Shown here in pieces: positions 1 through 64,000 of a stretch of DNA of 64,000 nt. Source of the DNA: Sulfitobacter sp. OXR-159 (lineage in GTDB: Bacteria; Pseudomonadota; Alphaproteobacteria; Rhodobacterales; Rhodobacteraceae); the NCBI RefSeq assembly GCF_034377145.1, contig NZ_CP139707.1:2179001-2243000 (forward strand), written 5' to 3'. The first letter of the stretch is position 1. The number at the start of each line of letters is the position of its first letter. The notes beneath the pieces are model-generated. The model had not been told where the DNA came from. It saw only the letters and a program-made list of their open reading frames with translations, and ran no database searches. The translations under genes were made by a program, and so were the position numbers.

Positions 1-722
1 AGTGAGCCGATGACCACAGCAAAAAGCACCGACAGCGGCAGCACATAGATCACGAAAGGCGTCCAGCGTTCACGGAGGGTCATTTCCTCATAGACATCTG
101 GCGGCGCCACCTTCGGGTCCAGCACACTGCGCCCCACCACATAAACCACAAAGAGCACCGCCAGCAGCAGCGCGGGCAGCACCCCCGCGATCAGCAGCCC
201 GGCGATGGAAATACCCGCGAGCGAGCCCACCAGAACCGCCAGTGCCGAGGGCGGGATCAACATCGCAATCGCGCCCGAGGCCATGATCGGCCCCATCGCC
301 ATCGAGGGATGATAGCCCCGTTTCAGCATCCCCGGCAGCAGCGTGCCGCCCAGCATCGCGGTATTGGCGATGGTCGAGCCGGAGAGGGCTGCAAAGATCG
401 TGCCGCCAAAGATCGTCACGACCGACATGCGGCCCGGAATGCGCGTCACCACCCGCTCGATCGCGTCAATGGCCCGGTGCGCGACCCCGGTCTGAAAGAG
501 GATCTCTCCCATCAAGATAAACAGCGGTATCGGCGCGAGTTGAAAATTCGCCACCGATTGCGCCGAGTTGCGTGCCAGTTGCAGAATGCCGCGGTCTCCG
601 CCCAATACGAAATAGGCGCCTACGGTGGTCACGGCGATAAAGGCAAAGGCGACCGGCAGACCGATCAACAGCAAAACCGCCAATCCGCCCAGCATCAAAG
701 TCAGTGTCAGGCCCCAATCCAT
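1..722 (-). CDS. dctM: TRAP transporter large permease (DctM), 3' end cut by window
   Basis: This is the large membrane subunit of a tripartite ATP-independent periplasmic transporter, which moves a periplasm-captured organic acid inward using an ion gradient. Reading from the ATG at 722 gives a very hydrophobic protein of repeated helices. It includes the IPLFILMGEIL and GTIFAALSGSTIANTAMLG stretches and an MLIPPSALAVL segment typical of DctM. About 240 residues are visible and the C-terminal half lies beyond position 1. It follows dctQ with almost no gap, so the two are translated together. The family is clear. The substrate cannot be read from the sequence. Confidence 0.93.
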   Translation of the reverse strand, partial: MDWGLTLTLMLGGLAVLLLIGLPVAFAFIAVTTVGAYFVLGGDRGILQLARNSAQSVANFQLAPIPLFILMGEILFQTGVAHRAIDAIERVVTRIPGRMSVVTIFGGTIFAALSGSTIANTAMLGGTLLPGMLKRGYHPSMAMGPIMASGAIAMLIPPSALAVLVGSLAGISIAGLLIAGVLPALLLAVLFVVYVVGRSVLDPKVAPPDVYEEMTLRERWTPFVIYVLPLSVLFAVVIGS

Positions 723-723
723 C

Positions 724-1218
724 TCAAAGACCACTCAAACTACGCTCGGCCGTTTCCGGATAGAGCAGACGACGGATAAAGATGATCGTACACAGCGCCA
801 GCGACAGCGGCACAAAGGCCAGCATCCACCACTCCGGGATCACAAAAGAGGTGCGGATCATCGACCCGCGCGCGGCAGAGGCCAGCACCGCCTGCAGCCC
901 GTACCAGCCCAGCACCCCCGCTGTCACCGCGCCGATGGCGCTGGTCAGGCGGGTCAAAGCATAGGCAGTGCGCTGCGACAGGTTGCTGGTGATCAGATCA
1001 ACCTTCACATGCCCGCCGATTGACAGCACCCAAGGCGCGCCGAGGAAGGTGGCAATCATCAACGCATATTGGATGGCATCCAGCGCGCCATAGACCACCG
1101 GCAAGCCGAGATTGCGCAGCACCACGTTGATCGCGATAAACACCGCGATCACCCCGAGGATACCGGCCGAGAAAACGGCCAGCCCCCGGAGTGTCCGGTC
1201 AAACAATGTTGAGATCAT
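724..1218 (-). CDS. dctQ: TRAP transporter small permease (DctQ)
   Basis: This 164-residue protein has four hydrophobic segments, as expected for the small TRAP membrane subunit that pairs with DctM. It opens with MISTLFDRTLRGLAVFSAG and has the usual helix pair followed by a charged loop (GGHVKVDLITSNL) that many DctQ proteins share. It lies between dctP (7 bp upstream) and dctM (1 bp downstream), so the three form one operon read on the reverse strand. Length and context fit the family well. Confidence 0.93.
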   Translation of the reverse strand: MISTLFDRTLRGLAVFSAGILGVIAVFIAINVVLRNLGLPVVYGALDAIQYALMIATFLGAPWVLSIGGHVKVDLITSNLSQRTAYALTRLTSAIGAVTAGVLGWYGLQAVLASAARGSMIRTSFVIPEWWMLAFVPLSLALCTIIFIRRLLYPETAERSLSGL

Positions 1219-1225
1219 CGGGCGA

Positions 1226-2197
1226 TCACTTGGTCATGCAGGCGCGCATCTGCTGCGCAAGATCGGCATCCACTTCTGCGACAGCGGCCCAGCCAGCATC
1301 GCGCGCGGCATTGGTCCAAGCTTCGGCATCGGCCTCGCTGAAGGTGATCGTCTCGATCCCCGCCTCTGCCTGCGCCGCGTATTCCGTCGCGTTGCGGTCG
1401 GCATTGTCGTTGTTAAGCTCCTCCATCCAAGCCGCGCCCTCTTCGAGTTTGGCGCGCTGTTCGTCGGTCAGCCCGTTCCACGTGTCGAGGTTCACCAGCA
1501 GGTTCACGTCGACGTTGTAAAAGCTCGGGTCGACCCGGTATTTCGTCTGCTCGTCCCAGCCGAGATCAAGCACACCCTGCGAGGGCCAGCCGTAACCGTC
1601 AATCGCCCCACGCTCCAGCGCGCTATAGACTTCGCCCGGCGCGGTGCGCACCAGATTGGCGCCCAGTTGCGTGAACATCGCCTGATAAACCGGTGTGGTG
1701 CGGATGGTCAGACCGCTCAGGTCCGGCCCCTCGACCGGTTTGGTCAGATAGAGGTGATAGCCGATCCCGTCGCCGCCGTGGCCGAGGTATTTGACGTTCA
1801 TCTGCTCTTGGTGGATGCGGTCGACCAGTTCATAGCAGCCATTCTCGCGCTGCTCTTGAATGGTGTTTTCCGCCAGATGCAGCGCGTCGCCCGTGGGCAG
1901 CAGGTTCGGGTAATAGGCCGTGGTGTTGTTAGCGATATCGACAACGCCAGATTGCACCGCGTTGCCCAATTCAAAGGGCGGCACGGCCTCTGGCCCGCCG
2001 ACCATATTGATCTGCACGACCCCCTTGCCGTTCTCGTTGATCCATTCGACAAAGGATTCAAACTCGCGACTAAAGGCGGTGCCAAGGGTAAAGGCCGAAA
2101 CGGCGCGCAGCGTCACTTCGTCGGCGCTGGCGGTGCTGGTGGTGGCAAGGGTGCTGACGGCAAAGAGCGCCGCGCTGAGCGTAGTTGTTGTTTTCAT
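1226..2197 (-). CDS. dctP: TRAP transporter substrate-binding protein (DctP)
   Basis: This is the periplasmic solute receptor of the TRAP system, 323 residues long. The ATG at 2197 is preferred over an upstream one because it is preceded by GGGAG and begins a proper Sec signal peptide (MKTTTTLSAALFAVSTLA, cleavage after ASA). The body has DctP features: an N-terminal strand after the signal, the LSGLTIRTTPVY region whose arginine usually contacts a ligand carboxylate, and ALERGAIDGYGWPSQGV. It is the first gene of the operon. The ligand is unknown. Several members of this subgroup bind carboxylates. Confidence 0.92.
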   Translation of the reverse strand: MKTTTTLSAALFAVSTLATTSTASADEVTLRAVSAFTLGTAFSREFESFVEWINENGKGVVQINMVGGPEAVPPFELGNAVQSGVVDIANNTTAYYPNLLPTGDALHLAENTIQEQRENGCYELVDRIHQEQMNVKYLGHGGDGIGYHLYLTKPVEGPDLSGLTIRTTPVYQAMFTQLGANLVRTAPGEVYSALERGAIDGYGWPSQGVLDLGWDEQTKYRVDPSFYNVDVNLLVNLDTWNGLTDEQRAKLEEGAAWMEELNNDNADRNATEYAAQAEAGIETITFSEADAEAWTNAARDAGWAAVAEVDADLAQQMRACMTK

Positions 2198-2251
2198 GAT
2201 CGTCTCCCAGTTGTGATCAAAAGCCCGCGATCTTTGCCCCGGTGCTCTCGC

Positions 2252-2263
2252 ATGCATATGCAT
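2252..2263. promoter_or_regulatory. 12-bp perfect palindrome, candidate operator between dctP and the radical SAM gene
   Basis: ATGCATATGCAT is a perfect palindrome about 55 bp upstream of the dctP start. A related imperfect copy (ATGTATCTGCAT) follows at about 2267-2278. Paired A/T-rich dyads of this kind upstream of TRAP operons often bind GntR-type regulators. No regulator gene is in the window, so this is a positional suggestion only. Confidence 0.35.
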
Positions 2264-2406
2264 AATATGTATCTGCATGTAATTCGTAGCGACAAGATTT
2301 CGCTACGTCAATTTAAACTCTCACCCCCTGCCCGCGCCATCGCACAGGCGGTGCCCTGCGCAGATTGTCGCGGCATTAAGATAGTTTAATGACACCCTAG
2401 CCATGA

Positions 2407-2421
2407 GAACATATATGGAAC
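2407..2421 (+). promoter_or_regulatory. LexA (SOS) box of the radical SAM-UdgX operon
   Basis: GAAC, seven bases (ATATATG), GAAC is an exact match to the alphaproteobacterial LexA consensus GAACN7GAAC. It lies immediately before the ATG at 2424 and overlaps two upstream ATG codons, where bound LexA would block transcription or early elongation. The same motif precedes imuA at 5831. Confidence 0.8.
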
Positions 2422-2423
2422 GC

Positions 2424-3659
2424 ATGGCAAAACAGACACTCGATCAAAAACTGGCGATTCTCAGCGACGCGGCGAAATACGACGCCTCCTGCGCTTCCTC
2501 CGGCTCGACCAAACGCGACTCGCGCGATGGCAAGGGGCTGGGCTCAAACGAAGGCAGCGGCATCTGCCACGCATACGCCCCCGACGGGCGGTGCATCAGT
2601 CTGCTCAAGATCCTGATGACCAATTTCTGCATCTACGATTGTAGCTATTGCATCAACCGCGTGTCCTCCAACGTCGACCGGGCGCGGTTCAGCGTGGATG
2701 AGGTGGTCAAGCTCACCATCGAATTCTACCGCCGCAACTATATCGAAGGGCTTTTTTTGTCCTCCGGCGTGATCCGCTCCCCCGATGCGACGATGTCGGA
2801 TATGGTGCAGATCGCCCGCAAACTGCGGCACGAAGAGAACTTTCGCGGCTATATCCACCTCAAGACGATCCCCGATGCTTCCCCTGAGTTGATCGAGGAA
2901 GCAGGCCGTCTGGCGGACCGCTTGTCGATCAATGTCGAACTTCCCACCGACACGGCGGTGCAGCAATACGCGCCCGAGAAGAAGCCCGAGCAGATCCGCC
3001 GCGCGATGGCGAATGTGCGGATGACCAAGGAGGCGAGCAAAGAGAAATCCTTTTCCGGCAAGCGCCCGCCCCGCTTCGCGCCCGCAGGCCAGTCGACGCA
3101 GATGATCATCGGCGCGGATGGGTCGAACGACGCCACAGTGCTGGGCCAATCGACCCGGCTTTACTCCAGCTACAAGCTGAAGCGCGTTTACTATTCCGCC
3201 TTCTCGCCAATCCCCGACAGTTCCGCCAAACTGCCGCTGATCCGCCCGCCCCTGCAACGCGAGCATCGGCTTTATCAGGCCGATTGGCTGCTGCGGTTTT
3301 ATGATTTCCAGCTGGACGAGATCACCTCCGTCACCCGCGACGGCAATCTCGATCTGGAGGTCGACCCCAAGCTCGCTTGGGCGCTGGTGCACCGCGAACA
3401 CTTCCCGCTCGACGTCAACCGCGCCAGCCGCGAGATGCTGCTGCGGGTGCCGGGGTTTGGCGTGAAAACGGTAAACCGCATCCTCGCCGCCCGCCGCCAC
3501 CGGTCCCTGCGCTACGAAGACCTGACCCGCATGGGCGCGTCGATGAAAAAGGCCCGCGCCTTTGTCACGGCAGGCGGCTGGTCGCCTGGTGGGCTGACCG
3601 ACAGCGCCGACCTGCGCGCACGTTTCGCGCCGCCGCCCGAGCAGTTGACCCTGTTCTGA
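2424..3659 (+). CDS. Putative DNA modification/repair radical SAM protein
   Basis: This 411-residue radical SAM enzyme belongs to the family named 'putative DNA modification/repair radical SAM protein', usually encoded beside a DUF4130/UdgX partner. The cluster-binding motif is CIYDCSYC (CX3CX2C) near residue 70. The C-terminus has a helix-hairpin-helix DNA-binding motif (LLRVPGFGVKTVNRIL, near residue 340), so it probably acts on DNA. The ATG at 2424 was chosen because the upstream in-frame ATGs at 2403 and 2415 lie in or before the LexA box. Its stop overlaps the next start (TGATG), so the two are translationally coupled. The reaction is not established. Confidence 0.88.
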   Translation: MAKQTLDQKLAILSDAAKYDASCASSGSTKRDSRDGKGLGSNEGSGICHAYAPDGRCISLLKILMTNFCIYDCSYCINRVSSNVDRARFSVDEVVKLTIEFYRRNYIEGLFLSSGVIRSPDATMSDMVQIARKLRHEENFRGYIHLKTIPDASPELIEEAGRLADRLSINVELPTDTAVQQYAPEKKPEQIRRAMANVRMTKEASKEKSFSGKRPPRFAPAGQSTQMIIGADGSNDATVLGQSTRLYSSYKLKRVYYSAFSPIPDSSAKLPLIRPPLQREHRLYQADWLLRFYDFQLDEITSVTRDGNLDLEVDPKLAWALVHREHFPLDVNRASREMLLRVPGFGVKTVNRILAARRHRSLRYEDLTRMGASMKKARAFVTAGGWSPGGLTDSADLRARFAPPPEQLTLF

Positions 3660-5089
3660 TGCAGCGCGTCTCGCTCCCCCCCATCGGCACGGCGAAAGCA
3701 TGGCGCGAAGCGGCGCGCGGTTTTCTGGCTGCAGGCGTCCCGCCCGAGGATATTCTCTGGGGCGATCATGCCGCCGCGCCCGATCTTTTCGGCGGCGAGA
3801 GCATCTCACCTAAAGGCGGGCAGGTCTCGGTCCCGCGCAGCTTCGTCTCCATGGCGGAAACCGCCGTTTGGCACAGCGATCCGGAGCGTTTCGCGCGGCT
3901 CTATGCCTTTCTCTGGCGCGTGAAAGACGCGCCGCATCTGATGTCCGACCGGGGCGATGCCGACCTCGCCGTGCTGCGCGGGATGGAGAAGAACGTCCGC
4001 CGCTGCCAGCACAAGATGAAGGCCTTCGTCCGCTTCCGCGAGATCGGCGACCCAAACGCCCCGCGCCGCAGCTTCGCCGCGTGGTTCGAGCCCACGCATC
4101 ACACGGTGGAGCCGACGGCGGATTTCTTCGTGCGGCGGTTTTCCGACATGGACTGGCGTATCTTGACGCCCGATGTCTCGGCCATTTTCGAGAACGGCAA
4201 ACTCACGTTCCAAGAAGGGCACGCCAAACCCGACCTGCCCGAGGACGCGGGCGAGCAGCTTTGGATCACCTACTTCCAGAACATCTTTAACCCCGCCCGC
4301 CTGATGGTGAAGGCGATGCAATCCGAGATGCCGAAAAAATACTGGAAGAACATGCCCGAGGCCGCTTTCATCCCACAGATGATCGCCGAGGCCCCGGCCC
4401 GCGCCCGTGCCATGGCCGAAGCAGCACCCACCCTGCCGCCGGTGCGGATGGACCGGGTGCAGGCGCAGCTTTCGGCCTTCTCATCCGCTTGGGACGGCCC
4501 GATGGAGGACCTGCCCACCGCGATCCGCGCCTGCACCCGCTGCCCGCTGCATTGCCATGCGACCCAAGCCGTGCCGGGCGAAGGGCCAAACCGCGCCGAT
4601 CTGATGGTGGTCGGTGAACAACCCGGCGATCAGGAGGATCTCGCGGGCCGTCCCTTTGTGGGCCCTACCGGGCAGATGTTCGACCGCGTGGCGGCAGAGG
4701 CCGGCCTCGACCGCGAGGCGGCTTTCGTCACCAATGCCGTCAAACACTTCAAGTTCACCGCCCGCGGCAAACGCCGCATTCACCAGCGCCCTGAGACGCC
4801 CGAGATCGACCAATGCCGCTGGTGGATGAACGCCGAGGTGGCGCAGGTGCAGCCCAAGCTGATCCTCGCCATGGGCGCCACAGCGGCGCAAAGCCTGACG
4901 GGCAACGGCACGGGCATCCTGAAACGCCGTGGCACGATCGAGACGGGGCCAGAAGGCATCCCGGTGCTGATCACCCTGCACCCGTCCTATCTGCTGCGCG
5001 TGCCGGATCCGGCGCTGCGCGAAGAGGCCACGGCGCAGTTCCGCTCCGATCTGGCGATGGCGGCGCGGATGATGGCAGAGGCGGCTTAA
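3659..5089 (+). CDS. DUF4130 domain-UdgX family uracil-DNA binding protein fusion
   Basis: This 476-residue fusion has two parts. Residues about 1-250 match the DUF4130 'probable DNA metabolism' domain (LYAFLWRVKDAPHLM, then YFQNIFNPARLMVKAMQ). Residues about 280-476 are a UdgX-type uracil-DNA glycosylase. That part has cysteines for an iron-sulfur cluster (CTRCPLHC), motif A GEQPGDQEDLAGRPFVGP, the UdgX-specific insertion KRRIHQRP, and motif B HPSYLLRVPDP. In characterised UdgX the histidine of RIHQ bonds covalently to the abasic sugar after uracil removal; the residue is present here. The ATG at 3659 overlaps the radical SAM stop, so the operon is SOS-controlled by inference from the box at 2407. 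Confidence 0.93.
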   Translation: MQRVSLPPIGTAKAWREAARGFLAAGVPPEDILWGDHAAAPDLFGGESISPKGGQVSVPRSFVSMAETAVWHSDPERFARLYAFLWRVKDAPHLMSDRGDADLAVLRGMEKNVRRCQHKMKAFVRFREIGDPNAPRRSFAAWFEPTHHTVEPTADFFVRRFSDMDWRILTPDVSAIFENGKLTFQEGHAKPDLPEDAGEQLWITYFQNIFNPARLMVKAMQSEMPKKYWKNMPEAAFIPQMIAEAPARARAMAEAAPTLPPVRMDRVQAQLSAFSSAWDGPMEDLPTAIRACTRCPLHCHATQAVPGEGPNRADLMVVGEQPGDQEDLAGRPFVGPTGQMFDRVAAEAGLDREAAFVTNAVKHFKFTARGKRRIHQRPETPEIDQCRWWMNAEVAQVQPKLILAMGATAAQSLTGNGTGILKRRGTIETGPEGIPVLITLHPSYLLRVPDPALREEATAQFRSDLAMAARMMAEAA

Positions 5090-5724
5090 TCCTCGGGGTC
5101 GATGACCTGGAGCGTGCCGTCCGGCAAGGGGCGTTGCAGGCTGGGCAGCTCGGTCGTTTCAACTGTCAGCCACGCCTGCACCTCATCGGGCGTGGTCAGG
5201 ATCACCGGCATCGCCTTGGGGTGCACGGCCCCGACCTCGGCATTGGCTTCGGTGGTCAGAAAGCCATAGAGGGTATCAGTGGTCTCGCCGTCCTTCAGTT
5301 TGCGCACGCTCGTCCATTCGGTCCAAACGCCCGCAAAAAAGGCCAGCGGACGGTCCTCGCCAAGCGCGAACCAGACCGGGCGCGAGCGCTCTCCGGGGCG
5401 GTTCAGCGGTTCGGAAAAGGCGGTGAAGGGCACCACGCAGCGATGCTCGGCCCCCAGCCAGCGCCGCCAATGCGGCGAGGCGATGTTGCGGATGTTGGTC
5501 ACGCCGCGGTCGGTCTTCTTGCCCTTGAGCGCGAAGGCCGGAGAGGGCATCCCCCATCGCATCATCTCCAGCACCGGACCGCCATCGCCGTGGCGCACTA
5601 CCGGGGCGGCATAGTCGGGGTAGATACCGGGCATCGGCGGCAGGTTGCCTGTTTGGTCGTCGATGCCGTCGAACCAGCCGCGGATTGCGGCCTGCCCCTT
5701 GGTCAGGGAATAGAGATTGCACAT
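5086..5724 (-). CDS. SOS response-associated peptidase (SRAP/HMCES/YedK family)
   Basis: This 212-residue SRAP protein starts MCNLYSLT. In the family the initiator Met is removed and Cys2 forms a thiazolidine link with abasic sites in single-stranded DNA, shielding them. Other family marks are MRWGMPSP, NIRNIASPHWRRWLGAEHRCVVPFTAFSE (N and E near the active site) and HPKAMPVIL (active-site His). It converges on the UdgX gene with a 4-bp overlap at the stops and is divergent from imuA. The nearest LexA box (5831) is 107 bp upstream of its start, so shared SOS control is possible but unproven. A GGGG stretch precedes the ATG. Confidence 0.93.
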   Translation of the reverse strand: MCNLYSLTKGQAAIRGWFDGIDDQTGNLPPMPGIYPDYAAPVVRHGDGGPVLEMMRWGMPSPAFALKGKKTDRGVTNIRNIASPHWRRWLGAEHRCVVPFTAFSEPLNRPGERSRPVWFALGEDRPLAFFAGVWTEWTSVRKLKDGETTDTLYGFLTTEANAEVGAVHPKAMPVILTTPDEVQAWLTVETTELPSLQRPLPDGTLQVIDPED

Positions 5725-5830
5725 CGGTTGGCCCCCTTGCCGTCATCTTGGCCCATTAGATGCGGTTTTGCCCGCGTCCGGCAAGGGCCACAGGATCTTT
5801 GACAGCACCGCAATTGATGATTTATAACCA

Positions 5831-5845
5831 GAACAAAATGTGAAC
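5831..5845 (+). promoter_or_regulatory. LexA (SOS) box of imuA-imuB-dnaE2
   Basis: GAAC, seven bases (AAAATGT), GAAC is a perfect alphaproteobacterial LexA site 14 bp before the imuA start. It lies in the divergent region shared with the SRAP gene. Confidence 0.88.
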
Positions 5846-5859
5846 ATATGGAGTCGTGC

Positions 5860-6594
5860 ATGACAACCGATTCTACATATGGGCAGGTCCTTACCCTGCC
5901 GCGGCGGCTGCCGTCGACACCCCCCGAACCGGGGGTTCTGGCAGCACACGCGCCGCTGACGGATGTCTTTCCGGGGGCCTTCGCCACGGCCCCGGCCAGT
6001 GCCTTCGTGCTGTCGCTCTTGCCGCGTGGCAAGGGGCCGGTGCTTTGGGTGCAGGACTTTCTGTCGCGGCGCGAGAATGGGGCGCCCTATACGCCCAGCT
6101 TGCGCGACTTCGGGCTGGAACAGCCGGTGCTGCTGGTCACCGTCAGCCACCCGCGCGACGTGCTTTGGACGATGGAGGAAGGGGCCGCCTGTGCGGGGCT
6201 TTCTGCCGTGATCGGCGAGGTGCACGGCGGGCCGGAGGTGCTGGATTTCACCGCCACCAAACGGCTCTCGCTTCGGGCCGAGGCCTCAAATGTGCCGCTC
6301 TATCTCATTCGCAGCGGCGATCCCTGCGGCTTGAGCGCGGCGCGGATGCGTTGGCGCATTTCCTCGCTGCCCTCACAGGCCCATCCATACGATGCACAGG
6401 CCCCCGGCGCGGCCCGCTGGGATTTAGAGCTGTTTCGCGCGCGTGGCCATGCGCCGGGCCGATGGGTGGCTGCCCATGACCCCGACAAAGGCCAAAGCCC
6501 CCGCGCCGCGGATCGTCTCCGTCTGGTTCCCTATGCTGACGATGGAGCGGTGGCGCCGGGTGATCGCCCAATACCGCAGCGTTCCGGGGGATGA
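5860..6594 (+). CDS. imuA: ImuA, RecA-like mutagenesis accessory protein
   Basis: This 244-residue protein occupies the first position of the imuA-imuB-dnaE2 damage-mutagenesis operon. It resembles the ImuA/SulA-RecA-like family, with an N-terminal strand region (GAFATAPASAFVLSLL) and a central HPRDVLWTMEEGAACAG helix found in these proteins. The ATG at 5860 is chosen over the ATG at 5848 because GGAG lies 6 bp before it and 5848 abuts the LexA box. ImuA is thought to help target ImuB and DnaE2 to lesions through RecA and the beta clamp. It overlaps imuB by about 119 bp, a long overlap that couples the two. Confidence 0.85.
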   Translation: MTTDSTYGQVLTLPRRLPSTPPEPGVLAAHAPLTDVFPGAFATAPASAFVLSLLPRGKGPVLWVQDFLSRRENGAPYTPSLRDFGLEQPVLLVTVSHPRDVLWTMEEGAACAGLSAVIGEVHGGPEVLDFTATKRLSLRAEASNVPLYLIRSGDPCGLSAARMRWRISSLPSQAHPYDAQAPGAARWDLELFRARGHAPGRWVAAHDPDKGQSPRAADRLRLVPYADDGAVAPGDRPIPQRSGG

Positions 6595-8029
6595 GGTGCC
6601 CGTCGTCCTGTCGCGCGACGGAACCCATGGGCCGGTGGTCCATGGGCTGAGCGCTGCCGCCACGATGCGCGGGATCGAGGCGGGCGCGCGGGTGGTCGAT
6701 GTGCAAGCGATCCACCCCGATCTGCATGTGGAACCCGCCGATCTGGAGGGCGATGAGGCGCTGATCCAACGGCTGGTGCATTGGGCGCGGCGCTGGTGCC
6801 CTTGGACGGCGCGGAATCAGGACCATGGCCTGCTGCTGGACGTGACCGGCTGCACCCATCTGTTCGGCGGAGAGGTCGCCATGCTGCGCGACATCCGCAG
6901 CCGTTTTGCGCTACAGGGGCTGACCGCGCGGGTCGCCATGGCCCCCACTCCCGGTGCCGCGCAGGCACTGGCACGCTTCGGCTCCGGCGCGCAGATCTGC
7001 GGGGCTGAGGGCGTGGCCACCGCCCTCGCCCCCCTGCCCGTCGCCGCCCTGCGGCTGGATGCGCAGACCACACGGCTCTTGGACCGTCTTGGCCTCAAGA
7101 CCATTGGCGCGCTCAGCGATCTGCCCCGCGCCGCGCTGATGCGCCGCTTCGCCAGCCTCAAGCCCGATCGCAACCCGCTGATCCTGCTCGACAAAGCCCT
7201 CGGCAAGGCGCCCGACCCGCTGAACGCCCCGCCGGATCATCGCCATTTCATAACCCGCAGCCGCCTGCCTGAGCCGGTGATCGACCCCGCCCCGCATCTG
7301 CCCGCGCTGGTCGATAACCTCTGCACCCTTCTGGCCCGCGCCGAGCTTGGCGCGCGGCGGTTGCGCCTGACCATCTACCGCATCGACGGCGATTGGCGCG
7401 CGCTTGGGGTCGCCACGGCGCGGGCCAGCCGTGACCCCGCGCATCTGCGCAGGCTGTTCGACGGCAAACTGGAAAACATCGACAGCGGCTTCGGCTTTGA
7501 CCTGCTGACGCTGGAGGCGCTGACCAGCGAACCGCTGCCGCTGATGCAAGACCACCTCGACGGCAAACGCGACCCTTCGGCGGATGTGGCCGGGCTGCTC
7601 GACCGGCTCGCCGCGAAGCTGGGCGCGGACAAGGTCAACTGGCCGCAATGGCGCGAGACCCATAAGCCCGAACGGGTGGAGCAACGTGTCGACGCCCTGC
7701 ACGGCACCCCCACCGCCGCACCCGCCTTGCTGCGCGAGCGCCCCCTGCGCCTGCTAACTCCGCCCGAGGAAGTGCGCGTGATCTATGCCGTGCCCGAAGG
7801 CCCGCCCTCGCAGTTCAACTGGCGGCGCGTCACCTATAAAACCACGCGCCACACCGGCCCCGAACGCATCGCGCCCGAATGGTGGCGCGACCGCCCCGGC
7901 ACCCGGCTGCGCGATTACTACAAGGTGGAGGTCGAGGGCGGACAGCGCTTCTGGCTCTACCGCGAGGGGGTGATCTATGACGGTCGCGGGGCCGAGCCGC
8001 GCTGGTTTTTGCATGGGCTTTTCGCCTGA
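6476..8029 (+). CDS. imuB: ImuB, inactive Y-family polymerase-like mutasome protein
   Basis: This protein of about 517 residues has the Y-family polymerase fold (RIVSVWFPMLTMERWRR at the N-terminus, DHGLLLDVTGCTHLFGGE in the palm, then a helix-hairpin-helix near LGLKTIGALSDLPRAALMRRF). Known ImuB proteins lack catalytic carboxylates and act as a hub that recruits DnaE2 to the clamp. The N-terminal strand here reads VSVWFPML, without the catalytic Asp of DinB enzymes. An in-frame ATG at 6443 is an alternative start. The stop overlaps the dnaE2 start (TGATG). Confidence 0.9.
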   Translation: MTPTKAKAPAPRIVSVWFPMLTMERWRRVIAQYRSVPGDEVPVVLSRDGTHGPVVHGLSAAATMRGIEAGARVVDVQAIHPDLHVEPADLEGDEALIQRLVHWARRWCPWTARNQDHGLLLDVTGCTHLFGGEVAMLRDIRSRFALQGLTARVAMAPTPGAAQALARFGSGAQICGAEGVATALAPLPVAALRLDAQTTRLLDRLGLKTIGALSDLPRAALMRRFASLKPDRNPLILLDKALGKAPDPLNAPPDHRHFITRSRLPEPVIDPAPHLPALVDNLCTLLARAELGARRLRLTIYRIDGDWRALGVATARASRDPAHLRRLFDGKLENIDSGFGFDLLTLEALTSEPLPLMQDHLDGKRDPSADVAGLLDRLAAKLGADKVNWPQWRETHKPERVEQRVDALHGTPTAAPALLRERPLRLLTPPEEVRVIYAVPEGPPSQFNWRRVTYKTTRHTGPERIAPEWWRDRPGTRLRDYYKVEVEGGQRFWLYREGVIYDGRGAEPRWFLHGLFA

Positions 8030-11000
8030 TGCCCGAGCAAGAAGGACATAAACGCCGAACGCTGGGCGAAGACGGTTTTGCCGCCCCGCCGCGGGCGGAG
8101 TACGTGGAGTTTGGGCTGGCCAGTTGCTTTTCCTTCCTGCGCGCGGCCTCCGACGCCGTGGACCTGATCGAGATGGCCTATCACCACGGCTATGACAGCC
8201 TCGGCATCGCGGATCACAACACGCTGGCAGGTGTGGTGCGGCTGCATGTGGAGGCGGAAAAGGCCCATATCCGCCCCCTGATCGGTGCGCGGCTGGTGCT
8301 GCTTTGTGGGACTGAACTGCTGACCTACCCGCAAGATCGCGCCGCCTATGCGCGGCTCTCGACCTTGCTGTCGGCGGGCAAGATGCAATCGGTGGACGGC
8401 GCATGGCAGCAAAAGGGTGAGACCCATCTGACGCTGGAGATGCTGAGCCAACACGCCGAAGGGCTGCACCTCATCCTCATGCCACCCGAAAACCTTGATG
8501 TCTTTGCCGCTGGCCTGCCGCGTCTGGTGAAAGCGCTGCCGGAGATGCACCATATCGGGGCGAGTTTCCTCTACCGAGGAGATGACCGGGCGCGGATCAA
8601 CCGGCTCGATGCACTGGCCCGCGCCCATGGGCTGAGGATTTTGGCCACCAATGACGTGCTCTATCACGCGCGCCACCGGCGGCCCTTGCAAGACGTGATG
8701 GTGGCGATCCGCGAAGGCGTGATCGTGCCGAAAGCGGGCTATCTCTTGGCCGCCAATGCCGAGCGGCACCTGAAATCGCCCGAGGCGATGGCCCGCCTCT
8801 TCACCGACTGGCCCCATGCCATCGCCGAGACGCGCCGGCTGGCGGACAGGGTCACCTTTCGCCTCACCGATCTGGCCTACGAATACCCGCATGAGATCGT
8901 CCCCGAAGGCCGCAGCCCGATGGAGGAATTGGCGCGGCTGACATGGGAGGGTGCCGCCCGCCGCTACCCGCAAGGCGTGCCCGAGGCGGTGACCAAGACG
9001 ATCGAGAAGGAATTCGCGCTCATCTCCGCCAAAAAGATCGCCCGCTATTTCCTGACCATCTACGACATCGTGCGCTTTGCCCGCGAGGAAGCTGAGCCGC
9101 CGATCCTCTGCCAAGGGCGCGGCTCGGCGGCTAATTCGGCGGTCTGTTTCTGCCTCGGCATCACCTCGGTCGACCCGGCGGTGCACAACCTGCTGTTCGA
9201 GCGGTTCCTCAGCGAAGAACGCGATGAGCCGCCCGACATCGACGTGGATTTCGAACATGAGCGGCGCGAAGAGGTCATCCAATACATGTACGGCAAATAC
9301 GGCCGCCACCGCGCCGGGCTTTGCGCCACGGTGATCCACTACCGCCCGCGCTCGGCCATTCGCGAGGTCGGCAAGGCGATGGGGCTTTCCGAAGACGTTA
9401 CCTCGAAACTCGCGGGCACGATCTGGGGCAGTTTCGAGGGCCAGATGGACGACGCCCGCGCCCGCGAGGCGGGGTTGGACCTCTCCGACCCCTATCTACG
9501 CATGGTCCTGAAACTGGCCTCCCAAATGATCGGCATGCCGCGCCACCTGAGCCAGCACGTCGGCGGCTTTATCCTGACCGAACGCCCCCTGACCGAGATC
9601 GTGCCCATCGGCAACGGCGCCATGCCCGAGCGCAGTTTCATCGAATGGGACAAGGACGACATCGACGCGCTGCAGATCTTCAAGGTCGATATCCTCGCCC
9701 TTGGCATGCTCACCTGTATCGCCAAATGCTTTGATCTGATCGAGGCGCATTACGACCGCCCGCTGGAACTGGCCACCGTCCCGGTGGAGGATCACGAGGA
9801 CGACGCCACCGGGCGACCCACCTACGACATGCTCTGCCGCGGCGACAGTCTGGGTGTCTTTCAGGTGGAAAGCCGTGCGCAGATGGCCATGCTGCCGAAA
9901 CTGCGCCCGCGGGTCTTTTACGATCTGGTGATCGAGGTCGCCATCGTCCGCCCCGGCCCGATCCAAGGCGACATGGTCCACCCCTATCTGCGCCGCCGCC
10001 AGGGGATGGAGAGCGTCGTCTACCCCGCCCCCGGCCCGGCCTATCCGCAGGACGAGTTGTTCAGCATCCTCAGCCGGACGCTGGGCGTGCCGATCTTTCA
10101 GGAACAGGCGATGAAAATCTCCATCGACGCGGCACAGTTTTCCCCGACCGAGGCCAATGAGCTGCGCAAGGCCATGGCCACCTTCCGCTCGCGCGGGACG
10201 ATCGAGAAGCTGCAAGACAAGATGGTGGGCCGGATGACCAAACGCGGCTATGACCCGGTCTTTGCGCAGCGCTGTTTTGACCAGATCAAGGGGTTCGGTG
10301 AATATGGCTTCCCCGAGAGCCATGCAGCGAGTTTTGCCAAGCTGGTCTATGTCTCAAGTTGGATGAAATGCCACTACCCGGCGGCCTTTGCCTGCGCGCT
10401 GCTGAACTCCCAGCCGATGGGATTTTATGCGCCCGCCCAGATTGTGCGCGACGCCCGCGAGCATCAGGTTGAGGTGCGCGCGGTTGATGTGAATTACTCC
10501 GATTGGAACTGCACGCTGGAGCCCTGCGGCGACGGTTTTGCCCTGCGGCTGGGGCTGCGCATGGTGGACGGGTTGCAGGAAAAAGCCGCCGCGCGGATCA
10601 TGGACCGGCGCGAGGCGCCGTTCGCGGATGTCGAAGACCTCAAGACCCGCGCCGGCCTCGACGCCAAGGCAATCCGCCAGCTTGCCGCCGCCGACACGAT
10701 GCGGAGCATGGGGATCGACCGGCGCCAAGCGCTCTGGCAAGCGCAAGGGCTGCGCGACGCGCCCGCCTTGCCGATCTTTGACCATGCCGAGGCCGCGGCT
10801 CAGGGGCCGGAGCCCGAGGTCACCCTACCGGTGATGCCGAAGGCCGAACAGGTCGTGGCCGATTACCAAACCCTGCGGCTCTCGCTCAAGGCGCATCCAA
10901 TGTCCTTTTACCGCAGCAGCCTTGCCGCGCAGGGGTTTGCTTCGGCCCGCGATTTGGGGCGAATGGGCCACGGGCGGCGGGTGAAACTCGCCGGGCTGGT

Positions 11001-11358
11001 GCTGGTGCGCCAGAAACCCGGCAGCGCCAAGGGGGTCTGTTTCATCACGCTGGAGGATGAATGCGGCGTGGCGAACCTCGTGATCTGGCCCAATATGTTC
11101 AAGCTTTACCGCCCCACGATCATGGCCGCGCGGCTGCTGGTGGTCGAAGGGCGCGTGCAGACCGACGGGCGGGTGATCCATGTGGTGGCCGACCGGCTTG
11201 AGGACCGCTCTGACAGGCTTGCATCGCTGTCGGACGCACCGATGCCCGGCATCACCACGCGGGGCGATCACCCGACCCATCCGCTGCCCGGTCAGGTGGC
11301 GATACATAGCCATCCGCGCGATGCGCGGGTGATCCCGAAGTCGCGGGATTTTCATTAA
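8029..11358 (+). CDS. dnaE2: Error-prone DNA polymerase DnaE2
   Basis: This is a 1109-residue C-family polymerase alpha subunit. It has an N-terminal PHP domain (YHHGYDSLGIADHNTLAG), the polymerase core with the catalytic motif PPDIDVDFEHERREEV near residue 400, the GSAANSAVCF motif, a helix-hairpin-helix region and a C-terminal OB fold (KLAGLVLVRQKPGSAKGVCFITLED). Its operon position after imuB and its size, shorter than the replicative DnaE1, mark it as DnaE2. This enzyme performs translesion synthesis in SOS-induced cells and causes most damage-induced mutation in Caulobacter and mycobacteria. Confidence 0.96.
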   Translation: MPEQEGHKRRTLGEDGFAAPPRAEYVEFGLASCFSFLRAASDAVDLIEMAYHHGYDSLGIADHNTLAGVVRLHVEAEKAHIRPLIGARLVLLCGTELLTYPQDRAAYARLSTLLSAGKMQSVDGAWQQKGETHLTLEMLSQHAEGLHLILMPPENLDVFAAGLPRLVKALPEMHHIGASFLYRGDDRARINRLDALARAHGLRILATNDVLYHARHRRPLQDVMVAIREGVIVPKAGYLLAANAERHLKSPEAMARLFTDWPHAIAETRRLADRVTFRLTDLAYEYPHEIVPEGRSPMEELARLTWEGAARRYPQGVPEAVTKTIEKEFALISAKKIARYFLTIYDIVRFAREEAEPPILCQGRGSAANSAVCFCLGITSVDPAVHNLLFERFLSEERDEPPDIDVDFEHERREEVIQYMYGKYGRHRAGLCATVIHYRPRSAIREVGKAMGLSEDVTSKLAGTIWGSFEGQMDDARAREAGLDLSDPYLRMVLKLASQMIGMPRHLSQHVGGFILTERPLTEIVPIGNGAMPERSFIEWDKDDIDALQIFKVDILALGMLTCIAKCFDLIEAHYDRPLELATVPVEDHEDDATGRPTYDMLCRGDSLGVFQVESRAQMAMLPKLRPRVFYDLVIEVAIVRPGPIQGDMVHPYLRRRQGMESVVYPAPGPAYPQDELFSILSRTLGVPIFQEQAMKISIDAAQFSPTEANELRKAMATFRSRGTIEKLQDKMVGRMTKRGYDPVFAQRCFDQIKGFGEYGFPESHAASFAKLVYVSSWMKCHYPAAFACALLNSQPMGFYAPAQIVRDAREHQVEVRAVDVNYSDWNCTLEPCGDGFALRLGLRMVDGLQEKAAARIMDRREAPFADVEDLKTRAGLDAKAIRQLAAADTMRSMGIDRRQALWQAQGLRDAPALPIFDHAEAAAQGPEPEVTLPVMPKAEQVVADYQTLRLSLKAHPMSFYRSSLAAQGFASARDLGRMGHGRRVKLAGLVLVRQKPGSAKGVCFITLEDECGVANLVIWPNMFKLYRPTIMAARLLVVEGRVQTDGRVIHVVADRLEDRSDRLASLSDAPMPGITTRGDHPTHPLPGQVAIHSHPRDARVIPKSRDFH

Positions 11359-11474
11359 CGAATCTTCATGTATTTGATCAAGTGTGACTCGCAAATAGTT
11401 GATACAGAACGACAAATCATAAATTAACCATCACCAGTTGACCCTGCCACCCCGCCTCGCTAGCCTGCCCGCAA

Positions 11475-11560
11475 TCCGTTGGGGTGCCGCAAGGCTGAGA
11501 GGTGAAAACCGACCCATCGAACCTGATCCGGGTCGTACCGGCGTAGGGAACGGAACCAAG
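11475..11560 (+). promoter_or_regulatory. TPP riboswitch (thi box)
   Basis: The conserved thi-box parts are present in order: GGGGTGCC...GGCTGAGA near 11480-11500, then ACCTGATCCGGGTCGTACC and GCGTAGGGAA near 11521-11550. The element ends about 73 bp before the thiD ATG. Bound thiamine pyrophosphate would turn the following operon off, by transcription termination or by masking the ribosome site. Confidence 0.95.
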
Positions 11561-11632
11561 CATCGGCCCCATGCGGCCCGTCGTTTATCCCGTATCCACA
11601 CGCCCTTGGCCCATCTAACACATGGGGGCCAA

Positions 11633-12436
11633 ATGGCGTTTCAAGCACTAACAATTGCGGGGTCCGACAGCGGCGGCGGGGCGGGGATTCAGGCCGATCT
11701 CAAGACCTTCAGCGCGCTTGGCGTTTACGGGGCCAGCGTGCTCACCGCCGTGACGGCGCAAAACACCCACGCGGTGACCGGGGTTGAGATGATCTCCCCC
11801 AAAATGATCCGGGCACAGATGGCGGCAGTCTTTGATGATCTGGCAATCGGTGCGGTGAAGATCGGCATGTTGGGCGATCCTGAAACGATCACCGCCGTGG
11901 CCGAGGGACTGGCGGGCTGCGCCGCGCCTGTGGTACTCGACCCGGTGATGGTGGCAAAATCCGGCGATGCGCTGCTCTCTGCCGAGGCTGTGGCGACCCT
12001 GCGTGACCGGATGCTCCCCTTGGCCCATGTACTAACGCCAAACCTGCCCGAGGCCGCACGGCTGCTGGACAGGCCGGAAGCCACCGATGAGGCCGCCATG
12101 TTGGAACAGGGCCGCGCCCTGCTCTCTGCCGGTCCCGGCGCGGTGCTGATGAAGGGTGGGCATGGCAAGGGCGAGACCTGCGTCGATCTGCTGATCACCG
12201 CGGATGAAACCCTGCGCCTTTCCGCGCCCCGCCAGCACACCGCCAACACCCACGGCACCGGCTGCACCCTTTCTGCCGCCATCGCCGCGGGTCTGGCGCG
12301 GGGGCAGACACTGCAAGACGCCGTACAGGCGGCCCACGCCTATCTGCAACGCGCCATTACTGCTGCCGACACCCTCAACATCGGCAGCGGCCACGGTCCG
12401 GTCCACCACTTCCACGCGGTTTGGTCCCATGAGTGA
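11633..12436 (+). CDS. thiD: Hydroxymethylpyrimidine/phosphomethylpyrimidine kinase
   Basis: This 267-residue ribokinase-fold enzyme phosphorylates hydroxymethylpyrimidine (HMP) twice to give HMP-PP for thiamine synthesis. It begins MAFQALTIAGSDSGGGAGIQ, the signature ThiD N-terminus, and ends with the anion-hole motif HGTGCTLSAAIAAGLA. The ATG at 11633 gives exactly this conserved start. It is the first gene after the TPP riboswitch and overlaps thiO by 8 bp. Confidence 0.96.
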   Translation: MAFQALTIAGSDSGGGAGIQADLKTFSALGVYGASVLTAVTAQNTHAVTGVEMISPKMIRAQMAAVFDDLAIGAVKIGMLGDPETITAVAEGLAGCAAPVVLDPVMVAKSGDALLSAEAVATLRDRMLPLAHVLTPNLPEAARLLDRPEATDEAAMLEQGRALLSAGPGAVLMKGGHGKGETCVDLLITADETLRLSAPRQHTANTHGTGCTLSAAIAAGLARGQTLQDAVQAAHAYLQRAITAADTLNIGSGHGPVHHFHAVWSHE

Positions 12437-13409
12437 CGTCACCATCATCGGCGCAGGCGTTGCGGGGCTTTGGGCCGCGCGGGCCTGTCTGGCGCAGGGG
12501 CTGCGGCCCCGGTTGGTCGACCGCAAAGGCACGCCCGGGCCGCATGGCTGTTCATGGTGGGCGGGCGGGATGCTCGCGCCCTTTTGCGAAGGCGCGCTGA
12601 GCGAGCCTGCGGTGGTGACCAACGGGCGGCGTGCCGCGGCGCTCTGGTCTGAGATCACCGAGGTCACCCACAGGGGCACGCTGGTCCTCGCCCCGGAACG
12701 GGACCGCGCTGAGATCCAGCGGTTTGCCGACCGGACCAAAAGCCACAGCACTTGCGATGCCGAGGCCATCGCGGCCCTAGAACCGGACCTCGCAGGGCGT
12801 CATCGGCGCGGGCTGTTCTTTGCCGAAGAAGCGCATCTGAACCCGCGCCAAGCGCTGCATGATCTGTCCCAAACGCTCGCCGCCCAAGGGGTGAAGGTCG
12901 AGACCACGCCCCTCACCCCTTCGGAGGTCACAGGCCCGGTGATCGACTGCCGTGGCATGGCCGCCAGCGCCGACCTGCCCGGTCTGCGGGCGGTGCGCGG
13001 TGAGATGATCTTGCTGCGAGCGCCTGATGTAACTCTCACCCGCCCGATCCGCCTGTTGCACCCGCGCCACCCGCTTTACGTCGTGCCGCGCGGGAACGGA
13101 ATTTACATGCTGGGCGCAACCCAGATCGAAAGCGCCAGCCGCGCCCAAATGACCGCGCGCTCGGCGCTGGAACTGCTCTCGGCGGCCTATGCGCTCGATC
13201 CGCGCTTTGCCGAAGCCGAGATCATTGAGATGGGCGCCGACCTGCGCCCGGCCTTTGCCGACAACCTGCCCGGCATCGTGCAACGCGGCGCGACGCTGTA
13301 CCTTAACGGATTGTTTCGGCACGGATTTTTGATGGCACCGGCCTTGGCAGAACAGGCCGCAGCCTTTCTTGCAACAGCGACAGCGGGGGATTTATTTCGT
13401 GAAAATTGA
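12429..13409 (+). CDS. thiO: Glycine oxidase ThiO (FAD-dependent)
   Basis: This 326-residue FAD-dependent amine oxidase (DAO family) has the dinucleotide fold VTIIGAGVAGLWAARA at the N-terminus, the CSWWAGGMLAPFCE segment, and a C-terminal NGLFRHGFLMAPALA motif. ThiO oxidises glycine to the imine used by ThiG for the thiazole ring. Its place between thiD and thiS supports ThiO over a general amino acid oxidase. Confidence 0.92.
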   Translation: MSDVTIIGAGVAGLWAARACLAQGLRPRLVDRKGTPGPHGCSWWAGGMLAPFCEGALSEPAVVTNGRRAAALWSEITEVTHRGTLVLAPERDRAEIQRFADRTKSHSTCDAEAIAALEPDLAGRHRRGLFFAEEAHLNPRQALHDLSQTLAAQGVKVETTPLTPSEVTGPVIDCRGMAASADLPGLRAVRGEMILLRAPDVTLTRPIRLLHPRHPLYVVPRGNGIYMLGATQIESASRAQMTARSALELLSAAYALDPRFAEAEIIEMGADLRPAFADNLPGIVQRGATLYLNGLFRHGFLMAPALAEQAAAFLATATAGDLFREN

Positions 13410-13596
13410 AGTGAACGGCGAAGCGCGTGAGGTCACTGCCACGCAGCTTAACGCGGTCTTGGTGGAGCTTGGCTGGGGCGAAGCCAAGGTCGCCACCGCA
13501 CTCAACGGCAATTTCGTCCCCGCAGGCGCGCGGGGCGCGACGACGCTCAGTGACGGCGACCAGCTCGAAGTGCTCAGCGCCATGCAGGGGGGCTGA
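13399..13596 (+). CDS. thiS: Sulfur carrier protein ThiS
   Basis: This 65-residue ubiquitin-like protein ends in Gly-Gly (LSAMQGG), the tail that ThiF adenylates and that becomes a thiocarboxylate. I chose the GTG at 13399 because GGGGGA lies 8 bp before it and the product then starts with the first strand (VKIEVNGEAREV). A start at 13369 would add ten residues unlike ThiS. It overlaps thiO by 11 bp. Confidence 0.93.
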   Translation: MKIEVNGEAREVTATQLNAVLVELGWGEAKVATALNGNFVPAGARGATTLSDGDQLEVLSAMQGG

Positions 13597-13599
13597 GCG

Positions 13600-14361
13600 A
13601 TGCGCGATTTCTACGGCACCACCCTGCCCCTGCCGCTGATGCTGGGCACCGCGCGCTACCCCTCGCCCGCGGTGATGGAGGCCGCCTTTCGCCAAAGTGC
13701 CGCCCCGGTCGCAACCGTTTCGCTGCGCCGCGAACAGGGCGCGGGTCAGGCGTTTTGGGATATGGTGCGCGGGCTCGGCGTGCATCTGCTGCCCAACACT
13801 GCCGGTTGCCATTCGGCGCGGGAGGCGATCACCACGGCACAGATGGCGCGGGAGTATTTCGGGACCAATTGGATCAAGCTTGAGGTCATCGGCCATGCCG
13901 ACACGCTGCAGCCTGACCCCTTCGGGCTCGTCGAGGCTGCCGAGGCGCTTTGCGCCGATGGGTTCGAGGTCTTTCCCTATACCACCGAAGATCAGGTGTT
14001 GGCCGGGCGGCTTGTCGATGCGGGTTGCCGGGTGTTGATGCCTTGGGGCGCGCCGATTGGGTCAGGGCTGGGGCTGAACAACCTGCACGGGCTGCGCAGC
14101 CTGCGGGCGGCATTTCCGGAGGTGGCCATGGTGATCGACGCGGGCCTCGGCCTGCCCAGCCATGCCGCGCAGGCGCTTGAGATGGGGTTCGACGCGGTGC
14201 TCCTCAACACCGCCGTCGCCGAAGCCCGCGACCCCGCTGCCATGGCCGAGGCCTTTGCGCTGGCCTGCCGCGCGGGGGCGCTTGCCGCCGCCTCCGGCCC
14301 CATGGGCCAGCGCGATATGGCGGTGCCCTCCACCCCCGTCATCGGAAAGGCTTGGCTATGA
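13600..14361 (+). CDS. thiG: Thiazole synthase ThiG
   Basis: This 253-residue TIM-barrel enzyme builds the thiazole phosphate ring from deoxyxylulose phosphate, the glycine imine and ThiS thiocarboxylate. Conserved parts include [25 protein letters not shown], the lysine in [13 protein letters not shown] that forms the imine, [15 protein letters not shown] and [19 protein letters not shown]. It is 3 bp downstream of thiS and overlaps thiE by ATGA. Confidence 0.96.
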
Positions 14362-14954
14362 CCCTGCCGCGTTTTTATCCCGTTTTTGACAGTGCTGCAT
14401 GGGTTGCGCGGGCGGTGCCCTTGGGCGTCAAGCTGGTGCAGTTGCGCGTCAAAGACGCGCCCCATGACCTGCTGCGCGATGAGATCACCACCGCGCTCGA
14501 CCTCTGCCGCCAGCACGGCGCGCTGCTGGTGGTGAATGACCACTGGCAACTGGCGATCGAACTGGGGGCCGAGTGGCTGCATCTGGGCCAAGAGGATCTG
14601 GACACAGCCGACATCCCCGCGATCCGCCGCGCGGGGCTGAAACTGGGCCTCTCCACCCATGACCACGCCGAACTTGACCGCGCGCTGGCCCTCTCCCCCG
14701 ATTACATCGCCCTGGGTCCGGTCTATCCGACCATTCTGAAAAAGATGAAATGGACCGAACAGGGCCTCGACCGGCTGACCGAATGGAAGGCGCGGATCGG
14801 GGATATCCCGCTTTGCGCCATCGGCGGGATGAGCGTCGCCCGCGCGCCGGGGGCCTTTGCCGCCGGGGCCGATACAGTGGCGGCGGTCACGGATATCACG
14901 CTGAATGCCGACCCCGAAGCGCGGATGCGCGAATGGCTCAAGGTGACGGCATGA
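14358..14954 (+). CDS. thiE: Thiamine-phosphate synthase ThiE-like
   Basis: This 198-residue TIM-barrel protein joins HMP-PP and thiazole phosphate. Seen are [10 protein letters not shown] (substrate loop), [40 protein letters not shown] and [15 protein letters not shown], then CAIGGMS. The ATG at 14358 overlaps the thiG stop and is preferred to a TTG two codons upstream. TenI-type proteins look similar. Without a second thiE in view, ThiE function is the likelier reading. Confidence 0.88.
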
Positions 14955-15913
14955 GCCGCTACGCCCGCCAGACCATTCTGCCGCAGGTCGGTGCCGAGGG
15001 GCAGGAACGGCTTACCGCCGCGCATGTGCTGGTCGTTGGTGCCGGAGCGCTGGCGGTGCCGGTGCTGCAATATCTCGTCGGGGCCGGTGTTGGGCAGATC
15101 ACATTGGTCGATGGCGATGTGGTGGCGATGAGTAACCTGCACCGCCAACCGCTCTACCGGATGGGCGATATCGGTAGGCCCAAGGTCACCGCCGCGGCAG
15201 AGGCGATGGCGGCGCTGAACCCGGAGGTGACGCTCACCCCGCGTGCTGAATGGCTTACCCCCGCCAACGCCCCCGGATTGCTGGCGGAGTGCGATATTGC
15301 CCTCGACTGCGCGGATACTTTCGCCGCGAGCCTAACGCTTTCGGATCTGGCCTTGGCGCAAGGCAAGCCACTGATCTCGGCTTCGGCGCTTGGGCTGTCG
15401 GGCTATGTTGGCGGCTTTTGCGGGCCTGCCCCCTCTCTCCGCGCGATTTTCCCTGATTTGCCGCAGACGGCGGCCACCTGTGCCACGGCGGGCGTCTTGG
15501 GCCCCGTGGTGGGAATAATCGGCGCGGCGCAGACGCAGATGGCGCTGTCGGTGCTGCTGGGGCTGTCGCCTTCTCCGCTCGGGCAGCTGATGATCTGGGA
15601 CGCCGCACAATGGCGGATGTCGGGCTTTCGCTTTGAAAGCGCTCCCGAACCTGCGTCGCCCGTAAATTTCATCGCCGAGAGCCAGATCGCCCCGCGCGAT
15701 ATGGTCATTGACCTGCGCGCCGAAGCGCCCGCGCCCTTCTCAGCCCAAGCGCGCCATGTCCCCCCCGAGGCGCTGCCGGACCTGCCGCTGCCCCCACACA
15801 CACCGCGCATCGTGCTCGCCTGCCGCACCGGCCTGCGCGCGCATCACGCGGCCAACACCCTCCGCGCCTGCTGGCCGGGAGAAATCGCCCTGCTGGCCCT
15901 GCCCGGTGCCTGA
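14951..15913 (+). CDS. thiF: ThiF/MoeB/HesA-family adenylyltransferase with C-terminal rhodanese-like domain
   Basis: This 320-residue protein has the E1-like fold: [20 protein letters not shown], the nucleotide motif VLVVGAGALAVPVLQYL, and NLHRQPLYRMGDIGRPK. It would adenylate the ThiS Gly-Gly tail. The last 75 or so residues form a short rhodanese-like domain with the cysteine loop ACRTGLRA, which could pass sulfur to ThiS, so activation and sulfur transfer may be fused. Many ThiF proteins carry CxxC zinc sites; I do not see a clear pair here. It overlaps thiE by ATGA. Confidence 0.88.
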   Translation: MSRYARQTILPQVGAEGQERLTAAHVLVVGAGALAVPVLQYLVGAGVGQITLVDGDVVAMSNLHRQPLYRMGDIGRPKVTAAAEAMAALNPEVTLTPRAEWLTPANAPGLLAECDIALDCADTFAASLTLSDLALAQGKPLISASALGLSGYVGGFCGPAPSLRAIFPDLPQTAATCATAGVLGPVVGIIGAAQTQMALSVLLGLSPSPLGQLMIWDAAQWRMSGFRFESAPEPASPVNFIAESQIAPRDMVIDLRAEAPAPFSAQARHVPPEALPDLPLPPHTPRIVLACRTGLRAHHAANTLRACWPGEIALLALPGA

Positions 15914-15949
15914 CCCTTTCTTGAACAAAACCACAAAATGGAGCCTTTC

Positions 15950-16897
15950 GTGAAACACATCCTTACCCCCCTCGCCCTGACATTGATCGCCGCCCCGGCC
16001 TTGGCCCAAGACAAGATGACCGTCATGCTGGACTGGTTCATCAACCCTGACCACGGGCCGATCATTCTGGCCGATGAAAAGGGCTATTTCACCGATGCGG
16101 GGCTGGAGGTTGAACTGATCTCTCCTGCCGACCCGAACGAGCCGCCGCGCATGGTGGCGGCGGGCCGGGTGGATCTGGCGGTCTCCTACCAGCCAGAGCT
16201 GCACCTTGCGCAGCGCGAAGGGCTGGACATCCGCCGTGTCGGCACGCTGATTGAGACCCCGCTGACCTGCCTTGTCGTGCGCGCGGATGGTCCCGTGCAA
16301 AAGGTGGCCGACCTTAAGGGCCGCAAGGTGGGGTTTGCGGTATCAGGCGTGCAAGAAATGCTGCTGGACGCGATGCTGAGCCACCATGGCGTGGCCCCCT
16401 CTGAGGTTGAGCAGATCAATATCGGCTGGTCGATCTCGCCCGCTTTGATGTCGGGTCAGGTCGACGGCGTGATCGGCGCGTTCCGCAATTTCGAGTTGAA
16501 CCAGATGCAGATCGAAGGCCATGAGGGCCGTTGCTTTTATCCCGAGGCCGAAGGCGTGCCCGCCTATGACGAGCTGATCTATGTCGCCCATGCCGAGGAG
16601 ATGGACCGCGAGATGATCGCGCGCTTCCTGCGTGCCACCGAACGTGCCGCGGCCGATATCGTCAACGATCCGGCTGCCAGCGGCGAGACCTTTTTTGCCT
16701 CCGATGCCGAGTTGCGCAACGAGCTGAACACCCGCGCATGGGAAGACACATGGCCGCGTTTCGCCACCCGCCCCGCCGCCGTGGATCATGGGCGCTACGA
16801 CCGGTTCGAGGCTTTCATGCAGGAAAGCGGTGTGGTCGAGACCGTGATCCCCGCCGCTGATCTGGTGGTCGATGTCACCGCGCAGGCCAAGCCATGA
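15950..16897 (+). CDS. thiY: HMP (thiamine pyrimidine) ABC transporter substrate-binding protein ThiY
   Basis: This is a periplasmic binding protein of the NMT1/THI5-like family. The GTG at 15950 has GGAG 6 bp before it and starts the signal peptide VKHILTPLALTLIAAPALAQ; an ATG at 15938 is the alternative. The mature part starts MTVMLDWFINPDHGPI, the family hallmark (LDW.xNPxH). In related proteins this binds formylaminopyrimidine or HMP. It is in the TPP-riboswitch operon with thiZ, thiX and tenA, which supports pyrimidine uptake. Confidence 0.9.
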   Translation: MKHILTPLALTLIAAPALAQDKMTVMLDWFINPDHGPIILADEKGYFTDAGLEVELISPADPNEPPRMVAAGRVDLAVSYQPELHLAQREGLDIRRVGTLIETPLTCLVVRADGPVQKVADLKGRKVGFAVSGVQEMLLDAMLSHHGVAPSEVEQINIGWSISPALMSGQVDGVIGAFRNFELNQMQIEGHEGRCFYPEAEGVPAYDELIYVAHAEEMDREMIARFLRATERAAADIVNDPAASGETFFASDAELRNELNTRAWEDTWPRFATRPAAVDHGRYDRFEAFMQESGVVETVIPAADLVVDVTAQAKP

Positions 16898-17577
16898 CGG
16901 CACCCGACTACGGCGATGCCTTTGCCGCATGGCGCAGCGGCGCCGGAGAGGCGTGGCGGGACTACATCCGCCATGCCTTTGTCGAAGAGCTGCGCGCGGG
17001 GACGCTGCCACAGGCCAGCTATCTGCACTATCTACGGCAGGACTATGTCTTTCTGATCCACTTCGCCCGCGCATGGGCGCTCGCCGCAGCCAAGGCGGAA
17101 ACGCTGGATGAGATGGCCGCAGCCAGTGCCACGGTTCATGCGCTTGTTCATGTAGAGATGCCACTGCATGTGGAAACCTGTGCCCGCCAAGGCATCGACC
17201 GCGCCACGCTTGAGGCCACGGCAGAGGCACCGGGCAACCTCGCCTATACACGCTATGTGTTAGAGGCAGGCTATTCCGGTGATTTCCTTGATCTGATGGC
17301 CGCACTTGCGCCCTGTATGTTGGGCTATGGTGAGATTGGGCTGAGCCTTCGGGGCAATGATGGCCCCTATGCCGATTGGTGCGCCGTCTATGGCGGTGAA
17401 GATTACCAAGCGCTTTGCCGGGATGTTGGTGCTTTGATCGACGGCGCATTGCGGCGGCGTCTGAGCGCGGAATGGAAAACACTGCCGCGCGCCAAAACCC
17501 TGCAAGAGCGTTTCAATACCGCGACCCGGCTTGAGGTTGGTTTCTGGGGCATGGCGCTTGCGCCCGCCGCACCATGA
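16894..17577 (+). CDS. tenA: TenA family aminopyrimidine aminohydrolase (thiaminase II)
   Basis: This 227-residue all-helical protein has the TenA signature ALAPCMLGYGEIG with the catalytic cysteine, and YLHYLRQDYVFLIHFARA at the N-terminal side. TenA hydrolyses aminopyrimidines released from degraded thiamine to HMP, which ThiD can use. Lying between thiY and thiZ, it links uptake with salvage. It overlaps both neighbours by ATGA-type junctions. Confidence 0.93.
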   Translation: MTAPDYGDAFAAWRSGAGEAWRDYIRHAFVEELRAGTLPQASYLHYLRQDYVFLIHFARAWALAAAKAETLDEMAAASATVHALVHVEMPLHVETCARQGIDRATLEATAEAPGNLAYTRYVLEAGYSGDFLDLMAALAPCMLGYGEIGLSLRGNDGPYADWCAVYGGEDYQALCRDVGALIDGALRRRLSAEWKTLPRAKTLQERFNTATRLEVGFWGMALAPAAP

Positions 17578-18311
17578 CGGCGCCTGCGATTCATCTGTCG
17601 GGTGCGCTGCAGGGGGCCGCTGCCCCCTTGATCGACAGGTTCGATATCACCTTCAGGGCCGGGCAATGGAACGTGCTGCTCGGCCCCTCCGGCGTTGGGA
17701 AAACGTCGCTGTTGCGCCTTCTGGCGGGCCTGCCCTCTGCCGCCCGCCTAAACGGGCGCATCGCAGCCGATGACGATCGGCCCCTCGCGCCCCGTGTCGC
17801 GTTGATGGCGCAGGATGATCAGTTGCTGCCATGGGCGAGCGCCATGGAAAATGTCACCATCCCCGCCCGCCTGCGTGGAGCGCGCGCGGTTCCTGACCGC
17901 GCCACTGCGCTTCTGGTCGATGTGGGCCTCGCCGCCGAAGGGGGCCGCAAACCCGCCGAGCTTTCCGCCGGTCAGCGCCAGCGCGTCGCCCTTGCGCGTA
18001 CCCTCTACGAAGATCGCCCCGTTGTCCTGCTGGATGAACCCTTCTCTGCCCTCGACGTGGTGACCCGCCTTAAAATGCAAGACTTGGCGGCGCGGCTGCT
18101 TTGCGGGCGGACTGTCGTGCTGATTACCCATGACCCTGCCGAAGCCCTACGGCTGGCCGATCATGCGTGGGTCGTGAGCCACCAAGGGATCACGCCCTGC
18201 AGCCTGCCCGAAGCGCGTCCACCACGCGAGATCGACGCGCCTGAAACCCTCGCAGCCCAAGCCGATCTCCTCCGCCGGATGGGGCTGGCCGCACCCGCGC
18301 AGGTCGCTTAA
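17574..18311 (+). CDS. thiZ: HMP ABC transporter ATP-binding protein ThiZ
   Basis: This 245-residue ABC ATPase has Walker A GPSGVGKTS, the Q-loop MAQDDQLLPW, the signature ELSAGQRQRVALAR, Walker B VVLLDEPFSALD and the switch His in LITHD. It would power import with ThiX and ThiY. The C-terminus is slightly longer than a minimal domain. The name rests on operon context, as nitrate/taurine-type ATPases look alike. Confidence 0.9.
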   Translation: MTAPAIHLSGALQGAAAPLIDRFDITFRAGQWNVLLGPSGVGKTSLLRLLAGLPSAARLNGRIAADDDRPLAPRVALMAQDDQLLPWASAMENVTIPARLRGARAVPDRATALLVDVGLAAEGGRKPAELSAGQRQRVALARTLYEDRPVVLLDEPFSALDVVTRLKMQDLAARLLCGRTVVLITHDPAEALRLADHAWVVSHQGITPCSLPEARPPREIDAPETLAAQADLLRRMGLAAPAQVA

Positions 18312-19063
18312 TGGCGCATGTGGGGCATAGACTATGGCGCGGCGCGGTATGCTTTGCGCTTGCTCTGGCGATCTGGCAGCTTGTGGTCACCCTCAGCGGG
18401 GTGCCGCGTTTCATCCTGCCGGGGCCATGGCTTGTCGTGCAGGCGCTGGGCGTGAATGCCGCGCTGCTGTGGCAGAATGCGCTGTGGTCGGCGGGCAATC
18501 TGGCACTTGGGTTGGGCGTGGGGATTTTTCTGGGCATTGAGACAGCGCTGCTGCTGACCCTTTCGCGCCGCGCGCGCTGGCTGCTGCGCCCGATGCTGGT
18601 GGTGGCCCAAGCCGTGCCTGTCTTCGCCCTCGCCCCGGTCATCACCCTCTGGCTTGGCTACGGCATGCCGTCCAAAATCGTCACCATCGCGCTTGTCACC
18701 TATTTCCCCATCGCCTCTGCTCTCTTCGACCGGCTGATGGCGCTGCCTGCGGGCCTTGGCGATCTGTCGCGTCTCTCTGGCGCCAACCGCTGGCGCGAAA
18801 CGCTGCTGCTGCGCCTGCCCCATGCGGTGCCCGGCCTGATCTCGGGCCTGCGCCTCGCGGTGGTGTACGGCCCCCTCGCCGTGCTGATCGGCGAATGGGT
18901 CGGTTCCTCCCGCGGCTTGGGGCATCTGATGCTCATGGCCAATGGCCGCGGCCAAACTGCTCTGATGTTCGCAGCGTTGATCGTGCTGGCGGCGCTGTCC
19001 TTGCTGCTGTGGACCGCGGTCGAAGCGCTCGCCCGCTGGGCGGCACGACGGTACTATCTGTAA
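18311..19063 (+). CDS. thiX: HMP ABC transporter permease ThiX
   Basis: This 250-residue permease has about six hydrophobic segments and the EAA loop (LSRLSGANRWRETLLLRLPHA) that docks on the ATPase. Its start overlaps the thiZ stop (TAATG). It is the last operon gene, and the genomic island begins 22 bp after its stop. So the original downstream neighbour was very likely the tRNA-Ser gene now at 53225. Confidence 0.92.
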   Translation: MAHVGHRLWRGAVCFALALAIWQLVVTLSGVPRFILPGPWLVVQALGVNAALLWQNALWSAGNLALGLGVGIFLGIETALLLTLSRRARWLLRPMLVVAQAVPVFALAPVITLWLGYGMPSKIVTIALVTYFPIASALFDRLMALPAGLGDLSRLSGANRWRETLLLRLPHAVPGLISGLRLAVVYGPLAVLIGEWVGSSRGLGHLMLMANGRGQTALMFAALIVLAALSLLLWTAVEALARWAARRYYL

Positions 19064-19084
19064 GGGGCCGCGCGATGAATGTGG

Positions 19085-19098
19085 TGGCGGAGGAGGTG
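19085..19098. repeat. Putative attL, copy of tRNA-Ser 3' end
   Basis: This 14-base direct repeat matches the last bases of the tRNA-Ser gene including CCA (read on the reverse strand). It lies between thiX and the integrase gene, exactly where attL is expected. The match is short, so confirmation needs an empty-site relative. Confidence 0.6.
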
Positions 19099-19244
19099 CC
19101 CGCCATCGACCCGCCGCATATTGTTGCGAAATGTCTTTAATTTCATCCTGATAGAAGAGCTTATCGTGTGCTGATGTCGCTTGTTGTTGCTGTACGCTGC
19201 AAAACACTGCATGTTTAAAGGCGGGTAGGTAGGAGGGTATATAT

Positions 19245-20543
19245 ATGCCGCGTATCGCTAAGGAACTCTCGGCACTTGAAGTGAAAAGGTTGCGTCACAC
19301 TACCACGAACCGCAACGCTACATTTGCGGTAGGTGGTGTCTCAGGCTTGATGCTGCAAATTACCCGTAATGGTGGGCGCACTTGGCTTCTTCGCGTAACC
19401 GTTGGCGATAAGCGCCGCGAAATCGGTTTGGGCGGCTTTCCCGATGTATCGTTAGCGCAGGCACGTGAGCGTGCACGAGAAGCCAAAGATCAGATACGGC
19501 GTGGCATTGACCCCGTGGAGGAGCGCAAAGCAGCCCAGGCAGCTTTGGTGTCCGCACGTCGTCGCGGCCTGACCTTCTCAGAAGCGACCGACAAGTGTCT
19601 TGCTGCGAAACTTGATGCCTTCAAAAACTTCAAGCACCGCCAGCAGTGGCAGAACACCTTGCAGACCTACGCTATGCCAGAGCTGGGTCAGTTGCTGGTT
19701 GACGAAATAACCGTGCAGGACGTGCTAAGGGTTCTGGAGCCGATCTGGCAGAGCAAAACCGAAACCGCCTCACGGCTCCGCGGTCGCATTGAGACCGTAC
19801 TGTCGTGGGCCACAGTGTCCGGACATCGTATCGGCGACAACCCAGCGCGCTGGAAAGGAAATCTGAAAGAGCTTCTCCCCGCCGCATCAAAGATCGCACA
19901 ACAGAAGAACCATCCGGCAGTGAAGATCGAGGATGCCCCTCGATGGTTTCAGGCCCTACGCCAACGTGACGGCATGGGTGCGCGGGCTTTGGAGTTCGCG
20001 GCGCTTACAGCCACCCGATCTCAAGAGGTGCGTGGAGCTGCTTGGGAGGAATTTGATCTGGAGGCGGGACTATGGGTTATCCCGGCGGCTCGCATGAAAA
20101 TGGAACGAGAACACCGTGTACCACTCACACGGGACGCTGTGACGTTACTGGCATCCCTGCCTCGCATGCAGGACAATCCCCTCACCTTTCCCGCCCCTCG
20201 AGGCGGAGAGATGTCTGACATGACGCTTAGTGCTGCCATGAAGCGCTTGCATGTCGCAGATGTGAGCGCGGGTCGGGCTGGGTTCGTCGACCGCGTGAAC
20301 AATCGTCCAGCTGTTCCTCACGGGCTGCGCAGTACGTTTCGAGATTGGGTTGCGGAGCGCACTCATTTCCCCGGCGATATGGCTGAGGTGGCGCTGGCTC
20401 ACAAGATTGGCAATGCGGTGGAAGCATCCTACCGGCGCGGTGATATGGTTGAAAAACGTCGCGCAATGATGGCCGCCTGGGCAGACTATCTCACCTCACA
20501 TCAATCTTTCCGAGCAGCGGTTACAGACCGGAGTGCAGAATGA
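19245..20543 (+). CDS. int: Tyrosine-type site-specific integrase (P4/DUF4102 family)
   Basis: This 432-residue integrase has the N-terminal arm-binding DUF4102 domain (LSALEVKRLRHT through RTWLLRVTVGDKRREIGLGGFPDVSLAQAR), a core-binding domain, and a catalytic domain. Visible active-site elements are the arginine in TATRSQEVRG, HGLRSTFRDWVA, LAHKIG and the tyrosine in ASYRRGD. This subfamily typically inserts at tRNA 3' ends, which fits the repeat at 19085 and the tRNA-Ser at 53225. It appears intact, so excision may still be possible. Confidence 0.95.
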   Translation: MPRIAKELSALEVKRLRHTTTNRNATFAVGGVSGLMLQITRNGGRTWLLRVTVGDKRREIGLGGFPDVSLAQARERAREAKDQIRRGIDPVEERKAAQAALVSARRRGLTFSEATDKCLAAKLDAFKNFKHRQQWQNTLQTYAMPELGQLLVDEITVQDVLRVLEPIWQSKTETASRLRGRIETVLSWATVSGHRIGDNPARWKGNLKELLPAASKIAQQKNHPAVKIEDAPRWFQALRQRDGMGARALEFAALTATRSQEVRGAAWEEFDLEAGLWVIPAARMKMEREHRVPLTRDAVTLLASLPRMQDNPLTFPAPRGGEMSDMTLSAAMKRLHVADVSAGRAGFVDRVNNRPAVPHGLRSTFRDWVAERTHFPGDMAEVALAHKIGNAVEASYRRGDMVEKRRAMMAAWADYLTSHQSFRAAVTDRSAE

Positions 20544-21008
20544 CAGACTGGCGCGATCACTACAAAGACCGCGATTGGGCGAAAGTCGAGGAGTGGTTCT
20601 ATCACTCAGAAGACAAGGAAGAGGTCGCGATTTTGCGAGACTGTCTTCGCCAAGATATTCCACGCGTTAAACGACGCAATGGCGTCGAGGAAATGGAGGA
20701 GTACGCTCGACCAGATGAAGTTACTGAAGAATGGCGAGGCGGGGCTGAAATTCTTCACCTTGGCGAGCTGGACGCGATCCTAGATGGAGAGCCCGACTCC
20801 GCCTTACAAGAATGGCAAAAGGCTCGGACATCCCTTGAGACAAAACTAGCCAGCTACACTGAGGTCAACGAAGTCACCGAAGGGGCCCTCGAGCTATCCC
20901 GTCGCGCACACGCAGAACAGGCGCTCCAAATGCTGGGCGACATCGACCAGATTGGTTCTTGGATGCGACAAGAGCTTAATCCAGACGAGCGACTATGGTT
21001 AGATGAGC
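20540..21008 (+). pseudogene. Hypothetical island protein, 5' part, disrupted by IS256 insertion
   Basis: The first 156 codons of a charged, probably helical protein (begins MTDWRDHYKDRDWAKVEEWF) are coupled to the integrase stop by ATGA. The reading frame runs into the IS256 element and would end after 11 foreign residues at 21043. Joining 21008 to 22335 restores an open frame to the stop at 22633, giving a 255-residue protein. I do not recognise the family. The C-terminal part has an AlpA/excisionase-neighbour flavour only by position. Confidence 0.75.
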
Positions 21009-22326
21009 GGGACTGTCCTGAATTTTGTGCTCTGGCGTGGTAACTGCTCTATAAGGAGACCCACGTATGAGCATCGACAAAAAGCTATTAGACCAACTGA
21101 TGGAAGGCCGGTCCTCTGGCGACCTATTCGGCAAGGAGGGCATTCTTGCCGAGTTGACCAAAGCATTGGCAGAACGCGCTTTAACAGCTGAGATGGAGGA
21201 ACATCTTGGGGCAGAGCGCGAAGAAGGTGTCGCGGAGGGCCAGAACCATCCGCCCAATCGTCGTAATGGCAGCAGCCAGAAGACTGTGACCACCGACAGT
21301 GGGAAGGTCATCTTGGATATTCCGCGCGACCGCAACGGCACCTTTGATCCGCTGTTGATCGCCAAGTATCAGCGTCGTTTTCCCGAGTTCGACCGCAAGA
21401 TCGTCAGCATGTATGCACGCGGAATGACGACCCGTGAGATCCAAGGGCACATTGAAGAGATTTACGGCTTTGAGGCATCACCCAGCTTGATATCGGTGAT
21501 CACTGAGGCTGTGATGGACGAGGTCACCGCCTGGCAGAGCCGGCCACTGGAACCCTGCTATCCCGTCGTCTTCATGGATGCGATCCGCGTCAACATCCGC
21601 AGTGATGGAGCGGTCTCGAACAAGGCGGTCTTCGTAGCCTTGGCGATCCGTCCAGACGGCACCCGGGACGTTCTGGGGCTGTGGTTCCAGGCCAACGAGG
21701 GTGCCAAATTTTGGGCAAAGGTTCTGAATGATCTACGTCACAGGGGCGTTCAGGACATTCTGATTGCCGTGGTCGACGGCCTCAAAGGCTTCCCCCAGGC
21801 CATTGAGGCGGCTTTCCCGGAAACCCAGGTCCAGACGTGCATCGTTCATTTGCTGCGCCACTCTATGAGCTTTGCCAGCTACAAGGACCGCAAGGCCGTG
21901 GCGACAGCCCTGAAGGCAGTCTACACCGCCTTGGACGTCGAAGCAGCAGAGGCTGCGCTGGCCGAGTTCGAGGAGAGCGATCTGGCCAAGCGCTATCCGG
22001 CCATTGCACCGAGCTGGCGCCGAGCCTGGAACGAGGTGATCCCGTTTCTCGACTACCCGCCCGAAGTGCGCCGATTGATTTACACAACGAATGCCATAGA
22101 AGCCCTGAACTCAAAAATCCGGCGTGCGGTGCGAACCCGAGGCCACTTCCCGAGCGATGAGGCGGCAGCAAAGTTGATCTTCTTGGCGCTCAATGCTACT
22201 TCCGTCGAGTGGAAGCGATCTGTGCGTGAATGGCACCGTGTTAAAAGCCAACTCGCCATCATGTTCGAAGAACGCTTTCCCATGGCGTAACTAAAGGCGT
22301 CAGGGCACAAAATTACGCACACTCCC
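21009..22326 (+). mobile_element. IS256-family insertion sequence, complete, with 8-bp target duplication
   Basis: The element is bounded by imperfect inverted repeats (left GGGACTGTCCTGAATTTTGT, right end the reverse complement GGGAGTGTGCGTAATTTTGT). It is flanked by an exact 8-bp target duplication AGATGAGC at 21001-21008 and 22327-22334. The element is 1318 bp with a single full-length transposase. The perfect duplication shows a recent, simple insertion into the gene at 20540. Confidence 0.95.
21067..22290 (+). CDS. IS256-family transposase (mutator type)
   Basis: This is a 407-residue mutator-type DDE transposase. It has the N-terminal charged region (GREGILAELTKAL-like, then AEMEEHLGAERE), the conserved DRNGTFDPLLI and YARGMTTREIQGHIEEIYG, the catalytic Asp segments VVFMDAIRVNIR and IAVVDGLKGFPQAI, and the C-terminal YTTNAIEALNSKIRRAVRTRGHF block with its Glu region. 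It is full length, starts with a good GGAG site, and is presumably active. Confidence 0.96.
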   Translation: MSIDKKLLDQLMEGRSSGDLFGKEGILAELTKALAERALTAEMEEHLGAEREEGVAEGQNHPPNRRNGSSQKTVTTDSGKVILDIPRDRNGTFDPLLIAKYQRRFPEFDRKIVSMYARGMTTREIQGHIEEIYGFEASPSLISVITEAVMDEVTAWQSRPLEPCYPVVFMDAIRVNIRSDGAVSNKAVFVALAIRPDGTRDVLGLWFQANEGAKFWAKVLNDLRHRGVQDILIAVVDGLKGFPQAIEAAFPETQVQTCIVHLLRHSMSFASYKDRKAVATALKAVYTALDVEAAEAALAEFEESDLAKRYPAIAPSWRRAWNEVIPFLDYPPEVRRLIYTTNAIEALNSKIRRAVRTRGHFPSDEAAAKLIFLALNATSVEWKRSVREWHRVKSQLAIMFEERFPMA

Positions 22327-22334
22327 AGATGAGC

Positions 22335-22633
22335 TTATTGCCGAGGTCTCTCACTTAGCTTTCAGTGCTGGATCGCATACACGATCCGCTCTGGGCAAAA
22401 CGTATGAGGATTTGGCAATCCGCGGCGGAATGATAAAGGAATACGCTTCCAAAGGAGGCAAAGCGGCAAAGCAAGCTCGCAGTCCGGACGTTTCAGCAAG
22501 ATTGCAGCGCATGGAAACCAGCATAAACAACGGATTTTCAATCTCGGCCGCCGCACAACACGCTGCAAAAAGTGGAATGGGTAACAAAGCTGCAAATGAA
22601 AAGCTTTGGAGGCGGCATAAGAAAAACTCATAG
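22335..22633 (+). pseudogene. Hypothetical island protein, 3' part separated by IS256
   Basis: This is the continuation of the gene broken at 21008. After removing one target duplication the frame reads LIAEVSHLAFSAGSHTRSA and runs 99 residues to TAG at 22633. The tail is basic and Ala/Lys-rich (KGGKAAKQARSPD, WRRHKKNS), as in nucleic-acid-binding tails. An internal ATG at 22412 could still make 73 residues. Confidence 0.72.
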
Positions 22634-22723
22634 AGCACCATCGAAAGTCCGGACAGTGCACTGCCGTGTCCGGGTACGGTCGCGAGACAATGCAGACAAT
22701 CTCATCTAACAGGAGTTTGTCGT

Positions 22724-22909
22724 ATGTCGCATATCTATCTATCTGACACCCAGGTCGCCATCCGCTACGGTGTCCACCGCTCTACGCCTTGGCGCTGGAC
22801 TAAAGCTGACAAAACTTTTCCCAAGCCCGTCATGCTCACGCCCGGCTGCACACGTTGGAAGCTTGCCGATCTGGAAGCCTGGGAAACCGCCAAGAAAGGC
22901 GGTGAATAA
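22724..22909 (+). CDS. AlpA-family helix-turn-helix DNA-binding protein
   Basis: This 61-residue protein has the MerR-like winged helix of AlpA/excisionase proteins: a strand (YLSDTQVAIRYGVHRSTPWRW) followed by FPKPVMLTPGCTRWKLADLEAWE. Such proteins control integrase expression or act as directionality factors in P4-type islands. The AGGAG at 22711-22715 serves as its ribosome site. Its stop overlaps the next gene (TAATG). Confidence 0.9.
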   Translation: MSHIYLSDTQVAIRYGVHRSTPWRWTKADKTFPKPVMLTPGCTRWKLADLEAWETAKKGGE

Positions 22910-23439
22910 TGAAGGACGAAGAGAAAAGCGTCGTTGCGGCTGGACCCCGCAACGACGCTCGACACACATATAAAGCTGGTCAGCTTCCCGAAGAAGATAC
23001 TTCTTCTTTAGCGGAAAGTCATCCCGTTATTGCAATGGGGTATGATCGCAGCAGTATCGCAAAGTGCATGCCAGACGCTTACAAGCGCGTGTCCCGGTGT
23101 GTGAGTTATTGTCTGCTACTGGCTGACGCTGCCGCGTGGCATGGTCTTACGGTAGTGTTGACGGCACGTTTGACGCAAAAAGAGCGCTTGGCCATGGCAT
23201 GGGCTGTTCTGCGGTCCCTGACGCCTAAGCAAATTGTTGCGTTGGCCGAGACCGTCTTGCCAGATGCCACGAGCTCCCCGATTGCGCCCTTGTTCAATCA
23301 CATGGATGAGGCGGTTTCCTGGGCTGACGTGGCTGAACCTGAGGCACTTGAGGCGTATTGCCTCGCCAGCTTCAATGCCATGCCTCAACCGCGGCAAGCA
23401 GCTTTCCTTGAGTTTGCAAAAGGGAGGGCAGCGACATGA
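22909..23439 (+). CDS. Hypothetical protein between AlpA and RepA-like ATPase
   Basis: This 176-residue protein is translationally coupled to both neighbours (TAATG before, ATGA after). The N-terminal 40 residues look disordered and charged. The rest is helical, with a Cys/Leu-rich stretch (RVSRCVSYCLLLADAAAWHG) and an ARLTQKERLAMAWAVLRSLTPKQI helix pair. I do not recognise the family. Its position in the AlpA-RepA module suggests a role in island maintenance or replication. Confidence 0.75.
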   Translation: MKDEEKSVVAAGPRNDARHTYKAGQLPEEDTSSLAESHPVIAMGYDRSSIAKCMPDAYKRVSRCVSYCLLLADAAAWHGLTVVLTARLTQKERLAMAWAVLRSLTPKQIVALAETVLPDATSSPIAPLFNHMDEAVSWADVAEPEALEAYCLASFNAMPQPRQAAFLEFAKGRAAT

Positions 23440-24575
23440 CGTTTATCCAACCCGCAAACATCGGCTTGCGTAACCCGGAGGCGATCAATTCTCCGCCGCG
23501 TGGTGAAAACCCTCAAGAGCAAGTGCATGAAACGCGCGCGGACGAAATCAGAGGTCGCCTCGTAAGCCTTTCGACAATCGAACCAGTGTTGACCAACAAC
23601 TACATGGTCAAAGGTTGGCTGGATCGGAATTGCCTGTCTATGCTCTATGGCCCATCTAACGCGGGCAAGACGTTTGTGGCTCTCGATATTGCCATGCACA
23701 TCGCTGTGAGCAAGTCATGGCGCGGTAAGCGCGTGAACGGCGGCCCGGTTCTCTACATCGCTGCTGAGGGTGGGGCGGGTATCCGCAACCGCGTTGCTGC
23801 AATCAAGCTTGACCGCCCTGACATGGCGTCTGCACCGTTCACCCTCCTGCCTCTCGGATTGGACCTGCACGGGCAAGGTGACGCCCTGGCAATCTGTGAG
23901 GCCATGCCCGACAAAGCGCCTGCCCTGGTGGTGGTCGATACGTTGGCTCGGTCTATGGGCGCGGGAGATGAGAACACGGCCAAGGACGCGGCCATGTTTG
24001 TGCGTAACTGCGATCTGATCCGCGAGGCCACGGGGGCGCACGTCATGGTCATCCATCACACGGGCAAGGATGAGGATCGTGGGGCGCGTGGTTCCTCTGC
24101 CCTCCGGGCGGCCGTGGATAATGAAATCCAGGTCACCTCAGAATGGGAAATCCGATCACGCAAGCAACGCGATCAAGAGCCGCCTGAGCCACTGCATTTC
24201 GAGCTTCGCTCGGTGGCCCTTGGTCTGGATGAGGATGGGGAGCACGTTACAAGCGCAGTGGTGGATCTAGCTGACCCTCCTAAGCCCACGCGCAAGCCGC
24301 TTAGGGGCAGGAATGAGGTGGCGATGCAAGCGCTTAATGACGCGCTGCGCCAGGGCGGCACGAAAAAGAGCGGCAAAGAATGGCCTCATAACCGGGAGGT
24401 CGTTCCTGTGGATGATTGGCGCAAAGAGTGTGGCGTTCATGGGCTGACAACGGGTGTAAGTGAAAGCGCCGCCCGTCAAGCGTTTAAGCGGGCCAAGGAT
24501 AAGCTGATGGACATGGATGAGGTGCGTGAGTTTGGCGGCTACGTTTGGCGAGTGCAAGGTCAGGACGATGACTGA
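23436..24575 (+). CDS. AAA ATPase, RepA-like hexameric helicase family
   Basis: This 379-residue RecA-fold ATPase has Walker A YGPSNAGKTFVALD near residue 72, Walker B ALVVVDTLARSMGAGDEN, and the sensor MVIHHTGKDEDRGARGSSALRA. That combination is typical of plasmid RepA (RSF1010 type) and AAA_25 proteins on integrative elements. The C-terminus carries a predicted winged helix (TGVSESAARQAFKRAKDKL). It probably supports island replication after excision. It does not resemble a defence ATPase. Confidence 0.88.
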   Translation: MTFIQPANIGLRNPEAINSPPRGENPQEQVHETRADEIRGRLVSLSTIEPVLTNNYMVKGWLDRNCLSMLYGPSNAGKTFVALDIAMHIAVSKSWRGKRVNGGPVLYIAAEGGAGIRNRVAAIKLDRPDMASAPFTLLPLGLDLHGQGDALAICEAMPDKAPALVVVDTLARSMGAGDENTAKDAAMFVRNCDLIREATGAHVMVIHHTGKDEDRGARGSSALRAAVDNEIQVTSEWEIRSRKQRDQEPPEPLHFELRSVALGLDEDGEHVTSAVVDLADPPKPTRKPLRGRNEVAMQALNDALRQGGTKKSGKEWPHNREVVPVDDWRKECGVHGLTTGVSESAARQAFKRAKDKLMDMDEVREFGGYVWRVQGQDDD

Positions 24576-24699
24576 TGCACACCATGACAATCGTGACATT
24601 CCGTCACTGTGCGTGACATGTGCGGACCAGATTTGCCGTGACGGCTGTGACACACCTCTAGGAGGTGTCACAGTCGTCACGCTGGTGGATACTGTCTGA
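24568..24699 (+). CDS. Small Cys-rich ORF after the RepA-like gene (doubtful)
   Basis: A 43-codon frame starts at an ATG overlapping the RepA-like stop and contains four cysteines (CVTCADQICRDGC). The large inverted repeat at 24637-24681 lies within it. The tight coupling argues for translation; the repeat argues that the DNA or RNA structure is what matters. Confidence 0.35.
   Translation: MTDAHHDNRDIPSLCVTCADQICRDGCDTPLGGVTVVTLVDTV
24637..24681. repeat. 45-bp imperfect palindrome with GTGAC motifs, candidate origin or terminator
   Basis: The arms CGTGACGGCTGTGACAC and GTGTCACAGTCGTCACG face each other around ACCTCTAGGAG. Three more GTGAC/GTCAC pentamers lie just upstream (24594-24616). 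Clustered motifs next to a RepA-like gene could be a replication origin. The hairpin has no T-run after it, so it is a poor intrinsic terminator. Confidence 0.6.
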
Positions 24700-24807
24700 A
24701 TACTCAACCCCTCTTGGCAAGTTAGGGCAGCAATGAATTCCCTTAAAAAAAGTCGTTTCGCCTCAGCAAGGGTTTTACTCAGGCATTTACAAAAGTTAAC
24801 TTAAAGT

Positions 24808-25242
24808 ATGGGACGACCGCCAAACTTCATCGCTCCAATGACCACAAATGCTCAGGCCAACTCATCAGAACCAGAGCGCCATTGGTGGCGCAAATGCCCG
24901 TTCACGGCCGGATGGCACCACAGTAAACAGCTAGCGTGCGTCCTATGTCTTGAAGGCAGCTGTAAGCGCCTCAAAGAAATCGGCCTCGATGAGCAATATC
25001 GACCTCTGCCTGATGACCGACTTCCGAGCTGCGGTGCCAAGCTTAGAAACGGTGCTGCGTGCGAAGCAAAGGTTGTCCCCGGAAAGCGACGCTGCCAGTC
25101 CCATGGAGGGCTCTCGACAGGGCCAAGGACGTCCGACGGACGGAAACGTATTGCGGCGGCTCAGCGCGATAGATGGGCACGATGGCGTGCAGGCGATCAA
25201 AAGCGAGAAGACATGTACCCCAGCCCCGGAATGAAACCCTAG
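24808..25242 (+). CDS. HGGxSTGPRT-motif protein of mobile elements
   Basis: This 144-residue basic protein has a small Cys-rich zinc-binding-like segment (CGAKLRNGAACEAKVVPGKRRCQSHGG) followed by LSTGPRTSDGRKRIAAAQRDRW. The CxAxxxxGxxC...CxxHGGxSTGPRT pattern recurs in small proteins near phage and IS genes; its function is unknown to me. A second, decayed copy is at 36577-36864. The frame stops 15 bp before the IS66 end, so its natural C-terminus may be altered. Confidence 0.7.
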   Translation: MGRPPNFIAPMTTNAQANSSEPERHWWRKCPFTAGWHHSKQLACVLCLEGSCKRLKEIGLDEQYRPLPDDRLPSCGAKLRNGAACEAKVVPGKRRCQSHGGLSTGPRTSDGRKRIAAAQRDRWARWRAGDQKREDMYPSPGMKP

Positions 25243-25256
25243 GCTAATTGTGCGCC

Positions 25257-26932
25257 GTAAGCGGCGGCTACGCAGCACTTAGGATCAGCTTGACGGCTGG
25301 AAATTCCACGGAAGTAGGTCGTCGATGCGATTGGCAGGATAACCTGACGCAATCGCTTCAAGGGTCGCTTTGAGGTATGCGAACGGTTCGACATCATTGA
25401 CCTTCGCGGTCGCGATGAGAGACGCGATGCGGCCCCAGGCGTGGCCACCTTCGTCGTGACCGGCAAAAAGCGCATTCTTTCGTGTCAATGCAATTGGGCG
25501 GATCAGGTTCTCGACTGCATTGGAGTCGATCTCGACCCGGCCGTCGTGCAGGAAGGTCTGCAGCCCGCTCCATTGCCGATGGATATAGGTCAACTTCTCG
25601 CCGAGACGGGACTTCGAGGAGATCCGGCGCCGTTGGCTCTGAAGCCACTCGCCGAACTCTGCAACCAATGGCGCCGTGCGGGTCTGACGTGCCGAGAGGC
25701 GCTGACCCGGACCCATCCCACGGATCTCGCTTTCAATGCGGTAGAACTCTGCGATCCGACGCAGCCCTTCTGCGGCGATCTCTGAGCCGTCTCGATCAAA
25801 GACCTCTTTCAGCTTGCGGCGTGCGTGTGCCCAACAATACGCGACAGTGATCGGCGCGCCACCTTTCCGCGACGGGCGCGTGAGCCGGTTGTAGCCAGCA
25901 TAGCCGTCCAGTTGCAGAGTGCCGTCAAAGCCCTGCAAGATCTGTTCTGCATTCTGCCCTGCACGACCCGGGGCATAAGTGAAGACAACGCCTGGCGGAT
26001 CATCTCCACCCCATCCTCGGTCGTCGCGCGCCAGTGCCCAAAGGTATCCTGTCTTCGTGCGGCCTCGACCTGGGTCCAGGACGGGGGCCGTTGTCTCATC
26101 CATAAATAGCTTGCCGGACTTCTTTAGATGCTCAGCCAAGCGGTCCACGACAGGGCTCAGATGGAAAGCCGCTGTGCCGACCCAATCGGCCAAAGTGCTG
26201 CGGTGGATATCGATGCCGGAGCGGGCAAGGATTTGGCTTTGACGATACAACGGCAAATGGTCTGAGAATTTGCTGACAAGCACATGTGCGATGGCGCCCT
26301 CAGTCGGCAACCCGCCTTCGATCAGATGCGCAGGAGCCGGGGCCTGCGTGATACCTTCAGCGCAGGAACGGCAAGCATATTTGGGGCGAACGGTGACGAT
26401 GACACGCAGCTGCGCTGGAATGATATCCAGCCGCTCGGTGCGGTCTTCACCTATACGGTGCATCTCGCCACACCCGCAGGGGCAGTTCAAACTCTGAGGC
26501 TCGACCACCCGCTCAACCCGTGGAAGGTCTTCGGGAAGATTGCCACGGTTGCGTCGGGCAGCTTTGCGAGGCCGTGCCTCTGAGGGCGTCTGCTCAGCTT
26601 GCTGAGTCTCAACTTCAGCGACGGCAACCTCAAGGTCTTCAAAAGCCAGCTGCCGTTCATCCTCGCTTAACTTCTCCGAGCGCTTGCCATGTGTGGCGTT
26701 CTTGAGCTCGGCAATGAGGTGCTCCAGACGCTTAACCAAAACTTCCAGCTCAGATGTTTTGGTTTGTAGCCCGGTCGTCTCTTGCTTCAGCGATTTGTTC
26801 TCGCGCAGCACCGCCAAGACAGCTTCACGCTGGCTCTCGGGGATGGCAGATATATCGATGGGCGGCAGGTCGGACATGCCCGGAGTATAGCTTGATTTAC
26901 GCCCAAATGGGCAGGCCTTTTGCGCCTCCGAG
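25257..26932 (-). mobile_element. IS66-family element, 5' side truncated by IS21
   Basis: The element's terminus is the sequence starting GTAAGCGGCGGC at 25257, 28 bp beyond the transposase stop. Upstream of tnpC only 55 bp remain before the IS21 end at 26933. The usual tnpA and tnpB and the second terminal repeat are missing. A second, shorter copy in the same orientation is at 52247-53122. Confidence 0.85.
25285..26877 (-). CDS. tnpC: IS66-family transposase TnpC
   Basis: This 530-residue protein begins MSDLPPIDISAIPESQ at the ATG at 26877. A longer frame to 27048 runs into IS21 and is not native. It has the N-terminal leucine-rich coiled coil (VLRENKSLKQETTGL), a zinc-binding CPCGCGEMH region, and the DDE core with MDETTAPVLDPGRG, LQLDGYAGYNRL and the Glu segment HDGRVEIDSNAVENLIRPIAL. 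It looks intact, but the element has lost its helper genes and one end, so it is unlikely to move by itself. Confidence 0.95.
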   Translation of the reverse strand: MSDLPPIDISAIPESQREAVLAVLRENKSLKQETTGLQTKTSELEVLVKRLEHLIAELKNATHGKRSEKLSEDERQLAFEDLEVAVAEVETQQAEQTPSEARPRKAARRNRGNLPEDLPRVERVVEPQSLNCPCGCGEMHRIGEDRTERLDIIPAQLRVIVTVRPKYACRSCAEGITQAPAPAHLIEGGLPTEGAIAHVLVSKFSDHLPLYRQSQILARSGIDIHRSTLADWVGTAAFHLSPVVDRLAEHLKKSGKLFMDETTAPVLDPGRGRTKTGYLWALARDDRGWGGDDPPGVVFTYAPGRAGQNAEQILQGFDGTLQLDGYAGYNRLTRPSRKGGAPITVAYCWAHARRKLKEVFDRDGSEIAAEGLRRIAEFYRIESEIRGMGPGQRLSARQTRTAPLVAEFGEWLQSQRRRISSKSRLGEKLTYIHRQWSGLQTFLHDGRVEIDSNAVENLIRPIALTRKNALFAGHDEGGHAWGRIASLIATAKVNDVEPFAYLKATLEAIASGYPANRIDDLLPWNFQPSS

Positions 26933-27034
26933 TGTGAACGGCGGAGCAATACTCGGCCACGGTAGCGACGGCATAGTGTTGTCGCGGGCGGCGTAAAAGT
27001 CGTCCACTTTTGCCCTTTCGGATTTCGGGAGGGC

Positions 27035-28540
27035 TTGGGGATATACACCGTGGACTTGTATTTGAAGGTGCGTCACGCTCATTTCCAGGATGGATTGAGC
27101 GGGCGTCAGATTGCCCGGGATTTTGGGATCAGCCGGGACAGTGTTGCGAAGATGTTGGCCTATTCGGAACCGCCGGGATATCGGCGGACAGCGCCGATCA
27201 GGCGCCCGAAGCTGGATGCGTTCACCAGCCAGATGGACCAATGGCTTGCTGAAGACAGGAGCCGCCCTCGCAAGCAGCGTCACACCGCCAAGCGTATTTT
27301 CGAGCGGTTGCGGGACGAGTGCGGTTTTGATGGCAGCTACACCATCGTCAAGGATTACGTTCGAGACCGGAAGCGGACCGGCAAGGAGATGTTCGTGCCG
27401 CTGAGCCATCCGCCCGGTCATGCACAGGCCGATTTTGGTGAAGCGCTTGTCGTGATCGGCGGCGTCGAGCAGAAGGCACACTTCTTTGCCCTCGATCTGC
27501 CGCACAGCGATGCATGCTACATCCGGGCCTATCCTGCGGCCAATACCGAGGCGTGGCTTGACGGCCATGCCCATGCCTTTGCGTTCTTCGGCGCGGTTCC
27601 CCAGTCGGTTCTTTATGACAATGACCGCTGCCTGGTAGCCCGGATTCTGCCGGATGGCTCCCGGCAAAGAACCCAGCGGTTCAGCGCGATGTTGTCGCAT
27701 TACGTGATCCGGGACCGCTATGGCCGTCCCGGCAAGGGCAATGACAAAGGGGCCGTGGAGGGGCTGGTCGGCTACGGACGTCGCAACTTCATGGTGCCGA
27801 TCCCGTCCTTTCCGGACTGGCACGCGTTCAACGCTCACCTGGAAGAGCAGTGCCGCAAGCGCCAGGGTGATGTTCTGCGTGGCCACAAGGTCAGCATCGG
27901 GGAACGGCTGAAGGCCGATCTCGCGGCGATGCGGGATTTGCCCGGCACTCCCTTTGAGGCCTGTGAGTTGCAAAGTGGCCAGGTCACATCGACATCGGTG
28001 GTGCGTTATCGCGGCAATGATTATTCGGTGCCGGTTGCCTACGGCCACCGTGCGGTCTGGATCAAGGGCTTCGTGACCCGGGTTGTCATCGGCTGCGGCG
28101 CCGAGGTGATCGCTGAGCATTCGCGCTCCTATGACACCGGCGACATGGTGTTTGATCCACTGCATTACCTGGCGCTGATCGAACGCAAGATCATGTCCTT
28201 CGATCAGGCCGCGCCTCTGCAGGGCTGGGAGTTGCCCGAAGCGTTCAAAACCCTGCGCCGACTGCTGGAAGCCCGGCAGGGAAAGGCCGGCAAGCGCGAG
28301 TATGTGCAGGTCCTGCGCCTTCTGGAGCGCTTCGAGATTGACGTGCTGCATCTTGCCGTCAAAGATGCCTTGCGAATGGGAGCGGTCAGCTTCGATGCAA
28401 TCAAGCACCTGATCTTGTGCAGGGTCGAGCAAAGGCCTCCGAGGCTGGATCTGGATGTCTATCCCTTCCTGCCCAGAACCAACATCACCACCACCTCCGC
28501 CGCATCCTACATGAGCCTGCTGGCAGGAGGTGGGGCATGA
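27035..28540 (+). CDS. istA: IS21-family transposase IstA
   Basis: This 501-residue protein has an N-terminal helix-turn-helix (GLSGRQIARDFGISRDSVAKML), the RNase H-like core with AQADFGEALVVIGG, VLYDNDRCLVA and KGNDKGAVEGLVGYGRRNFMVP for the DDE residues, and a C-terminal beta-barrel. The start is a TTG at 27035; a GTG at 27050 is also possible. The stop overlaps istB. Confidence 0.95.
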   Translation: MGIYTVDLYLKVRHAHFQDGLSGRQIARDFGISRDSVAKMLAYSEPPGYRRTAPIRRPKLDAFTSQMDQWLAEDRSRPRKQRHTAKRIFERLRDECGFDGSYTIVKDYVRDRKRTGKEMFVPLSHPPGHAQADFGEALVVIGGVEQKAHFFALDLPHSDACYIRAYPAANTEAWLDGHAHAFAFFGAVPQSVLYDNDRCLVARILPDGSRQRTQRFSAMLSHYVIRDRYGRPGKGNDKGAVEGLVGYGRRNFMVPIPSFPDWHAFNAHLEEQCRKRQGDVLRGHKVSIGERLKADLAAMRDLPGTPFEACELQSGQVTSTSVVRYRGNDYSVPVAYGHRAVWIKGFVTRVVIGCGAEVIAEHSRSYDTGDMVFDPLHYLALIERKIMSFDQAAPLQGWELPEAFKTLRRLLEARQGKAGKREYVQVLRLLERFEIDVLHLAVKDALRMGAVSFDAIKHLILCRVEQRPPRLDLDVYPFLPRTNITTTSAASYMSLLAGGGA

Positions 28541-29301
28541 CGGATGCACCCGAACTGCTGCTGGCCCACCATCTCAAAACGCTTCGGCTGCCCACGTTCC
28601 TGCGTGAACATGACAAGCAGGCCCGTATCTGCGCCGCTGAAGGCGTAGATCACGTGCGTTACCTGGCCCGGCTGACCGAGCTGGAACTGATCGACCGGGA
28701 ACGGCGCATGGTGGAACGCCGGATCAAGGCCGCAAAGTTCCCGACCATCAAAAGCCTGGACAGCTTCGACTTCAAGGCGATTCCGTCGCTCAACAAGATG
28801 ATGGTGCTGGAGCTGGCGCGCTGCGAATGGATCGAACGCAAGGAGAATGTGATCGCGCTCGGTCCCTCCGGCACCGGCAAGACCCATGTCGCCCTCGGGC
28901 TGGGACTGGCTGCCTGCCAGAAAGGATTGCCTGTCGCCTTCGTGACCGCCGCAGCCCTCGTGCACGAGATGATGGAGGCCCGCGACGAAAAACGCCTCCT
29001 GCAACTCCAGCGCAAACTCGCCAAGGTCAAACTGCTGATCATCGACGAGCTGGGATTCGTCCCCTTGAGCAAAACCGGCGCCGAGCTTCTGTTCGAGCTG
29101 ATCTCACAGCGCTACGAGCGAGGGTCGACCCTGATCACAAGCAACCTGCCCTTCGAGGAGTGGACCGAAACCTTCGGCACCGAACGCCTGACCGGCGCGC
29201 TGCTGGACCGGCTGACACACCACGTCAACATCCTCGAGATGAACGGCGAAAGCTACCGCCTCAATCAAAGCCGCGCCCGCCTCGCCGCCGCTAACAAATA
29301 A
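28537..29301 (+). CDS. istB: IS21-family helper ATPase IstB
   Basis: This 254-residue DnaC-like AAA ATPase has Walker A ALGPSGTGKTHVALGLGLAA and Walker B KLLIIDELGFVPLSKTGAEL, with an arginine sensor region near SQRYERGSTLITSNLPFEEW. IstB selects targets and remodels DNA for IstA. The ATG at 28537 overlaps the istA stop. Confidence 0.96.
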   Translation: MTDAPELLLAHHLKTLRLPTFLREHDKQARICAAEGVDHVRYLARLTELELIDRERRMVERRIKAAKFPTIKSLDSFDFKAIPSLNKMMVLELARCEWIERKENVIALGPSGTGKTHVALGLGLAACQKGLPVAFVTAAALVHEMMEARDEKRLLQLQRKLAKVKLLIIDELGFVPLSKTGAELLFELISQRYERGSTLITSNLPFEEWTETFGTERLTGALLDRLTHHVNILEMNGESYRLNQSRARLAAANK

Positions 29302-29439
29302 ACCTCACAGAATTGGCCTGACGGCCAATGCGCCTTGGACCGGGCTTGCTATATGAGGGCCGCACGCTCCAAGGCGCTCGCCCCAAACTGGCCGACTTTT
29401 GCTCCGCCACAATGGCCGAATTTTACTCCGCCGTTGACA

Positions 29440-29874
29440 ATCGAAGACATCGGCGCGACCTATCGCTACGCGCTGGTACAAAGTAAAGCTGAACTCGCCC
29501 CCAGCTGGCTGCGCGCCCGCATGGCATTAGATCGTGACGATCGTGTGCTCCACCTAACTTGCATGCATTATGCCGATGGCGCGCCCTATCAGCACGAAGA
29601 TCGATGGATCAACCTGAGCGCTCTGCCCGAAGCCGAACAGAACGATTTTGCAGATGTCGGTCCTAATGAGTGGCTGGTGTCCACTGTGCCTTTCACCGAT
29701 GCGCAAATCAGCTTCCACGCCATCACGGCAGACGTCGCTGTCTCTGATTACTTGGACTGCACCAAAGGCGATGCTCTATTTCAGACTGAGCGCATGACAT
29801 GGCTTGAGGGACGGACAATCACCTTCGTGCAACTGACCTATCGCCGCGGTCATCGCATCACCATGCAGTATTGA
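29440..29874 (+). pseudogene. hutC: hutC remnant: UTRA ligand domain without its DNA-binding domain
   Basis: About 144 residues match the C-terminal UTRA ligand-sensing half of GntR/HutC repressors (APSWLRARMALDRDDRVLHL, HEDRWINLSALPEAEQNDF, PFTDAQISFHAITADVAVSDYL, FVQLTYRRGHRITMQY). The N-terminal helix-turn-helix is missing because IS21 ends exactly here. An apparent frame starting at 29335 only adds translated IS21 end sequence. HutC normally represses histidine use genes and sits beside hutD, as here. It should be non-functional. Confidence 0.85.
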
Positions 29875-30143
29875 CCAGCCGGGCAGAGTTCGACGGTTCA
29901 GCGATGCTGCATGTGAGCCTCGTCTGTGAAAGCGCAAACCTCTACCTACCTGGCTAGAATCGTCGACGGGTTCAGCTCATTCCTGAAAATGCCTTTTGTG
30001 GGCGGTCGCCAGATAGAATTGCAAAAGCGGCCCTTCCGACAGGACCAAGCGACGGATTTGCGATGGCAGACCATTATGGCCCCCGTGCCAGACACTGCGG
30101 CGCAGCGCACGCCATACGATCGCTACCCGCGTATCACATTGCT

Positions 30144-30692
30144 TTAGTCTTTGGCGCGCAGGGTGATGATCAATGCCGCTGCATCATCAGGTAAATCGAA
30201 ACTTATCGGCATGGCCGTGCTGATGACCGTATCACCCATATCCAACACAGCCCCCTCTACCTGCGCGTGTCCCGCGATCACGTGCAGGACGCCCGTTTGA
30301 TCTGCCCGCCCAAAGTCAGTGACACCAGGCTCACGCACAACACGCGCCTTACCCACGCATTGCGCGGTATCGAACATCAGGTTGAAGTTACGTATCGGCC
30401 CTTGGCCCAGCGTGGCTGTTATCGGCGTGGACCCGTCAAAGGTCATTGGCACCGCGTAGCGCGCCAGCATAGCGCCATTCGGCCTGTGGAGCATCATGTT
30501 ATCGCCCTTGATCACGGTCAAAATACGGGTCATGCCCGGGAAACTGGAAAACTCCCCATTCCGATCGACATCCGCCATGCTCAAGCGCCACAAAGGGCCG
30601 CTTGTATCTCCTTCTTGAGCGATATTACGCGTTATGCCGCCGCCGTTTTTCCATGGTGTTTCCACCAAATCATGCTGTCGAATAATTTGCAT
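30144..30692 (-). CDS. hutD: HutD/Ves family cupin protein
   Basis: This 182-residue protein begins MQIIRQHDLVETPWKNGGG, the HutD signature, with WRLSMADVDRNGEFSSFPGMTRILTVIKG and FNLMFD later. HutD proteins are bicupins associated with histidine utilisation, thought to buffer formiminoglutamate or urocanate, although the role is not settled. Here it is convergent with the hutC remnant and separated from any hutH/hutU/hutG. It is a stranded relic of a hut locus, perhaps still expressed. Confidence 0.88.
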   Translation of the reverse strand: MQIIRQHDLVETPWKNGGGITRNIAQEGDTSGPLWRLSMADVDRNGEFSSFPGMTRILTVIKGDNMMLHRPNGAMLARYAVPMTFDGSTPITATLGQGPIRNFNLMFDTAQCVGKARVVREPGVTDFGRADQTGVLHVIAGHAQVEGAVLDMGDTVISTAMPISFDLPDDAAALIITLRAKD

Positions 30693-30942
30693 ATCAGCTC
30701 CCGCACCGCGATCTTTCTTTCTGATCCTTGATCCCTGATCACTCTGAAACAGAGAACCCCTTTCGCTGCTAATTAGAAAGCAGCTTCAGCTTTGCGCCGA
30801 GAGTTAGCCGCCGAGCAATTGCAGAACGGTGGCATGCGGTAGCCACCTAGCGGCAGTTGGCCCGATTGCCAAGGGTTGCTGCGCTCCTCGGTAATCGTCT
30901 TCAAGCGCGACGACAACGGCATGCTTGGTTAAACCTCCCCCG
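30693..30942. other. Intergenic stretch without recognisable genes
   Basis: These 250 bp upstream of hutD lead into the IS3 remnant. I see no convincing frame, RNA or repeat. It may contain the original hutD promoter and residual IS sequence. Confidence 0.4.
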
Positions 30943-31161
30943 AATGTAGTTGAGCGGCTCTGGCGGACATTGAAATACGAATGCGTCTATCTGCATGCTT
31001 GGCAGAGCGGGTCAGAAGCGAAGGGAGGCATTCGAAAGTAGATAACCTTCTATAACCACCAGCGCCTACACTCCGCCCTTGGCGGCAGGCCGCCAGCCGT
31101 GGTCTATTGCCAGAGAAAATACGAAACCCAGCCCAATCAGCAGGTGCAGCGAATAGCTTAA
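30943..31161 (+). pseudogene. IS3-family transposase OrfB remnant
   Basis: About 72 codons match the C-terminal end of an IS3 integrase: NVVERLWRTLKYECVYLHAW, then ITFYNHQRLHSALGGRPPAVVY. One in-frame TAG stands where IS3 proteins of this group have the tryptophan of RKWITFYNHQR, so a single TGG-to-TAG change is likely. The N-terminal part is absent. The following bases (TTAAATTACGCCAGATCC) look like the native element end. Confidence 0.82.
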
Positions 31162-31280
31162 ATTACGCCAGATCCTGTCCAACAGATGGGGAGTAGCTCA
31201 CTAATACCCATTAGCCACCTAACGTGATGCTTACCGGTCCGACCGAAATAGAATTTGCCGGCTCCGAGCCGTTTTCCCTT

Positions 31281-32116
31281 AGGGTCAGGATGCATTGATT
31301 TCGCTCGCACAGCATGATTCACCGCTCGGAAAATGGAGCAGTGATATGAGCGATCTTTTCTGGCTGACCGACGCGCAGATGGCCCGTCTGGCTCCCTTTT
31401 TTCCCAAGTCACACGGGAAGCCCCGGGTAGATGACAAGAGGGTGCTGAGCGGGATTATCTTCATCAATCGCAATGGCTTGCGGTGGCGCGATGCGCCTGC
31501 TGCCTATGGTCCTCACAAGACGCTCTACAGCCGGTGGAAGCGTTGGAGCGAGAAGGGGATCTTCGCGCGGATGATGGCCGGGCTGGCGGCAGAACACGGC
31601 GAGAAGACGACCGTGATGATCGACGCGACGTATCTTAAAGCCCACCGAACGGCGACCAGTATGGCCGCCAAAAAAGGGGGCGTGGTCGCCTGATCGGTCG
31701 AACCAAAGGCGGCATGAACACCAAGCTGCACGCCATCTGCGACAGTCAGGGACGACCGATCGACCTGTTCGTCACCGCCGGACAGGTCAGTGATTACATC
31801 GGCGCACGGGCCCTGCTGAGCGGCCTGCCAAAGGTCAAATGGCTACTCGGGGATCGCGGCTATGATGCCGATTGGTTCAGAGAAGCGTTGCAGGACAAGG
31901 GGATACGCGCCTGCATCCCAGGCCGAAAGAAGCGCAAGACGCCGGTCAAATACGACAAGCGGAGATACAAGCGGCGCAATCGCATTGAGATCATGTTCGG
32001 AAGACTCAAGGACTGGAGGCGTGTGGCCACCCGATATGACCGATGCCCGAAGGTCTTCCTTTCGGCCATCGCCCTCGCCGCCCTCGTCATCTACTGGCTA
32101 TGAATCCTGACCCTAG
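31281..32116 (+). mobile_element. IS5-family (IS427 group) insertion sequence
   Basis: The ends mirror each other: AGGGTCAGGATGCATTG at 31281 and, inward from 32116, TAGGGTCAGGATTCATAG. Two overlapping frames encode a split transposase. The few bases at the edges (TTAG and CTAG) resemble the target preference of this group but are not identical, so the exact duplication is unclear. Confidence 0.85.
31346..32103 (+). CDS. IS5-family transposase made by -1 frameshift
   Basis: OrfA (31346-31693) starts MSDLFWLTDAQMARLAPFFP and contains the first catalytic Asp (TVMIDATYLKAH). OrfB continues in the -1 frame with GRTKGGMNTKLHAICD, LLGDRGYDADWF (second Asp) and RRRNRIEIMFGRLKDWRR-type C-terminal Glu region. 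The slippery run of six A and five G at 31670-31680 lies where the frames must join. A -1 slip there gives KRGRGRLIGRTKGG, matching single-frame relatives. The ATG at 31346 follows GGAG. Confidence 0.88.
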
Positions 32117-32540
32117 GGCGATCTGTCTCAGCGCCTCCATAATCAAATGACTTCCCATCGAATGGCCGACCACAGAAAGCCGTAGCCGACTTTCTTGCAA
32201 CAATTCCAGCAACAGCGGGACAAGGGTATCGCGGGCGATCAGCACACTGTCCCGGTCGTAGGCGTATTCCAGCGGATCAGCCGCCGATGGCCAGGCGAAA
32301 TGGATCTGCGGACCACGCATCTCGTAATCCCAAGCAATCTGCGCATGACGGTAGACAGCTTCCGCGTAATTATTGTTGTAGCCATGCACAAAGAGGACAG
32401 CTTCATCGTTTGAAAGGGCGGCAGCCGCGCTCGCTTTGTCCAGAAAGGACCGCATCGTCGGCAGCTTTTCTGCTCCGGCAAGGGCGAAATGCTGGGCTGG
32501 GTCGACGCCGTACGCATGGGGCCATTCAATATTCCCGATC
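32117..32540 (-). pseudogene. Alpha/beta hydrolase (DUF900-type) fragment between two IS elements
   Basis: The reverse strand reads VPIGNIEWPHAYGVDP, then VLFVHGYNNNYAEAVYRHAQ, FAWPSAADPLEYAYDRDS and VVGHSMGSHLIMEALRQIA. This is the central part of a DUF900 esterase with the nucleophile motif GHSMG. The N-terminal part is cut by the IS6 end at 32541 and the C-terminal part by the IS5 end at 32116; neither continues beyond the element. It is a fossil fragment, and its catalytic Asp/His side is lost. Confidence 0.8.
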
Positions 32541-32868
32541 GGGACTGTTGCATTAACGAAGCCACTTGGCGACGATCATGATTTGGAGGTCGAGCATGCC
32601 ACGTAAATCACCGTTCAAGCGCCATCGCTTTCCCCGGGAGATCATTCTCTGCGCTATTCGTTGGTATCTGCGATATCCGTTGTCCTACCAAGATGTTGTT
32701 GATCTCCTGGAAGAGCGCGGGATCGCGGTCGATCGATCAACAGTCTTCCGCTGGGTCCAGAAGTTCTCGCCTGAACTAACGAAGCGGACTGAGAGGCATC
32801 TGCGTCGCGCAAGCGTCGATTGGCACGTTGACGAAACCTACACTCGGGTCGGTGGCAAATGGGGCCTG
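32541..32868 (+). mobile_element. IS6-family element, left part only
   Basis: The sequence GGGACTGTTGCATTAACGAA at 32541 resembles an IS6 terminal repeat. The transposase starts at 32596 (MPRKSPFKRHRFPREIILCA) and contains the helix-turn-helix RYPLSYQDVVDLLEERGI and the first catalytic Asp (WHVDETYTRVGGKW). Just after that motif, near 32865, the match ends; the frame stops at 32895 after foreign codons. The remaining two thirds of the gene and the right end are absent, so it cannot transpose. Confidence 0.85.
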
Positions 32869-32918
32869 GCGTCTAGCCTCCCCCTCGCCCCATAAAGCAA
32901 CCAAGAAAGCGTACCTTT

Positions 32919-35174
32919 GTGTCAAAGTATAATCCCAACCGCCAAGTCAAACCGATTTACGAGGCTGCGGGGCAGTGGCGGAAGAGATCGCTAACCGCTG
33001 AGCATTCGATCCTTTCTGAGGACAAGAGCCTTTGGACGAACGAACTTTTGAATGAACTTGACCAACGCTTCGTCAAAAACCTCGACGCCGGCAAAGGTGA
33101 TTTTCTCTCAAAACTGAAAGTGCAGCTTTCAGAAGGATCTCCCGCTTGTCGGCAGCTGATGGCCGAGACCTTATGGTTGTTACTCCTATTCCCTTCCAAC
33201 GTGGGTGCAGCCAAGAAGCGAGAGAACGTGCAGGAGATCTGGTCCTGGTCTGGAGATGACCTGGACGTAGCGCATCCGCTTATAAATGATGACGTACTGG
33301 AGGGCATTGGCTCAGCTGGAACTGCTTACAATACGCATCGGTGGCGCGAGTTAGTTTTCCTGATCGGTGCCATGCGCGATTTTAAGGCGCGCAACGCCAC
33401 TGACAGCGAGCAGATCGCCTCGGACCCCTGGGCATTTTCCGGCTGGTTGAGCAGCCTTCCAGGGGCCCGGAACAGACAATTGATTCACATCCTGCCACAC
33501 CTGCTGTTTCCTGAGACCTTCGAGCGGATCAGCTCCGAAAGCGATAAGCGTCTTATCCTCGCAGGTTTCGGTGACAAGCCGGAAAAGGAAATTCGGAAGT
33601 GGACTACAATTGAGATCGACCGCGCTTTGCTGGACCTGCGCCGTCGCCTGGAACACGAGCATGGCTCGGACATCGACTTTTACCAAGAAGAATTTGAGTC
33701 CCAATGGAAGACGCAGACAAAGAACTGGCTCCTCAGCTGGAACCCATCCAGATGGAACTGGGATACATTCGCGGACGACCGCGCCATGACCATCAGTGGC
33801 GAGAAGGCCGACAACCGCTGGCGATGCAGCTCGAGCAAACCGCGCGAGGGTGACCGCGTTTTTCTGATGCAGACCGGCAGTCCTCCGAAGGGCATTGTAG
33901 CTGCCGGCAAGGTTACGCGCGCGCCGTACGACGCAGAGCACTGGGAACAAGCCCGCGCCGATGCCGGAGAGGTGACGCGCTTCGTGGACGTGGCATTCGA
34001 CTCCGTCCGCGACGCAACCATCGACGAGATTGCCCCTTTAGAAGACCTTCAGACCCGCGAACCCAGCCAAGAATGGAACCCGCAGTCCTCTGGGATTGAG
34101 ATCAAGCACAAGGCGGCTAGGACCTTGGAGCGCCTCTGGAAGGCGCTGCCACAGGTATCGACAGACACAACTGCACCGAAGGGCGATAAGGGATCTGGAG
34201 AAGCGTTGCCGAAGAAATCCGCGCCGCCGCTGAATCTGATTATCTACGGCCCTCCAGGCACCGGTAAGACCTATCGCCTGAAGAACGATTATTTGCCGCG
34301 TTACGAGGATGGGGCCGGAGATCGTTTCGAGTTCGTCACTTTCCATCAGAGCTATGCATACGAGGATTTCGTCGAAGGGATACGTCCTATCACGGAGGAC
34401 GGCACCGTCACATACGAAGTACGGCCGGGCGTACTGAAGCGGCTCTGCGAGCGTGCCCGACGCGCGCCTGATACGCGTTTCGCCCTCTTCATTGACGAGA
34501 TCAATCGCGGGAATGTCGCGAAGATCTTCGGCGAGCTCATCACGCTGGTTGAGGTAGACAAGCGTATCCGCACCGATGCCACCGGGAGTCGGCTGGCGAG
34601 CTGCAAAGGCTTGGAGGTGGCGCTCCCCTACTCCGGTGAGCGTTTTGGGGTGCCGGTGAATGTAGATGTGATCGGCACCATGAATACCGCAGACCGCTCA
34701 ATCGCCCTGCTCGACAGCGCCTTGCGGCGGCGGTTCCGGTTTGAAGAACTCACGCCGAAACCAGAACTGCTTGGATCAATTGACGATGGCGAGGGCAACA
34801 CGATCGACCTGCGGCAATTACTGCAGGCGATGAATGCCCGCCTGTCCCGCCTGCTGCATCGAGACCAGGCCCTTGGCCACAGCTACCTTTATCATGTGAA
34901 ATCGTTCGACAAGCTGCGCCGGGTCTTTGCACAGGAAATTCTGCCTTTCCTGCAAGAGGCGTTCTATGATGACTGGCGGCAGATCAGATACATCCTTGCC
35001 GACCAAGCGGTAGATGAGGAACTGCAACTCGTCCGGGCGCGGAAACAAAGTGCCGCCCTGCTCTTCCCTAAAGCGGATCCGGCCGAAATCAGTGATGGTG
35101 AGGCGTTCGAGATTATCCGAGAAAACGACATCACCCCGAACGCGATCCGCAAGATCTACGAGCCACCCGAATGA
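32919..35174 (+). CDS. mcrB: McrB-like restriction GTPase with EVE-type modified-base reader domain
   Basis: This 751-residue protein has three parts: an N-terminal helical region with a WRKRSLTAEHSIL segment; a predicted EVE/PUA-like fold at about residues 270-370 (WNWDTFADDRAMTISG, GDRVFLMQTGSPPKGIVAAGKV); and a C-terminal McrB AAA+ GTPase. The GTPase has Walker A GPPGTGKTY near 444, Walker B FALFIDEINRGN and the signature MNTADRSIALLDSALRRRF. EVE domains bind modified cytosine, so the system should cut DNA carrying modified bases. The start is a GTG at 32919, 50 bp after the IS6 remnant, so its native promoter may be gone. It overlaps mcrC. Confidence 0.92.
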   Translation: MSKYNPNRQVKPIYEAAGQWRKRSLTAEHSILSEDKSLWTNELLNELDQRFVKNLDAGKGDFLSKLKVQLSEGSPACRQLMAETLWLLLLFPSNVGAAKKRENVQEIWSWSGDDLDVAHPLINDDVLEGIGSAGTAYNTHRWRELVFLIGAMRDFKARNATDSEQIASDPWAFSGWLSSLPGARNRQLIHILPHLLFPETFERISSESDKRLILAGFGDKPEKEIRKWTTIEIDRALLDLRRRLEHEHGSDIDFYQEEFESQWKTQTKNWLLSWNPSRWNWDTFADDRAMTISGEKADNRWRCSSSKPREGDRVFLMQTGSPPKGIVAAGKVTRAPYDAEHWEQARADAGEVTRFVDVAFDSVRDATIDEIAPLEDLQTREPSQEWNPQSSGIEIKHKAARTLERLWKALPQVSTDTTAPKGDKGSGEALPKKSAPPLNLIIYGPPGTGKTYRLKNDYLPRYEDGAGDRFEFVTFHQSYAYEDFVEGIRPITEDGTVTYEVRPGVLKRLCERARRAPDTRFALFIDEINRGNVAKIFGELITLVEVDKRIRTDATGSRLASCKGLEVALPYSGERFGVPVNVDVIGTMNTADRSIALLDSALRRRFRFEELTPKPELLGSIDDGEGNTIDLRQLLQAMNARLSRLLHRDQALGHSYLYHVKSFDKLRRVFAQEILPFLQEAFYDDWRQIRYILADQAVDEELQLVRARKQSAALLFPKADPAEISDGEAFEIIRENDITPNAIRKIYEPPE

Positions 35175-36436
35175 GGCGCCTAACCTTCCGCGAGAGGGAA
35201 AGCGTCAGCATTGGTCCGAACGGTGAAATTAGCGAACTGGAGGCAGAAGGCATCGCAAGACTTGCCGGACGTTTGCCCCCCGGAGCCCTCGCATGGGGTC
35301 ACCGCGCACTGAAGTTTGGGCCCTTCTGTGGGGTCTTGCAGACCGGGCAGTTGGCGATCGAAATACTGCCTAAGATCGACCATGGGAGCGTTAACGAGGA
35401 AATGCGCGGACTGTTGGTGGCTATGCTTGCGCGGTCAGGTGAACTTGCAACAAAGCGGGTGGGCGATGCCGGTCTCGGGCACCAGCACAATCATCTCCTA
35501 GACGTTTTCATCGAAGATTTTTGCAGCCAGGTGAAATCCGCGCTACGAGGCGGGGCCATCGCCCGATACTCTGAGAGGACAGAGAACCTGAACGCCATCC
35601 GCGGACGGCTCGAGCTAACCAACCATCTGTGCGCGAACGTATTCGACCGTTCGCGGCTGCTATGTCGTTTCGATGAGCGCAGCTTTGACAATCCCTATAA
35701 TCAAGCGCTTAAGGCGGTCATCCTCCTTCTGCTTAGGTTTGCGCTGAGTCCACGGACCCGAGCGATGGTGGCGGCACTCCTCCATCGCTTCGACGAGGTA
35801 AGGGACCGAAGGATCACGACCCGCGACATTGACGCGCTCCACCTTGACCGCACAATTCGACACTGGGGGCCAGTGTTCGCACGGGCCCGGTGGCTCTTGG
35901 CAAGTCTGCTTCCGGATGTCCGCACTGGCGACGCAGCTGGTTCGGCACTGCTATTTAACATGGAAAAGCTCTTCGAGATGGTGCTGGGACTGCGCATCCG
36001 ACATGCGTGTCAGGCAAGCGCGAGTAATCACATTTCAGTCGGACTGCAAAGCCCGGTGAAAAACCTTGCCATATCGGGTTTCCAGCTTCGGCCCGACATT
36101 ACTATTCAAAACGGCAGCGAGAGCTTTGCGATCATAGATGCGAAATGGAAACGCCTCGATTTAATCAAGTCAAACTCAGGCGTTTCAAGCAGCGACGCAT
36201 ATCAGATGAACGCGTATGCCAACCGCTACCGCTGCAGTCGTCTGGCGCTCGTCTACCCGGCCTCTGTGGACTGCCCGCCAGGAAAGATCACGGAGTTCGT
36301 ACTCAGAACGAAAGAACAGCCAATCTTGGAGGTAATCGCGATGGATGTTCGCGAGCTTGCTTTCGGCAGTGGGATTCCGGCTGATCTTGCGGGGATGATC
36401 CCGAGCGAATGGCACCGGAAACAGGCATCACTGTAG
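35171..36436 (+). CDS. mcrC: McrC-like restriction endonuclease subunit
   Basis: This 421-residue partner of McrB is coupled by ATGA. The N-terminal half contains the McrB-binding part typical of McrC (GALAWGHRALKFGPFCGVLQ, LEILPKI-like IEILPKIDHG). The C-terminal half has a PD-(D/E)XK nuclease with LRPDITIQNG, IIDAKWKRLD and the following helix SDAYQMNAYANRY. McrC cleaves DNA and stimulates McrB GTP hydrolysis. All catalytic residues expected for the nuclease are visible, so the pair looks functional. Confidence 0.93.
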   Translation: MRRLTFRERESVSIGPNGEISELEAEGIARLAGRLPPGALAWGHRALKFGPFCGVLQTGQLAIEILPKIDHGSVNEEMRGLLVAMLARSGELATKRVGDAGLGHQHNHLLDVFIEDFCSQVKSALRGGAIARYSERTENLNAIRGRLELTNHLCANVFDRSRLLCRFDERSFDNPYNQALKAVILLLLRFALSPRTRAMVAALLHRFDEVRDRRITTRDIDALHLDRTIRHWGPVFARARWLLASLLPDVRTGDAAGSALLFNMEKLFEMVLGLRIRHACQASASNHISVGLQSPVKNLAISGFQLRPDITIQNGSESFAIIDAKWKRLDLIKSNSGVSSSDAYQMNAYANRYRCSRLALVYPASVDCPPGKITEFVLRTKEQPILEVIAMDVRELAFGSGIPADLAGMIPSEWHRKQASL

Positions 36437-36576
36437 GTATCATTACGCGCCTCTAGATGCGCCAATGACCCGCTTTTCGCTATATAGCGAAGGCCGCGAA
36501 TACGACAATGCAGGTGCACTCAGGATTAAAGCAGTGTAATGATGTGCTTGGATCCTGTTGTTCTAGGCGGGGTGGC

Positions 36577-36864
36577 ATGAAGGCAAGCGGCGCGTCTGCA
36601 TTCAATGCAGCTTTGGACCGCACAGGGGGAATCGGTCTCGATGAGAAATATTGGCCTCTGCCTGATGAATAACTTCCGAGCTGCGGTCCCGAGCTCGTAG
36701 ATGGAGCTGCATGCAAAGCAAAGGTTGTCCCAGGGAAACGACGCTGCAGATCCCATGGAGGGCTCTCTTCGGTGCCATAGACGCCCGAAGGACGGGATCG
36801 CATTGCGGCTTCTCAGCGGTAAAGATGGGCAAGGTGGCGAGCTGGCGATCCACCTATTAAAGAT
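36577..36864 (+). pseudogene. Decayed second copy of the HGGxSTGPRT-motif gene
   Basis: In one frame this reads GIGLDEKYWPLPDE, stop, LPSCGPELVDGAACKAKVV, PGKRRCRSHGGLSS, stop, TPEGRDRIAASQR, stop, RWARWRAGD. It aligns along its length with the intact gene at 24808. Three stop codons interrupt an otherwise kept frame, so it decayed mainly by substitution. The upstream 50 bp do not match the intact copy. The rest of the 36437-37019 gap holds only the brxR leader. Confidence 0.85.
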
Positions 36865-36972
36865 TGAGTGATTAGCTGCCCCCCCAGGACCGCGGCAGCG
36901 CGAAAAAGACAAGCATACGAAGCATTTCGATTGAACACGACATGACACCCAGCTAGCGTGCAGTCAGCACAA

Positions 36973-36990
36973 AATATGGGCGCGCATATT
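36973..36990. promoter_or_regulatory. Inverted repeat upstream of brxR, candidate BrxR operator
   Basis: AATATG, six bases, CATATT is a perfect dyad 29 bp before the brxR ATG. A second overlapping G/C-rich dyad (CGCGCATA...ATACGCGCG) runs from about 36981 to 37003. Autorepression by BrxR-type WYL regulators through inverted repeats at their own promoter is known, so this is a natural candidate. Confidence 0.5.
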
Positions 36991-37019
36991 AATCATACGC
37001 GCGGAGTCGGGAGTGCGAA

Positions 37020-37880
37020 ATGGTTAGTGAAAAGTCGGAGCTTCGCTGGGGTGTCGCGCAGCGCATCGAGTTCATCGAGTTCCGCTTGTTTTGGGAGGGG
37101 CATGTGAACCGTAGCGACTTGATGGAGCAGTTCGGGCTTTCGGTGAACCAAGCGTCCGCCGACTTGAACCGCTATATCGGGGTCGTGCCGGACAACATGG
37201 TCTACAACAAAAGTGCGCGGACATATGTCCGGGGACCGGACTATGCTCCACACTTCATCAAGCCTGACGCCAGCCGCTACCTCGCGCAGCTACGGTCTTT
37301 GGCTGACGGAATTATGGACAGCGACGATACCTGGATCGCTGAACTGCCATCCTATGATGCCGCACCAACGCTCACCCGCGGTGTGAACCCTGTCATTTTG
37401 CGATCAGTTGTCGGCGCTATCCGCCGTTCAGAAGCCATCGAGGTGAAGTATCAGTCCCTGTCACGCCCTGAGCCGTGTTGGCGGTGGATCGCGCCCCATG
37501 CCATCGGGTTCGATGGCTTCCGATGGCACACCCGGGCTTTCTGCCAGATGGATGAGGTGTTCAAGGACTTCATGCTCTCTCGCATCATCTCGACGGGAAG
37601 TGTTGAAGCCAGTGAGGTCACGGATGCAGCCGATGCGGACTGGCAAGAGCAGGTCACGCTTGAAATCGCCCCCCACCCAGAGCTGTCCGAAAGCCAAAAG
37701 AAAGTAATCGCGCTCGACTATGGAATGCGAGATGGCAAAACAAAGATCTCCGTTCGGCGCGCCATAGTTCACTACGCGCTCAAACGGCTCGGGCTCGACA
37801 CAGATCCAGCTGCGCGGCAACCAAAGGATCAGCAGATTGTTCTACTCAACCCCGGCGTGATCGGCCCTCGCAATGAGTAA
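37020..37880 (+). CDS. brxR: BrxR-type WYL-domain transcriptional regulator
   Basis: This 286-residue protein has an N-terminal winged helix (AQRIEFIEFRLFWEGHVNRSDLMEQFGLSVNQASADLNRYI), a central WYL domain (ILRSVVGAIRRSEAIEVKYQSL, then APHAIGFDGFRWHTRAFC) and a C-terminal WCX-like dimer domain. This matches BrxR/CapW regulators that repress phage-defence operons. It is the first gene, with GGGAG before the ATG and an inverted repeat 30 bp upstream. It overlaps the next gene by 8 bp, so repressor and BREX genes share a transcript. Confidence 0.9.
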   Translation: MVSEKSELRWGVAQRIEFIEFRLFWEGHVNRSDLMEQFGLSVNQASADLNRYIGVVPDNMVYNKSARTYVRGPDYAPHFIKPDASRYLAQLRSLADGIMDSDDTWIAELPSYDAAPTLTRGVNPVILRSVVGAIRRSEAIEVKYQSLSRPEPCWRWIAPHAIGFDGFRWHTRAFCQMDEVFKDFMLSRIISTGSVEASEVTDAADADWQEQVTLEIAPHPELSESQKKVIALDYGMRDGKTKISVRRAIVHYALKRLGLDTDPAARQPKDQQIVLLNPGVIGPRNE

Positions 37881-38673
37881 CGGATCAGACTTGCACATGG
37901 AGAAGGCAAACCTCCAGCGTTTGGGTTTTAGTGGCGAAACGGGTGGGGCACATGCCTCACGCACAATCATGGTGGATGAACTTGGCAGACTATTAGACGC
38001 GGTTCAGGATCCTCTTGCTGAACGCGAGAAATATCGCTTGGCAATTATCAAGGACAATGCGCTCGGAAAGAGATCTGTAAAAACGCGCACACTGACATTC
38101 CGGCACCTTGCTGACCTCTACGGACTTGATCCGGACCTACTGGTATTTCGTGGCTTGAGGTTTTTCTGGGACCGGGATCCGGACGGACATTCGCTGCTAG
38201 CCCTGCAATGCGCATTCGCACGGGACGCGCTTTTGAGATCATCGGCGCCCTTCATTTCTTCGAAGGTCGTCGGCGATACGGTGCCACGCGAGTTAATGGA
38301 AGCGCATATCGAAGCGCTCTTTCCAAATCGTTTCAGCGCGGCGACGCTCAAGTCAACAGCTCAAAACTTAAACTCATCTTGGACAAAAGCCGGACAGCTG
38401 TCCGGTCGTGCCGTGAAAATCCGCTGCAAGGCCAATCCAACACCCGGAAACGCCGCATATGCTGTCTACTTAGGATACTTGGCAGGACTCAGAGGGCTTT
38501 CGCTCTTTAGTAGCCCATACGCAAAACTACTGGACTGCAACGCGGACCGATCCCTCGAACTGGCACAACATGCGGGTCAAAAAGGGTGGCTGAGCATTAA
38601 CCATATTGGCGACGTGTTTGAAGTTTCATTTCCAAATCTACTGCCGCGGACCGACCGGGAGTGGTTGCAATGA
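37873..38673 (+). CDS. BREX protein in the brxA position, divergent
   Basis: This 266-residue protein sits exactly where type 1 BREX has brxA and is coupled to brxB by ATGA. It is longer than the usual BrxA (about 200). It shares only the layout: a helical core (LLALQCAFARDALLRSSAPFI) followed by a winged-helix-like segment (NRFSAATLKSTAQNLNSSWTKAGQLSG) and a C-terminal strand region ending FEVSFPNLL. I cannot assign it to DUF1819 by eye, so it may be a distant BrxA or a replacement. An internal ATG at 37897 is an alternative start. Confidence 0.6.
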   Translation: MSNGSDLHMEKANLQRLGFSGETGGAHASRTIMVDELGRLLDAVQDPLAEREKYRLAIIKDNALGKRSVKTRTLTFRHLADLYGLDPDLLVFRGLRFFWDRDPDGHSLLALQCAFARDALLRSSAPFISSKVVGDTVPRELMEAHIEALFPNRFSAATLKSTAQNLNSSWTKAGQLSGRAVKIRCKANPTPGNAAYAVYLGYLAGLRGLSLFSSPYAKLLDCNADRSLELAQHAGQKGWLSINHIGDVFEVSFPNLLPRTDREWLQ

Positions 38674-39221
38674 GCCGAGTCAAGCGCCTCGTGAAATCGT
38701 ACGCTCAGTTCATCTCTATACCCTGGCGAGATGACGCAGCTGCGGCCCAGCGAGTGGTCTTTTGCGTCTATCATGAGACCGAGGAGCGAGCACTTAGAGC
38801 CACAATAGATGAGTTTGAATTGGCATCCAGACAAGCTGGACACGATTGGCACCTCCACGAGCTGACAGACACATTCGCAGAGTGGTTGGCATCACAGCGA
38901 TATGCGAAATCCTACTTCGAAAAGCCAAGCCTTTTGGCGACAATATATCCAAGATACTTGGAGCATCTGGCCTTGGATTTTGAGCGCCGCATCTCTGAGA
39001 TGGAGTCGCCCCACAATAGTGTAATTGCTATATCCGGCGTTGGTAGTTTGTTTGGGTTTCTCAAAGTCAAAGATGTGGTCGATCGCCTGGCTCCAATGGT
39101 ATCGGGCAGACTCGTGATATTTTTCCCCGGCAGTTACGAAGACAATAATTATCGGCTTCTCGACGGCTATGATGGCTGGAACTACTTGGCCGTTCCGATA
39201 ACAGCTGACAAAATTTACTGA
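38670..39221 (+). CDS. brxB: BREX protein BrxB (DUF1788)
   Basis: This 183-residue protein matches BrxB, with the C-terminal hallmark GRLVIFFPGSYEDNNYRLLDG and DGWNYLAVPI. The ATG at 38670 overlaps the previous stop. BrxB is a small core type 1 BREX component required for defence; its biochemical role is not settled. It lies 14 bp before brxC. Confidence 0.93.
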   Translation: MSRVKRLVKSYAQFISIPWRDDAAAAQRVVFCVYHETEERALRATIDEFELASRQAGHDWHLHELTDTFAEWLASQRYAKSYFEKPSLLATIYPRYLEHLALDFERRISEMESPHNSVIAISGVGSLFGFLKVKDVVDRLAPMVSGRLVIFFPGSYEDNNYRLLDGYDGWNYLAVPITADKIY

Positions 39222-39235
39222 GAAAGAGACCTCGA

Positions 39236-42200
39236 ATGCAACTTCGCTCGCTCTATCGGCAAGATCCCACGGCCCGTAAACTCGTCAACGAAGGCGTCGC
39301 AAACGTGAATGATGGCACGTCGTCACTTGCGAGGGACGTATTGCGGTATGAGCTCGAGACCTTTGTATGTGACGGACAGTATGGCTCCGGGATGGCGCAT
39401 ATCCTTGACACCTATCTGAAAAATATTGACCAGGCACAGCAGCCTGCTGTCTGGGTCAGCGGCTTCTTTGGGTCTGGTAAATCCCACATGGTGAAGATGC
39501 TTCGCGCACTTTGGTTAGACACCACTTTTGACGACGGTGCGACCGCCCGAGGCATAGCAGACCTGCCCCAAGACGTTCGCGATCAGCTAAAGGAATTGAC
39601 GGTTCAATCTCGTCGTTATGGTGGCCTTCACGCAGCCTCGGGAACGCTCGGCGCTGGCGCCAGCGGTAGCGTTCGCCTTGCCCTGCTTAGAATTGTGTTT
39701 AAATCGGTCGGGTTGCCAGAACAATATCCTCTCGCTCGGTTCGCAATGTGGTTGAGGAAGGAAGGAATAGAGGAACAGGTTCGCGCTCACGTAGAAGCAA
39801 GTGGATATGACTGGGATGAAGAACTCGCCAATTTCTACGTGGCGGAAGGGCTTCATGCAGCCCTAATCGAAGCAAAGCCACAGCTATTTGCCTCATCCAA
39901 TTCCATGATTGATGCTCTTCAAAACACTTATCCGAACGTTCAGGACGTCTCCAATCAGGAAATGATTTCCGCTATTCGGACAGCCATTTCACGCGAAAAC
40001 AGACTTCCTTTAACCTTGATCGTACTCGATGAAGTTCAGCAATTCATTGGCACCAGTGGCGATCGAGCTATCGAAGTTCAGGAAATGGTCGAAGCGGTAG
40101 TAAAAGACGAAAGCCTCGGCGGCAAGCTCACTTTTGTCGGAACCGGTCAAACCGCGGTCACTGGGACGCCCACCCTTGCAAAGCTACAGGGTCGTTTCAC
40201 TATCCGCATCGAACTATCAGATACGGACGTAGATGCAGTGGTGAGGCAGGTTATACTTGCTAAGAACGCCGAGTCCAAACCCAATATCGAAGCTATGATG
40301 CAAGAAAATATTGGCGAGATATCACGGCACTTGAGTGGGACCAACATCGGCCACCGGCAACATGACGTCGCTTTCTTTACGCAGGATTACCCTATCCTTC
40401 CTGTTCGTCGGCGCTTCTGGGAAGCCGCTAATCGAGTTCTTGACGCCTCGGGTACCGATAGTCAGCTTCGTAACCAGCTTAGTCTTATTCATAAAGCGAT
40501 AAGAGAAAGTGCTGATCAAAACGTTGGGTTCGTGGTCCCGGCAGATTTCCTCTATTTTGACGGTGCGGATAAGCTTTTGCAGTCCAGAATCCTGCCGCGA
40601 AAGCTGCATGAAAAGACGATGTCTTGGATACATGGAAGTGACGATCAAAAATTAACGGCTCGCGCTTGCGGCATCATTTTTCTGATCAACAAGATCGGAA
40701 GCACTAATTCTGAAATTGGAATTAAGGCGACGATTGATACAATCGCAGATCTGCTAGTCGACGATCTTCCAACGGGCTCTTCTGGGCTTCGAAGCAAGCT
40801 GCCTAAGCTTCTCGACGCGTGCGATCTCATCATGCGAGTCGGCGATGAGTATCGAATACAGACAGAAGAAAGCTCGGCTTGGAACGACGAGTTCCTCAGT
40901 CAGAAAGCCACGTTAGCAAACCAATCGCATCGTATCGAAGCAGAACGCGATGACCTCATCCGGAAGAAATTTGGTACTCTTGTTGGGCGTGTTTCGCTAC
41001 CTCATGGCGACTCAAAAGTGACACGGGATGTGAGCGCGATCTTCGATCCATCGCTTCCGCCCGATGCCAACAAGAGAATCTATGTGTGGATACGTGACGG
41101 CTGGGCAACTGACGACAATTCGGTTCGCGCAGACGCTCGTCAGGCTGGCAATCAATCCCCCACGGTATTTGTCTTTATCCCCCGACGCTCTGCAGATGAT
41201 CTGCGAAACAATATTCTTGAGTTCAAGGCGGCTAGTGCAACTCTCGATAAGCGTGGCGCTCCAGACAACCCTGAAGGAAAGGAAGCGCGCGGCGCGATGG
41301 AGACCATTCGTCAGGTTGCCGAAGCGAAAATCAACGAATTGATCTTGGAGGCCATGTCCGGCGCCCGCGTATTCCAAGGTGGGGGTAACGAGCTAACCGG
41401 GAATGGGCTGCAGGCAACAGTTACTGAAGGGGCAGAGAACTCGCTCACCAGGCTCTACCCCCAGTTTGCGGTCGCGGACAATACTGGCTGGTCCAAAGTG
41501 TATGATAACGCCCACAAGGGAGCGCCGGACGCCCTGAAAGCAGTCGGCCATGAAGGGGAGCCTGAAAAGAACGCTGTCTGCAAAGCTGTCCTATCGTTCA
41601 TCGCCGGAGGGAAAAAGGGAACGGACATCCGAGATCATTTTGAGGGTCCGCCGTTTGGCTGGTCGCGTGATGCAGTCGATGGCGCACTACTAGCACTTCT
41701 TGTGTCCGGATTGATCAGAGCAGAGGACGAACAGCACCGCGCTTGTGATGCGAAGACATTGGAACGCAAATCGATTGGCAAGGCGTCATTCATTGTCGAA
41801 GCAACGACCATCTCAACTCCGCAGCGCATTCAAATTCGAAAGGTTCTTCAGAAGGTCGGAATTGCCGCGAAACAAGGTGAGGAGCTTTCGTCGATTCCGC
41901 AGTTTGTTCAAAGTATCACGGATCTCGCCAAACGTGCGGGGGGCGAGGCTCCAAAGCCTAAGACCCCCGACCTGACTTTGGTCGATGATATTAGACGAGC
42001 CGCTGGCAACGAACAGCTCTTGTCCATCTACAACAGCAGGGACGAACTCACATCCTCTATTGATGCTTGGACCTTACAGGCAAAAGAAATCGACGCTCGC
42101 TGGCCGAGCTGGGAAACCCTGCGACGCCTTGCGGAAAGGGCCAACGGCCTGACTGACGCTGAAGTGTTGCGTACGCAGGTCCAAGCAATCGAGGATCAGC

Positions 42201-42679
42201 GTCAATTACTGGCTGATCCTGATCCAATAAAGCCGCTGGTCGCCAGTTTCACGCAGATGCTTCGTGACGAACTTAATCGTCTCGTGGGGGCTTACAAACA
42301 GCAGCACGAGGCTGGAATAGCCAAGCTAAAGGCCGACGATAACTGGCAGAAGCTTAAGCCTGATCAACGTAACCGCCTTCTCGCCGAACAGAAACTGACC
42401 AACAGTGACATGCCGGAAGTGAAGGTCGGCAGCGCTGCTGAGGTCCTTCAGACACTGCAGACTTTGACATTGTCCGCGTTTGAAGACCGGGTGAAGTCGC
42501 TCTCATCCCGCTTCAATGAGGTTCAGACCCAAGCGGCTGAGATGATGGAGCCAACGGCCAAGACCATCCATCTGCCCAGCCGCACGCTGAAGTCCGAGGC
42601 GGACCTCGAGGCATGGCTCGACGAAGCCCGCAAAGACCTTGCCGCAGCCCTTGCTCAGGGCCCCGTGATTATTCGATAG
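39236..42679 (+). CDS. brxC: BREX P-loop ATPase BrxC
   Basis: This 1147-residue protein has a Walker A GFFGSGKSH at residues 76-84, Walker B LIVLDEVQQFIG near 258-269, and the rest of the DUF499-like architecture with a C-terminal coiled-coil region (AYKQQHEAGIAKLKADDNWQ). BrxC is a large ATPase that works with PglX and PglZ in host methylation and phage exclusion. The size is usual for type 1. It is 14 bp after brxB and 9 bp before pglX. Confidence 0.95.
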   Translation: MQLRSLYRQDPTARKLVNEGVANVNDGTSSLARDVLRYELETFVCDGQYGSGMAHILDTYLKNIDQAQQPAVWVSGFFGSGKSHMVKMLRALWLDTTFDDGATARGIADLPQDVRDQLKELTVQSRRYGGLHAASGTLGAGASGSVRLALLRIVFKSVGLPEQYPLARFAMWLRKEGIEEQVRAHVEASGYDWDEELANFYVAEGLHAALIEAKPQLFASSNSMIDALQNTYPNVQDVSNQEMISAIRTAISRENRLPLTLIVLDEVQQFIGTSGDRAIEVQEMVEAVVKDESLGGKLTFVGTGQTAVTGTPTLAKLQGRFTIRIELSDTDVDAVVRQVILAKNAESKPNIEAMMQENIGEISRHLSGTNIGHRQHDVAFFTQDYPILPVRRRFWEAANRVLDASGTDSQLRNQLSLIHKAIRESADQNVGFVVPADFLYFDGADKLLQSRILPRKLHEKTMSWIHGSDDQKLTARACGIIFLINKIGSTNSEIGIKATIDTIADLLVDDLPTGSSGLRSKLPKLLDACDLIMRVGDEYRIQTEESSAWNDEFLSQKATLANQSHRIEAERDDLIRKKFGTLVGRVSLPHGDSKVTRDVSAIFDPSLPPDANKRIYVWIRDGWATDDNSVRADARQAGNQSPTVFVFIPRRSADDLRNNILEFKAASATLDKRGAPDNPEGKEARGAMETIRQVAEAKINELILEAMSGARVFQGGGNELTGNGLQATVTEGAENSLTRLYPQFAVADNTGWSKVYDNAHKGAPDALKAVGHEGEPEKNAVCKAVLSFIAGGKKGTDIRDHFEGPPFGWSRDAVDGALLALLVSGLIRAEDEQHRACDAKTLERKSIGKASFIVEATTISTPQRIQIRKVLQKVGIAAKQGEELSSIPQFVQSITDLAKRAGGEAPKPKTPDLTLVDDIRRAAGNEQLLSIYNSRDELTSSIDAWTLQAKEIDARWPSWETLRRLAERANGLTDAEVLRTQVQAIEDQRQLLADPDPIKPLVASFTQMLRDELNRLVGAYKQQHEAGIAKLKADDNWQKLKPDQRNRLLAEQKLTNSDMPEVKVGSAAEVLQTLQTLTLSAFEDRVKSLSSRFNEVQTQAAEMMEPTAKTIHLPSRTLKSEADLEAWLDEARKDLAAALAQGPVIIR

Positions 42680-42688
42680 GACGCCCGA

Positions 42689-45600
42689 ATGCAGTCGCTT
42701 GAAAAGACCCTACGAAACCAACTGGAGCGCACTGTAAAAGCGGCGCGGACAGTGGCGGAAGAAGCTGCCGAGGCCGCGCTGCAGCAATTGGGCGTGGGCG
42801 AAGCAACCGCTTTCCCGCACCTCTCGGAAGACGAACGCGATCTTAGAAGGCGCTTGCGCATTCACGGGCGTCAGCTGGGCGACAGACGCCTTAACGAACG
42901 CCAGACGCAAGAGCTTGACCGGCTGATAGAAGAAGTCGGGTACGAGCATTGGCACCGCATGCTCTTTGCCCGCTTCCTGGCCGAGAACAACTTGCTCATG
43001 TACCCCGACCCGAGTGGGCCGGTCGCCGTCTCTCTCGAGGAATGTGAAGACCTTGCGCCCGATGAAGGTGCGGCCAACGGATGGGAACTGGCGGCGCAGT
43101 ACGCGGCCCGGATGCTGCCACAGATCTTCCGGCTGGACTCCCCTGTGTTCCAGCTGTTCCTGTCGCCGGAGTATCAGCAGCGGCTGGAAAAGCATGTCGA
43201 AAGCCTGCCGGCCGAAGTCTTCACGGCGTCGGACTCGCTCGGCTGGGTCTACCAGTTCTGGCAGGCGGACAACAAAGAGCAGATCAACAAATCCGAGGTG
43301 AAAATCGGCGCGCGGGAACTGCCCGCCGTCACGCAGCTGTTCACCGAACCCTATATGGTCAGCTTCCTGTTGGACAACGGCTTGGGCGCATGGTGGGCCG
43401 CCCGTCGTTTGACAGAGCAGGATCTGAAAACCGCGACCAGCGAAGAGGAGCTGCGCCGCAAGGCGTCTATTCCCGGTGTGCCGCTCGATTACCTACGCTT
43501 TGTCCAGGACGAGGACGGCACCTGGGCCCCGGCGGCCGGAACCTTTGATGGGTGGCCGGTACAGCTGAAAGACCTTACCATGCTCGACCCCTGCTGCGGA
43601 TCGGGGCACTTCCTTGTGTCGATCTTCCTGATGCTGGTGCCGATGCGGATAGAGCGGGATGGCCTAAGCGCACAGGACGCGGTTGATGCGGTTCTGCGCG
43701 AGAACATCCATGGGCTGGAGATAGACCAGCGCTGTGTGGAATTGGCGGCTTTTGCGCTGGCGCTGACGGCGTGGAAATACCCGGGTGCGGGCGGTTACCG
43801 CACGCTGCCGGAACTGAACCTCGCCTGCTCCGGCCTGTCTGTCAGTGTGGCAAAGGATGAATGGAAGCAGCTTGGCCTTGGCAAGCATAACCTGAGCATC
43901 GCACTGGACTGGATGCATGATACGTTCCGCGAAGCACCAGTGCTTGGCAGCCTTTTGAACCCGGCGAAATCTGCTGCTTCAAAGATTGTTGACTGGTCCG
44001 AGTTATCTGAAGCATTAAGCGCCGCAATGTCCAAAGAGCAGACTGTCGTACAAGCAGAGACTGCAATTGTTGCTTTTGGACTATCGAAAGCAGCCCTGTT
44101 ACTTTCGCGGAAATATGACTTTGTGATGACCAATGTTCCGTATCTGGGACAGCTAAAGTATTCGGAAACGCTAACAGACTTCGTTAGAGGCTACTTTGAG
44201 ATTGGGAAATCAGACCTCGCTTTAGTGTTCTACAAACGTTGCGCAGACTTCTGTAAAAAATCTGGCGCGTTTTCAGTTGTCATGCCTCAAGGCTGGCTGG
44301 TCCAAAGTCAGGAGAAGCGTTTTCGCAAGTTTTTGCTAGAGAACTTCACGATGGATATGATTTGCAATTTGGGTGGCGGCGCCTTTTCCTATCCGGTTGG
44401 CGCACAAGTTCTTACTTCAATCACTTCAAATATCGCACCCGGTAGTGATCAAGAAATCGCTTTCTTAGATGTTTCTGAGGCAAAAAGCCCACAGAAAAAA
44501 GAGCATGAGATGGCTAATGCCAAAATGGCGTTTCTCAATCAGAATGTTGCGCGAAAAAGTGAAAAACATCAGCTTACAGCCATTCAATCTGTAGGAGGTA
44601 GCAAGCTTGGTGACTACGCCAACGCGCTCCAAGGTCTATCAACGGGTGAAAAAAATCGGTTTGAACGGTACTTTTGGGAGATACTAAACCATAGCGATGT
44701 ATGGGATTTTCTTCACGAAACAGCTGATGAAACTTCCGTCGTTGGGGGCAGGAAAGCCATTATTCTTTGGGAGAATGAATCGGGGCAGCTTGCTAATTTG
44801 GCTGACAGCCTCAAACATCTAAACCATGCGGTTCAAAGCTGGCGCAGGGGGAAGCCTTACTGGAACGCTCCAGGAGTCACAATTAACCGAATGGGGAGCT
44901 TGAACAGGACACTTTATTCAGGAGACAAATTCTCTGCAGACATTGGTGTAATTTCTCCAAAGCGTCCAGAATACCTGGGTGCAGTTTATTCTTTTTGCAT
45001 GAGTTCGGAGTTTATAGAAACTGTTCGCGCAGTGTATAAAAAACCTGAGGTTCCACCAAGTTATCTTGTGAATATACCTTTTGATTATGAAAAATGGCAC
45101 GAAATTGCATCTCAGGAGTATCAAAAGGGAACTCCCAAACCATACACAAGCGACCCAACACAATGGATATTCCACGGCCATCCTTGCGGTTCTGTCATCT
45201 GGGATCAAGACGCCAAATGGACCGCTGAAGGCTCGCACCGCACCGATGAGACCGTGCTCCACGTCGCGGTCGCCCGCCTGCTTGGCTATCGCTGGCCAGC
45301 GGAACTCGATCCGAGCATGGAACTGGCAGACGAGCAGCGCGCATGGGTGTACCGCTGCGACGCCCTGCTGCCCCACGCGGATGACGACGGTATTGTCTGC
45401 ATCCCGCCGATCCGAGGCGAAACCAAAGCTGAAGATCGTCTGCTGAACCTGCTCGCCGCCGCCTATGGCGACGCCTGGAGGACCAGCACGCTGCCCCAGC
45501 TGCTGGCCAGCGCCGGTCACACTGGCAAATCCCTGGACAGCTGGTTGCGCGACAAGTTCTTCACGCAGCATTGCAAGCTGTTCCAGCATCGCCCCTTCAT

Positions 45601-46108
45601 CTGGCACATATGGGACGGCCTCAAGGACGGCTTTGCCGCGCTGGTCAACTACCATAAGCTGGATGGCAAGACGCTCGAGACTCTGATTTACACCTATCTC
45701 GGCGACTGGATGAAAACCCAACGCGACGACATCGCCCGCGGTGTTGACGGCGCTCAGGAAAAACTCGCCGCCGCCGACGCGTTGAAAAAAAAGCTTGAGC
45801 TCATCTTGGAGGGCGAAGCCCCCCACGACATCTTCGTGCGTTGGAAGCCGCTGGAGGAACAGCCGATCGGCTGGGACCCCGATCTGAACGACGGCGTGCG
45901 CCTGAACATCCGCCCCTTCATGACCGTCGGCGATGTGTCCAAGCGTGATGCGGGCGTCCTGCGCGACAAGCCCAACATCAAATGGACCAAGGATCGCGGC
46001 AAGGATGTCGCCTCTGCCCCATGGTTCGATACGTTCAACGGCGACCGCATCAACGATCATCACCTGAGCCTGGCCGAGAAGAAGGCTGCGCGGGAGGCTG
46101 CCAAGTGA
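42689..46108 (+). CDS. pglX: BREX adenine-specific DNA methyltransferase PglX (BrxX)
   Basis: This 1139-residue protein has a methyltransferase motif I LDPCCGSGHFL near residue 297. The catalytic motif is NVPY (MTNVPYLGQ, residue about 480) instead of the common NPPY. PglX methylates a non-palindromic site on host DNA, marking self. A central block of roughly 43960-45160 is much more A/T-rich than either side, as expected for a swapped target-recognition region. The gene is intact and overlaps pglZ. Confidence 0.95.
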   Translation: MQSLEKTLRNQLERTVKAARTVAEEAAEAALQQLGVGEATAFPHLSEDERDLRRRLRIHGRQLGDRRLNERQTQELDRLIEEVGYEHWHRMLFARFLAENNLLMYPDPSGPVAVSLEECEDLAPDEGAANGWELAAQYAARMLPQIFRLDSPVFQLFLSPEYQQRLEKHVESLPAEVFTASDSLGWVYQFWQADNKEQINKSEVKIGARELPAVTQLFTEPYMVSFLLDNGLGAWWAARRLTEQDLKTATSEEELRRKASIPGVPLDYLRFVQDEDGTWAPAAGTFDGWPVQLKDLTMLDPCCGSGHFLVSIFLMLVPMRIERDGLSAQDAVDAVLRENIHGLEIDQRCVELAAFALALTAWKYPGAGGYRTLPELNLACSGLSVSVAKDEWKQLGLGKHNLSIALDWMHDTFREAPVLGSLLNPAKSAASKIVDWSELSEALSAAMSKEQTVVQAETAIVAFGLSKAALLLSRKYDFVMTNVPYLGQLKYSETLTDFVRGYFEIGKSDLALVFYKRCADFCKKSGAFSVVMPQGWLVQSQEKRFRKFLLENFTMDMICNLGGGAFSYPVGAQVLTSITSNIAPGSDQEIAFLDVSEAKSPQKKEHEMANAKMAFLNQNVARKSEKHQLTAIQSVGGSKLGDYANALQGLSTGEKNRFERYFWEILNHSDVWDFLHETADETSVVGGRKAIILWENESGQLANLADSLKHLNHAVQSWRRGKPYWNAPGVTINRMGSLNRTLYSGDKFSADIGVISPKRPEYLGAVYSFCMSSEFIETVRAVYKKPEVPPSYLVNIPFDYEKWHEIASQEYQKGTPKPYTSDPTQWIFHGHPCGSVIWDQDAKWTAEGSHRTDETVLHVAVARLLGYRWPAELDPSMELADEQRAWVYRCDALLPHADDDGIVCIPPIRGETKAEDRLLNLLAAAYGDAWRTSTLPQLLASAGHTGKSLDSWLRDKFFTQHCKLFQHRPFIWHIWDGLKDGFAALVNYHKLDGKTLETLIYTYLGDWMKTQRDDIARGVDGAQEKLAAADALKKKLELILEGEAPHDIFVRWKPLEEQPIGWDPDLNDGVRLNIRPFMTVGDVSKRDAGVLRDKPNIKWTKDRGKDVASAPWFDTFNGDRINDHHLSLAEKKAAREAAK

Positions 46109-48450
46109 AGGTGATCGACCGCTTACAGAACGCTGTCCGTGGTGCGGCGGCCTATAACCCGGAGGTGCAGGTCAAACCTGCCTGCATCCTTTGGCCCGAT
46201 CCTGATCGGCAGTGGCAAGCGGTTGTTCCGCAGCTTCAGGATGCCCTGCCGGAAATGGTGGTGCTGGGCGACTACGCCCCAGATCGGCGGACCGGCCCTG
46301 CGATTTGGTTGCGCTGTGCCATAGCGGGAACCCTGGACGGCATCGACTTCCCGGTTGGCAGCGTCCCGATCCTGTACCTGCCTGGTGTGGCGCGAACCGA
46401 CCTGCGTGCCGTGAACGAATGCCCCGACGCCCTCAAACCCCTCGCAGAACTGCAATATCGCGGCACGATCTGGTCACAGGTCAGCGCCAAGGACTGGACT
46501 GTTCTCGCGTTTTTGAAGTCTGCGCAAGGAGGCCTTGGCCTCGAGGTTACAGCGGACGGCGATACCCGCGCCGCCATGATCACCGCACTGAACGAAGTGC
46601 TCGAGCAAGAGGTTTCCGCGCTTGAAGGCAAAAGGCTGGACCGGGATTTCTTCAACGGCCTGTTGACCAGCGGAGATCTGACGCGTGATGTGCTGACTTG
46701 GATCGATCAGGGCGACGCCTACGCCGAACGCATCGGTACGGCGGCCTGGGGAGCGTTCAGCGATATCTGCGTCACACAGCTCGGCCTCGACCCCAGAACC
46801 GCTGGCGTTCTGACAGGTGCTGAAAAGCTTGCGGGGCGCGAGGGTCAGTGGGGCGCCGTCTGGGAGCGGTTCTGCGAAGCACCGCAGCGATACCCGAACA
46901 TCCCCGATACGCTTCGCAAATGCCAAATGCCGTCCTTTGATTTATTGAGCGACATTTCGACAAAGGGCGCGTGGCCGCAATGGAACGATGCCGAAGAAGA
47001 GGCGCTGCGTCAAAAACTCCTGGCCCTCGGGACGTCGACCGATGCGCAGGCGCGAACGGCCTTGAAGGAACTCGAAAAAGCACATTCGGCGAGGCGAACT
47101 CTGGTTTGGGCTGAAATGGGGCAAGCACCGCTTGCCAAGTCGCTCAAGCATCTTGCTGTTCTGGCTGAAATCACAAGGCAATCTCTGGCAGGCGGGACGC
47201 TGAATGATGTCGAAAGCAGCTACACCAAAGGAAGCTGGAAGGCAGACGATGCAGTACTGTCCGCGTTACAGGAGGCCAATACGGACGCTAATGCCGCGTC
47301 AGTGATTGCCGCGCTACGATCGATCTACTTGCCTTGGGCAGAAGCGTCCGCGCGCCACGTTCAGAAACTAGTTGAAAGTGAAGGCTATCCTGGCGGCTCA
47401 ATTGCGTCAAAACCCAAAACCAGCCAGATAAGCTCCGAATGCATACTGTTCGTTGATGGATTGAGGTTTGACCTTGGGAAACGGTTATCATCCAAACTAG
47501 AAGGCTCCGGACTGGAGGTGATCGAAGCCCCAGTGTGGTCGGCTTTGCCAAGCGTTACCTCGACAGCGAAACCTGCAGTGTCACCGGTGTTGCATGAGAT
47601 CGCAGGACGCGACCAGAGCGAAGAATTCGATCCCTCCGTCGCTGCATCCGGGCAGTCTCTCAGGGGCGGCTATCATTTCAAGAAACTGATAGCTGATTCG
47701 GGATATCAAATACTGGCTCGAAGTGAAGTTGGCGATCCGTCTGGAACAGCCTGGACGGAATTGGGTGACATTGACCACGAAGGCCACGAGCGCGGTTGGA
47801 AACTGGCTCGCCACCTCGACGTATTGATTTCGGAGGTGGAAAACCGCATCGTCCAACTCTTAGAAGGCGGGTGGAAGAACGTACGAATTGTCACCGACCA
47901 CGGATGGCTCATAATGCCAGGAGGGTTGCCCAAAACCGAACTGCCATCTGCATGGTCAGTGAACAAATGGGGTCGTTGTGCAGCTATAAAGCCCGGGGCG
48001 CAGACAGATACTCCCGTGTTTCCATGGTTTTGGAACCCTTCCCATCACTTCGCCCTTGCCAATGGCATTGCCTGTTTCCGCTTGGGGCAGGAGTACACTC
48101 ACGGTGGATTGAGTCTCCAAGAATGCCTAACCCTTCACCTGAAAGTGAAACCATCATCCGGTGTTCTCGCGACGAACGTCGAAATCTCAGATGTCGTTTG
48201 GAAGGGACTGCGCTGCACAGCTGTGCTCACTGTTCCCAATGAAACTCTAACGCTTGATATCCGCCTACAGCCGGCCAACCCGAGCAGCACCGTCGTCGTA
48301 AAACCAAAGCCTTTTTCAGCCTCAGGGTCAGCATCCGTCGTAGTCGACAACGAGGACCTCGAAGGGACCGAGGCAACACTGGTCATTGTCAACGAAAATA
48401 GTGCAACTGTCGGTCAAGTATCAATAAGCATAGGCGGAGTTGGGGGATGA
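46105..48450 (+). CDS. pglZ: BREX phosphatase-like protein PglZ (BrxZ)
   Basis: This 781-residue protein starts at a GTG at 46105 that overlaps the pglX stop, with GGGAGG before it. It has the PglZ alkaline-phosphatase-like core: CILFVDGLRFDLGKRL near residue 445 and the metal-binding IVTDHGWLIMPGGLPK near 592. PglZ is a defining BREX gene and is needed for both methylation and exclusion. The N-terminal third is G/C-rich and the rest noticeably less so. Confidence 0.95.
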   Translation: MKVIDRLQNAVRGAAAYNPEVQVKPACILWPDPDRQWQAVVPQLQDALPEMVVLGDYAPDRRTGPAIWLRCAIAGTLDGIDFPVGSVPILYLPGVARTDLRAVNECPDALKPLAELQYRGTIWSQVSAKDWTVLAFLKSAQGGLGLEVTADGDTRAAMITALNEVLEQEVSALEGKRLDRDFFNGLLTSGDLTRDVLTWIDQGDAYAERIGTAAWGAFSDICVTQLGLDPRTAGVLTGAEKLAGREGQWGAVWERFCEAPQRYPNIPDTLRKCQMPSFDLLSDISTKGAWPQWNDAEEEALRQKLLALGTSTDAQARTALKELEKAHSARRTLVWAEMGQAPLAKSLKHLAVLAEITRQSLAGGTLNDVESSYTKGSWKADDAVLSALQEANTDANAASVIAALRSIYLPWAEASARHVQKLVESEGYPGGSIASKPKTSQISSECILFVDGLRFDLGKRLSSKLEGSGLEVIEAPVWSALPSVTSTAKPAVSPVLHEIAGRDQSEEFDPSVAASGQSLRGGYHFKKLIADSGYQILARSEVGDPSGTAWTELGDIDHEGHERGWKLARHLDVLISEVENRIVQLLEGGWKNVRIVTDHGWLIMPGGLPKTELPSAWSVNKWGRCAAIKPGAQTDTPVFPWFWNPSHHFALANGIACFRLGQEYTHGGLSLQECLTLHLKVKPSSGVLATNVEISDVVWKGLRCTAVLTVPNETLTLDIRLQPANPSSTVVVKPKPFSASGSASVVVDNEDLEGTEATLVIVNENSATVGQVSISIGGVGG

Positions 48451-50498
48451 TCGAGCTTGACGACATTGACCGAAAGGCGGCAGCCATCCTCGATGGTTAT
48501 CTCGTTCGAAAGGACTTGGTCCGAACCTTCAGCCGACAGTATCCGGTTCCAACTTACGTGGTGGAGTTCCTGCTGGGCAGATATTGCGCCAGCATTGATC
48601 CCGAAGAAATCGAAGAAGGTCTAGAAATTGTTGAACGACAGTTGAAATCGCGAACGGTTCGTGCCGGTGAAGAGGAGCTTTTTAAGGCTCGGGCTCGCGA
48701 AGAAGGCAGCGTCAAAATAATTGATATCATCACCGCTAGGCTGGACGCTAAAACAGACTCCTATGTCGCGTCGCTGCCAAGCTTGAGACTGACAGACGTC
48801 CGGATCAATCCTGAGCAAATACAGGAACATGAGCGAATGTTGACTGGAGGGTTTTACGCCGAGGTCACCCTTAATTACGACGCATCGATCGCACAGGAAA
48901 GTAAGGGCCGTCCCTTCGGGATTACGGCGCTACGGGAAATTCAGCTCTCCAAACGTGACGTACTTGGCGACCTCGCGAAAGCGCGCCAGAACTTTAGTAC
49001 GGCAGAATGGAAAGACTTCCTGCTGCGTTCAATTGGCTTAGAGCCTGGCGACCTCACGGTACGTCAAAGGGATGCCATAATGCTGCGAATGGTGCCATTC
49101 GTTGAGCGAAACTACAACCTGGTCGAGCTCGGCCCAAGAGGCACCGGGAAAAGCCACCTATTTCAACAGGTCTCACCATATGCCCACTTGATTTCAGGCG
49201 GAAAAGCCACGGTAGCCAAAATGTTCGTTAACAATTCCAATGGGCAACGGGGCCTGGTTTGCCAGTACGATGTTGTCTGTTTCGACGAAGTCTCAGGGGT
49301 ATCGTTTGATCAGAAAGACGGCGTCAATATTATGAAAGGCTACATGGAATCGGGTGAGTTTAGCAGAGGTAAAGAAAGCATTCGCGCGGACGGAAGCATC
49401 GTGCTGGTCGGGAATTTTGATGTCGATGTCGAGCATCAACAACGCATTGGTCACCTCTTTGGTCCGATGCCTCCAGAGATGCGAGACGATACTGCCTTCA
49501 TGGATCGGATCCATGCTTTCTTGCCCGGTTGGGACGTGCCCAAAATTAGCAAGGAACTACTGACTTCACATTTTGGCCTAGTGAGCGACTTCCTTTCGGA
49601 ATGCTGGAGCCAGCTACGTAACGAGAGTCGCGTTGGCTTGCTTCAGGGAAGAGTCTATTTCGGCGGAGCCTTGTCGGGGCGCGACACAAATGCCGTAAAC
49701 AAGACGGCAAGCGGACTCCTTAAGCTTCTTTATCCGACCGCCGATAACGTGAGTGAGGAGGATATCGAGTGGGCTGTGCGGATTGCGCTTGAAGCGCGTC
49801 GCCGTGTGAAAGAGCAGCAGAAGCGCGTGGGTGCGGCGGAATTCCGAAACACCCACTTCAGTTATACTATGGGCGACGACGGTGTGGAAAAATTCATCTC
49901 AACACCTGAGCTACAGAATGACAATAGTATCGCAGGTGATCCCCTCGAACCTGGCCAAGTTTGGACAATTGGGCCGGGAGGCGAAGGTGAACACCCGGGG
50001 TTGTTCCGAATTGAAGTTAACGAAGGCCCAGGCTCTGGAGTGCGGATTCTCAACAAACCGGTCCCTGCAGCCTTTAAGGAGAGCATCGGTTATGCCGAAC
50101 AAAACTTGTATGCGCGAGCGGCTCAGCTAGTTGGAGACAAAGATCCACGTCATCACGAGTTCTCAGTTCAGCTTAGGGCCTTTGACGCAGCGAAGTCTGG
50201 TTCAAAAACAGGTGTCGCGGCGCTAGTGGCTTTATGCACCGCGCTATTAAAGAAAACTACGCGTGGCGGGCTTGTAATTGTCGGTGAGGTCAATCTCGGA
50301 GGATCGATCGAAACCCTTCACAACCCTGTGGAGATGGTGGAGATCGCGGTCGAAAAGGGAGCGACTGCGGTATTGATGCCGGTTGCATGCAGGCGCCAAC
50401 TGTTCGACTTGTCTGACGACATGGCAACGAAGGTTGATATTCAGTTTTATTTAGACGCTCGTGACGCACTTCTGAAGGCGATCCCTGATGCCCCTTAG
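48447..50498 (+). CDS. brxL: BREX Lon-like AAA+ protein BrxL
   Basis: This 683-residue protein has an N-terminal domain, an AAA+ core with Walker A LGPRGTGKSHLF near residue 229 and Walker B VVCFDEVSG, and a C-terminal Lon-protease-like domain (GLVIVGEVNLGGSIETLHNP, EKGATAVLMPVACRRQ). BrxL defines type 1 BREX; it binds DNA as a barrel and is needed for phage exclusion but not for methylation. It overlaps the pglZ stop and ends the operon. Confidence 0.95.
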   Translation: MIELDDIDRKAAAILDGYLVRKDLVRTFSRQYPVPTYVVEFLLGRYCASIDPEEIEEGLEIVERQLKSRTVRAGEEELFKARAREEGSVKIIDIITARLDAKTDSYVASLPSLRLTDVRINPEQIQEHERMLTGGFYAEVTLNYDASIAQESKGRPFGITALREIQLSKRDVLGDLAKARQNFSTAEWKDFLLRSIGLEPGDLTVRQRDAIMLRMVPFVERNYNLVELGPRGTGKSHLFQQVSPYAHLISGGKATVAKMFVNNSNGQRGLVCQYDVVCFDEVSGVSFDQKDGVNIMKGYMESGEFSRGKESIRADGSIVLVGNFDVDVEHQQRIGHLFGPMPPEMRDDTAFMDRIHAFLPGWDVPKISKELLTSHFGLVSDFLSECWSQLRNESRVGLLQGRVYFGGALSGRDTNAVNKTASGLLKLLYPTADNVSEEDIEWAVRIALEARRRVKEQQKRVGAAEFRNTHFSYTMGDDGVEKFISTPELQNDNSIAGDPLEPGQVWTIGPGGEGEHPGLFRIEVNEGPGSGVRILNKPVPAAFKESIGYAEQNLYARAAQLVGDKDPRHHEFSVQLRAFDAAKSGSKTGVAALVALCTALLKKTTRGGLVIVGEVNLGGSIETLHNPVEMVEIAVEKGATAVLMPVACRRQLFDLSDDMATKVDIQFYLDARDALLKAIPDAP

Positions 50499-50531
50499 AC
50501 AATGGCGCCTAGCAAGACAGCGAATGCGTAC

Positions 50532-50801
50532 CTATCTTTTCTGACCCGAGAGCGTCATAAATTTGGAAAAGCTATTGGATGGTCTGTAACCGGCAACTGC
50601 TATTGCAGCTTGCGCGGCTTGAGCGCCAAACTTTAGACCCCGATCACCGAACAAAAGCATTTCGCCTCCTGACAGACGCATAATGGCACCGTCTGCTACC
50701 GCTAATTCGCGCGCGCGGCGGGGCAACGAGGAGCGCTTGAACGTGCAAAATAGCTTGCCTCTGTCGTAAGACCGCATGTCTTTTTCCAGCGGCACGCGCA
50801 T
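50532..50801 (-). CDS. Small ORF between brxL and IS110, unrecognised
   Basis: An 89-codon frame begins MRVPLEKDMRSYDRGKLFC and has a basic N-terminal half and an Ala/Gly-rich hydrophobic middle (RLSGGEMLLFGDRGLKFG). It has no family I can name and may be a truncated gene or chance frame. The 367-bp region from 50499 to 50865 otherwise contains the IS110 left end. Confidence 0.3.
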   Translation of the reverse strand: MRVPLEKDMRSYDRGKLFCTFKRSSLPRRARELAVADGAIMRLSGGEMLLFGDRGLKFGAQAAQAAIAVAGYRPSNSFSKFMTLSGQKR

Positions 50802-50865
50802 GATGGATCAGCTTGTATTCTGATCGCATGGCGGCAGGTGCCGTCGATCTGCGATGGAGGAAGGC

Positions 50866-51981
50866 ATGACGAACGAACAATCAACGATTTATGTTGGAAT
50901 CGATGTGTCGAAGGACAGGCTCGCGGTTGCGATAGCCGGCGGTGGGCTGCGGGGCGAAGTGCTGAGCCTGGACAATTTCGAGAACGCTCCTGATAGCATT
51001 GACAAGTTACTCAAGAAACTGTCCGGTCGGGCACCATCTGTGTCAGTCTGCTACGAGGCAGGACCAACAGGTTATGGGCTTTATCGGCAGGTGTGTGCCT
51101 TTGGGTTTGAATGCTGTGTGGTCGCTCCGTCGTTGATCCCGGTTCGTGCCGGTGAGCGGGTAAAGACCGACCGCCTGGATGCCATCCGACTTGCTCGGCT
51201 GTTGCGTGCTGGCGAACTGACCCCGATCTGGGTTCCGGACGAAACGCATGAGGCGATGCGCGATCTTGTTCGTGCCCGCGAAAGCGCGGCAGAGGATCAG
51301 CGACACAAACGTCAGCTCGTTTCAGCGTTCATGTTGCGCCATGGGCGTGTCTATCACAGGACTAAGCCATGGACGATGCGGTATCGCCAATGGCTGCAAA
51401 GCCAGAGCTTCAATCATCCTGCGCATCAGATTGCTCTTCAGGAGATGCTGCAGGCCGAGCGCAACGCAACCGAACGCCTGGGCCGGCTCACCGGACACAT
51501 AGAGGCACTGGTGCCAGACTGGGATCTCGCCCCGGCAGTGAATGCGCTTCAGGCATTGCGGGGTGTCGCGTTGATCAGCGCGGTCACATTCATGGCCGAA
51601 ATCAGCGACGTGCGCCGATTTGAAACGCCGGTAAAACTGATGGCCTATCTGGGGCTTGTGCCGAGCGAATACTCGACGGGCAAAACAACAAGGCGTGGCG
51701 GCATCACCCGGGCCGGAAATGCCCGCGTTCGCCACAAGTTGATCGAAGGGGCCTGGACGTATCGGCTGCAGGCGCGCCCGGGTGCAAAGAAGCTTTACAT
51801 TCTCGAAGAGCAGCCTCCGGATGTTCAGGATATTGCCTGGAAAGCTCAGTCGCGTCTAACAGCAAGGTATCGAAAGCTCAGCCTGCGCGGAAAGAGATCG
51901 ACGGTTGTAACCACCGCCATAGCGCGCGAAATGGCCGCTTTCATGTGGGATATTGCCCGCCGAACCATGCCAGCGCGCTAA
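50866..51981 (+). CDS. IS110-family transposase (DEDD type)
   Basis: This 371-residue recombinase has the N-terminal RuvC-like DEDD motifs (YVGIDVSKDRL, YEAGPTGYGL, VKTDRLDA) and a C-terminal transposase_20 domain with the helix-hairpin-helix ALRGVALISAVTFMAEISD and the serine region MAYLGLVPSEYSTG. The ATG at 50866 has GGAGGAAGG before it. Elements of this family encode a guide-like bridge RNA in a noncoding end. The element edges cannot be fixed from one copy. Confidence 0.93.
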   Translation: MTNEQSTIYVGIDVSKDRLAVAIAGGGLRGEVLSLDNFENAPDSIDKLLKKLSGRAPSVSVCYEAGPTGYGLYRQVCAFGFECCVVAPSLIPVRAGERVKTDRLDAIRLARLLRAGELTPIWVPDETHEAMRDLVRARESAAEDQRHKRQLVSAFMLRHGRVYHRTKPWTMRYRQWLQSQSFNHPAHQIALQEMLQAERNATERLGRLTGHIEALVPDWDLAPAVNALQALRGVALISAVTFMAEISDVRRFETPVKLMAYLGLVPSEYSTGKTTRRGGITRAGNARVRHKLIEGAWTYRLQARPGAKKLYILEEQPPDVQDIAWKAQSRLTARYRKLSLRGKRSTVVTTAIAREMAAFMWDIARRTMPAR

Positions 51982-52246
51982 GCGGCACTCACATGCGCCC
52001 AATGGCGGGCGCGAGGTCGACTGCAGGGGAATATCCGGCAATCGCTTTGTGGCCAACTCTGGTTGACGCCCGTTGTAAGACAGGAATAGCCCCGAGACGA
52101 ATAATCGGTCATGCGGTATCCAATCCGCGCATCAGAGCTTGTTCACCGACGTCTTCAGACCTCGTGCCCACCTTTGGGTGCCGAAACAACGGAGATCGCG
52201 TCAGCGTCCCCATTCGCGTGAAAAAATCCTTGAAAAAAGACATCAG
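51982..52246. other. Noncoding 3' part of the IS110 element
   Basis: No convincing gene is seen in these 265 bp. The stretch ends where the IS66 fragment begins (52247), which lacks only the outermost three bases of the IS66 tip, so the IS110 right end is probably here. Inverted segments around 52100-52240 could form RNA structure. Confidence 0.5.
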
Positions 52247-53122
52247 AGCGGCGGCTACGCAGCACTTAGGATCAGCTTGACGGCTGGAAATTCCACGGAA
52301 GAAGATCATCGATGCGATTGGCAGGATAACCTGACGCAATCGCTTCAAGGGTCGCTTTGAGGTATGCGAACGGTTCGACATCATTGACCTTCGCGGTGGC
52401 GATGAGAGATGCGATGCGGCCCCAGGCGTGGCCACCTTCATCGTGACCGGCAAAAAGCGCATTCTTTCGCGTCAGGGCAATTGGGCGGATCAGGTTCTCG
52501 ACTGCATTGGAGTCGATCTCGACCCGGCCGTCGTGCAGGAAGGTCTGCAGCCCGCTCCATTGCCGATGGATATAGGTCAACTTCTCGCCGAGGCGGGACT
52601 TCGAGGAGATCCGGCGCCGTTGGCTCTGAAGCCACTCGCCGAACTCTGCAACGAATGGCGCCGTGCGGGTCTGACGTGCCGAGAGGCGCTGACCGGGACC
52701 CATCCCACGGATCTCGCCTTCAATGCGGTAGAACTCTGCGATCCGGCGCAGCCCTTCTGCGGCGATCTCTGAGCCGTCTCGATCAAAGACCTCTTTCAGC
52801 TTGCGCCGCGCGTGTGCCCAACAATACGCGATGGTGATCGGCGCGCCGCCTTTGCGCGACGGGCGCGTGAGCCGGTTGTAGCCAGCATAGCCGTCCAGTT
52901 GCAGAGTGCCGTCAAAGCCCTGCAATATCTGCTCTGCATTCTGCCCTGCACGACCCGGGGCATAGGTGAAGACAACGCCTGGCGGATCATCTCCACCCCA
53001 TCCTCGGTCATCGCGCGCCAGTGCCCAAAGGTATCCTGTCTTCGTGCGGCCTCGACCCGGGTCCAGAACGGGGACCGTTGTCTCATCCATAAATAGCTTG
53101 CCGGACTTCTTTAGATGCTCAG
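52247..53122 (-). pseudogene. tnpC: IS66 fragment: C-terminal half of TnpC, second copy
   Basis: About 280 residues from HLKKSGKLFMDETTVPVL to LLPWNFQPSS match the transposase at 25285 with only a few amino-acid changes. DNA identity with the first copy holds from 52247 to 53122, where the sequence abruptly changes to island-end DNA. The N-terminal half is missing, so it is inactive. It lies in the same orientation as the first copy. Confidence 0.93.
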
Positions 53123-53224
53123 GTTCTGTAAGATACCGTCGCAAACAAGCGCAATTCGGTTGGCGGGCTTTATGGCGGGTATAACCAGAACACTTAAATA
53201 AATTACTTTCAAATCAAGAATGTA

Positions 53225-53238
53225 TGGCGGAGGAGGTG
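53225..53238. repeat. Putative attR within the tRNA-Ser 3' end
   Basis: TGGCGGAGGAGGTG at the tRNA 3' end repeats the sequence at 19085-19098. The island lies to its left. Confidence 0.6.
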
Positions 53239-53314
53239 GGATTCGAACCCACGGTACGCTCTCACGCACGCCGGTTTTCAAGACCGGTGCATTCGACCAC
53301 TCTGCCACTCCTCC
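53225..53314 (-). tRNA. tRNA-Ser(UGA)
   Basis: A 90-base class II tRNA on the reverse strand: acceptor GGAGGAG paired with CTCCTCC, discriminator G, encoded CCA, anticodon loop CTTGAAA (anticodon TGA), a long variable arm (GTGCGTGAGAGCGTAC) and T-loop GGTTCGAATCC. Its 3' end is the island attachment site and remains intact. Confidence 0.97.
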
Positions 53315-53562
53315 GCAGCACGCTCCTCCTAGTGCGCCCTGATTGATTCGGCAAATGCACATTTTCGCGGCCAGACCCCTGCTGCCCCTTGGGGAAATTC
53401 GCCGATCTGCCCTGCGCGGCCTTTTCAAGGGCCGCTCGGTCGGGTTACTCTGCGCCAAAGCCCCTTTCAGGGGGGGCGAAGGGCGTGCCGATCCAACGGC
53501 GCGACATTCTCGCGGGACATGGGTCGCGGCGCGCGACGACAGCAGGCAAGGACATCGAAGGC

Positions 53563-54480
53563 ATGAGCAGGGACAATCAACCGTTGCGCATCAAGAAAAG
53601 CCGCGCAGCGGGCTTGGGCGTGGGCATTCTGGCGCTTGGTTTGCTGGCTGGCTGTGAAGGCGGCGATTTCAAACTTCCCTTCGGCGCGAATGAGGGTGCC
53701 AGCGCCCCGCGCAGCACCTCAACCAAACTGGTCGAGCGCGATGTCGAAGCGCCTGAAGTGTTCTCGGCCACGGATGAGGGTCTGTGGGACGGTCGCCCCT
53801 CGCTTGGCGGTGTCTGGGTCGCGCACCCGGACGTAACCGAACCTGAGCGCGTAATCGTGCGCAATGAGGCGAACGGCAAATTCGTGATCGGCGCGCTGTT
53901 CCGCCGTGAGCGGGAACTGCCCGGCCCGAAATTGCAGATCTCTTCGGACGCTGCCGCAGCACTTGGCATTCTGGCGGGCGCCCCGGCCCCGCTGAACGTG
54001 ACCGCCCTGCGCCGCGAGGAAAGCGCCGCCTCTGAGGAGAGCTTTGAGGCGGAAAACACCGGCGATGCCGCTGGCACGCTTGCCGCCCCTGCCCCCGTGA
54101 CGGCCACGGCGTTGGAGCCTGCCGCGACGGCGTCGGCCAGCACAGCGGCCAATTCTGCGGCCAGCGAGACAGCCGGCACCACCCCGGCGGCCAAACCGCC
54201 AGTCGCCGCGGCCCCGAAACCGGCGCGAACGGCGAGCGGTGCCAAACTGTCCAAACCCTTCGTGCAACTGGGCATCTTCAGCGTTGAGGCCAATGCCACC
54301 CGCACCGCCAAACAGATGCGCGGCGCCGGCATGGTGCCCACCGTCAAGCAAAGCGCGATCAACAACAAACCCTTCTGGCGCGTGGTGATCGGCCCCGCCA
54401 CCAGCCAATCCGAACTCGACGCCCTTCTCAAGAAGGTCAAAGCTGAGGGCTTTACCGACGCCTACGCCGTGTCGAACTGA
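53563..54480 (+). CDS. SPOR-domain lipoprotein
   Basis: This 305-residue protein starts at the ATG at 53563; a longer frame to 53389 would bury the signal. It has a lipoprotein signal peptide ending in the lipobox LLAGC, a mid-region with an Ala/Thr/Pro-rich linker (about residues 150-225), and a C-terminal SPOR domain (FVQLGIFSVEANATRTAKQM, WRVVIGPATSQSELDALLKKV). SPOR domains bind bare peptidoglycan at division sites. It lies 22 bp before a D,D-carboxypeptidase gene, supporting a cell-wall role. Confidence 0.9.
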   Translation: MSRDNQPLRIKKSRAAGLGVGILALGLLAGCEGGDFKLPFGANEGASAPRSTSTKLVERDVEAPEVFSATDEGLWDGRPSLGGVWVAHPDVTEPERVIVRNEANGKFVIGALFRRERELPGPKLQISSDAAAALGILAGAPAPLNVTALRREESAASEESFEAENTGDAAGTLAAPAPVTATALEPAATASASTAANSAASETAGTTPAAKPPVAAAPKPARTASGAKLSKPFVQLGIFSVEANATRTAKQMRGAGMVPTVKQSAINNKPFWRVVIGPATSQSELDALLKKVKAEGFTDAYAVSN

Positions 54481-54502
54481 CAAACCGGAGGAAATGCTTC
54501 CT

Positions 54503-55699
54503 ATGATCCGCCTTTTTGCTGCCGCCGTGGCGCTGGTGCTGACGTTCCAGCCTGCCGCTGCCTTCGATACCCGCGCCACCGCCGCCTATGTGCTGGACCA
54601 GACCACCGGCACCGTGCTGCTGGCCAAAAACGCGGATGAGCCGCTGCCGCCAGCGTCGATGTCCAAACTCATGACGCTCTACATGGCCTTTGAGGCCGTG
54701 GAACGCGGCAAGCAGAACGGCGGGCTCGACCTTGTCGAAAAACTGCCCGTGTCCGAACATGCCATGTCCTATGGCGGCTCGACCATGTTTCTCGACACCA
54801 CCGACCGCGTCTCTGTCGAAGACCTGATCCGGGGCATCATCGTGCTCTCGGGCAACGACGCCTCTGCCGTGATCGCCGAGGCGCTGAGCCCAGATGGCAC
54901 AGAATACGGCTTTGCCCGGCTGATGACACAGCGCGCGCAGCAAATGGGAATGACCAATTCAACCTTCGCCAACTCCAACGGCTGGCCGCAGGCGGGGCAT
55001 CTGATGTCCGTGCGTGACCTCGGTCTGCTGGCGAACCGGATCATCTCGGACTACCCGCAGTTCTACCCGCTCTTTGCCGAGCGCGAGTTCGCCTTTGATG
55101 GCCGCGCGCCACAGAACAAGAGCAACCGCAACCCTCTGCTGGGTCTCGGCATCGGCGCTGATGGGCTGAAGACCGGGCACACCAATGAAGCGGGCTATGG
55201 TCTCGTCGGTTCGGCTAAACAGGGCGACCGCCGGGTGATCTTTGTGCTGTCGGGCCTCGACAGCGCCGCTGCCCGCGCGCAGGAGGCTGAATCGGTGGTC
55301 AATTGGGCCTTCCGTCAGTTCACACAGCGCGATCTGGGCGCGGCGGGCAGCCGTATTGCCGAGGCGCCTGTGGCCCTTGGCACGACCCAATCGGTCGGGC
55401 TGGAACTGAAGGACGATCTGTCGATGCTCGTGCCCGTCACCGGCGGAGATGAGATCGAGGCCGAGGTAATCTATACTGGCCCGTTCCAAGCGCCGATCAG
55501 CAAGGGCGACGAATTGGGCGAACTGGTGGTCGACCGGGGCGAATTGCCCGCCATGCGTGTGCCGCTGGTGGCCTCCGCCTCCATCGCGCCGGGGGGGTTC
55601 ATGGTTAAAATGACCGCCGCCGCGCTGCATCTGATGAACCGCCTTAACGCCGGGCCGCAGGCCGCCCCCGAAGTGGAAGCGGAAGCGGAAGCTTCGTGA
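54503..55699 (+). CDS. D-alanyl-D-alanine carboxypeptidase (PBP5/6 type)
   Basis: This 398-residue protein has a signal peptide (MIRLFAAAVALVLTFQPAAA) and the three penicillin-binding motifs: SMSK (SxxK) near residue 52, SGN, and KTG in LKTGHTNEAG. It trims the terminal D-Ala from peptidoglycan peptides. A C-terminal domain follows as in DacA/DacC. The ATG at 54503 has GGAGG 11 bp upstream; the ATG at 54494 is too close to that site. The stop overlaps tmk. Confidence 0.94.
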   Translation: MIRLFAAAVALVLTFQPAAAFDTRATAAYVLDQTTGTVLLAKNADEPLPPASMSKLMTLYMAFEAVERGKQNGGLDLVEKLPVSEHAMSYGGSTMFLDTTDRVSVEDLIRGIIVLSGNDASAVIAEALSPDGTEYGFARLMTQRAQQMGMTNSTFANSNGWPQAGHLMSVRDLGLLANRIISDYPQFYPLFAEREFAFDGRAPQNKSNRNPLLGLGIGADGLKTGHTNEAGYGLVGSAKQGDRRVIFVLSGLDSAAARAQEAESVVNWAFRQFTQRDLGAAGSRIAEAPVALGTTQSVGLELKDDLSMLVPVTGGDEIEAEVIYTGPFQAPISKGDELGELVVDRGELPAMRVPLVASASIAPGGFMVKMTAAALHLMNRLNAGPQAAPEVEAEAEAS

Positions 55700-56340
55700 C
55701 GACTATAGAAAAGACCCGCACGTCGGGTCTGTTTGTCACCTTTGAAGGCATCGACGGGTCCGGCAAATCCACCCAAGCGCGGCTTTTGGCTGACCATCTG
55801 ACAGCGCAGGGCCATGACGTGGTACTGACCCGCGAACCGGGCGGCAGCCCGGGGGCCGAGGAAATCCGCGCGCTGGTGTTGCAAGGCGATCCCGACCGCT
55901 GGTCGGCGCAGACCGAAATCCTGCTTTTCACCGCCGCCCGCCGCGACCATCTGGAGCGTACCATTCGCCCCGCGCTGGACGCCGGAAAAGTGGTGATCTG
56001 CGACCGTTTCGCCGACAGCACGCGGATGTATCAAGGCCTGTCGCGCGGTGATCTGCGGCAGATGGTGGACGATCTGCATGCGCTGATGATCGGCGTAGAG
56101 CCTGACCTGACCCTGTTGATCGACATGGACCCGGCCAATGGGCTGGAGCGTGCCCTCTCGCGCCAGACGGCGGAGGAGCGGTTTGAGGATTTCGGCGTGG
56201 AACTCCAAGCGAAGATGCGGGCCGGTTTTCTGAGCCTTGCCGAAGAATTCAGCGACCGTTTCCAAGTGATCGACGGGGGCCGCGATATTGACAGCGTTGC
56301 GCGTGATGTGACCACGACCGTGACCGCCCATTTGGGGTGA
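55696..56340 (+). CDS. tmk: Thymidylate kinase
   Basis: This 214-residue kinase phosphorylates dTMP to dTDP. It has the P-loop FEGIDGSGKSTQARLL, the TREPGGSPGAEEIR substrate loop, CDRFADSTRMYQG and a LID region RQTAEERFED. The GTG start at 55696 overlaps the dacC-like stop. It leads a replication-related operon with holB and tatD. Confidence 0.96.
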   Translation: MTTIEKTRTSGLFVTFEGIDGSGKSTQARLLADHLTAQGHDVVLTREPGGSPGAEEIRALVLQGDPDRWSAQTEILLFTAARRDHLERTIRPALDAGKVVICDRFADSTRMYQGLSRGDLRQMVDDLHALMIGVEPDLTLLIDMDPANGLERALSRQTAEERFEDFGVELQAKMRAGFLSLAEEFSDRFQVIDGGRDIDSVARDVTTTVTAHLG

Positions 56341-56387
56341 TCGCCCTGCCCGCTTCCCTCTGCGGCGAAACATGCTAGACCGAGACC

Positions 56388-57500
56388 ATGACAGACGACG
56401 CCCCCCAGCCAGACCGTGTGGAAGGTGCCCGCCACCCGCGCGACACGCCGAACCTGATCGGCCAAAGCGCAGCCGAGGCCGCCTTTCTAGACGCCTATTA
56501 CAGCGGCAAATTGCACCACGCTTGGATGCTGACCGGCCCACGCGGCGTCGGCAAAGCGACGTTGGCATGGCGCATCGCGCGGTTCCTTTTGGCCACGCCC
56601 GACCCCGATGGCGGCATGTTCGATCTGCCCCCGACTGACACGCTTGAGATCGACCCCGAGCATCCTGTCGCCCGCCGTGTGGCCGCCGGGGCCGAAGCGG
56701 GGCTGAAATCCGTCACCCGCACGCTGAACCCCGATACCAAGAAGATGCGCAAGCAGATCGTCGTCGATGACATCCGCGCGCTAAACGGGTTCTTCCAGAT
56801 GTCCGCCGCCGACGGGGGCCGCCGCGTGGTCATCATCGACGACGCGGATGAGATGAACCCCAACGCCGCCAATGCCTTGCTCAAGATGCTGGAAGAACCG
56901 CCAGAACGGGCCATTCTGCTGCTGCTGAGCCACCAACCCTCCAGCCTGCTGCCCACCATCCGCTCGCGTTGCCGTACGCTGCGGCTTGGCACGCTCGACG
57001 CGGACCAGATGGCCGAGGCGCTGGCCGGCTCGGGGGTGGAGGTCGAAGACGATCCCGCCGCACTGTCCGAGCTTTCCGGCGGCTCTGTCGGCGGGGCACT
57101 GCGCCTGTCGCTGATGGGTGGGGTCAAGACCTATGCCGATCTTGTGGGGCTGATCTCTTCGCTGCCGCAACTCGACCGGGGCCGCGCCATCAAACTGGCC
57201 GAAGCCGCAGCACAGCGCGGAGCCGAAGCCAAGCTCGACCTGCTTTTTACCCTGCTCGACCTGCTGCTGGTCCGTCTGGCACGCACCGGGGCCACCGGTG
57301 CGCCGCCCGCGCGCGCCGCCTGCCCCGATGAGATCGCCGTGCTGCAACGCCTTTCGCCCAGCCCCGCACAGGGCCGCGCTTGGGCCGATGCCGCGCAACA
57401 GATATCCGACCGCGCCCGCCATGGACTGGCGGTGAACCTTGACCCTGCCGCGCTGGTCCTAGATACCCTGCGGCAGATAGGCCAGACGGCGCCGCGATAG
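56388..57500 (+). CDS. holB: DNA polymerase III subunit delta'
   Basis: This 370-residue clamp-loader subunit has a Walker-type loop (LTGPRGVGKATLAWRIARFLL), the DDADEMNPNAANALLKMLEEPP segment and the SRC motif in TIRSRCRTLRL that contacts a neighbouring ATPase. It is longer in the N-terminal insertion than the E. coli protein, as in other alphaproteobacteria. It lies in the usual tmk-holB-tatD order. Confidence 0.95.
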   Translation: MTDDAPQPDRVEGARHPRDTPNLIGQSAAEAAFLDAYYSGKLHHAWMLTGPRGVGKATLAWRIARFLLATPDPDGGMFDLPPTDTLEIDPEHPVARRVAAGAEAGLKSVTRTLNPDTKKMRKQIVVDDIRALNGFFQMSAADGGRRVVIIDDADEMNPNAANALLKMLEEPPERAILLLLSHQPSSLLPTIRSRCRTLRLGTLDADQMAEALAGSGVEVEDDPAALSELSGGSVGGALRLSLMGGVKTYADLVGLISSLPQLDRGRAIKLAEAAAQRGAEAKLDLLFTLLDLLLVRLARTGATGAPPARAACPDEIAVLQRLSPSPAQGRAWADAAQQISDRARHGLAVNLDPAALVLDTLRQIGQTAPR

Positions 57501-57513
57501 CCGAAAGGACAGC

Positions 57514-58320
57514 ATGACCGACACGCCCCACATCACTGACAGCCACTGCCACCTCGATTTCGAGAGCCTTGCCGCCGACCTGCCCGGCGTCATCGCCCGC
57601 GCCGCTGACGCAGGCGTCACGCGCATGGTCACCATCTGCACCCGGCTAAAGAATGAGCCCGCCGTGCGCGCCATTGCCGAGGCGCATGATCCGGTGTTCT
57701 ACGCCGCGGGCACCCACCCGATGTCCGCTGCCGAAGAGCCTCTGGCTTCCGTCGACGAACTGCTCTCCCTGACCCAGCATCCCAAGATGGTCGGCATCGG
57801 TGAGACCGGCCTTGATTACCACTACACCGCCGAGAGTGCCGAGGTGCAAAAGACCTCCTTGCGCATCCATATCGCTGCGGCGCGGGAAAGTGGCCTGCCG
57901 TTGATCATTCACGCCCGCGATGCGGATGACGACATGGCCCGCATCCTGCGCGAGGAACATGCGCAAGGTGCCTATTCCTGTGTCATGCATTGCTTCTCCT
58001 CCTCGGCTGAACTGGCCCGCGCGGCGCTGGACCTGGGGTTTTACCTGTCGATGTCGGGCATCACCGCCTTTCCCAAGTCGCGGGACTTGCGTGATATCTT
58101 CAGCCAAGCCCCACTCGACCGCATCCTTGTGGAAACCGACGCGCCCTACCTCGCGCCGCCCCCGCATCGGGGCAAGCCGAATGAGCCTGCCTTCACCGCC
58201 CATACCGCCCGCCGCGGGGCAGAGACCTTTGGCCTCGACTACGCCGATTTCGCGGCCCGCACGCAGGCGAATTTCGAGCGGCTCTTTGCGAAAGCCGCCG
58301 CTTGGGAGCCCGCGCGCTGA
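57514..58320 (+). CDS. tatD: TatD-family metal-dependent deoxyribonuclease
   Basis: This 268-residue TIM-barrel hydrolase has the metal-binding motifs SHCHLDF at the start, GIGETGLDYHY, IIHARDADDD, HCFSSSAE and ETDAPYLAPPPHRGKPNEP. TatD proteins act as DNases, some on oxidised or apoptotic DNA in eukaryotes. It is in the tmk-holB cluster and overlaps the next gene by TGATG. Confidence 0.94.
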   Translation: MTDTPHITDSHCHLDFESLAADLPGVIARAADAGVTRMVTICTRLKNEPAVRAIAEAHDPVFYAAGTHPMSAAEEPLASVDELLSLTQHPKMVGIGETGLDYHYTAESAEVQKTSLRIHIAAARESGLPLIIHARDADDDMARILREEHAQGAYSCVMHCFSSSAELARAALDLGFYLSMSGITAFPKSRDLRDIFSQAPLDRILVETDAPYLAPPPHRGKPNEPAFTAHTARRGAETFGLDYADFAARTQANFERLFAKAAAWEPAR

Positions 58321-59129
58321 TGGCTGAGTTGCGGGTGACCATATTGGGCAGCGGCTCTTCCGGGGGCGTGCCGCGGATCGGCGGCCACTGGGGGGACTGC
58401 GACCCGAATGAGCCCAAAAACGCCCGCCGCCGCTGCTCGATCCTTGTGGAGCGGGTGACGGATGCGGGCACAACCACCGTTCTGATCGACACCTCCCCCG
58501 ACATGCGCAGCCAACTTCTCGACGCGGGCGTCGGACGGCTTGATGCGGTGATCTACACCCATGCCCATGCGGACCACGTGCACGGGCTGGATGACCTGCG
58601 CATGGTGGTAATGAACATGCGCGCCCGCCTGCCGGTCTGGGCCGATGCGCCCACGCGGGACGCGCTGATTGAGCGCTTCGGCTATGCTTTCGTGCAGCCC
58701 GAATGGTCGAGTTATCCGCCCATCCTCGACATGCATGACATCACGGGCGAAGTCCGCATCGACGGCCCCGGCGGCACGCTCGAATTCGCGCCCTTTACCG
58801 TGACCCACGGCAATATCGACGCGCTTGGCTTTCGCTTTGACGATATCGTCTATCTGCCCGATGTCTCAGCCATTCCCGAGGACTGCTGGCCGATGATGGA
58901 CAACCTGCGCTGCTGGATCGTCGATGCGCTGCGCCGTGACCCGCATCCGACCCATAGCCATTTGGCACAGACGTTGGAGTGGGTCGCCCGCGTGGCACCA
59001 CAAACCGCCGTTCTGACCAATATGCATAACGATCTTGATTACCACACCGTCGCCGCGGAAACGCCGGATCATATTCAACCGGCCTATGACGGGCTGACCC
59101 TTCATTTCCCCCTACCTCATTCAGACTAG
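58320..59129 (+). CDS. MBL-fold metallo-hydrolase (PhnP-like)
   Basis: This 269-residue metallo-beta-lactamase-fold protein has ILGSGSSGGVPRIGGHWGDCDP at the N-terminus, the HAHADHVHGLDD metal motif, VTHGNIDALGFRF and a C-terminal NMHNDLDYH. The GSGSSxGxP start is typical of the PhnP/phosphodiesterase-like group. No phn genes are nearby, so its substrate is unknown; a cyclic phosphate is a possibility. It is coupled to tatD. Confidence 0.88.
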   Translation: MAELRVTILGSGSSGGVPRIGGHWGDCDPNEPKNARRRCSILVERVTDAGTTTVLIDTSPDMRSQLLDAGVGRLDAVIYTHAHADHVHGLDDLRMVVMNMRARLPVWADAPTRDALIERFGYAFVQPEWSSYPPILDMHDITGEVRIDGPGGTLEFAPFTVTHGNIDALGFRFDDIVYLPDVSAIPEDCWPMMDNLRCWIVDALRRDPHPTHSHLAQTLEWVARVAPQTAVLTNMHNDLDYHTVAAETPDHIQPAYDGLTLHFPLPHSD

Positions 59130-59190
59130 GCGGCGCCGGGCGCAGGCCTAAGGGTCGGCGCCCCGCCGCGCCCCCAAAAGGCCCTTTTAA

Positions 59191-60120
59191 GTGCAAACTC
59201 TTTTAGACGTTATTCTGCCGGTCTTTCTGGTCATCGGCTTTGGTTACGTGGCGGTCTGGCGCGGGCTGTTCCCCGTCTCTGGCATCGACGGGGTGATGAA
59301 ATTCACCCAGAACTTCGCCATCCCCTGCCTGTTGTTCCAAGCCATTGCCCGCATTGACCTTTCCAGCAGCTATGATCCGCGTCTTCTGAGCAGTTTCTAC
59401 GGCGGTGCGGCGCTGTGCTTTGCACTTGGCATCCTCGGCGCGCGGGTGCTCTTCCGCCGCGATTGGGAGGACAGTGTGGCGATCGGGTTCTGTTGCCTGT
59501 TTTCGAACTCGATCCTCTTGGGCCTGCCGATCACCGAACGCGCCTATGGGCCCGAGGCGCTGGCCGGGAACTATGCGATCCTGTCGTTCCACGCGCCCTT
59601 TTGCTATGGTTTGGGCATCACGGTGATGGAATTCGTGCGCAACCGCGGGCAATCGGGCCTGTCGCTTCTGCGCAATGTCAGCCGCGCGATGTTCCGCAAC
59701 GCGCTGGTGATTGCGATTCTTGGTGGATTTGCCGTCAACCTCAGCGGCTTGCCGATCCCCGGCGTGGTGGATGACGCGCTGTCGCTCATCGTCCGCGCCG
59801 CCCTGCCCGCGGCGCTCTTCGCGCTTGGCGGGGTGCTGCTGCAATACAAGCCCGAAGGCGACATGAAAGCGATCCTCATGGTCTGCGCCATCGCCCTCTT
59901 GGTACATCCCGCGCTGGTCTGGAGCTTTGGCACCATGTTTAACCTGCCGCAGGCGGGATTTCGGTCCGGCGTGCTGACGGCGGCCATGGCACCGGGGTTC
60001 AACGCCTATATTTTCGCCAATATGTACGGCCGCGCGCGCCGTGTCGCGGCAAGCTCGGTGCTGATCGCGACGGGCAGTTCGATTTTGACGGTATGGCTTT
60101 GGTTGACGGTTCTGGGCTGA
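59191..60120 (+). CDS. AEC-family (auxin efflux carrier-like) transporter
   Basis: This 309-residue membrane protein has about ten hydrophobic segments in two halves, with FTQNFAIPCLLFQAIARIDLS near helix 2 and PALVWSFGTMFNLP and MAPGFNAYIFANMYG in the second half, as in AEC carriers. The start is a GTG at 59191. The substrate is not determinable; family members move organic acids or malonate. Confidence 0.9.
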   Translation: MQTLLDVILPVFLVIGFGYVAVWRGLFPVSGIDGVMKFTQNFAIPCLLFQAIARIDLSSSYDPRLLSSFYGGAALCFALGILGARVLFRRDWEDSVAIGFCCLFSNSILLGLPITERAYGPEALAGNYAILSFHAPFCYGLGITVMEFVRNRGQSGLSLLRNVSRAMFRNALVIAILGGFAVNLSGLPIPGVVDDALSLIVRAALPAALFALGGVLLQYKPEGDMKAILMVCAIALLVHPALVWSFGTMFNLPQAGFRSGVLTAAMAPGFNAYIFANMYGRARRVAASSVLIATGSSILTVWLWLTVLG

Positions 60121-60170
60121 ACGAAAGCGTCCGCGAAAAGCCTGAAATATCCGTCATTTAGGAGGGGAAG

Positions 60171-60254
60171 TGGTGCGGGTGAAGGGACTCGAACCCCCAC
60201 GCCATAGGCGCCAGAACCTAAATCTGGTGCGTCTACCAATTCCGCCACACCCGC
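60171..60254 (-). tRNA. tRNA-Leu(UAG)
   Basis: An 84-base class II tRNA on the reverse strand: acceptor GCGGGTG paired with CACCCGC, encoded CCA, anticodon loop TTTAGGT (anticodon TAG), a short variable arm and T-loop GGTTCGAGTCC. No inserted element is visible next to it. Confidence 0.96.
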
Positions 60255-60388
60255 ACTGCACCAACCGGTGCCCGCGCTGATTAGCAAACCCGCGCGGCAG
60301 ATGCGAGAGCAAAAAAGCACAAGACATTAACCAGATGTTTGCATATGGTTGGTGATACCTGAGGCAGGTACAATAGAAAGAGACGCCC

Positions 60389-60910
60389 ATGAAACCGAAT
60401 ACGGTCGGGTGCGTAGGCGACAACGATCGCCATGGGGGGCAGTTTTCCCCATTTGCTGCGCTGGACACCGGTCTTGTGCAGGGCGCCCTAATTCTGACGC
60501 TGGACGGTGAAATCCCGGTTGAGTTCCTCTCGGTCGGGGATCGGGTCATCACGCGCGACAGTGGCTTTGCCAAAATCCTTCACATTCAACGCACGACCCG
60601 CAAGGTGCGGCGCATCGCGCTGGCGGCAGGATCGCTGGGCCACACGCGGCCCGAACGCGATGTACAACTCGCCGGGGATCAGATGCTGCTGGTGCGCGAT
60701 TGGCGCGCGCGGGCGCTTTTCAACTCCGAACGCGCCTTGGTCGCAGCGCGCGCATTGGTCGACGAGGAATTCATCACCGATCTGGGTGAGGAAGAGACGA
60801 CGTTGATCCAGATTTTCTGCAACGGCCCGCATATCATCTATGCCGATGGGCTTGAGCTTGGCACCGCCGATGCCGCCCGCGCCCGCGGTGCGGTGCTGCA
60901 CGCCGCTTAA
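60389..60910 (+). CDS. Hint-domain protein (Hedgehog/intein fold)
   Basis: This 173-residue protein contains a Hint fold: GLVQGALILTLDGEIPVEFLSVGD at the start, RTTRKVRRIALAAGSL, RPERDVQLAGDQMLLV (the usual TxxH is replaced by the QMLL region) and a VDEEFITDLG strand. Such Hint-only proteins are common in Roseobacters. The position that would carry the splicing Cys/Ser is in LVQGALI, without Cys, so autoprocessing is doubtful. Confidence 0.82.
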   Translation: MKPNTVGCVGDNDRHGGQFSPFAALDTGLVQGALILTLDGEIPVEFLSVGDRVITRDSGFAKILHIQRTTRKVRRIALAAGSLGHTRPERDVQLAGDQMLLVRDWRARALFNSERALVAARALVDEEFITDLGEEETTLIQIFCNGPHIIYADGLELGTADAARARGAVLHAA

Positions 60911-61761
60911 ACCCCCAAGTCGCGCAACACCTGTGGCATCAGGTCCGGCAGATCCTCAGCAATCAGCCCCGGCCCATGCTGCAACGCCGCCTGCGCATGC
61001 ATCCACGTGGCGAGGGTGGCCGCCTCTACCGGTGCGATCCCCCGCGCGAGCAGGCCGGTAATAAGCCCCGCCAAGACATCGCCAGCCCCCGCAGTGGCCA
61101 ACCACGGCGTCGCGCGGTCTTGGGTCGCGCGGTGACGCCGCAGGTTCCCCTCTGGCGTGGCGATGATCGTCTCGGGCCCTTTCAGCAAGATCACGCACCC
61201 AAATCGCGTGGCTGCATCCCGGGCGGCCTGCGCTTTTGCGCCCTGCCCCTCAGCCTTGGCGGCCTGCGCCAAATCGGGGGCCAGTCGGGCGAACTCTCCC
61301 ATATGGGGCGTTAAAACGCAGCCGGGGTGAAGGGCGGCGCGCAGATCGGCGTCTTGCGACAGCAGGGTGATCGCATCGGCGTCCAGAACAACTTGGGGCG
61401 CGGCAAGGGCGGCCTTGACCATCTCCGTCGCACGCGCCCCCAATCCCAAGGCGGGACCAAGACAAAGCGCGTTGATCCGCCTGTCTTTCAACGCCTCCGA
61501 CAACGCCGCGCCATCCGGCACCCTTTGCAGCATGATCGCCGTGACCTGCATCGCTGTTTCAAGCTGCGCCGCTGGCGGCACGCCCAATGTCACAGCCCCG
61601 GCGCCGACCCTCAGTGCCGCGCGCGCCGCCATCCGTGCGGCACCGGTCTGGCCCGGCCCGCCGGACAGGATCAGCGCATGGCCGTGGTCGTATTTATGCC
61701 CCGGCTGCTTGCGCAACAGTGCAACATCAAGGCTCTCGCGGGTGATCTCGGAAATGGTCAT
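60907..61761 (-). CDS. nnrD: ADP-dependent NAD(P)H-hydrate dehydratase (NnrD)
   Basis: This 284-residue ribokinase-like enzyme restores damaged NADH or NADPH hydrates, using ADP. It has GGPGQTGAARMAARAALRVG, LDADAITLLSQD, LTPHMGEFARL and the GAGDVLAGLI motif. The ATG at 61761 gives a natural length; an upstream ATG at 61785 adds eight residues. It carries only the dehydratase half, not the NnrE epimerase fused in many bacteria. Its stop overlaps that of the Hint gene, tail to tail. Confidence 0.92.
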   Translation of the reverse strand: MTISEITRESLDVALLRKQPGHKYDHGHALILSGGPGQTGAARMAARAALRVGAGAVTLGVPPAAQLETAMQVTAIMLQRVPDGAALSEALKDRRINALCLGPALGLGARATEMVKAALAAPQVVLDADAITLLSQDADLRAALHPGCVLTPHMGEFARLAPDLAQAAKAEGQGAKAQAARDAATRFGCVILLKGPETIIATPEGNLRRHRATQDRATPWLATAGAGDVLAGLITGLLARGIAPVEAATLATWMHAQAALQHGPGLIAEDLPDLMPQVLRDLGV

Positions 61762-61920
61762 GCATAGGGTTCTAGCAAGCACCACACGAAGGTACAGTCC
61801 GAGTCCGATTCATCACCGCCTATTTTTTAGGCGTAGCGCCCAAATTCTCAGCGCCCCTTGGCAAATGCATCCGCCGCGCCATGTTACCCCCTGCCCGGCG
61901 CTGGACGTTACGCGGGCAGG

Positions 61921-61943
61921 ATGCTCTGTCGAAACCAGAGCAT
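61921..61943. promoter_or_regulatory. Perfect 8-bp-arm inverted repeat in the glnB leader
   Basis: ATGCTCTG, seven bases, CAGAGCAT is a perfect dyad ending 30 bp before the glnB ATG. It may be an operator or a leader hairpin. A second small dyad (CGCCTA, five T, TAGGCG) is at 61817-61833. Confidence 0.45.
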
Positions 61944-61945
61944 AA

Positions 61946-62311
<366 letters not shown>

Positions 62312-62360
62312 CATCGGCCTTCGGGCCCAGACTACGAATAGACCATAAAGGACCTACACG

Positions 62361-63767
62361 ATGGATACCCAGGAATTCCTGAGCAAAATCAAAGATGAAG
62401 GCATCGAATATGTCGACATCCGCTTCACTGACACCCGCGGCGCCTTGCAGCACGTTACCATCGTAAGCGATCTGGTCGACGAAGATTTCCTCGAAGAAGG
62501 CTTCATGTTCGACGGCTCGTCCATCGCAGGTTGGAAAAGCATCGAAGCCTCCGATATGAAGCTGATGCCTGATGTCAGCACCGCCTATGTCGACCCCTTC
62601 TATGCAGAAACCACGATCTGTCTGCATTGCTCCATCGCCGAGCCCGACACCGGCGAAAGCTATGAGCGTGACCCCCGCGGCACCGCCGAAAAAGCCGAAG
62701 CCTATCTGCGCTCCTCCGGCATCGGCGACAATGCCTACTTTGGCCCCGAGGCCGAGTTCTTCCTTTTCGACAACGTCAAGTTCTCGAACCAGATCAACAA
62801 GGTATCTTACGAAGTTGACGCATCCGACGGCTCGTGGAACTCCGACACCGATTATGAAATGGGCAACATGGGTCACCGCCCGGGCCTCAAGGGTGGCTAC
62901 TTCCCGGTGAACCCGGTGGACGAAGCCCAAGACCTGCGCGCCGAGATGCTTTCGACGATGAAGCGCCTTGGCATGAAGGTCGACAAGCACCACCACGAAG
63001 TTGCGTCCTGCCAGCACGAACTGGGTCTGATCTTTGGTGAGTTGACCGAGCAGGCGGACGAAATCCAGAAATACAAATACGTGGTCCACAACGTGGCTCA
63101 TGCCTATGGCAAGTCGGCCACCTTCATGCCCAAGCCGATCTTTGGCGACAACGGCTCTGGTATGCACGTGAACATGTCGATCTGGAAAGACGGCAAGCCG
63201 CTGTTTGCAGGTGACAAATACGCCGACCTCAGCCAAGAAGCGCTGTGGTTCATCGGCGGCATTCTGACCCACGCCAAATCGCTCAACGCCTTCACCAACC
63301 CGACGACCAACAGCTACAAGCGTCTGATCCCGGGTTTTGAAGCCCCCGTTCTGCGCGCCTATTCCGCGCGCAACCGGTCGGGCTGCGTGCGTATCCCATG
63401 GACCGAAAGCCCCAAAGCCAAGCGCGTTGAGGCCCGTTTCCCCGATCCGGCGGCGAACCCCTATCTGGCCTTCTCGGCCCTCTTGATGGCTGGCCTTGAC
63501 GGCATCAAGAACAAGATCGATCCGGGCGAGGCGATGGACAAGAACCTCTATGACCTGCCCGCAGAAGAGCTGGCGGACATCCCGACAGTGGCCGGTTCGC
63601 TGCGCGAAGCGCTGGACGAACTGTCCAAGGACATGGACTACCTGCTGGCCGGTGACGTGTTCACCCGCGACCAGATCGAAGGCTATATCGGGCTGAAGAT
63701 GGAAGAGGTTCTGAAATTCGAACAGACCCCACACCCCGTCGAATTCGGCATGTACTACAGCTGCTGA
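62361..63767 (+). CDS. glnA: Glutamine synthetase, type I
   Basis: This 468-residue enzyme makes glutamine from glutamate and ammonia. It has the N-terminal DxRFTDTRG region, [10 protein letters not shown], the PEAEFFLFD metal site, [12 protein letters not shown], the [10 protein letters not shown] block and the adenylylated tyrosine in NLYDLPAEE. Length is that of the GSI-beta dodecamer regulated by adenylylation. It follows glnB and ends 36 bp before a terminator. Confidence 0.98.
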
Positions 63768-63803
63768 TCCATCCCCGCCCTACCGGGCGATTGGAGAAAT
63801 TAG

Positions 63804-63832
63804 AAAGGGCGCGGTTCATTCCGCGCCCTTTT
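63804..63832 (+). terminator. Rho-independent terminator after glnA
   Basis: An 11-bp perfect stem, AAAGGGCGCGG with CCGCGCCCTTT, encloses six bases and is followed by a short T run. It ends the glnBA transcript. Confidence 0.9.
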
Positions 63833-63906
63833 GCATGGCCCCCCCCCGGAACAGAGCCTCCCGTGCCGCGTTGGCTTGGCAGAGCAGCGAGAGAGGGGTG
63901 CGGATC

Positions 63907-64000
63907 ATGGCCGAGGATTCAACGGCGCTGACGGATGTTGTTGACGAGCTGAAAGACGCCTCCCAGGGGAAAGACACCGTTGAAGTCGGCCAATTGATCG
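63907..64000 (+). CDS. ExoD-like exopolysaccharide synthesis protein, start only
   Basis: Only 31 codons are in the window: MAEDSTALTDVVDELKDASQ, then GKDTVEVGQLI. The pattern, a helix followed by a VxVGQLIDAL-type segment, resembles the N-terminus of ExoD family membrane proteins. AGAGGGG lies before the ATG. The rest is outside, so the call is tentative. Confidence 0.5.
   Translation, partial: MAEDSTALTDVVDELKDASQGKDTVEVGQLI

Follow-up and report, generated by a model that had tools for sequence, protein, structure and literature searches.

The radical SAM and DUF4130 genes found next to each other in Sulfitobacter sp. OXR-159 form the core of an operon type in which the DNA-crosslinking UdgX domain is an optional component. 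The operon has been analysed in a stretch of 64,000 nucleotides, called here the window, and in the genomes of other bacteria. In the reading we favour, it encodes a LexA-repressed, two-component enzyme processing DNA lesions, which has the radical SAM and DUF4130 proteins as core, and is made and acts together with translesion synthesis. The probability assigned to this reading is about 0.45, slightly short of even. That the core pair acts on a DNA substrate is likely. The elements of the region are the following.

2407..2421, plus strand: perfect LexA box GAACATATATGGAAC, of the type GAACN7GAAC, 2 nt before the likely ATG (2424) of the radical SAM gene
2424..3659, plus strand: radical SAM gene (ORF1), 411 aa, TIGR03916 (rSAM_link_UDG)
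3659..5089, plus strand: DUF4130-UdgX fusion gene (ORF2), 476 aa, matching TIGR03915, TIGR03914, PF13566 and PF03167
5086..5724, minus strand: SRAP-domain gene (PF02586, 3.6e-25), convergent with the operon
5831..5845, plus strand: second perfect LexA box GAACAAAATGTGAAC, between the SRAP and imuA-like genes
5848..6594, plus strand: imuA-like gene, so called by position (NF033429, 21 bits, below the cut-off of 150)
6443..8029, plus strand: imuB-like gene with a Y-family polymerase domain (PF00817); the listed start is GTG, and the in-frame ATG 6476 is also possible
8029..11358, plus strand: dnaE2-type error-prone polymerase gene (NF004225, 1386 bits, cut-off 939)

The stop codon of the radical SAM gene and the start codon of the fusion gene share one base (TGATG). 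The listed ORF1 begins at ATG 2403, 5' of the box. ATG 2424 is the likely start, being favoured by the relatives, mostly proteins of 411 aa (alignment A1), and places the LexA box at -17 to -3. In profile searches, the ORF1 product scored 587 bits against TIGR03916 (curated cut-off 343.5), a family named 'putative DNA modification/repair radical SAM protein'. In the ORF2 product, the DUF4130 part (residues 10-235) scored 196 bits against TIGR03915 (SAM_7_link_chp, cut-off 112.25) and 125 against PF13566 (cut-off 27), and the UdgX part (residues 238-467) 342 bits against TIGR03914 (cut-off 189.95). The three models of the TIGR03916/TIGR03915/TIGR03914 gene set are all matched well over their cut-offs, and the domain content is identical. 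The UdgX signature is complete, and includes the GEQPG motif A, the KRRIH R-loop with the nucleophilic histidine (H375, equivalent to H109) and the HPS motif B.

Coordinates and profile matches confirm the two-gene operon with a perfect LexA box of the preliminary description, and the TIGR03915 and TIGR03914 scores, with the UdgX motifs, bear out the fusion. Membership in the gene set and SOS control of this operon type are already known, the family being named and widespread. The literature searched yielded neither a published function for the gene set nor a paper naming both UdgX and radical SAM, and DUF4130 was named there in a single paper. To this extent the preliminary description was right in saying that the chemistry of the radical SAM and DUF4130 proteins is not established.

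Sequence evidence for SOS control of the operon

GAACN7GAAC occurs 101 times in the 4.42 Mb host genome, and its reversed control 199 times. The pattern alone is not enriched and, because of the 101 genome-wide matches, one perfect box is weak evidence of regulation. Support for the box at 2407-2421 comes from the same genome, where perfect boxes also precede recA (box at 1617196, RecA match starting at 1617330), lexA (box at 1932057, LexA match starting at 1932105) and the imuA-like gene, and from 70 of 71 other alphaproteobacterial loci, which have one too. Positions -250 to +30 relative to the homologous start were scanned, with starts extrapolated from the protein alignment. A perfect alpha-type box precedes the radical SAM gene in 71 of the 72 alphaproteobacterial loci (reversed control 2/72). 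These comprise all 44 loci from other families of the class and 27 of the 28 from the same family, one of which is the window's own. The sole miss (L049) features GAACATATCATGTAC, one base off. Absence of the box in close relatives, which the preliminary description had named as an outcome contrary to SOS control, was tested and not seen. The sequence comparison makes SOS control in Alphaproteobacteria close to certain.

No alpha-type box was found in the 29 other pseudomonadotan loci. CTGTN8ACAG is present in 19 of these and in 1 of the 72 alphaproteobacterial loci; for CTGN10CAG the counts are 24 and 5, respectively. Upstream regions of five of the 29 (L053, L087, L092, L093, L097) lack any of the motifs tried.

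Radical SAM genes were also searched in the genome_contigs collection. At least 587 places were confirmed, of which the best 80 were analysed. By their record titles, these belong to Bacteroidota (70), Moraxellaceae (6), Fibrobacter-type bacteria (2), Brachymonas (1) and Clostridiales (1). CTAAN5TTAG, reported for the LexA of Bacteroidetes in the available extract of PMC8565304, is found upstream in 17 of the best 80 loci (20 have matches, 3 solely inside the gene), with a shuffled expectation of 0.8. GGAN5TCC is found in 11 (shuffled 3.1), ten of which carry the motif three or four times, near -95, -72 and -54. In these ten, a divergent gene encoding a HTH-S24 (LexA-like) protein adjoins the operon; the one product scanned with Pfam includes Peptidase_S24 and HTH_3 domains. 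Altogether, SOS-type motifs precede the radical SAM gene in 27 of the best 80 loci, mostly from Bacteroidota, and the other 53 have neither upstream CTAAN5TTAG nor GGAN5TCC repeats.

The core pair and the optional UdgX domain

Among the 398 pseudomonadotan genomes surveyed, TIGR03916 is matched over cut-off in 84 and PF13566 in 88. Caulobacter vibrioides, included as a control, matches TIGR03916, DUF4130 and UdgX. All the 84 radical SAM genomes encode DUF4130, and 84 of the 88 DUF4130 genomes encode the radical SAM protein. The exceptions are a genome hosting a relic with a stop codon (G170), and three genomes of one family (G295, G312 and G382, family f8) in which TIGR03916 has no match. DUF4130 genes similarly lie downstream of the radical SAM gene in 75 of the best 80 genome_contigs loci; in L196, L197, L199, L204 and L219 the two are at least 1.3 kb apart. 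In four of the remaining loci (L145, L173, L211, L214) the flanks were searched, and genes other than DUF4130 adjoin the radical SAM gene; in L145, the 1320 bases following it code for a short-chain dehydrogenase. L218 is the single locus in which the flank stops at a contig end.

UdgX is a variable partner. According to ORF lengths, motif scans and tblastn, UdgX is fused to DUF4130 in 63 of the 84 radical SAM genomes (in G289 the fusion is split by a contig end, in G251 the frame is lost), missing in 20, which have unfused DUF4130, and degenerate in one (G481). Alpha- or gamma-type SOS motifs are still present in 18 of the 20 unfused genomes. Conversely, UdgX is found over cut-off in genomes lacking the radical SAM gene, such as G150, G154, G235 and G250. 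Searched with the UdgX of the window as query, the flanks retrieved for the best 80 loci (of at least 587) yielded no UdgX. UDG matches were obtained for 25 of the 83 members of alignment A3, exactly as many as the fused proteins it includes, which by arithmetic leaves the 41 DUF4130 proteins taken from genome_contigs loci without a match. UdgX may have been added to an older core. Since UdgX is optional, the pair is unlikely to serve in general for repairing uracil or UdgX adducts.

We take COG4277 to be the radical SAM protein of TIGR03916 type. A COG1573-COG4277 operon is part of the SOS networks inferred in Bacteroidetes, and Verrucomicrobia and Alphaproteobacteria (Caulobacter) are cited for it in the extract available (PMC8565304). 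This is very probably the same LexA-controlled pair. In that text, the operon is assigned to base excision, by a uracil-DNA glycosylase, of wrong nucleotides coming from SOS polymerases. The UdgX domain found in the window agrees with such a role, which we nevertheless deem improbable. The Bacteroidota loci described here, which are 70 of the best 80, have DUF4130 as partner and no UDG domain was found in them, and the same holds for the flanks and DUF4130 proteins analysed above. Moreover, UdgX captures DNA covalently, and crosslinks rather than turns over (PMC10359453, as far as the excerpt goes). The UDG label given to the operon of Bacteroidetes may have been inherited from fused relatives.

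Association with translesion synthesis genes

The main hint at a function comes from the adjacent SRAP gene and imuA-imuB-dnaE2 cassette, neither of which the preliminary description mentions. DUF4130 has been noted along with 'SplB-like' radical SAM and UDG genes, linked in a figure legend, in the SOS/mutagenesis network of ImuA-ImuB-DnaE2 and SRAP proteins (PMC3765255, extract available). In the window, the radical SAM module adjoins this network, being located just upstream of imuA-imuB-dnaE2. The flanks of the operon were surveyed in the other 83 genomes, up to 8 kb, with the proteins of the window as queries; some stretches end at contig ends. Genes imuA, imuB or dnaE2 were found within 8 kb in 12 of the 83 loci, in addition to the window. 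In contrast with the network described, no imu gene was found within 8 kb in the other 71, some having short flanks at contig ends.

Where present, the association takes different forms. In four loci (L233, L235, L237, L253) the module sits between imuB and dnaE2, in the order imuA-imuB-rSAM-DUF4130-UdgX-dnaE2, and all genes run in one direction. The imuB and radical SAM genes have almost no gap in L233, and are about 1 to 2.5 kb apart in the other three; in L233 and L237 no more than about 15 bases separate UdgX from the dnaE2 gene downstream. In L250 dnaE2 is found downstream, and the upstream side stops at a contig end. These five loci all belong to one family (f6), which has 13 radical SAM genomes. 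In family f8 the cassette is divergent from the operon in 7 of 8 radical SAM genomes (L238, L239, L251, L252, L255, L256, L258), and in two of the three genomes of this family lacking the radical SAM gene (G312, G382) DUF4130 is found within about 4 kb of dnaE2. SRAP genes are adjacent to the operon solely in the window, none having been found near it in the 83 loci surveyed.

The association extends to gene content. DnaE2 (NF004225 over cut-off) is encoded by 170 of the 398 genomes, and specifically by 72 of the 84 radical SAM genomes versus 98 of the 314 others (Fisher 8e-20, ignoring phylogeny). Twelve of the 84 do without it. Among the radical SAM genomes, DnaE2 is found in 60 of 63 with the UdgX fusion and 12 of 20 with unfused DUF4130 (Fisher 3e-4, again ignoring phylogeny). 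Both motif conservation and neighbourhoods support the SOS control and the damage-linked role put forward in the preliminary description.

Protein features and a possible mechanism

The CX3CX2C radical SAM motif corresponds to C69, C73 and C76. Without exception, the 182 aligned rows, among them the window twice, share these residues and also C23, C48, H49, C57 and H145. The six invariant cysteines suggest that the protein may bind two Fe-S clusters. Compared with the N-terminal auxiliary [4Fe-4S] site of lipoyl synthase type, the protein has three invariant N-terminal cysteines, in a region where the predicted structure is unreliable (pLDDT below 50). Among the structural matches listed, the folds of HydE, lipoyl synthase and biotin synthase come nearest, at about 8-16% identity; the protein differs from all of them in cysteine spacing and in an extra C-terminal HhH-like region. 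A helix-hairpin-helix domain had been proposed earlier. Profile support is weak, as RuvA and ComEA are matched at E 0.03-0.7, and conservation speaks for it, as R341, P343, G344 and G346 are conserved at 98% or more. DUF4130 was evaluated as a member of the DHH/DHHA1 group (RecJ, NrnA, family II pyrophosphatase, Cdc45) and rejected: the best Foldseek E is 0.019, the hhalign probability 0.1, and DHH and GGGH motifs are absent from the protein. DHH/DHHA1 is not among the 25 Pfam families listed, of 37, in the DUF4130 comparison.

The radical SAM motif, and the description as 'SplB-like' in the extract of PMC3765255, would fit a photolyase reverting pyrimidine photoproducts as spore photoproduct lyase does. 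We hold this to be rather unlikely, as the protein has three additional invariant cysteines, and SplB is given as COG1533, separate from COG4277, in the available part of PMC8565304. Spore photoproduct lyase is missing from both the 21 PDB sequence matches and the 50 structural matches listed, an inconclusive point. Just as unlikely is that the enzyme modifies DNA or nucleotides during SOS, adding a group, perhaps sulfur or methyl, rather than repairing. The family name includes 'modification', and both the fold and the order of cysteines resemble those of lipoyl synthase; yet cysteine spacing is unlike that of LipA, and reading the neighbourhoods of the top clusters revealed no recognisable modification gene. 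The radical SAM protein was also checked as a lipoyl synthase proper and rejected, as LipS1 was the only model seen, at 18 bits versus a curated 230.

The UdgX part resembles the UdgX of Mycobacterium smegmatis (6AIL, 8IIE) at E about 1e-47, and has GEQPG, KRRIH and HPS in common with it; here, in contrast, UdgX is fused behind DUF4130, in a gene overlapping the radical SAM gene. Of the 84 aligned rows, in which the window appears twice, 81 retain the crosslinking histidine; the three that do not are L119, which has no UdgX, L116, where UdgX is degenerate, and L069, which has lost the frame. Such conservation, and the pairing in one operon in 63 of 84 genomes, agree with the early suggestion that the radical SAM protein resolves UdgX-DNA crosslinks, which is not supported as a general function, and is on the whole very unlikely, because the core pair occurs without UdgX in 20 of the 84 genomes and 75 of the best 80 loci, and UdgX over cut-off in genomes lacking the radical SAM gene.

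In the lesion-processing reading that we favour, the radical SAM protein would bind DNA via the C-terminal HhH-like region, and the C69/C73/C76 cluster would make the 5'-deoxyadenosyl radical. A putative second cluster on C23, C48 and C57, perhaps with H49, would serve the altering of a damaged nucleotide, and DUF4130 would present the DNA and position the radical SAM protein. SRAP proteins crosslink abasic sites, shielding them against breakage. In a parallel way, the UdgX fused in many Pseudomonadota could cap covalently the uracil, or the abasic site left, at the same lesion, and guard against breakage. The module, made together with ImuA-ImuB-DnaE2, would act before or during translesion synthesis. 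The second cluster, the DNA binding, the lesion chemistry and the order of action are what we infer. A bolder version, which we consider a long shot, makes the pair, to our knowledge, the first two-cluster radical SAM system operating on DNA. It would remodel (for example desaturate, cleave or thiolate) a blocked nucleotide at the stalled fork for copying by ImuB-DnaE2; DUF4130 would serve as a degenerate DNA clamp of the RecJ/Cdc45 type, and UdgX would cap the abasic by-product covalently.

The SOS box carried by all but one of the 72 alphaproteobacterial loci, the other SOS-type motifs found elsewhere and the imuB and dnaE2 genes flanking the operon in some genomes narrow the search for a function to the handling of lesions around translesion synthesis, and UdgX is removed as the explanation of the core. 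The six cysteines are directly testable targets. Spore photoproduct lyase is a radical-based DNA lesion chemistry, and if the radical SAM protein acts on DNA, another would stand beside it.

Interrupted, fragmented and partnerless forms

The genes for the radical SAM protein and DUF4130-UdgX are separated at locus L088 by a minus-strand gene (3401-3946), whose product resembles, as judged by eye, hemerythrin-type proteins. Longer insertions lie between the two genes at L090 and L095. At L142 (genome G170) a broken DUF4130 piece is followed by a standalone UdgX, and the two are likely the leftover of a fused gene. Second UdgX copies, all short frames, are found in three genomes that also host the fused form (G142:C890, G348:C32, G360:C45). 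DUF4130 genes close to dnaE2 were identified at L140 and L141 (genomes G312 and G382, respectively); neither genome has a match to this radical SAM family (TIGR03916) anywhere, and UdgX is also absent from the stretch fetched at L141.

Upstream elements

A divergent gene encoding a LexA-like HTH-S24 protein adjoins the radical SAM-DUF4130 genes at L161, L163, L164, L167, L168, L174, L181, L184, L194 and L207, all of which carry three or four GGAN5TCC repeats upstream of the pair. At L205 the S24 gene is present and the repeats are absent. None of the motifs tried (GAACN7GAAC, CTGTN8ACAG, CTGN10CAG) was found upstream at the non-alphaproteobacterial loci L093 and L097, where the start is preceded by the inverted repeat GGTCTCATCCAATGAGACC; L092 features an imperfect form of it.

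A second LexA box in the window

A second perfect LexA box is located in the gap separating two divergent genes:

5086..5724 (-), SRAP gene
5831-5845, LexA box
5848..6594 (+), imuA-like gene

Both genes could be served by this single box.
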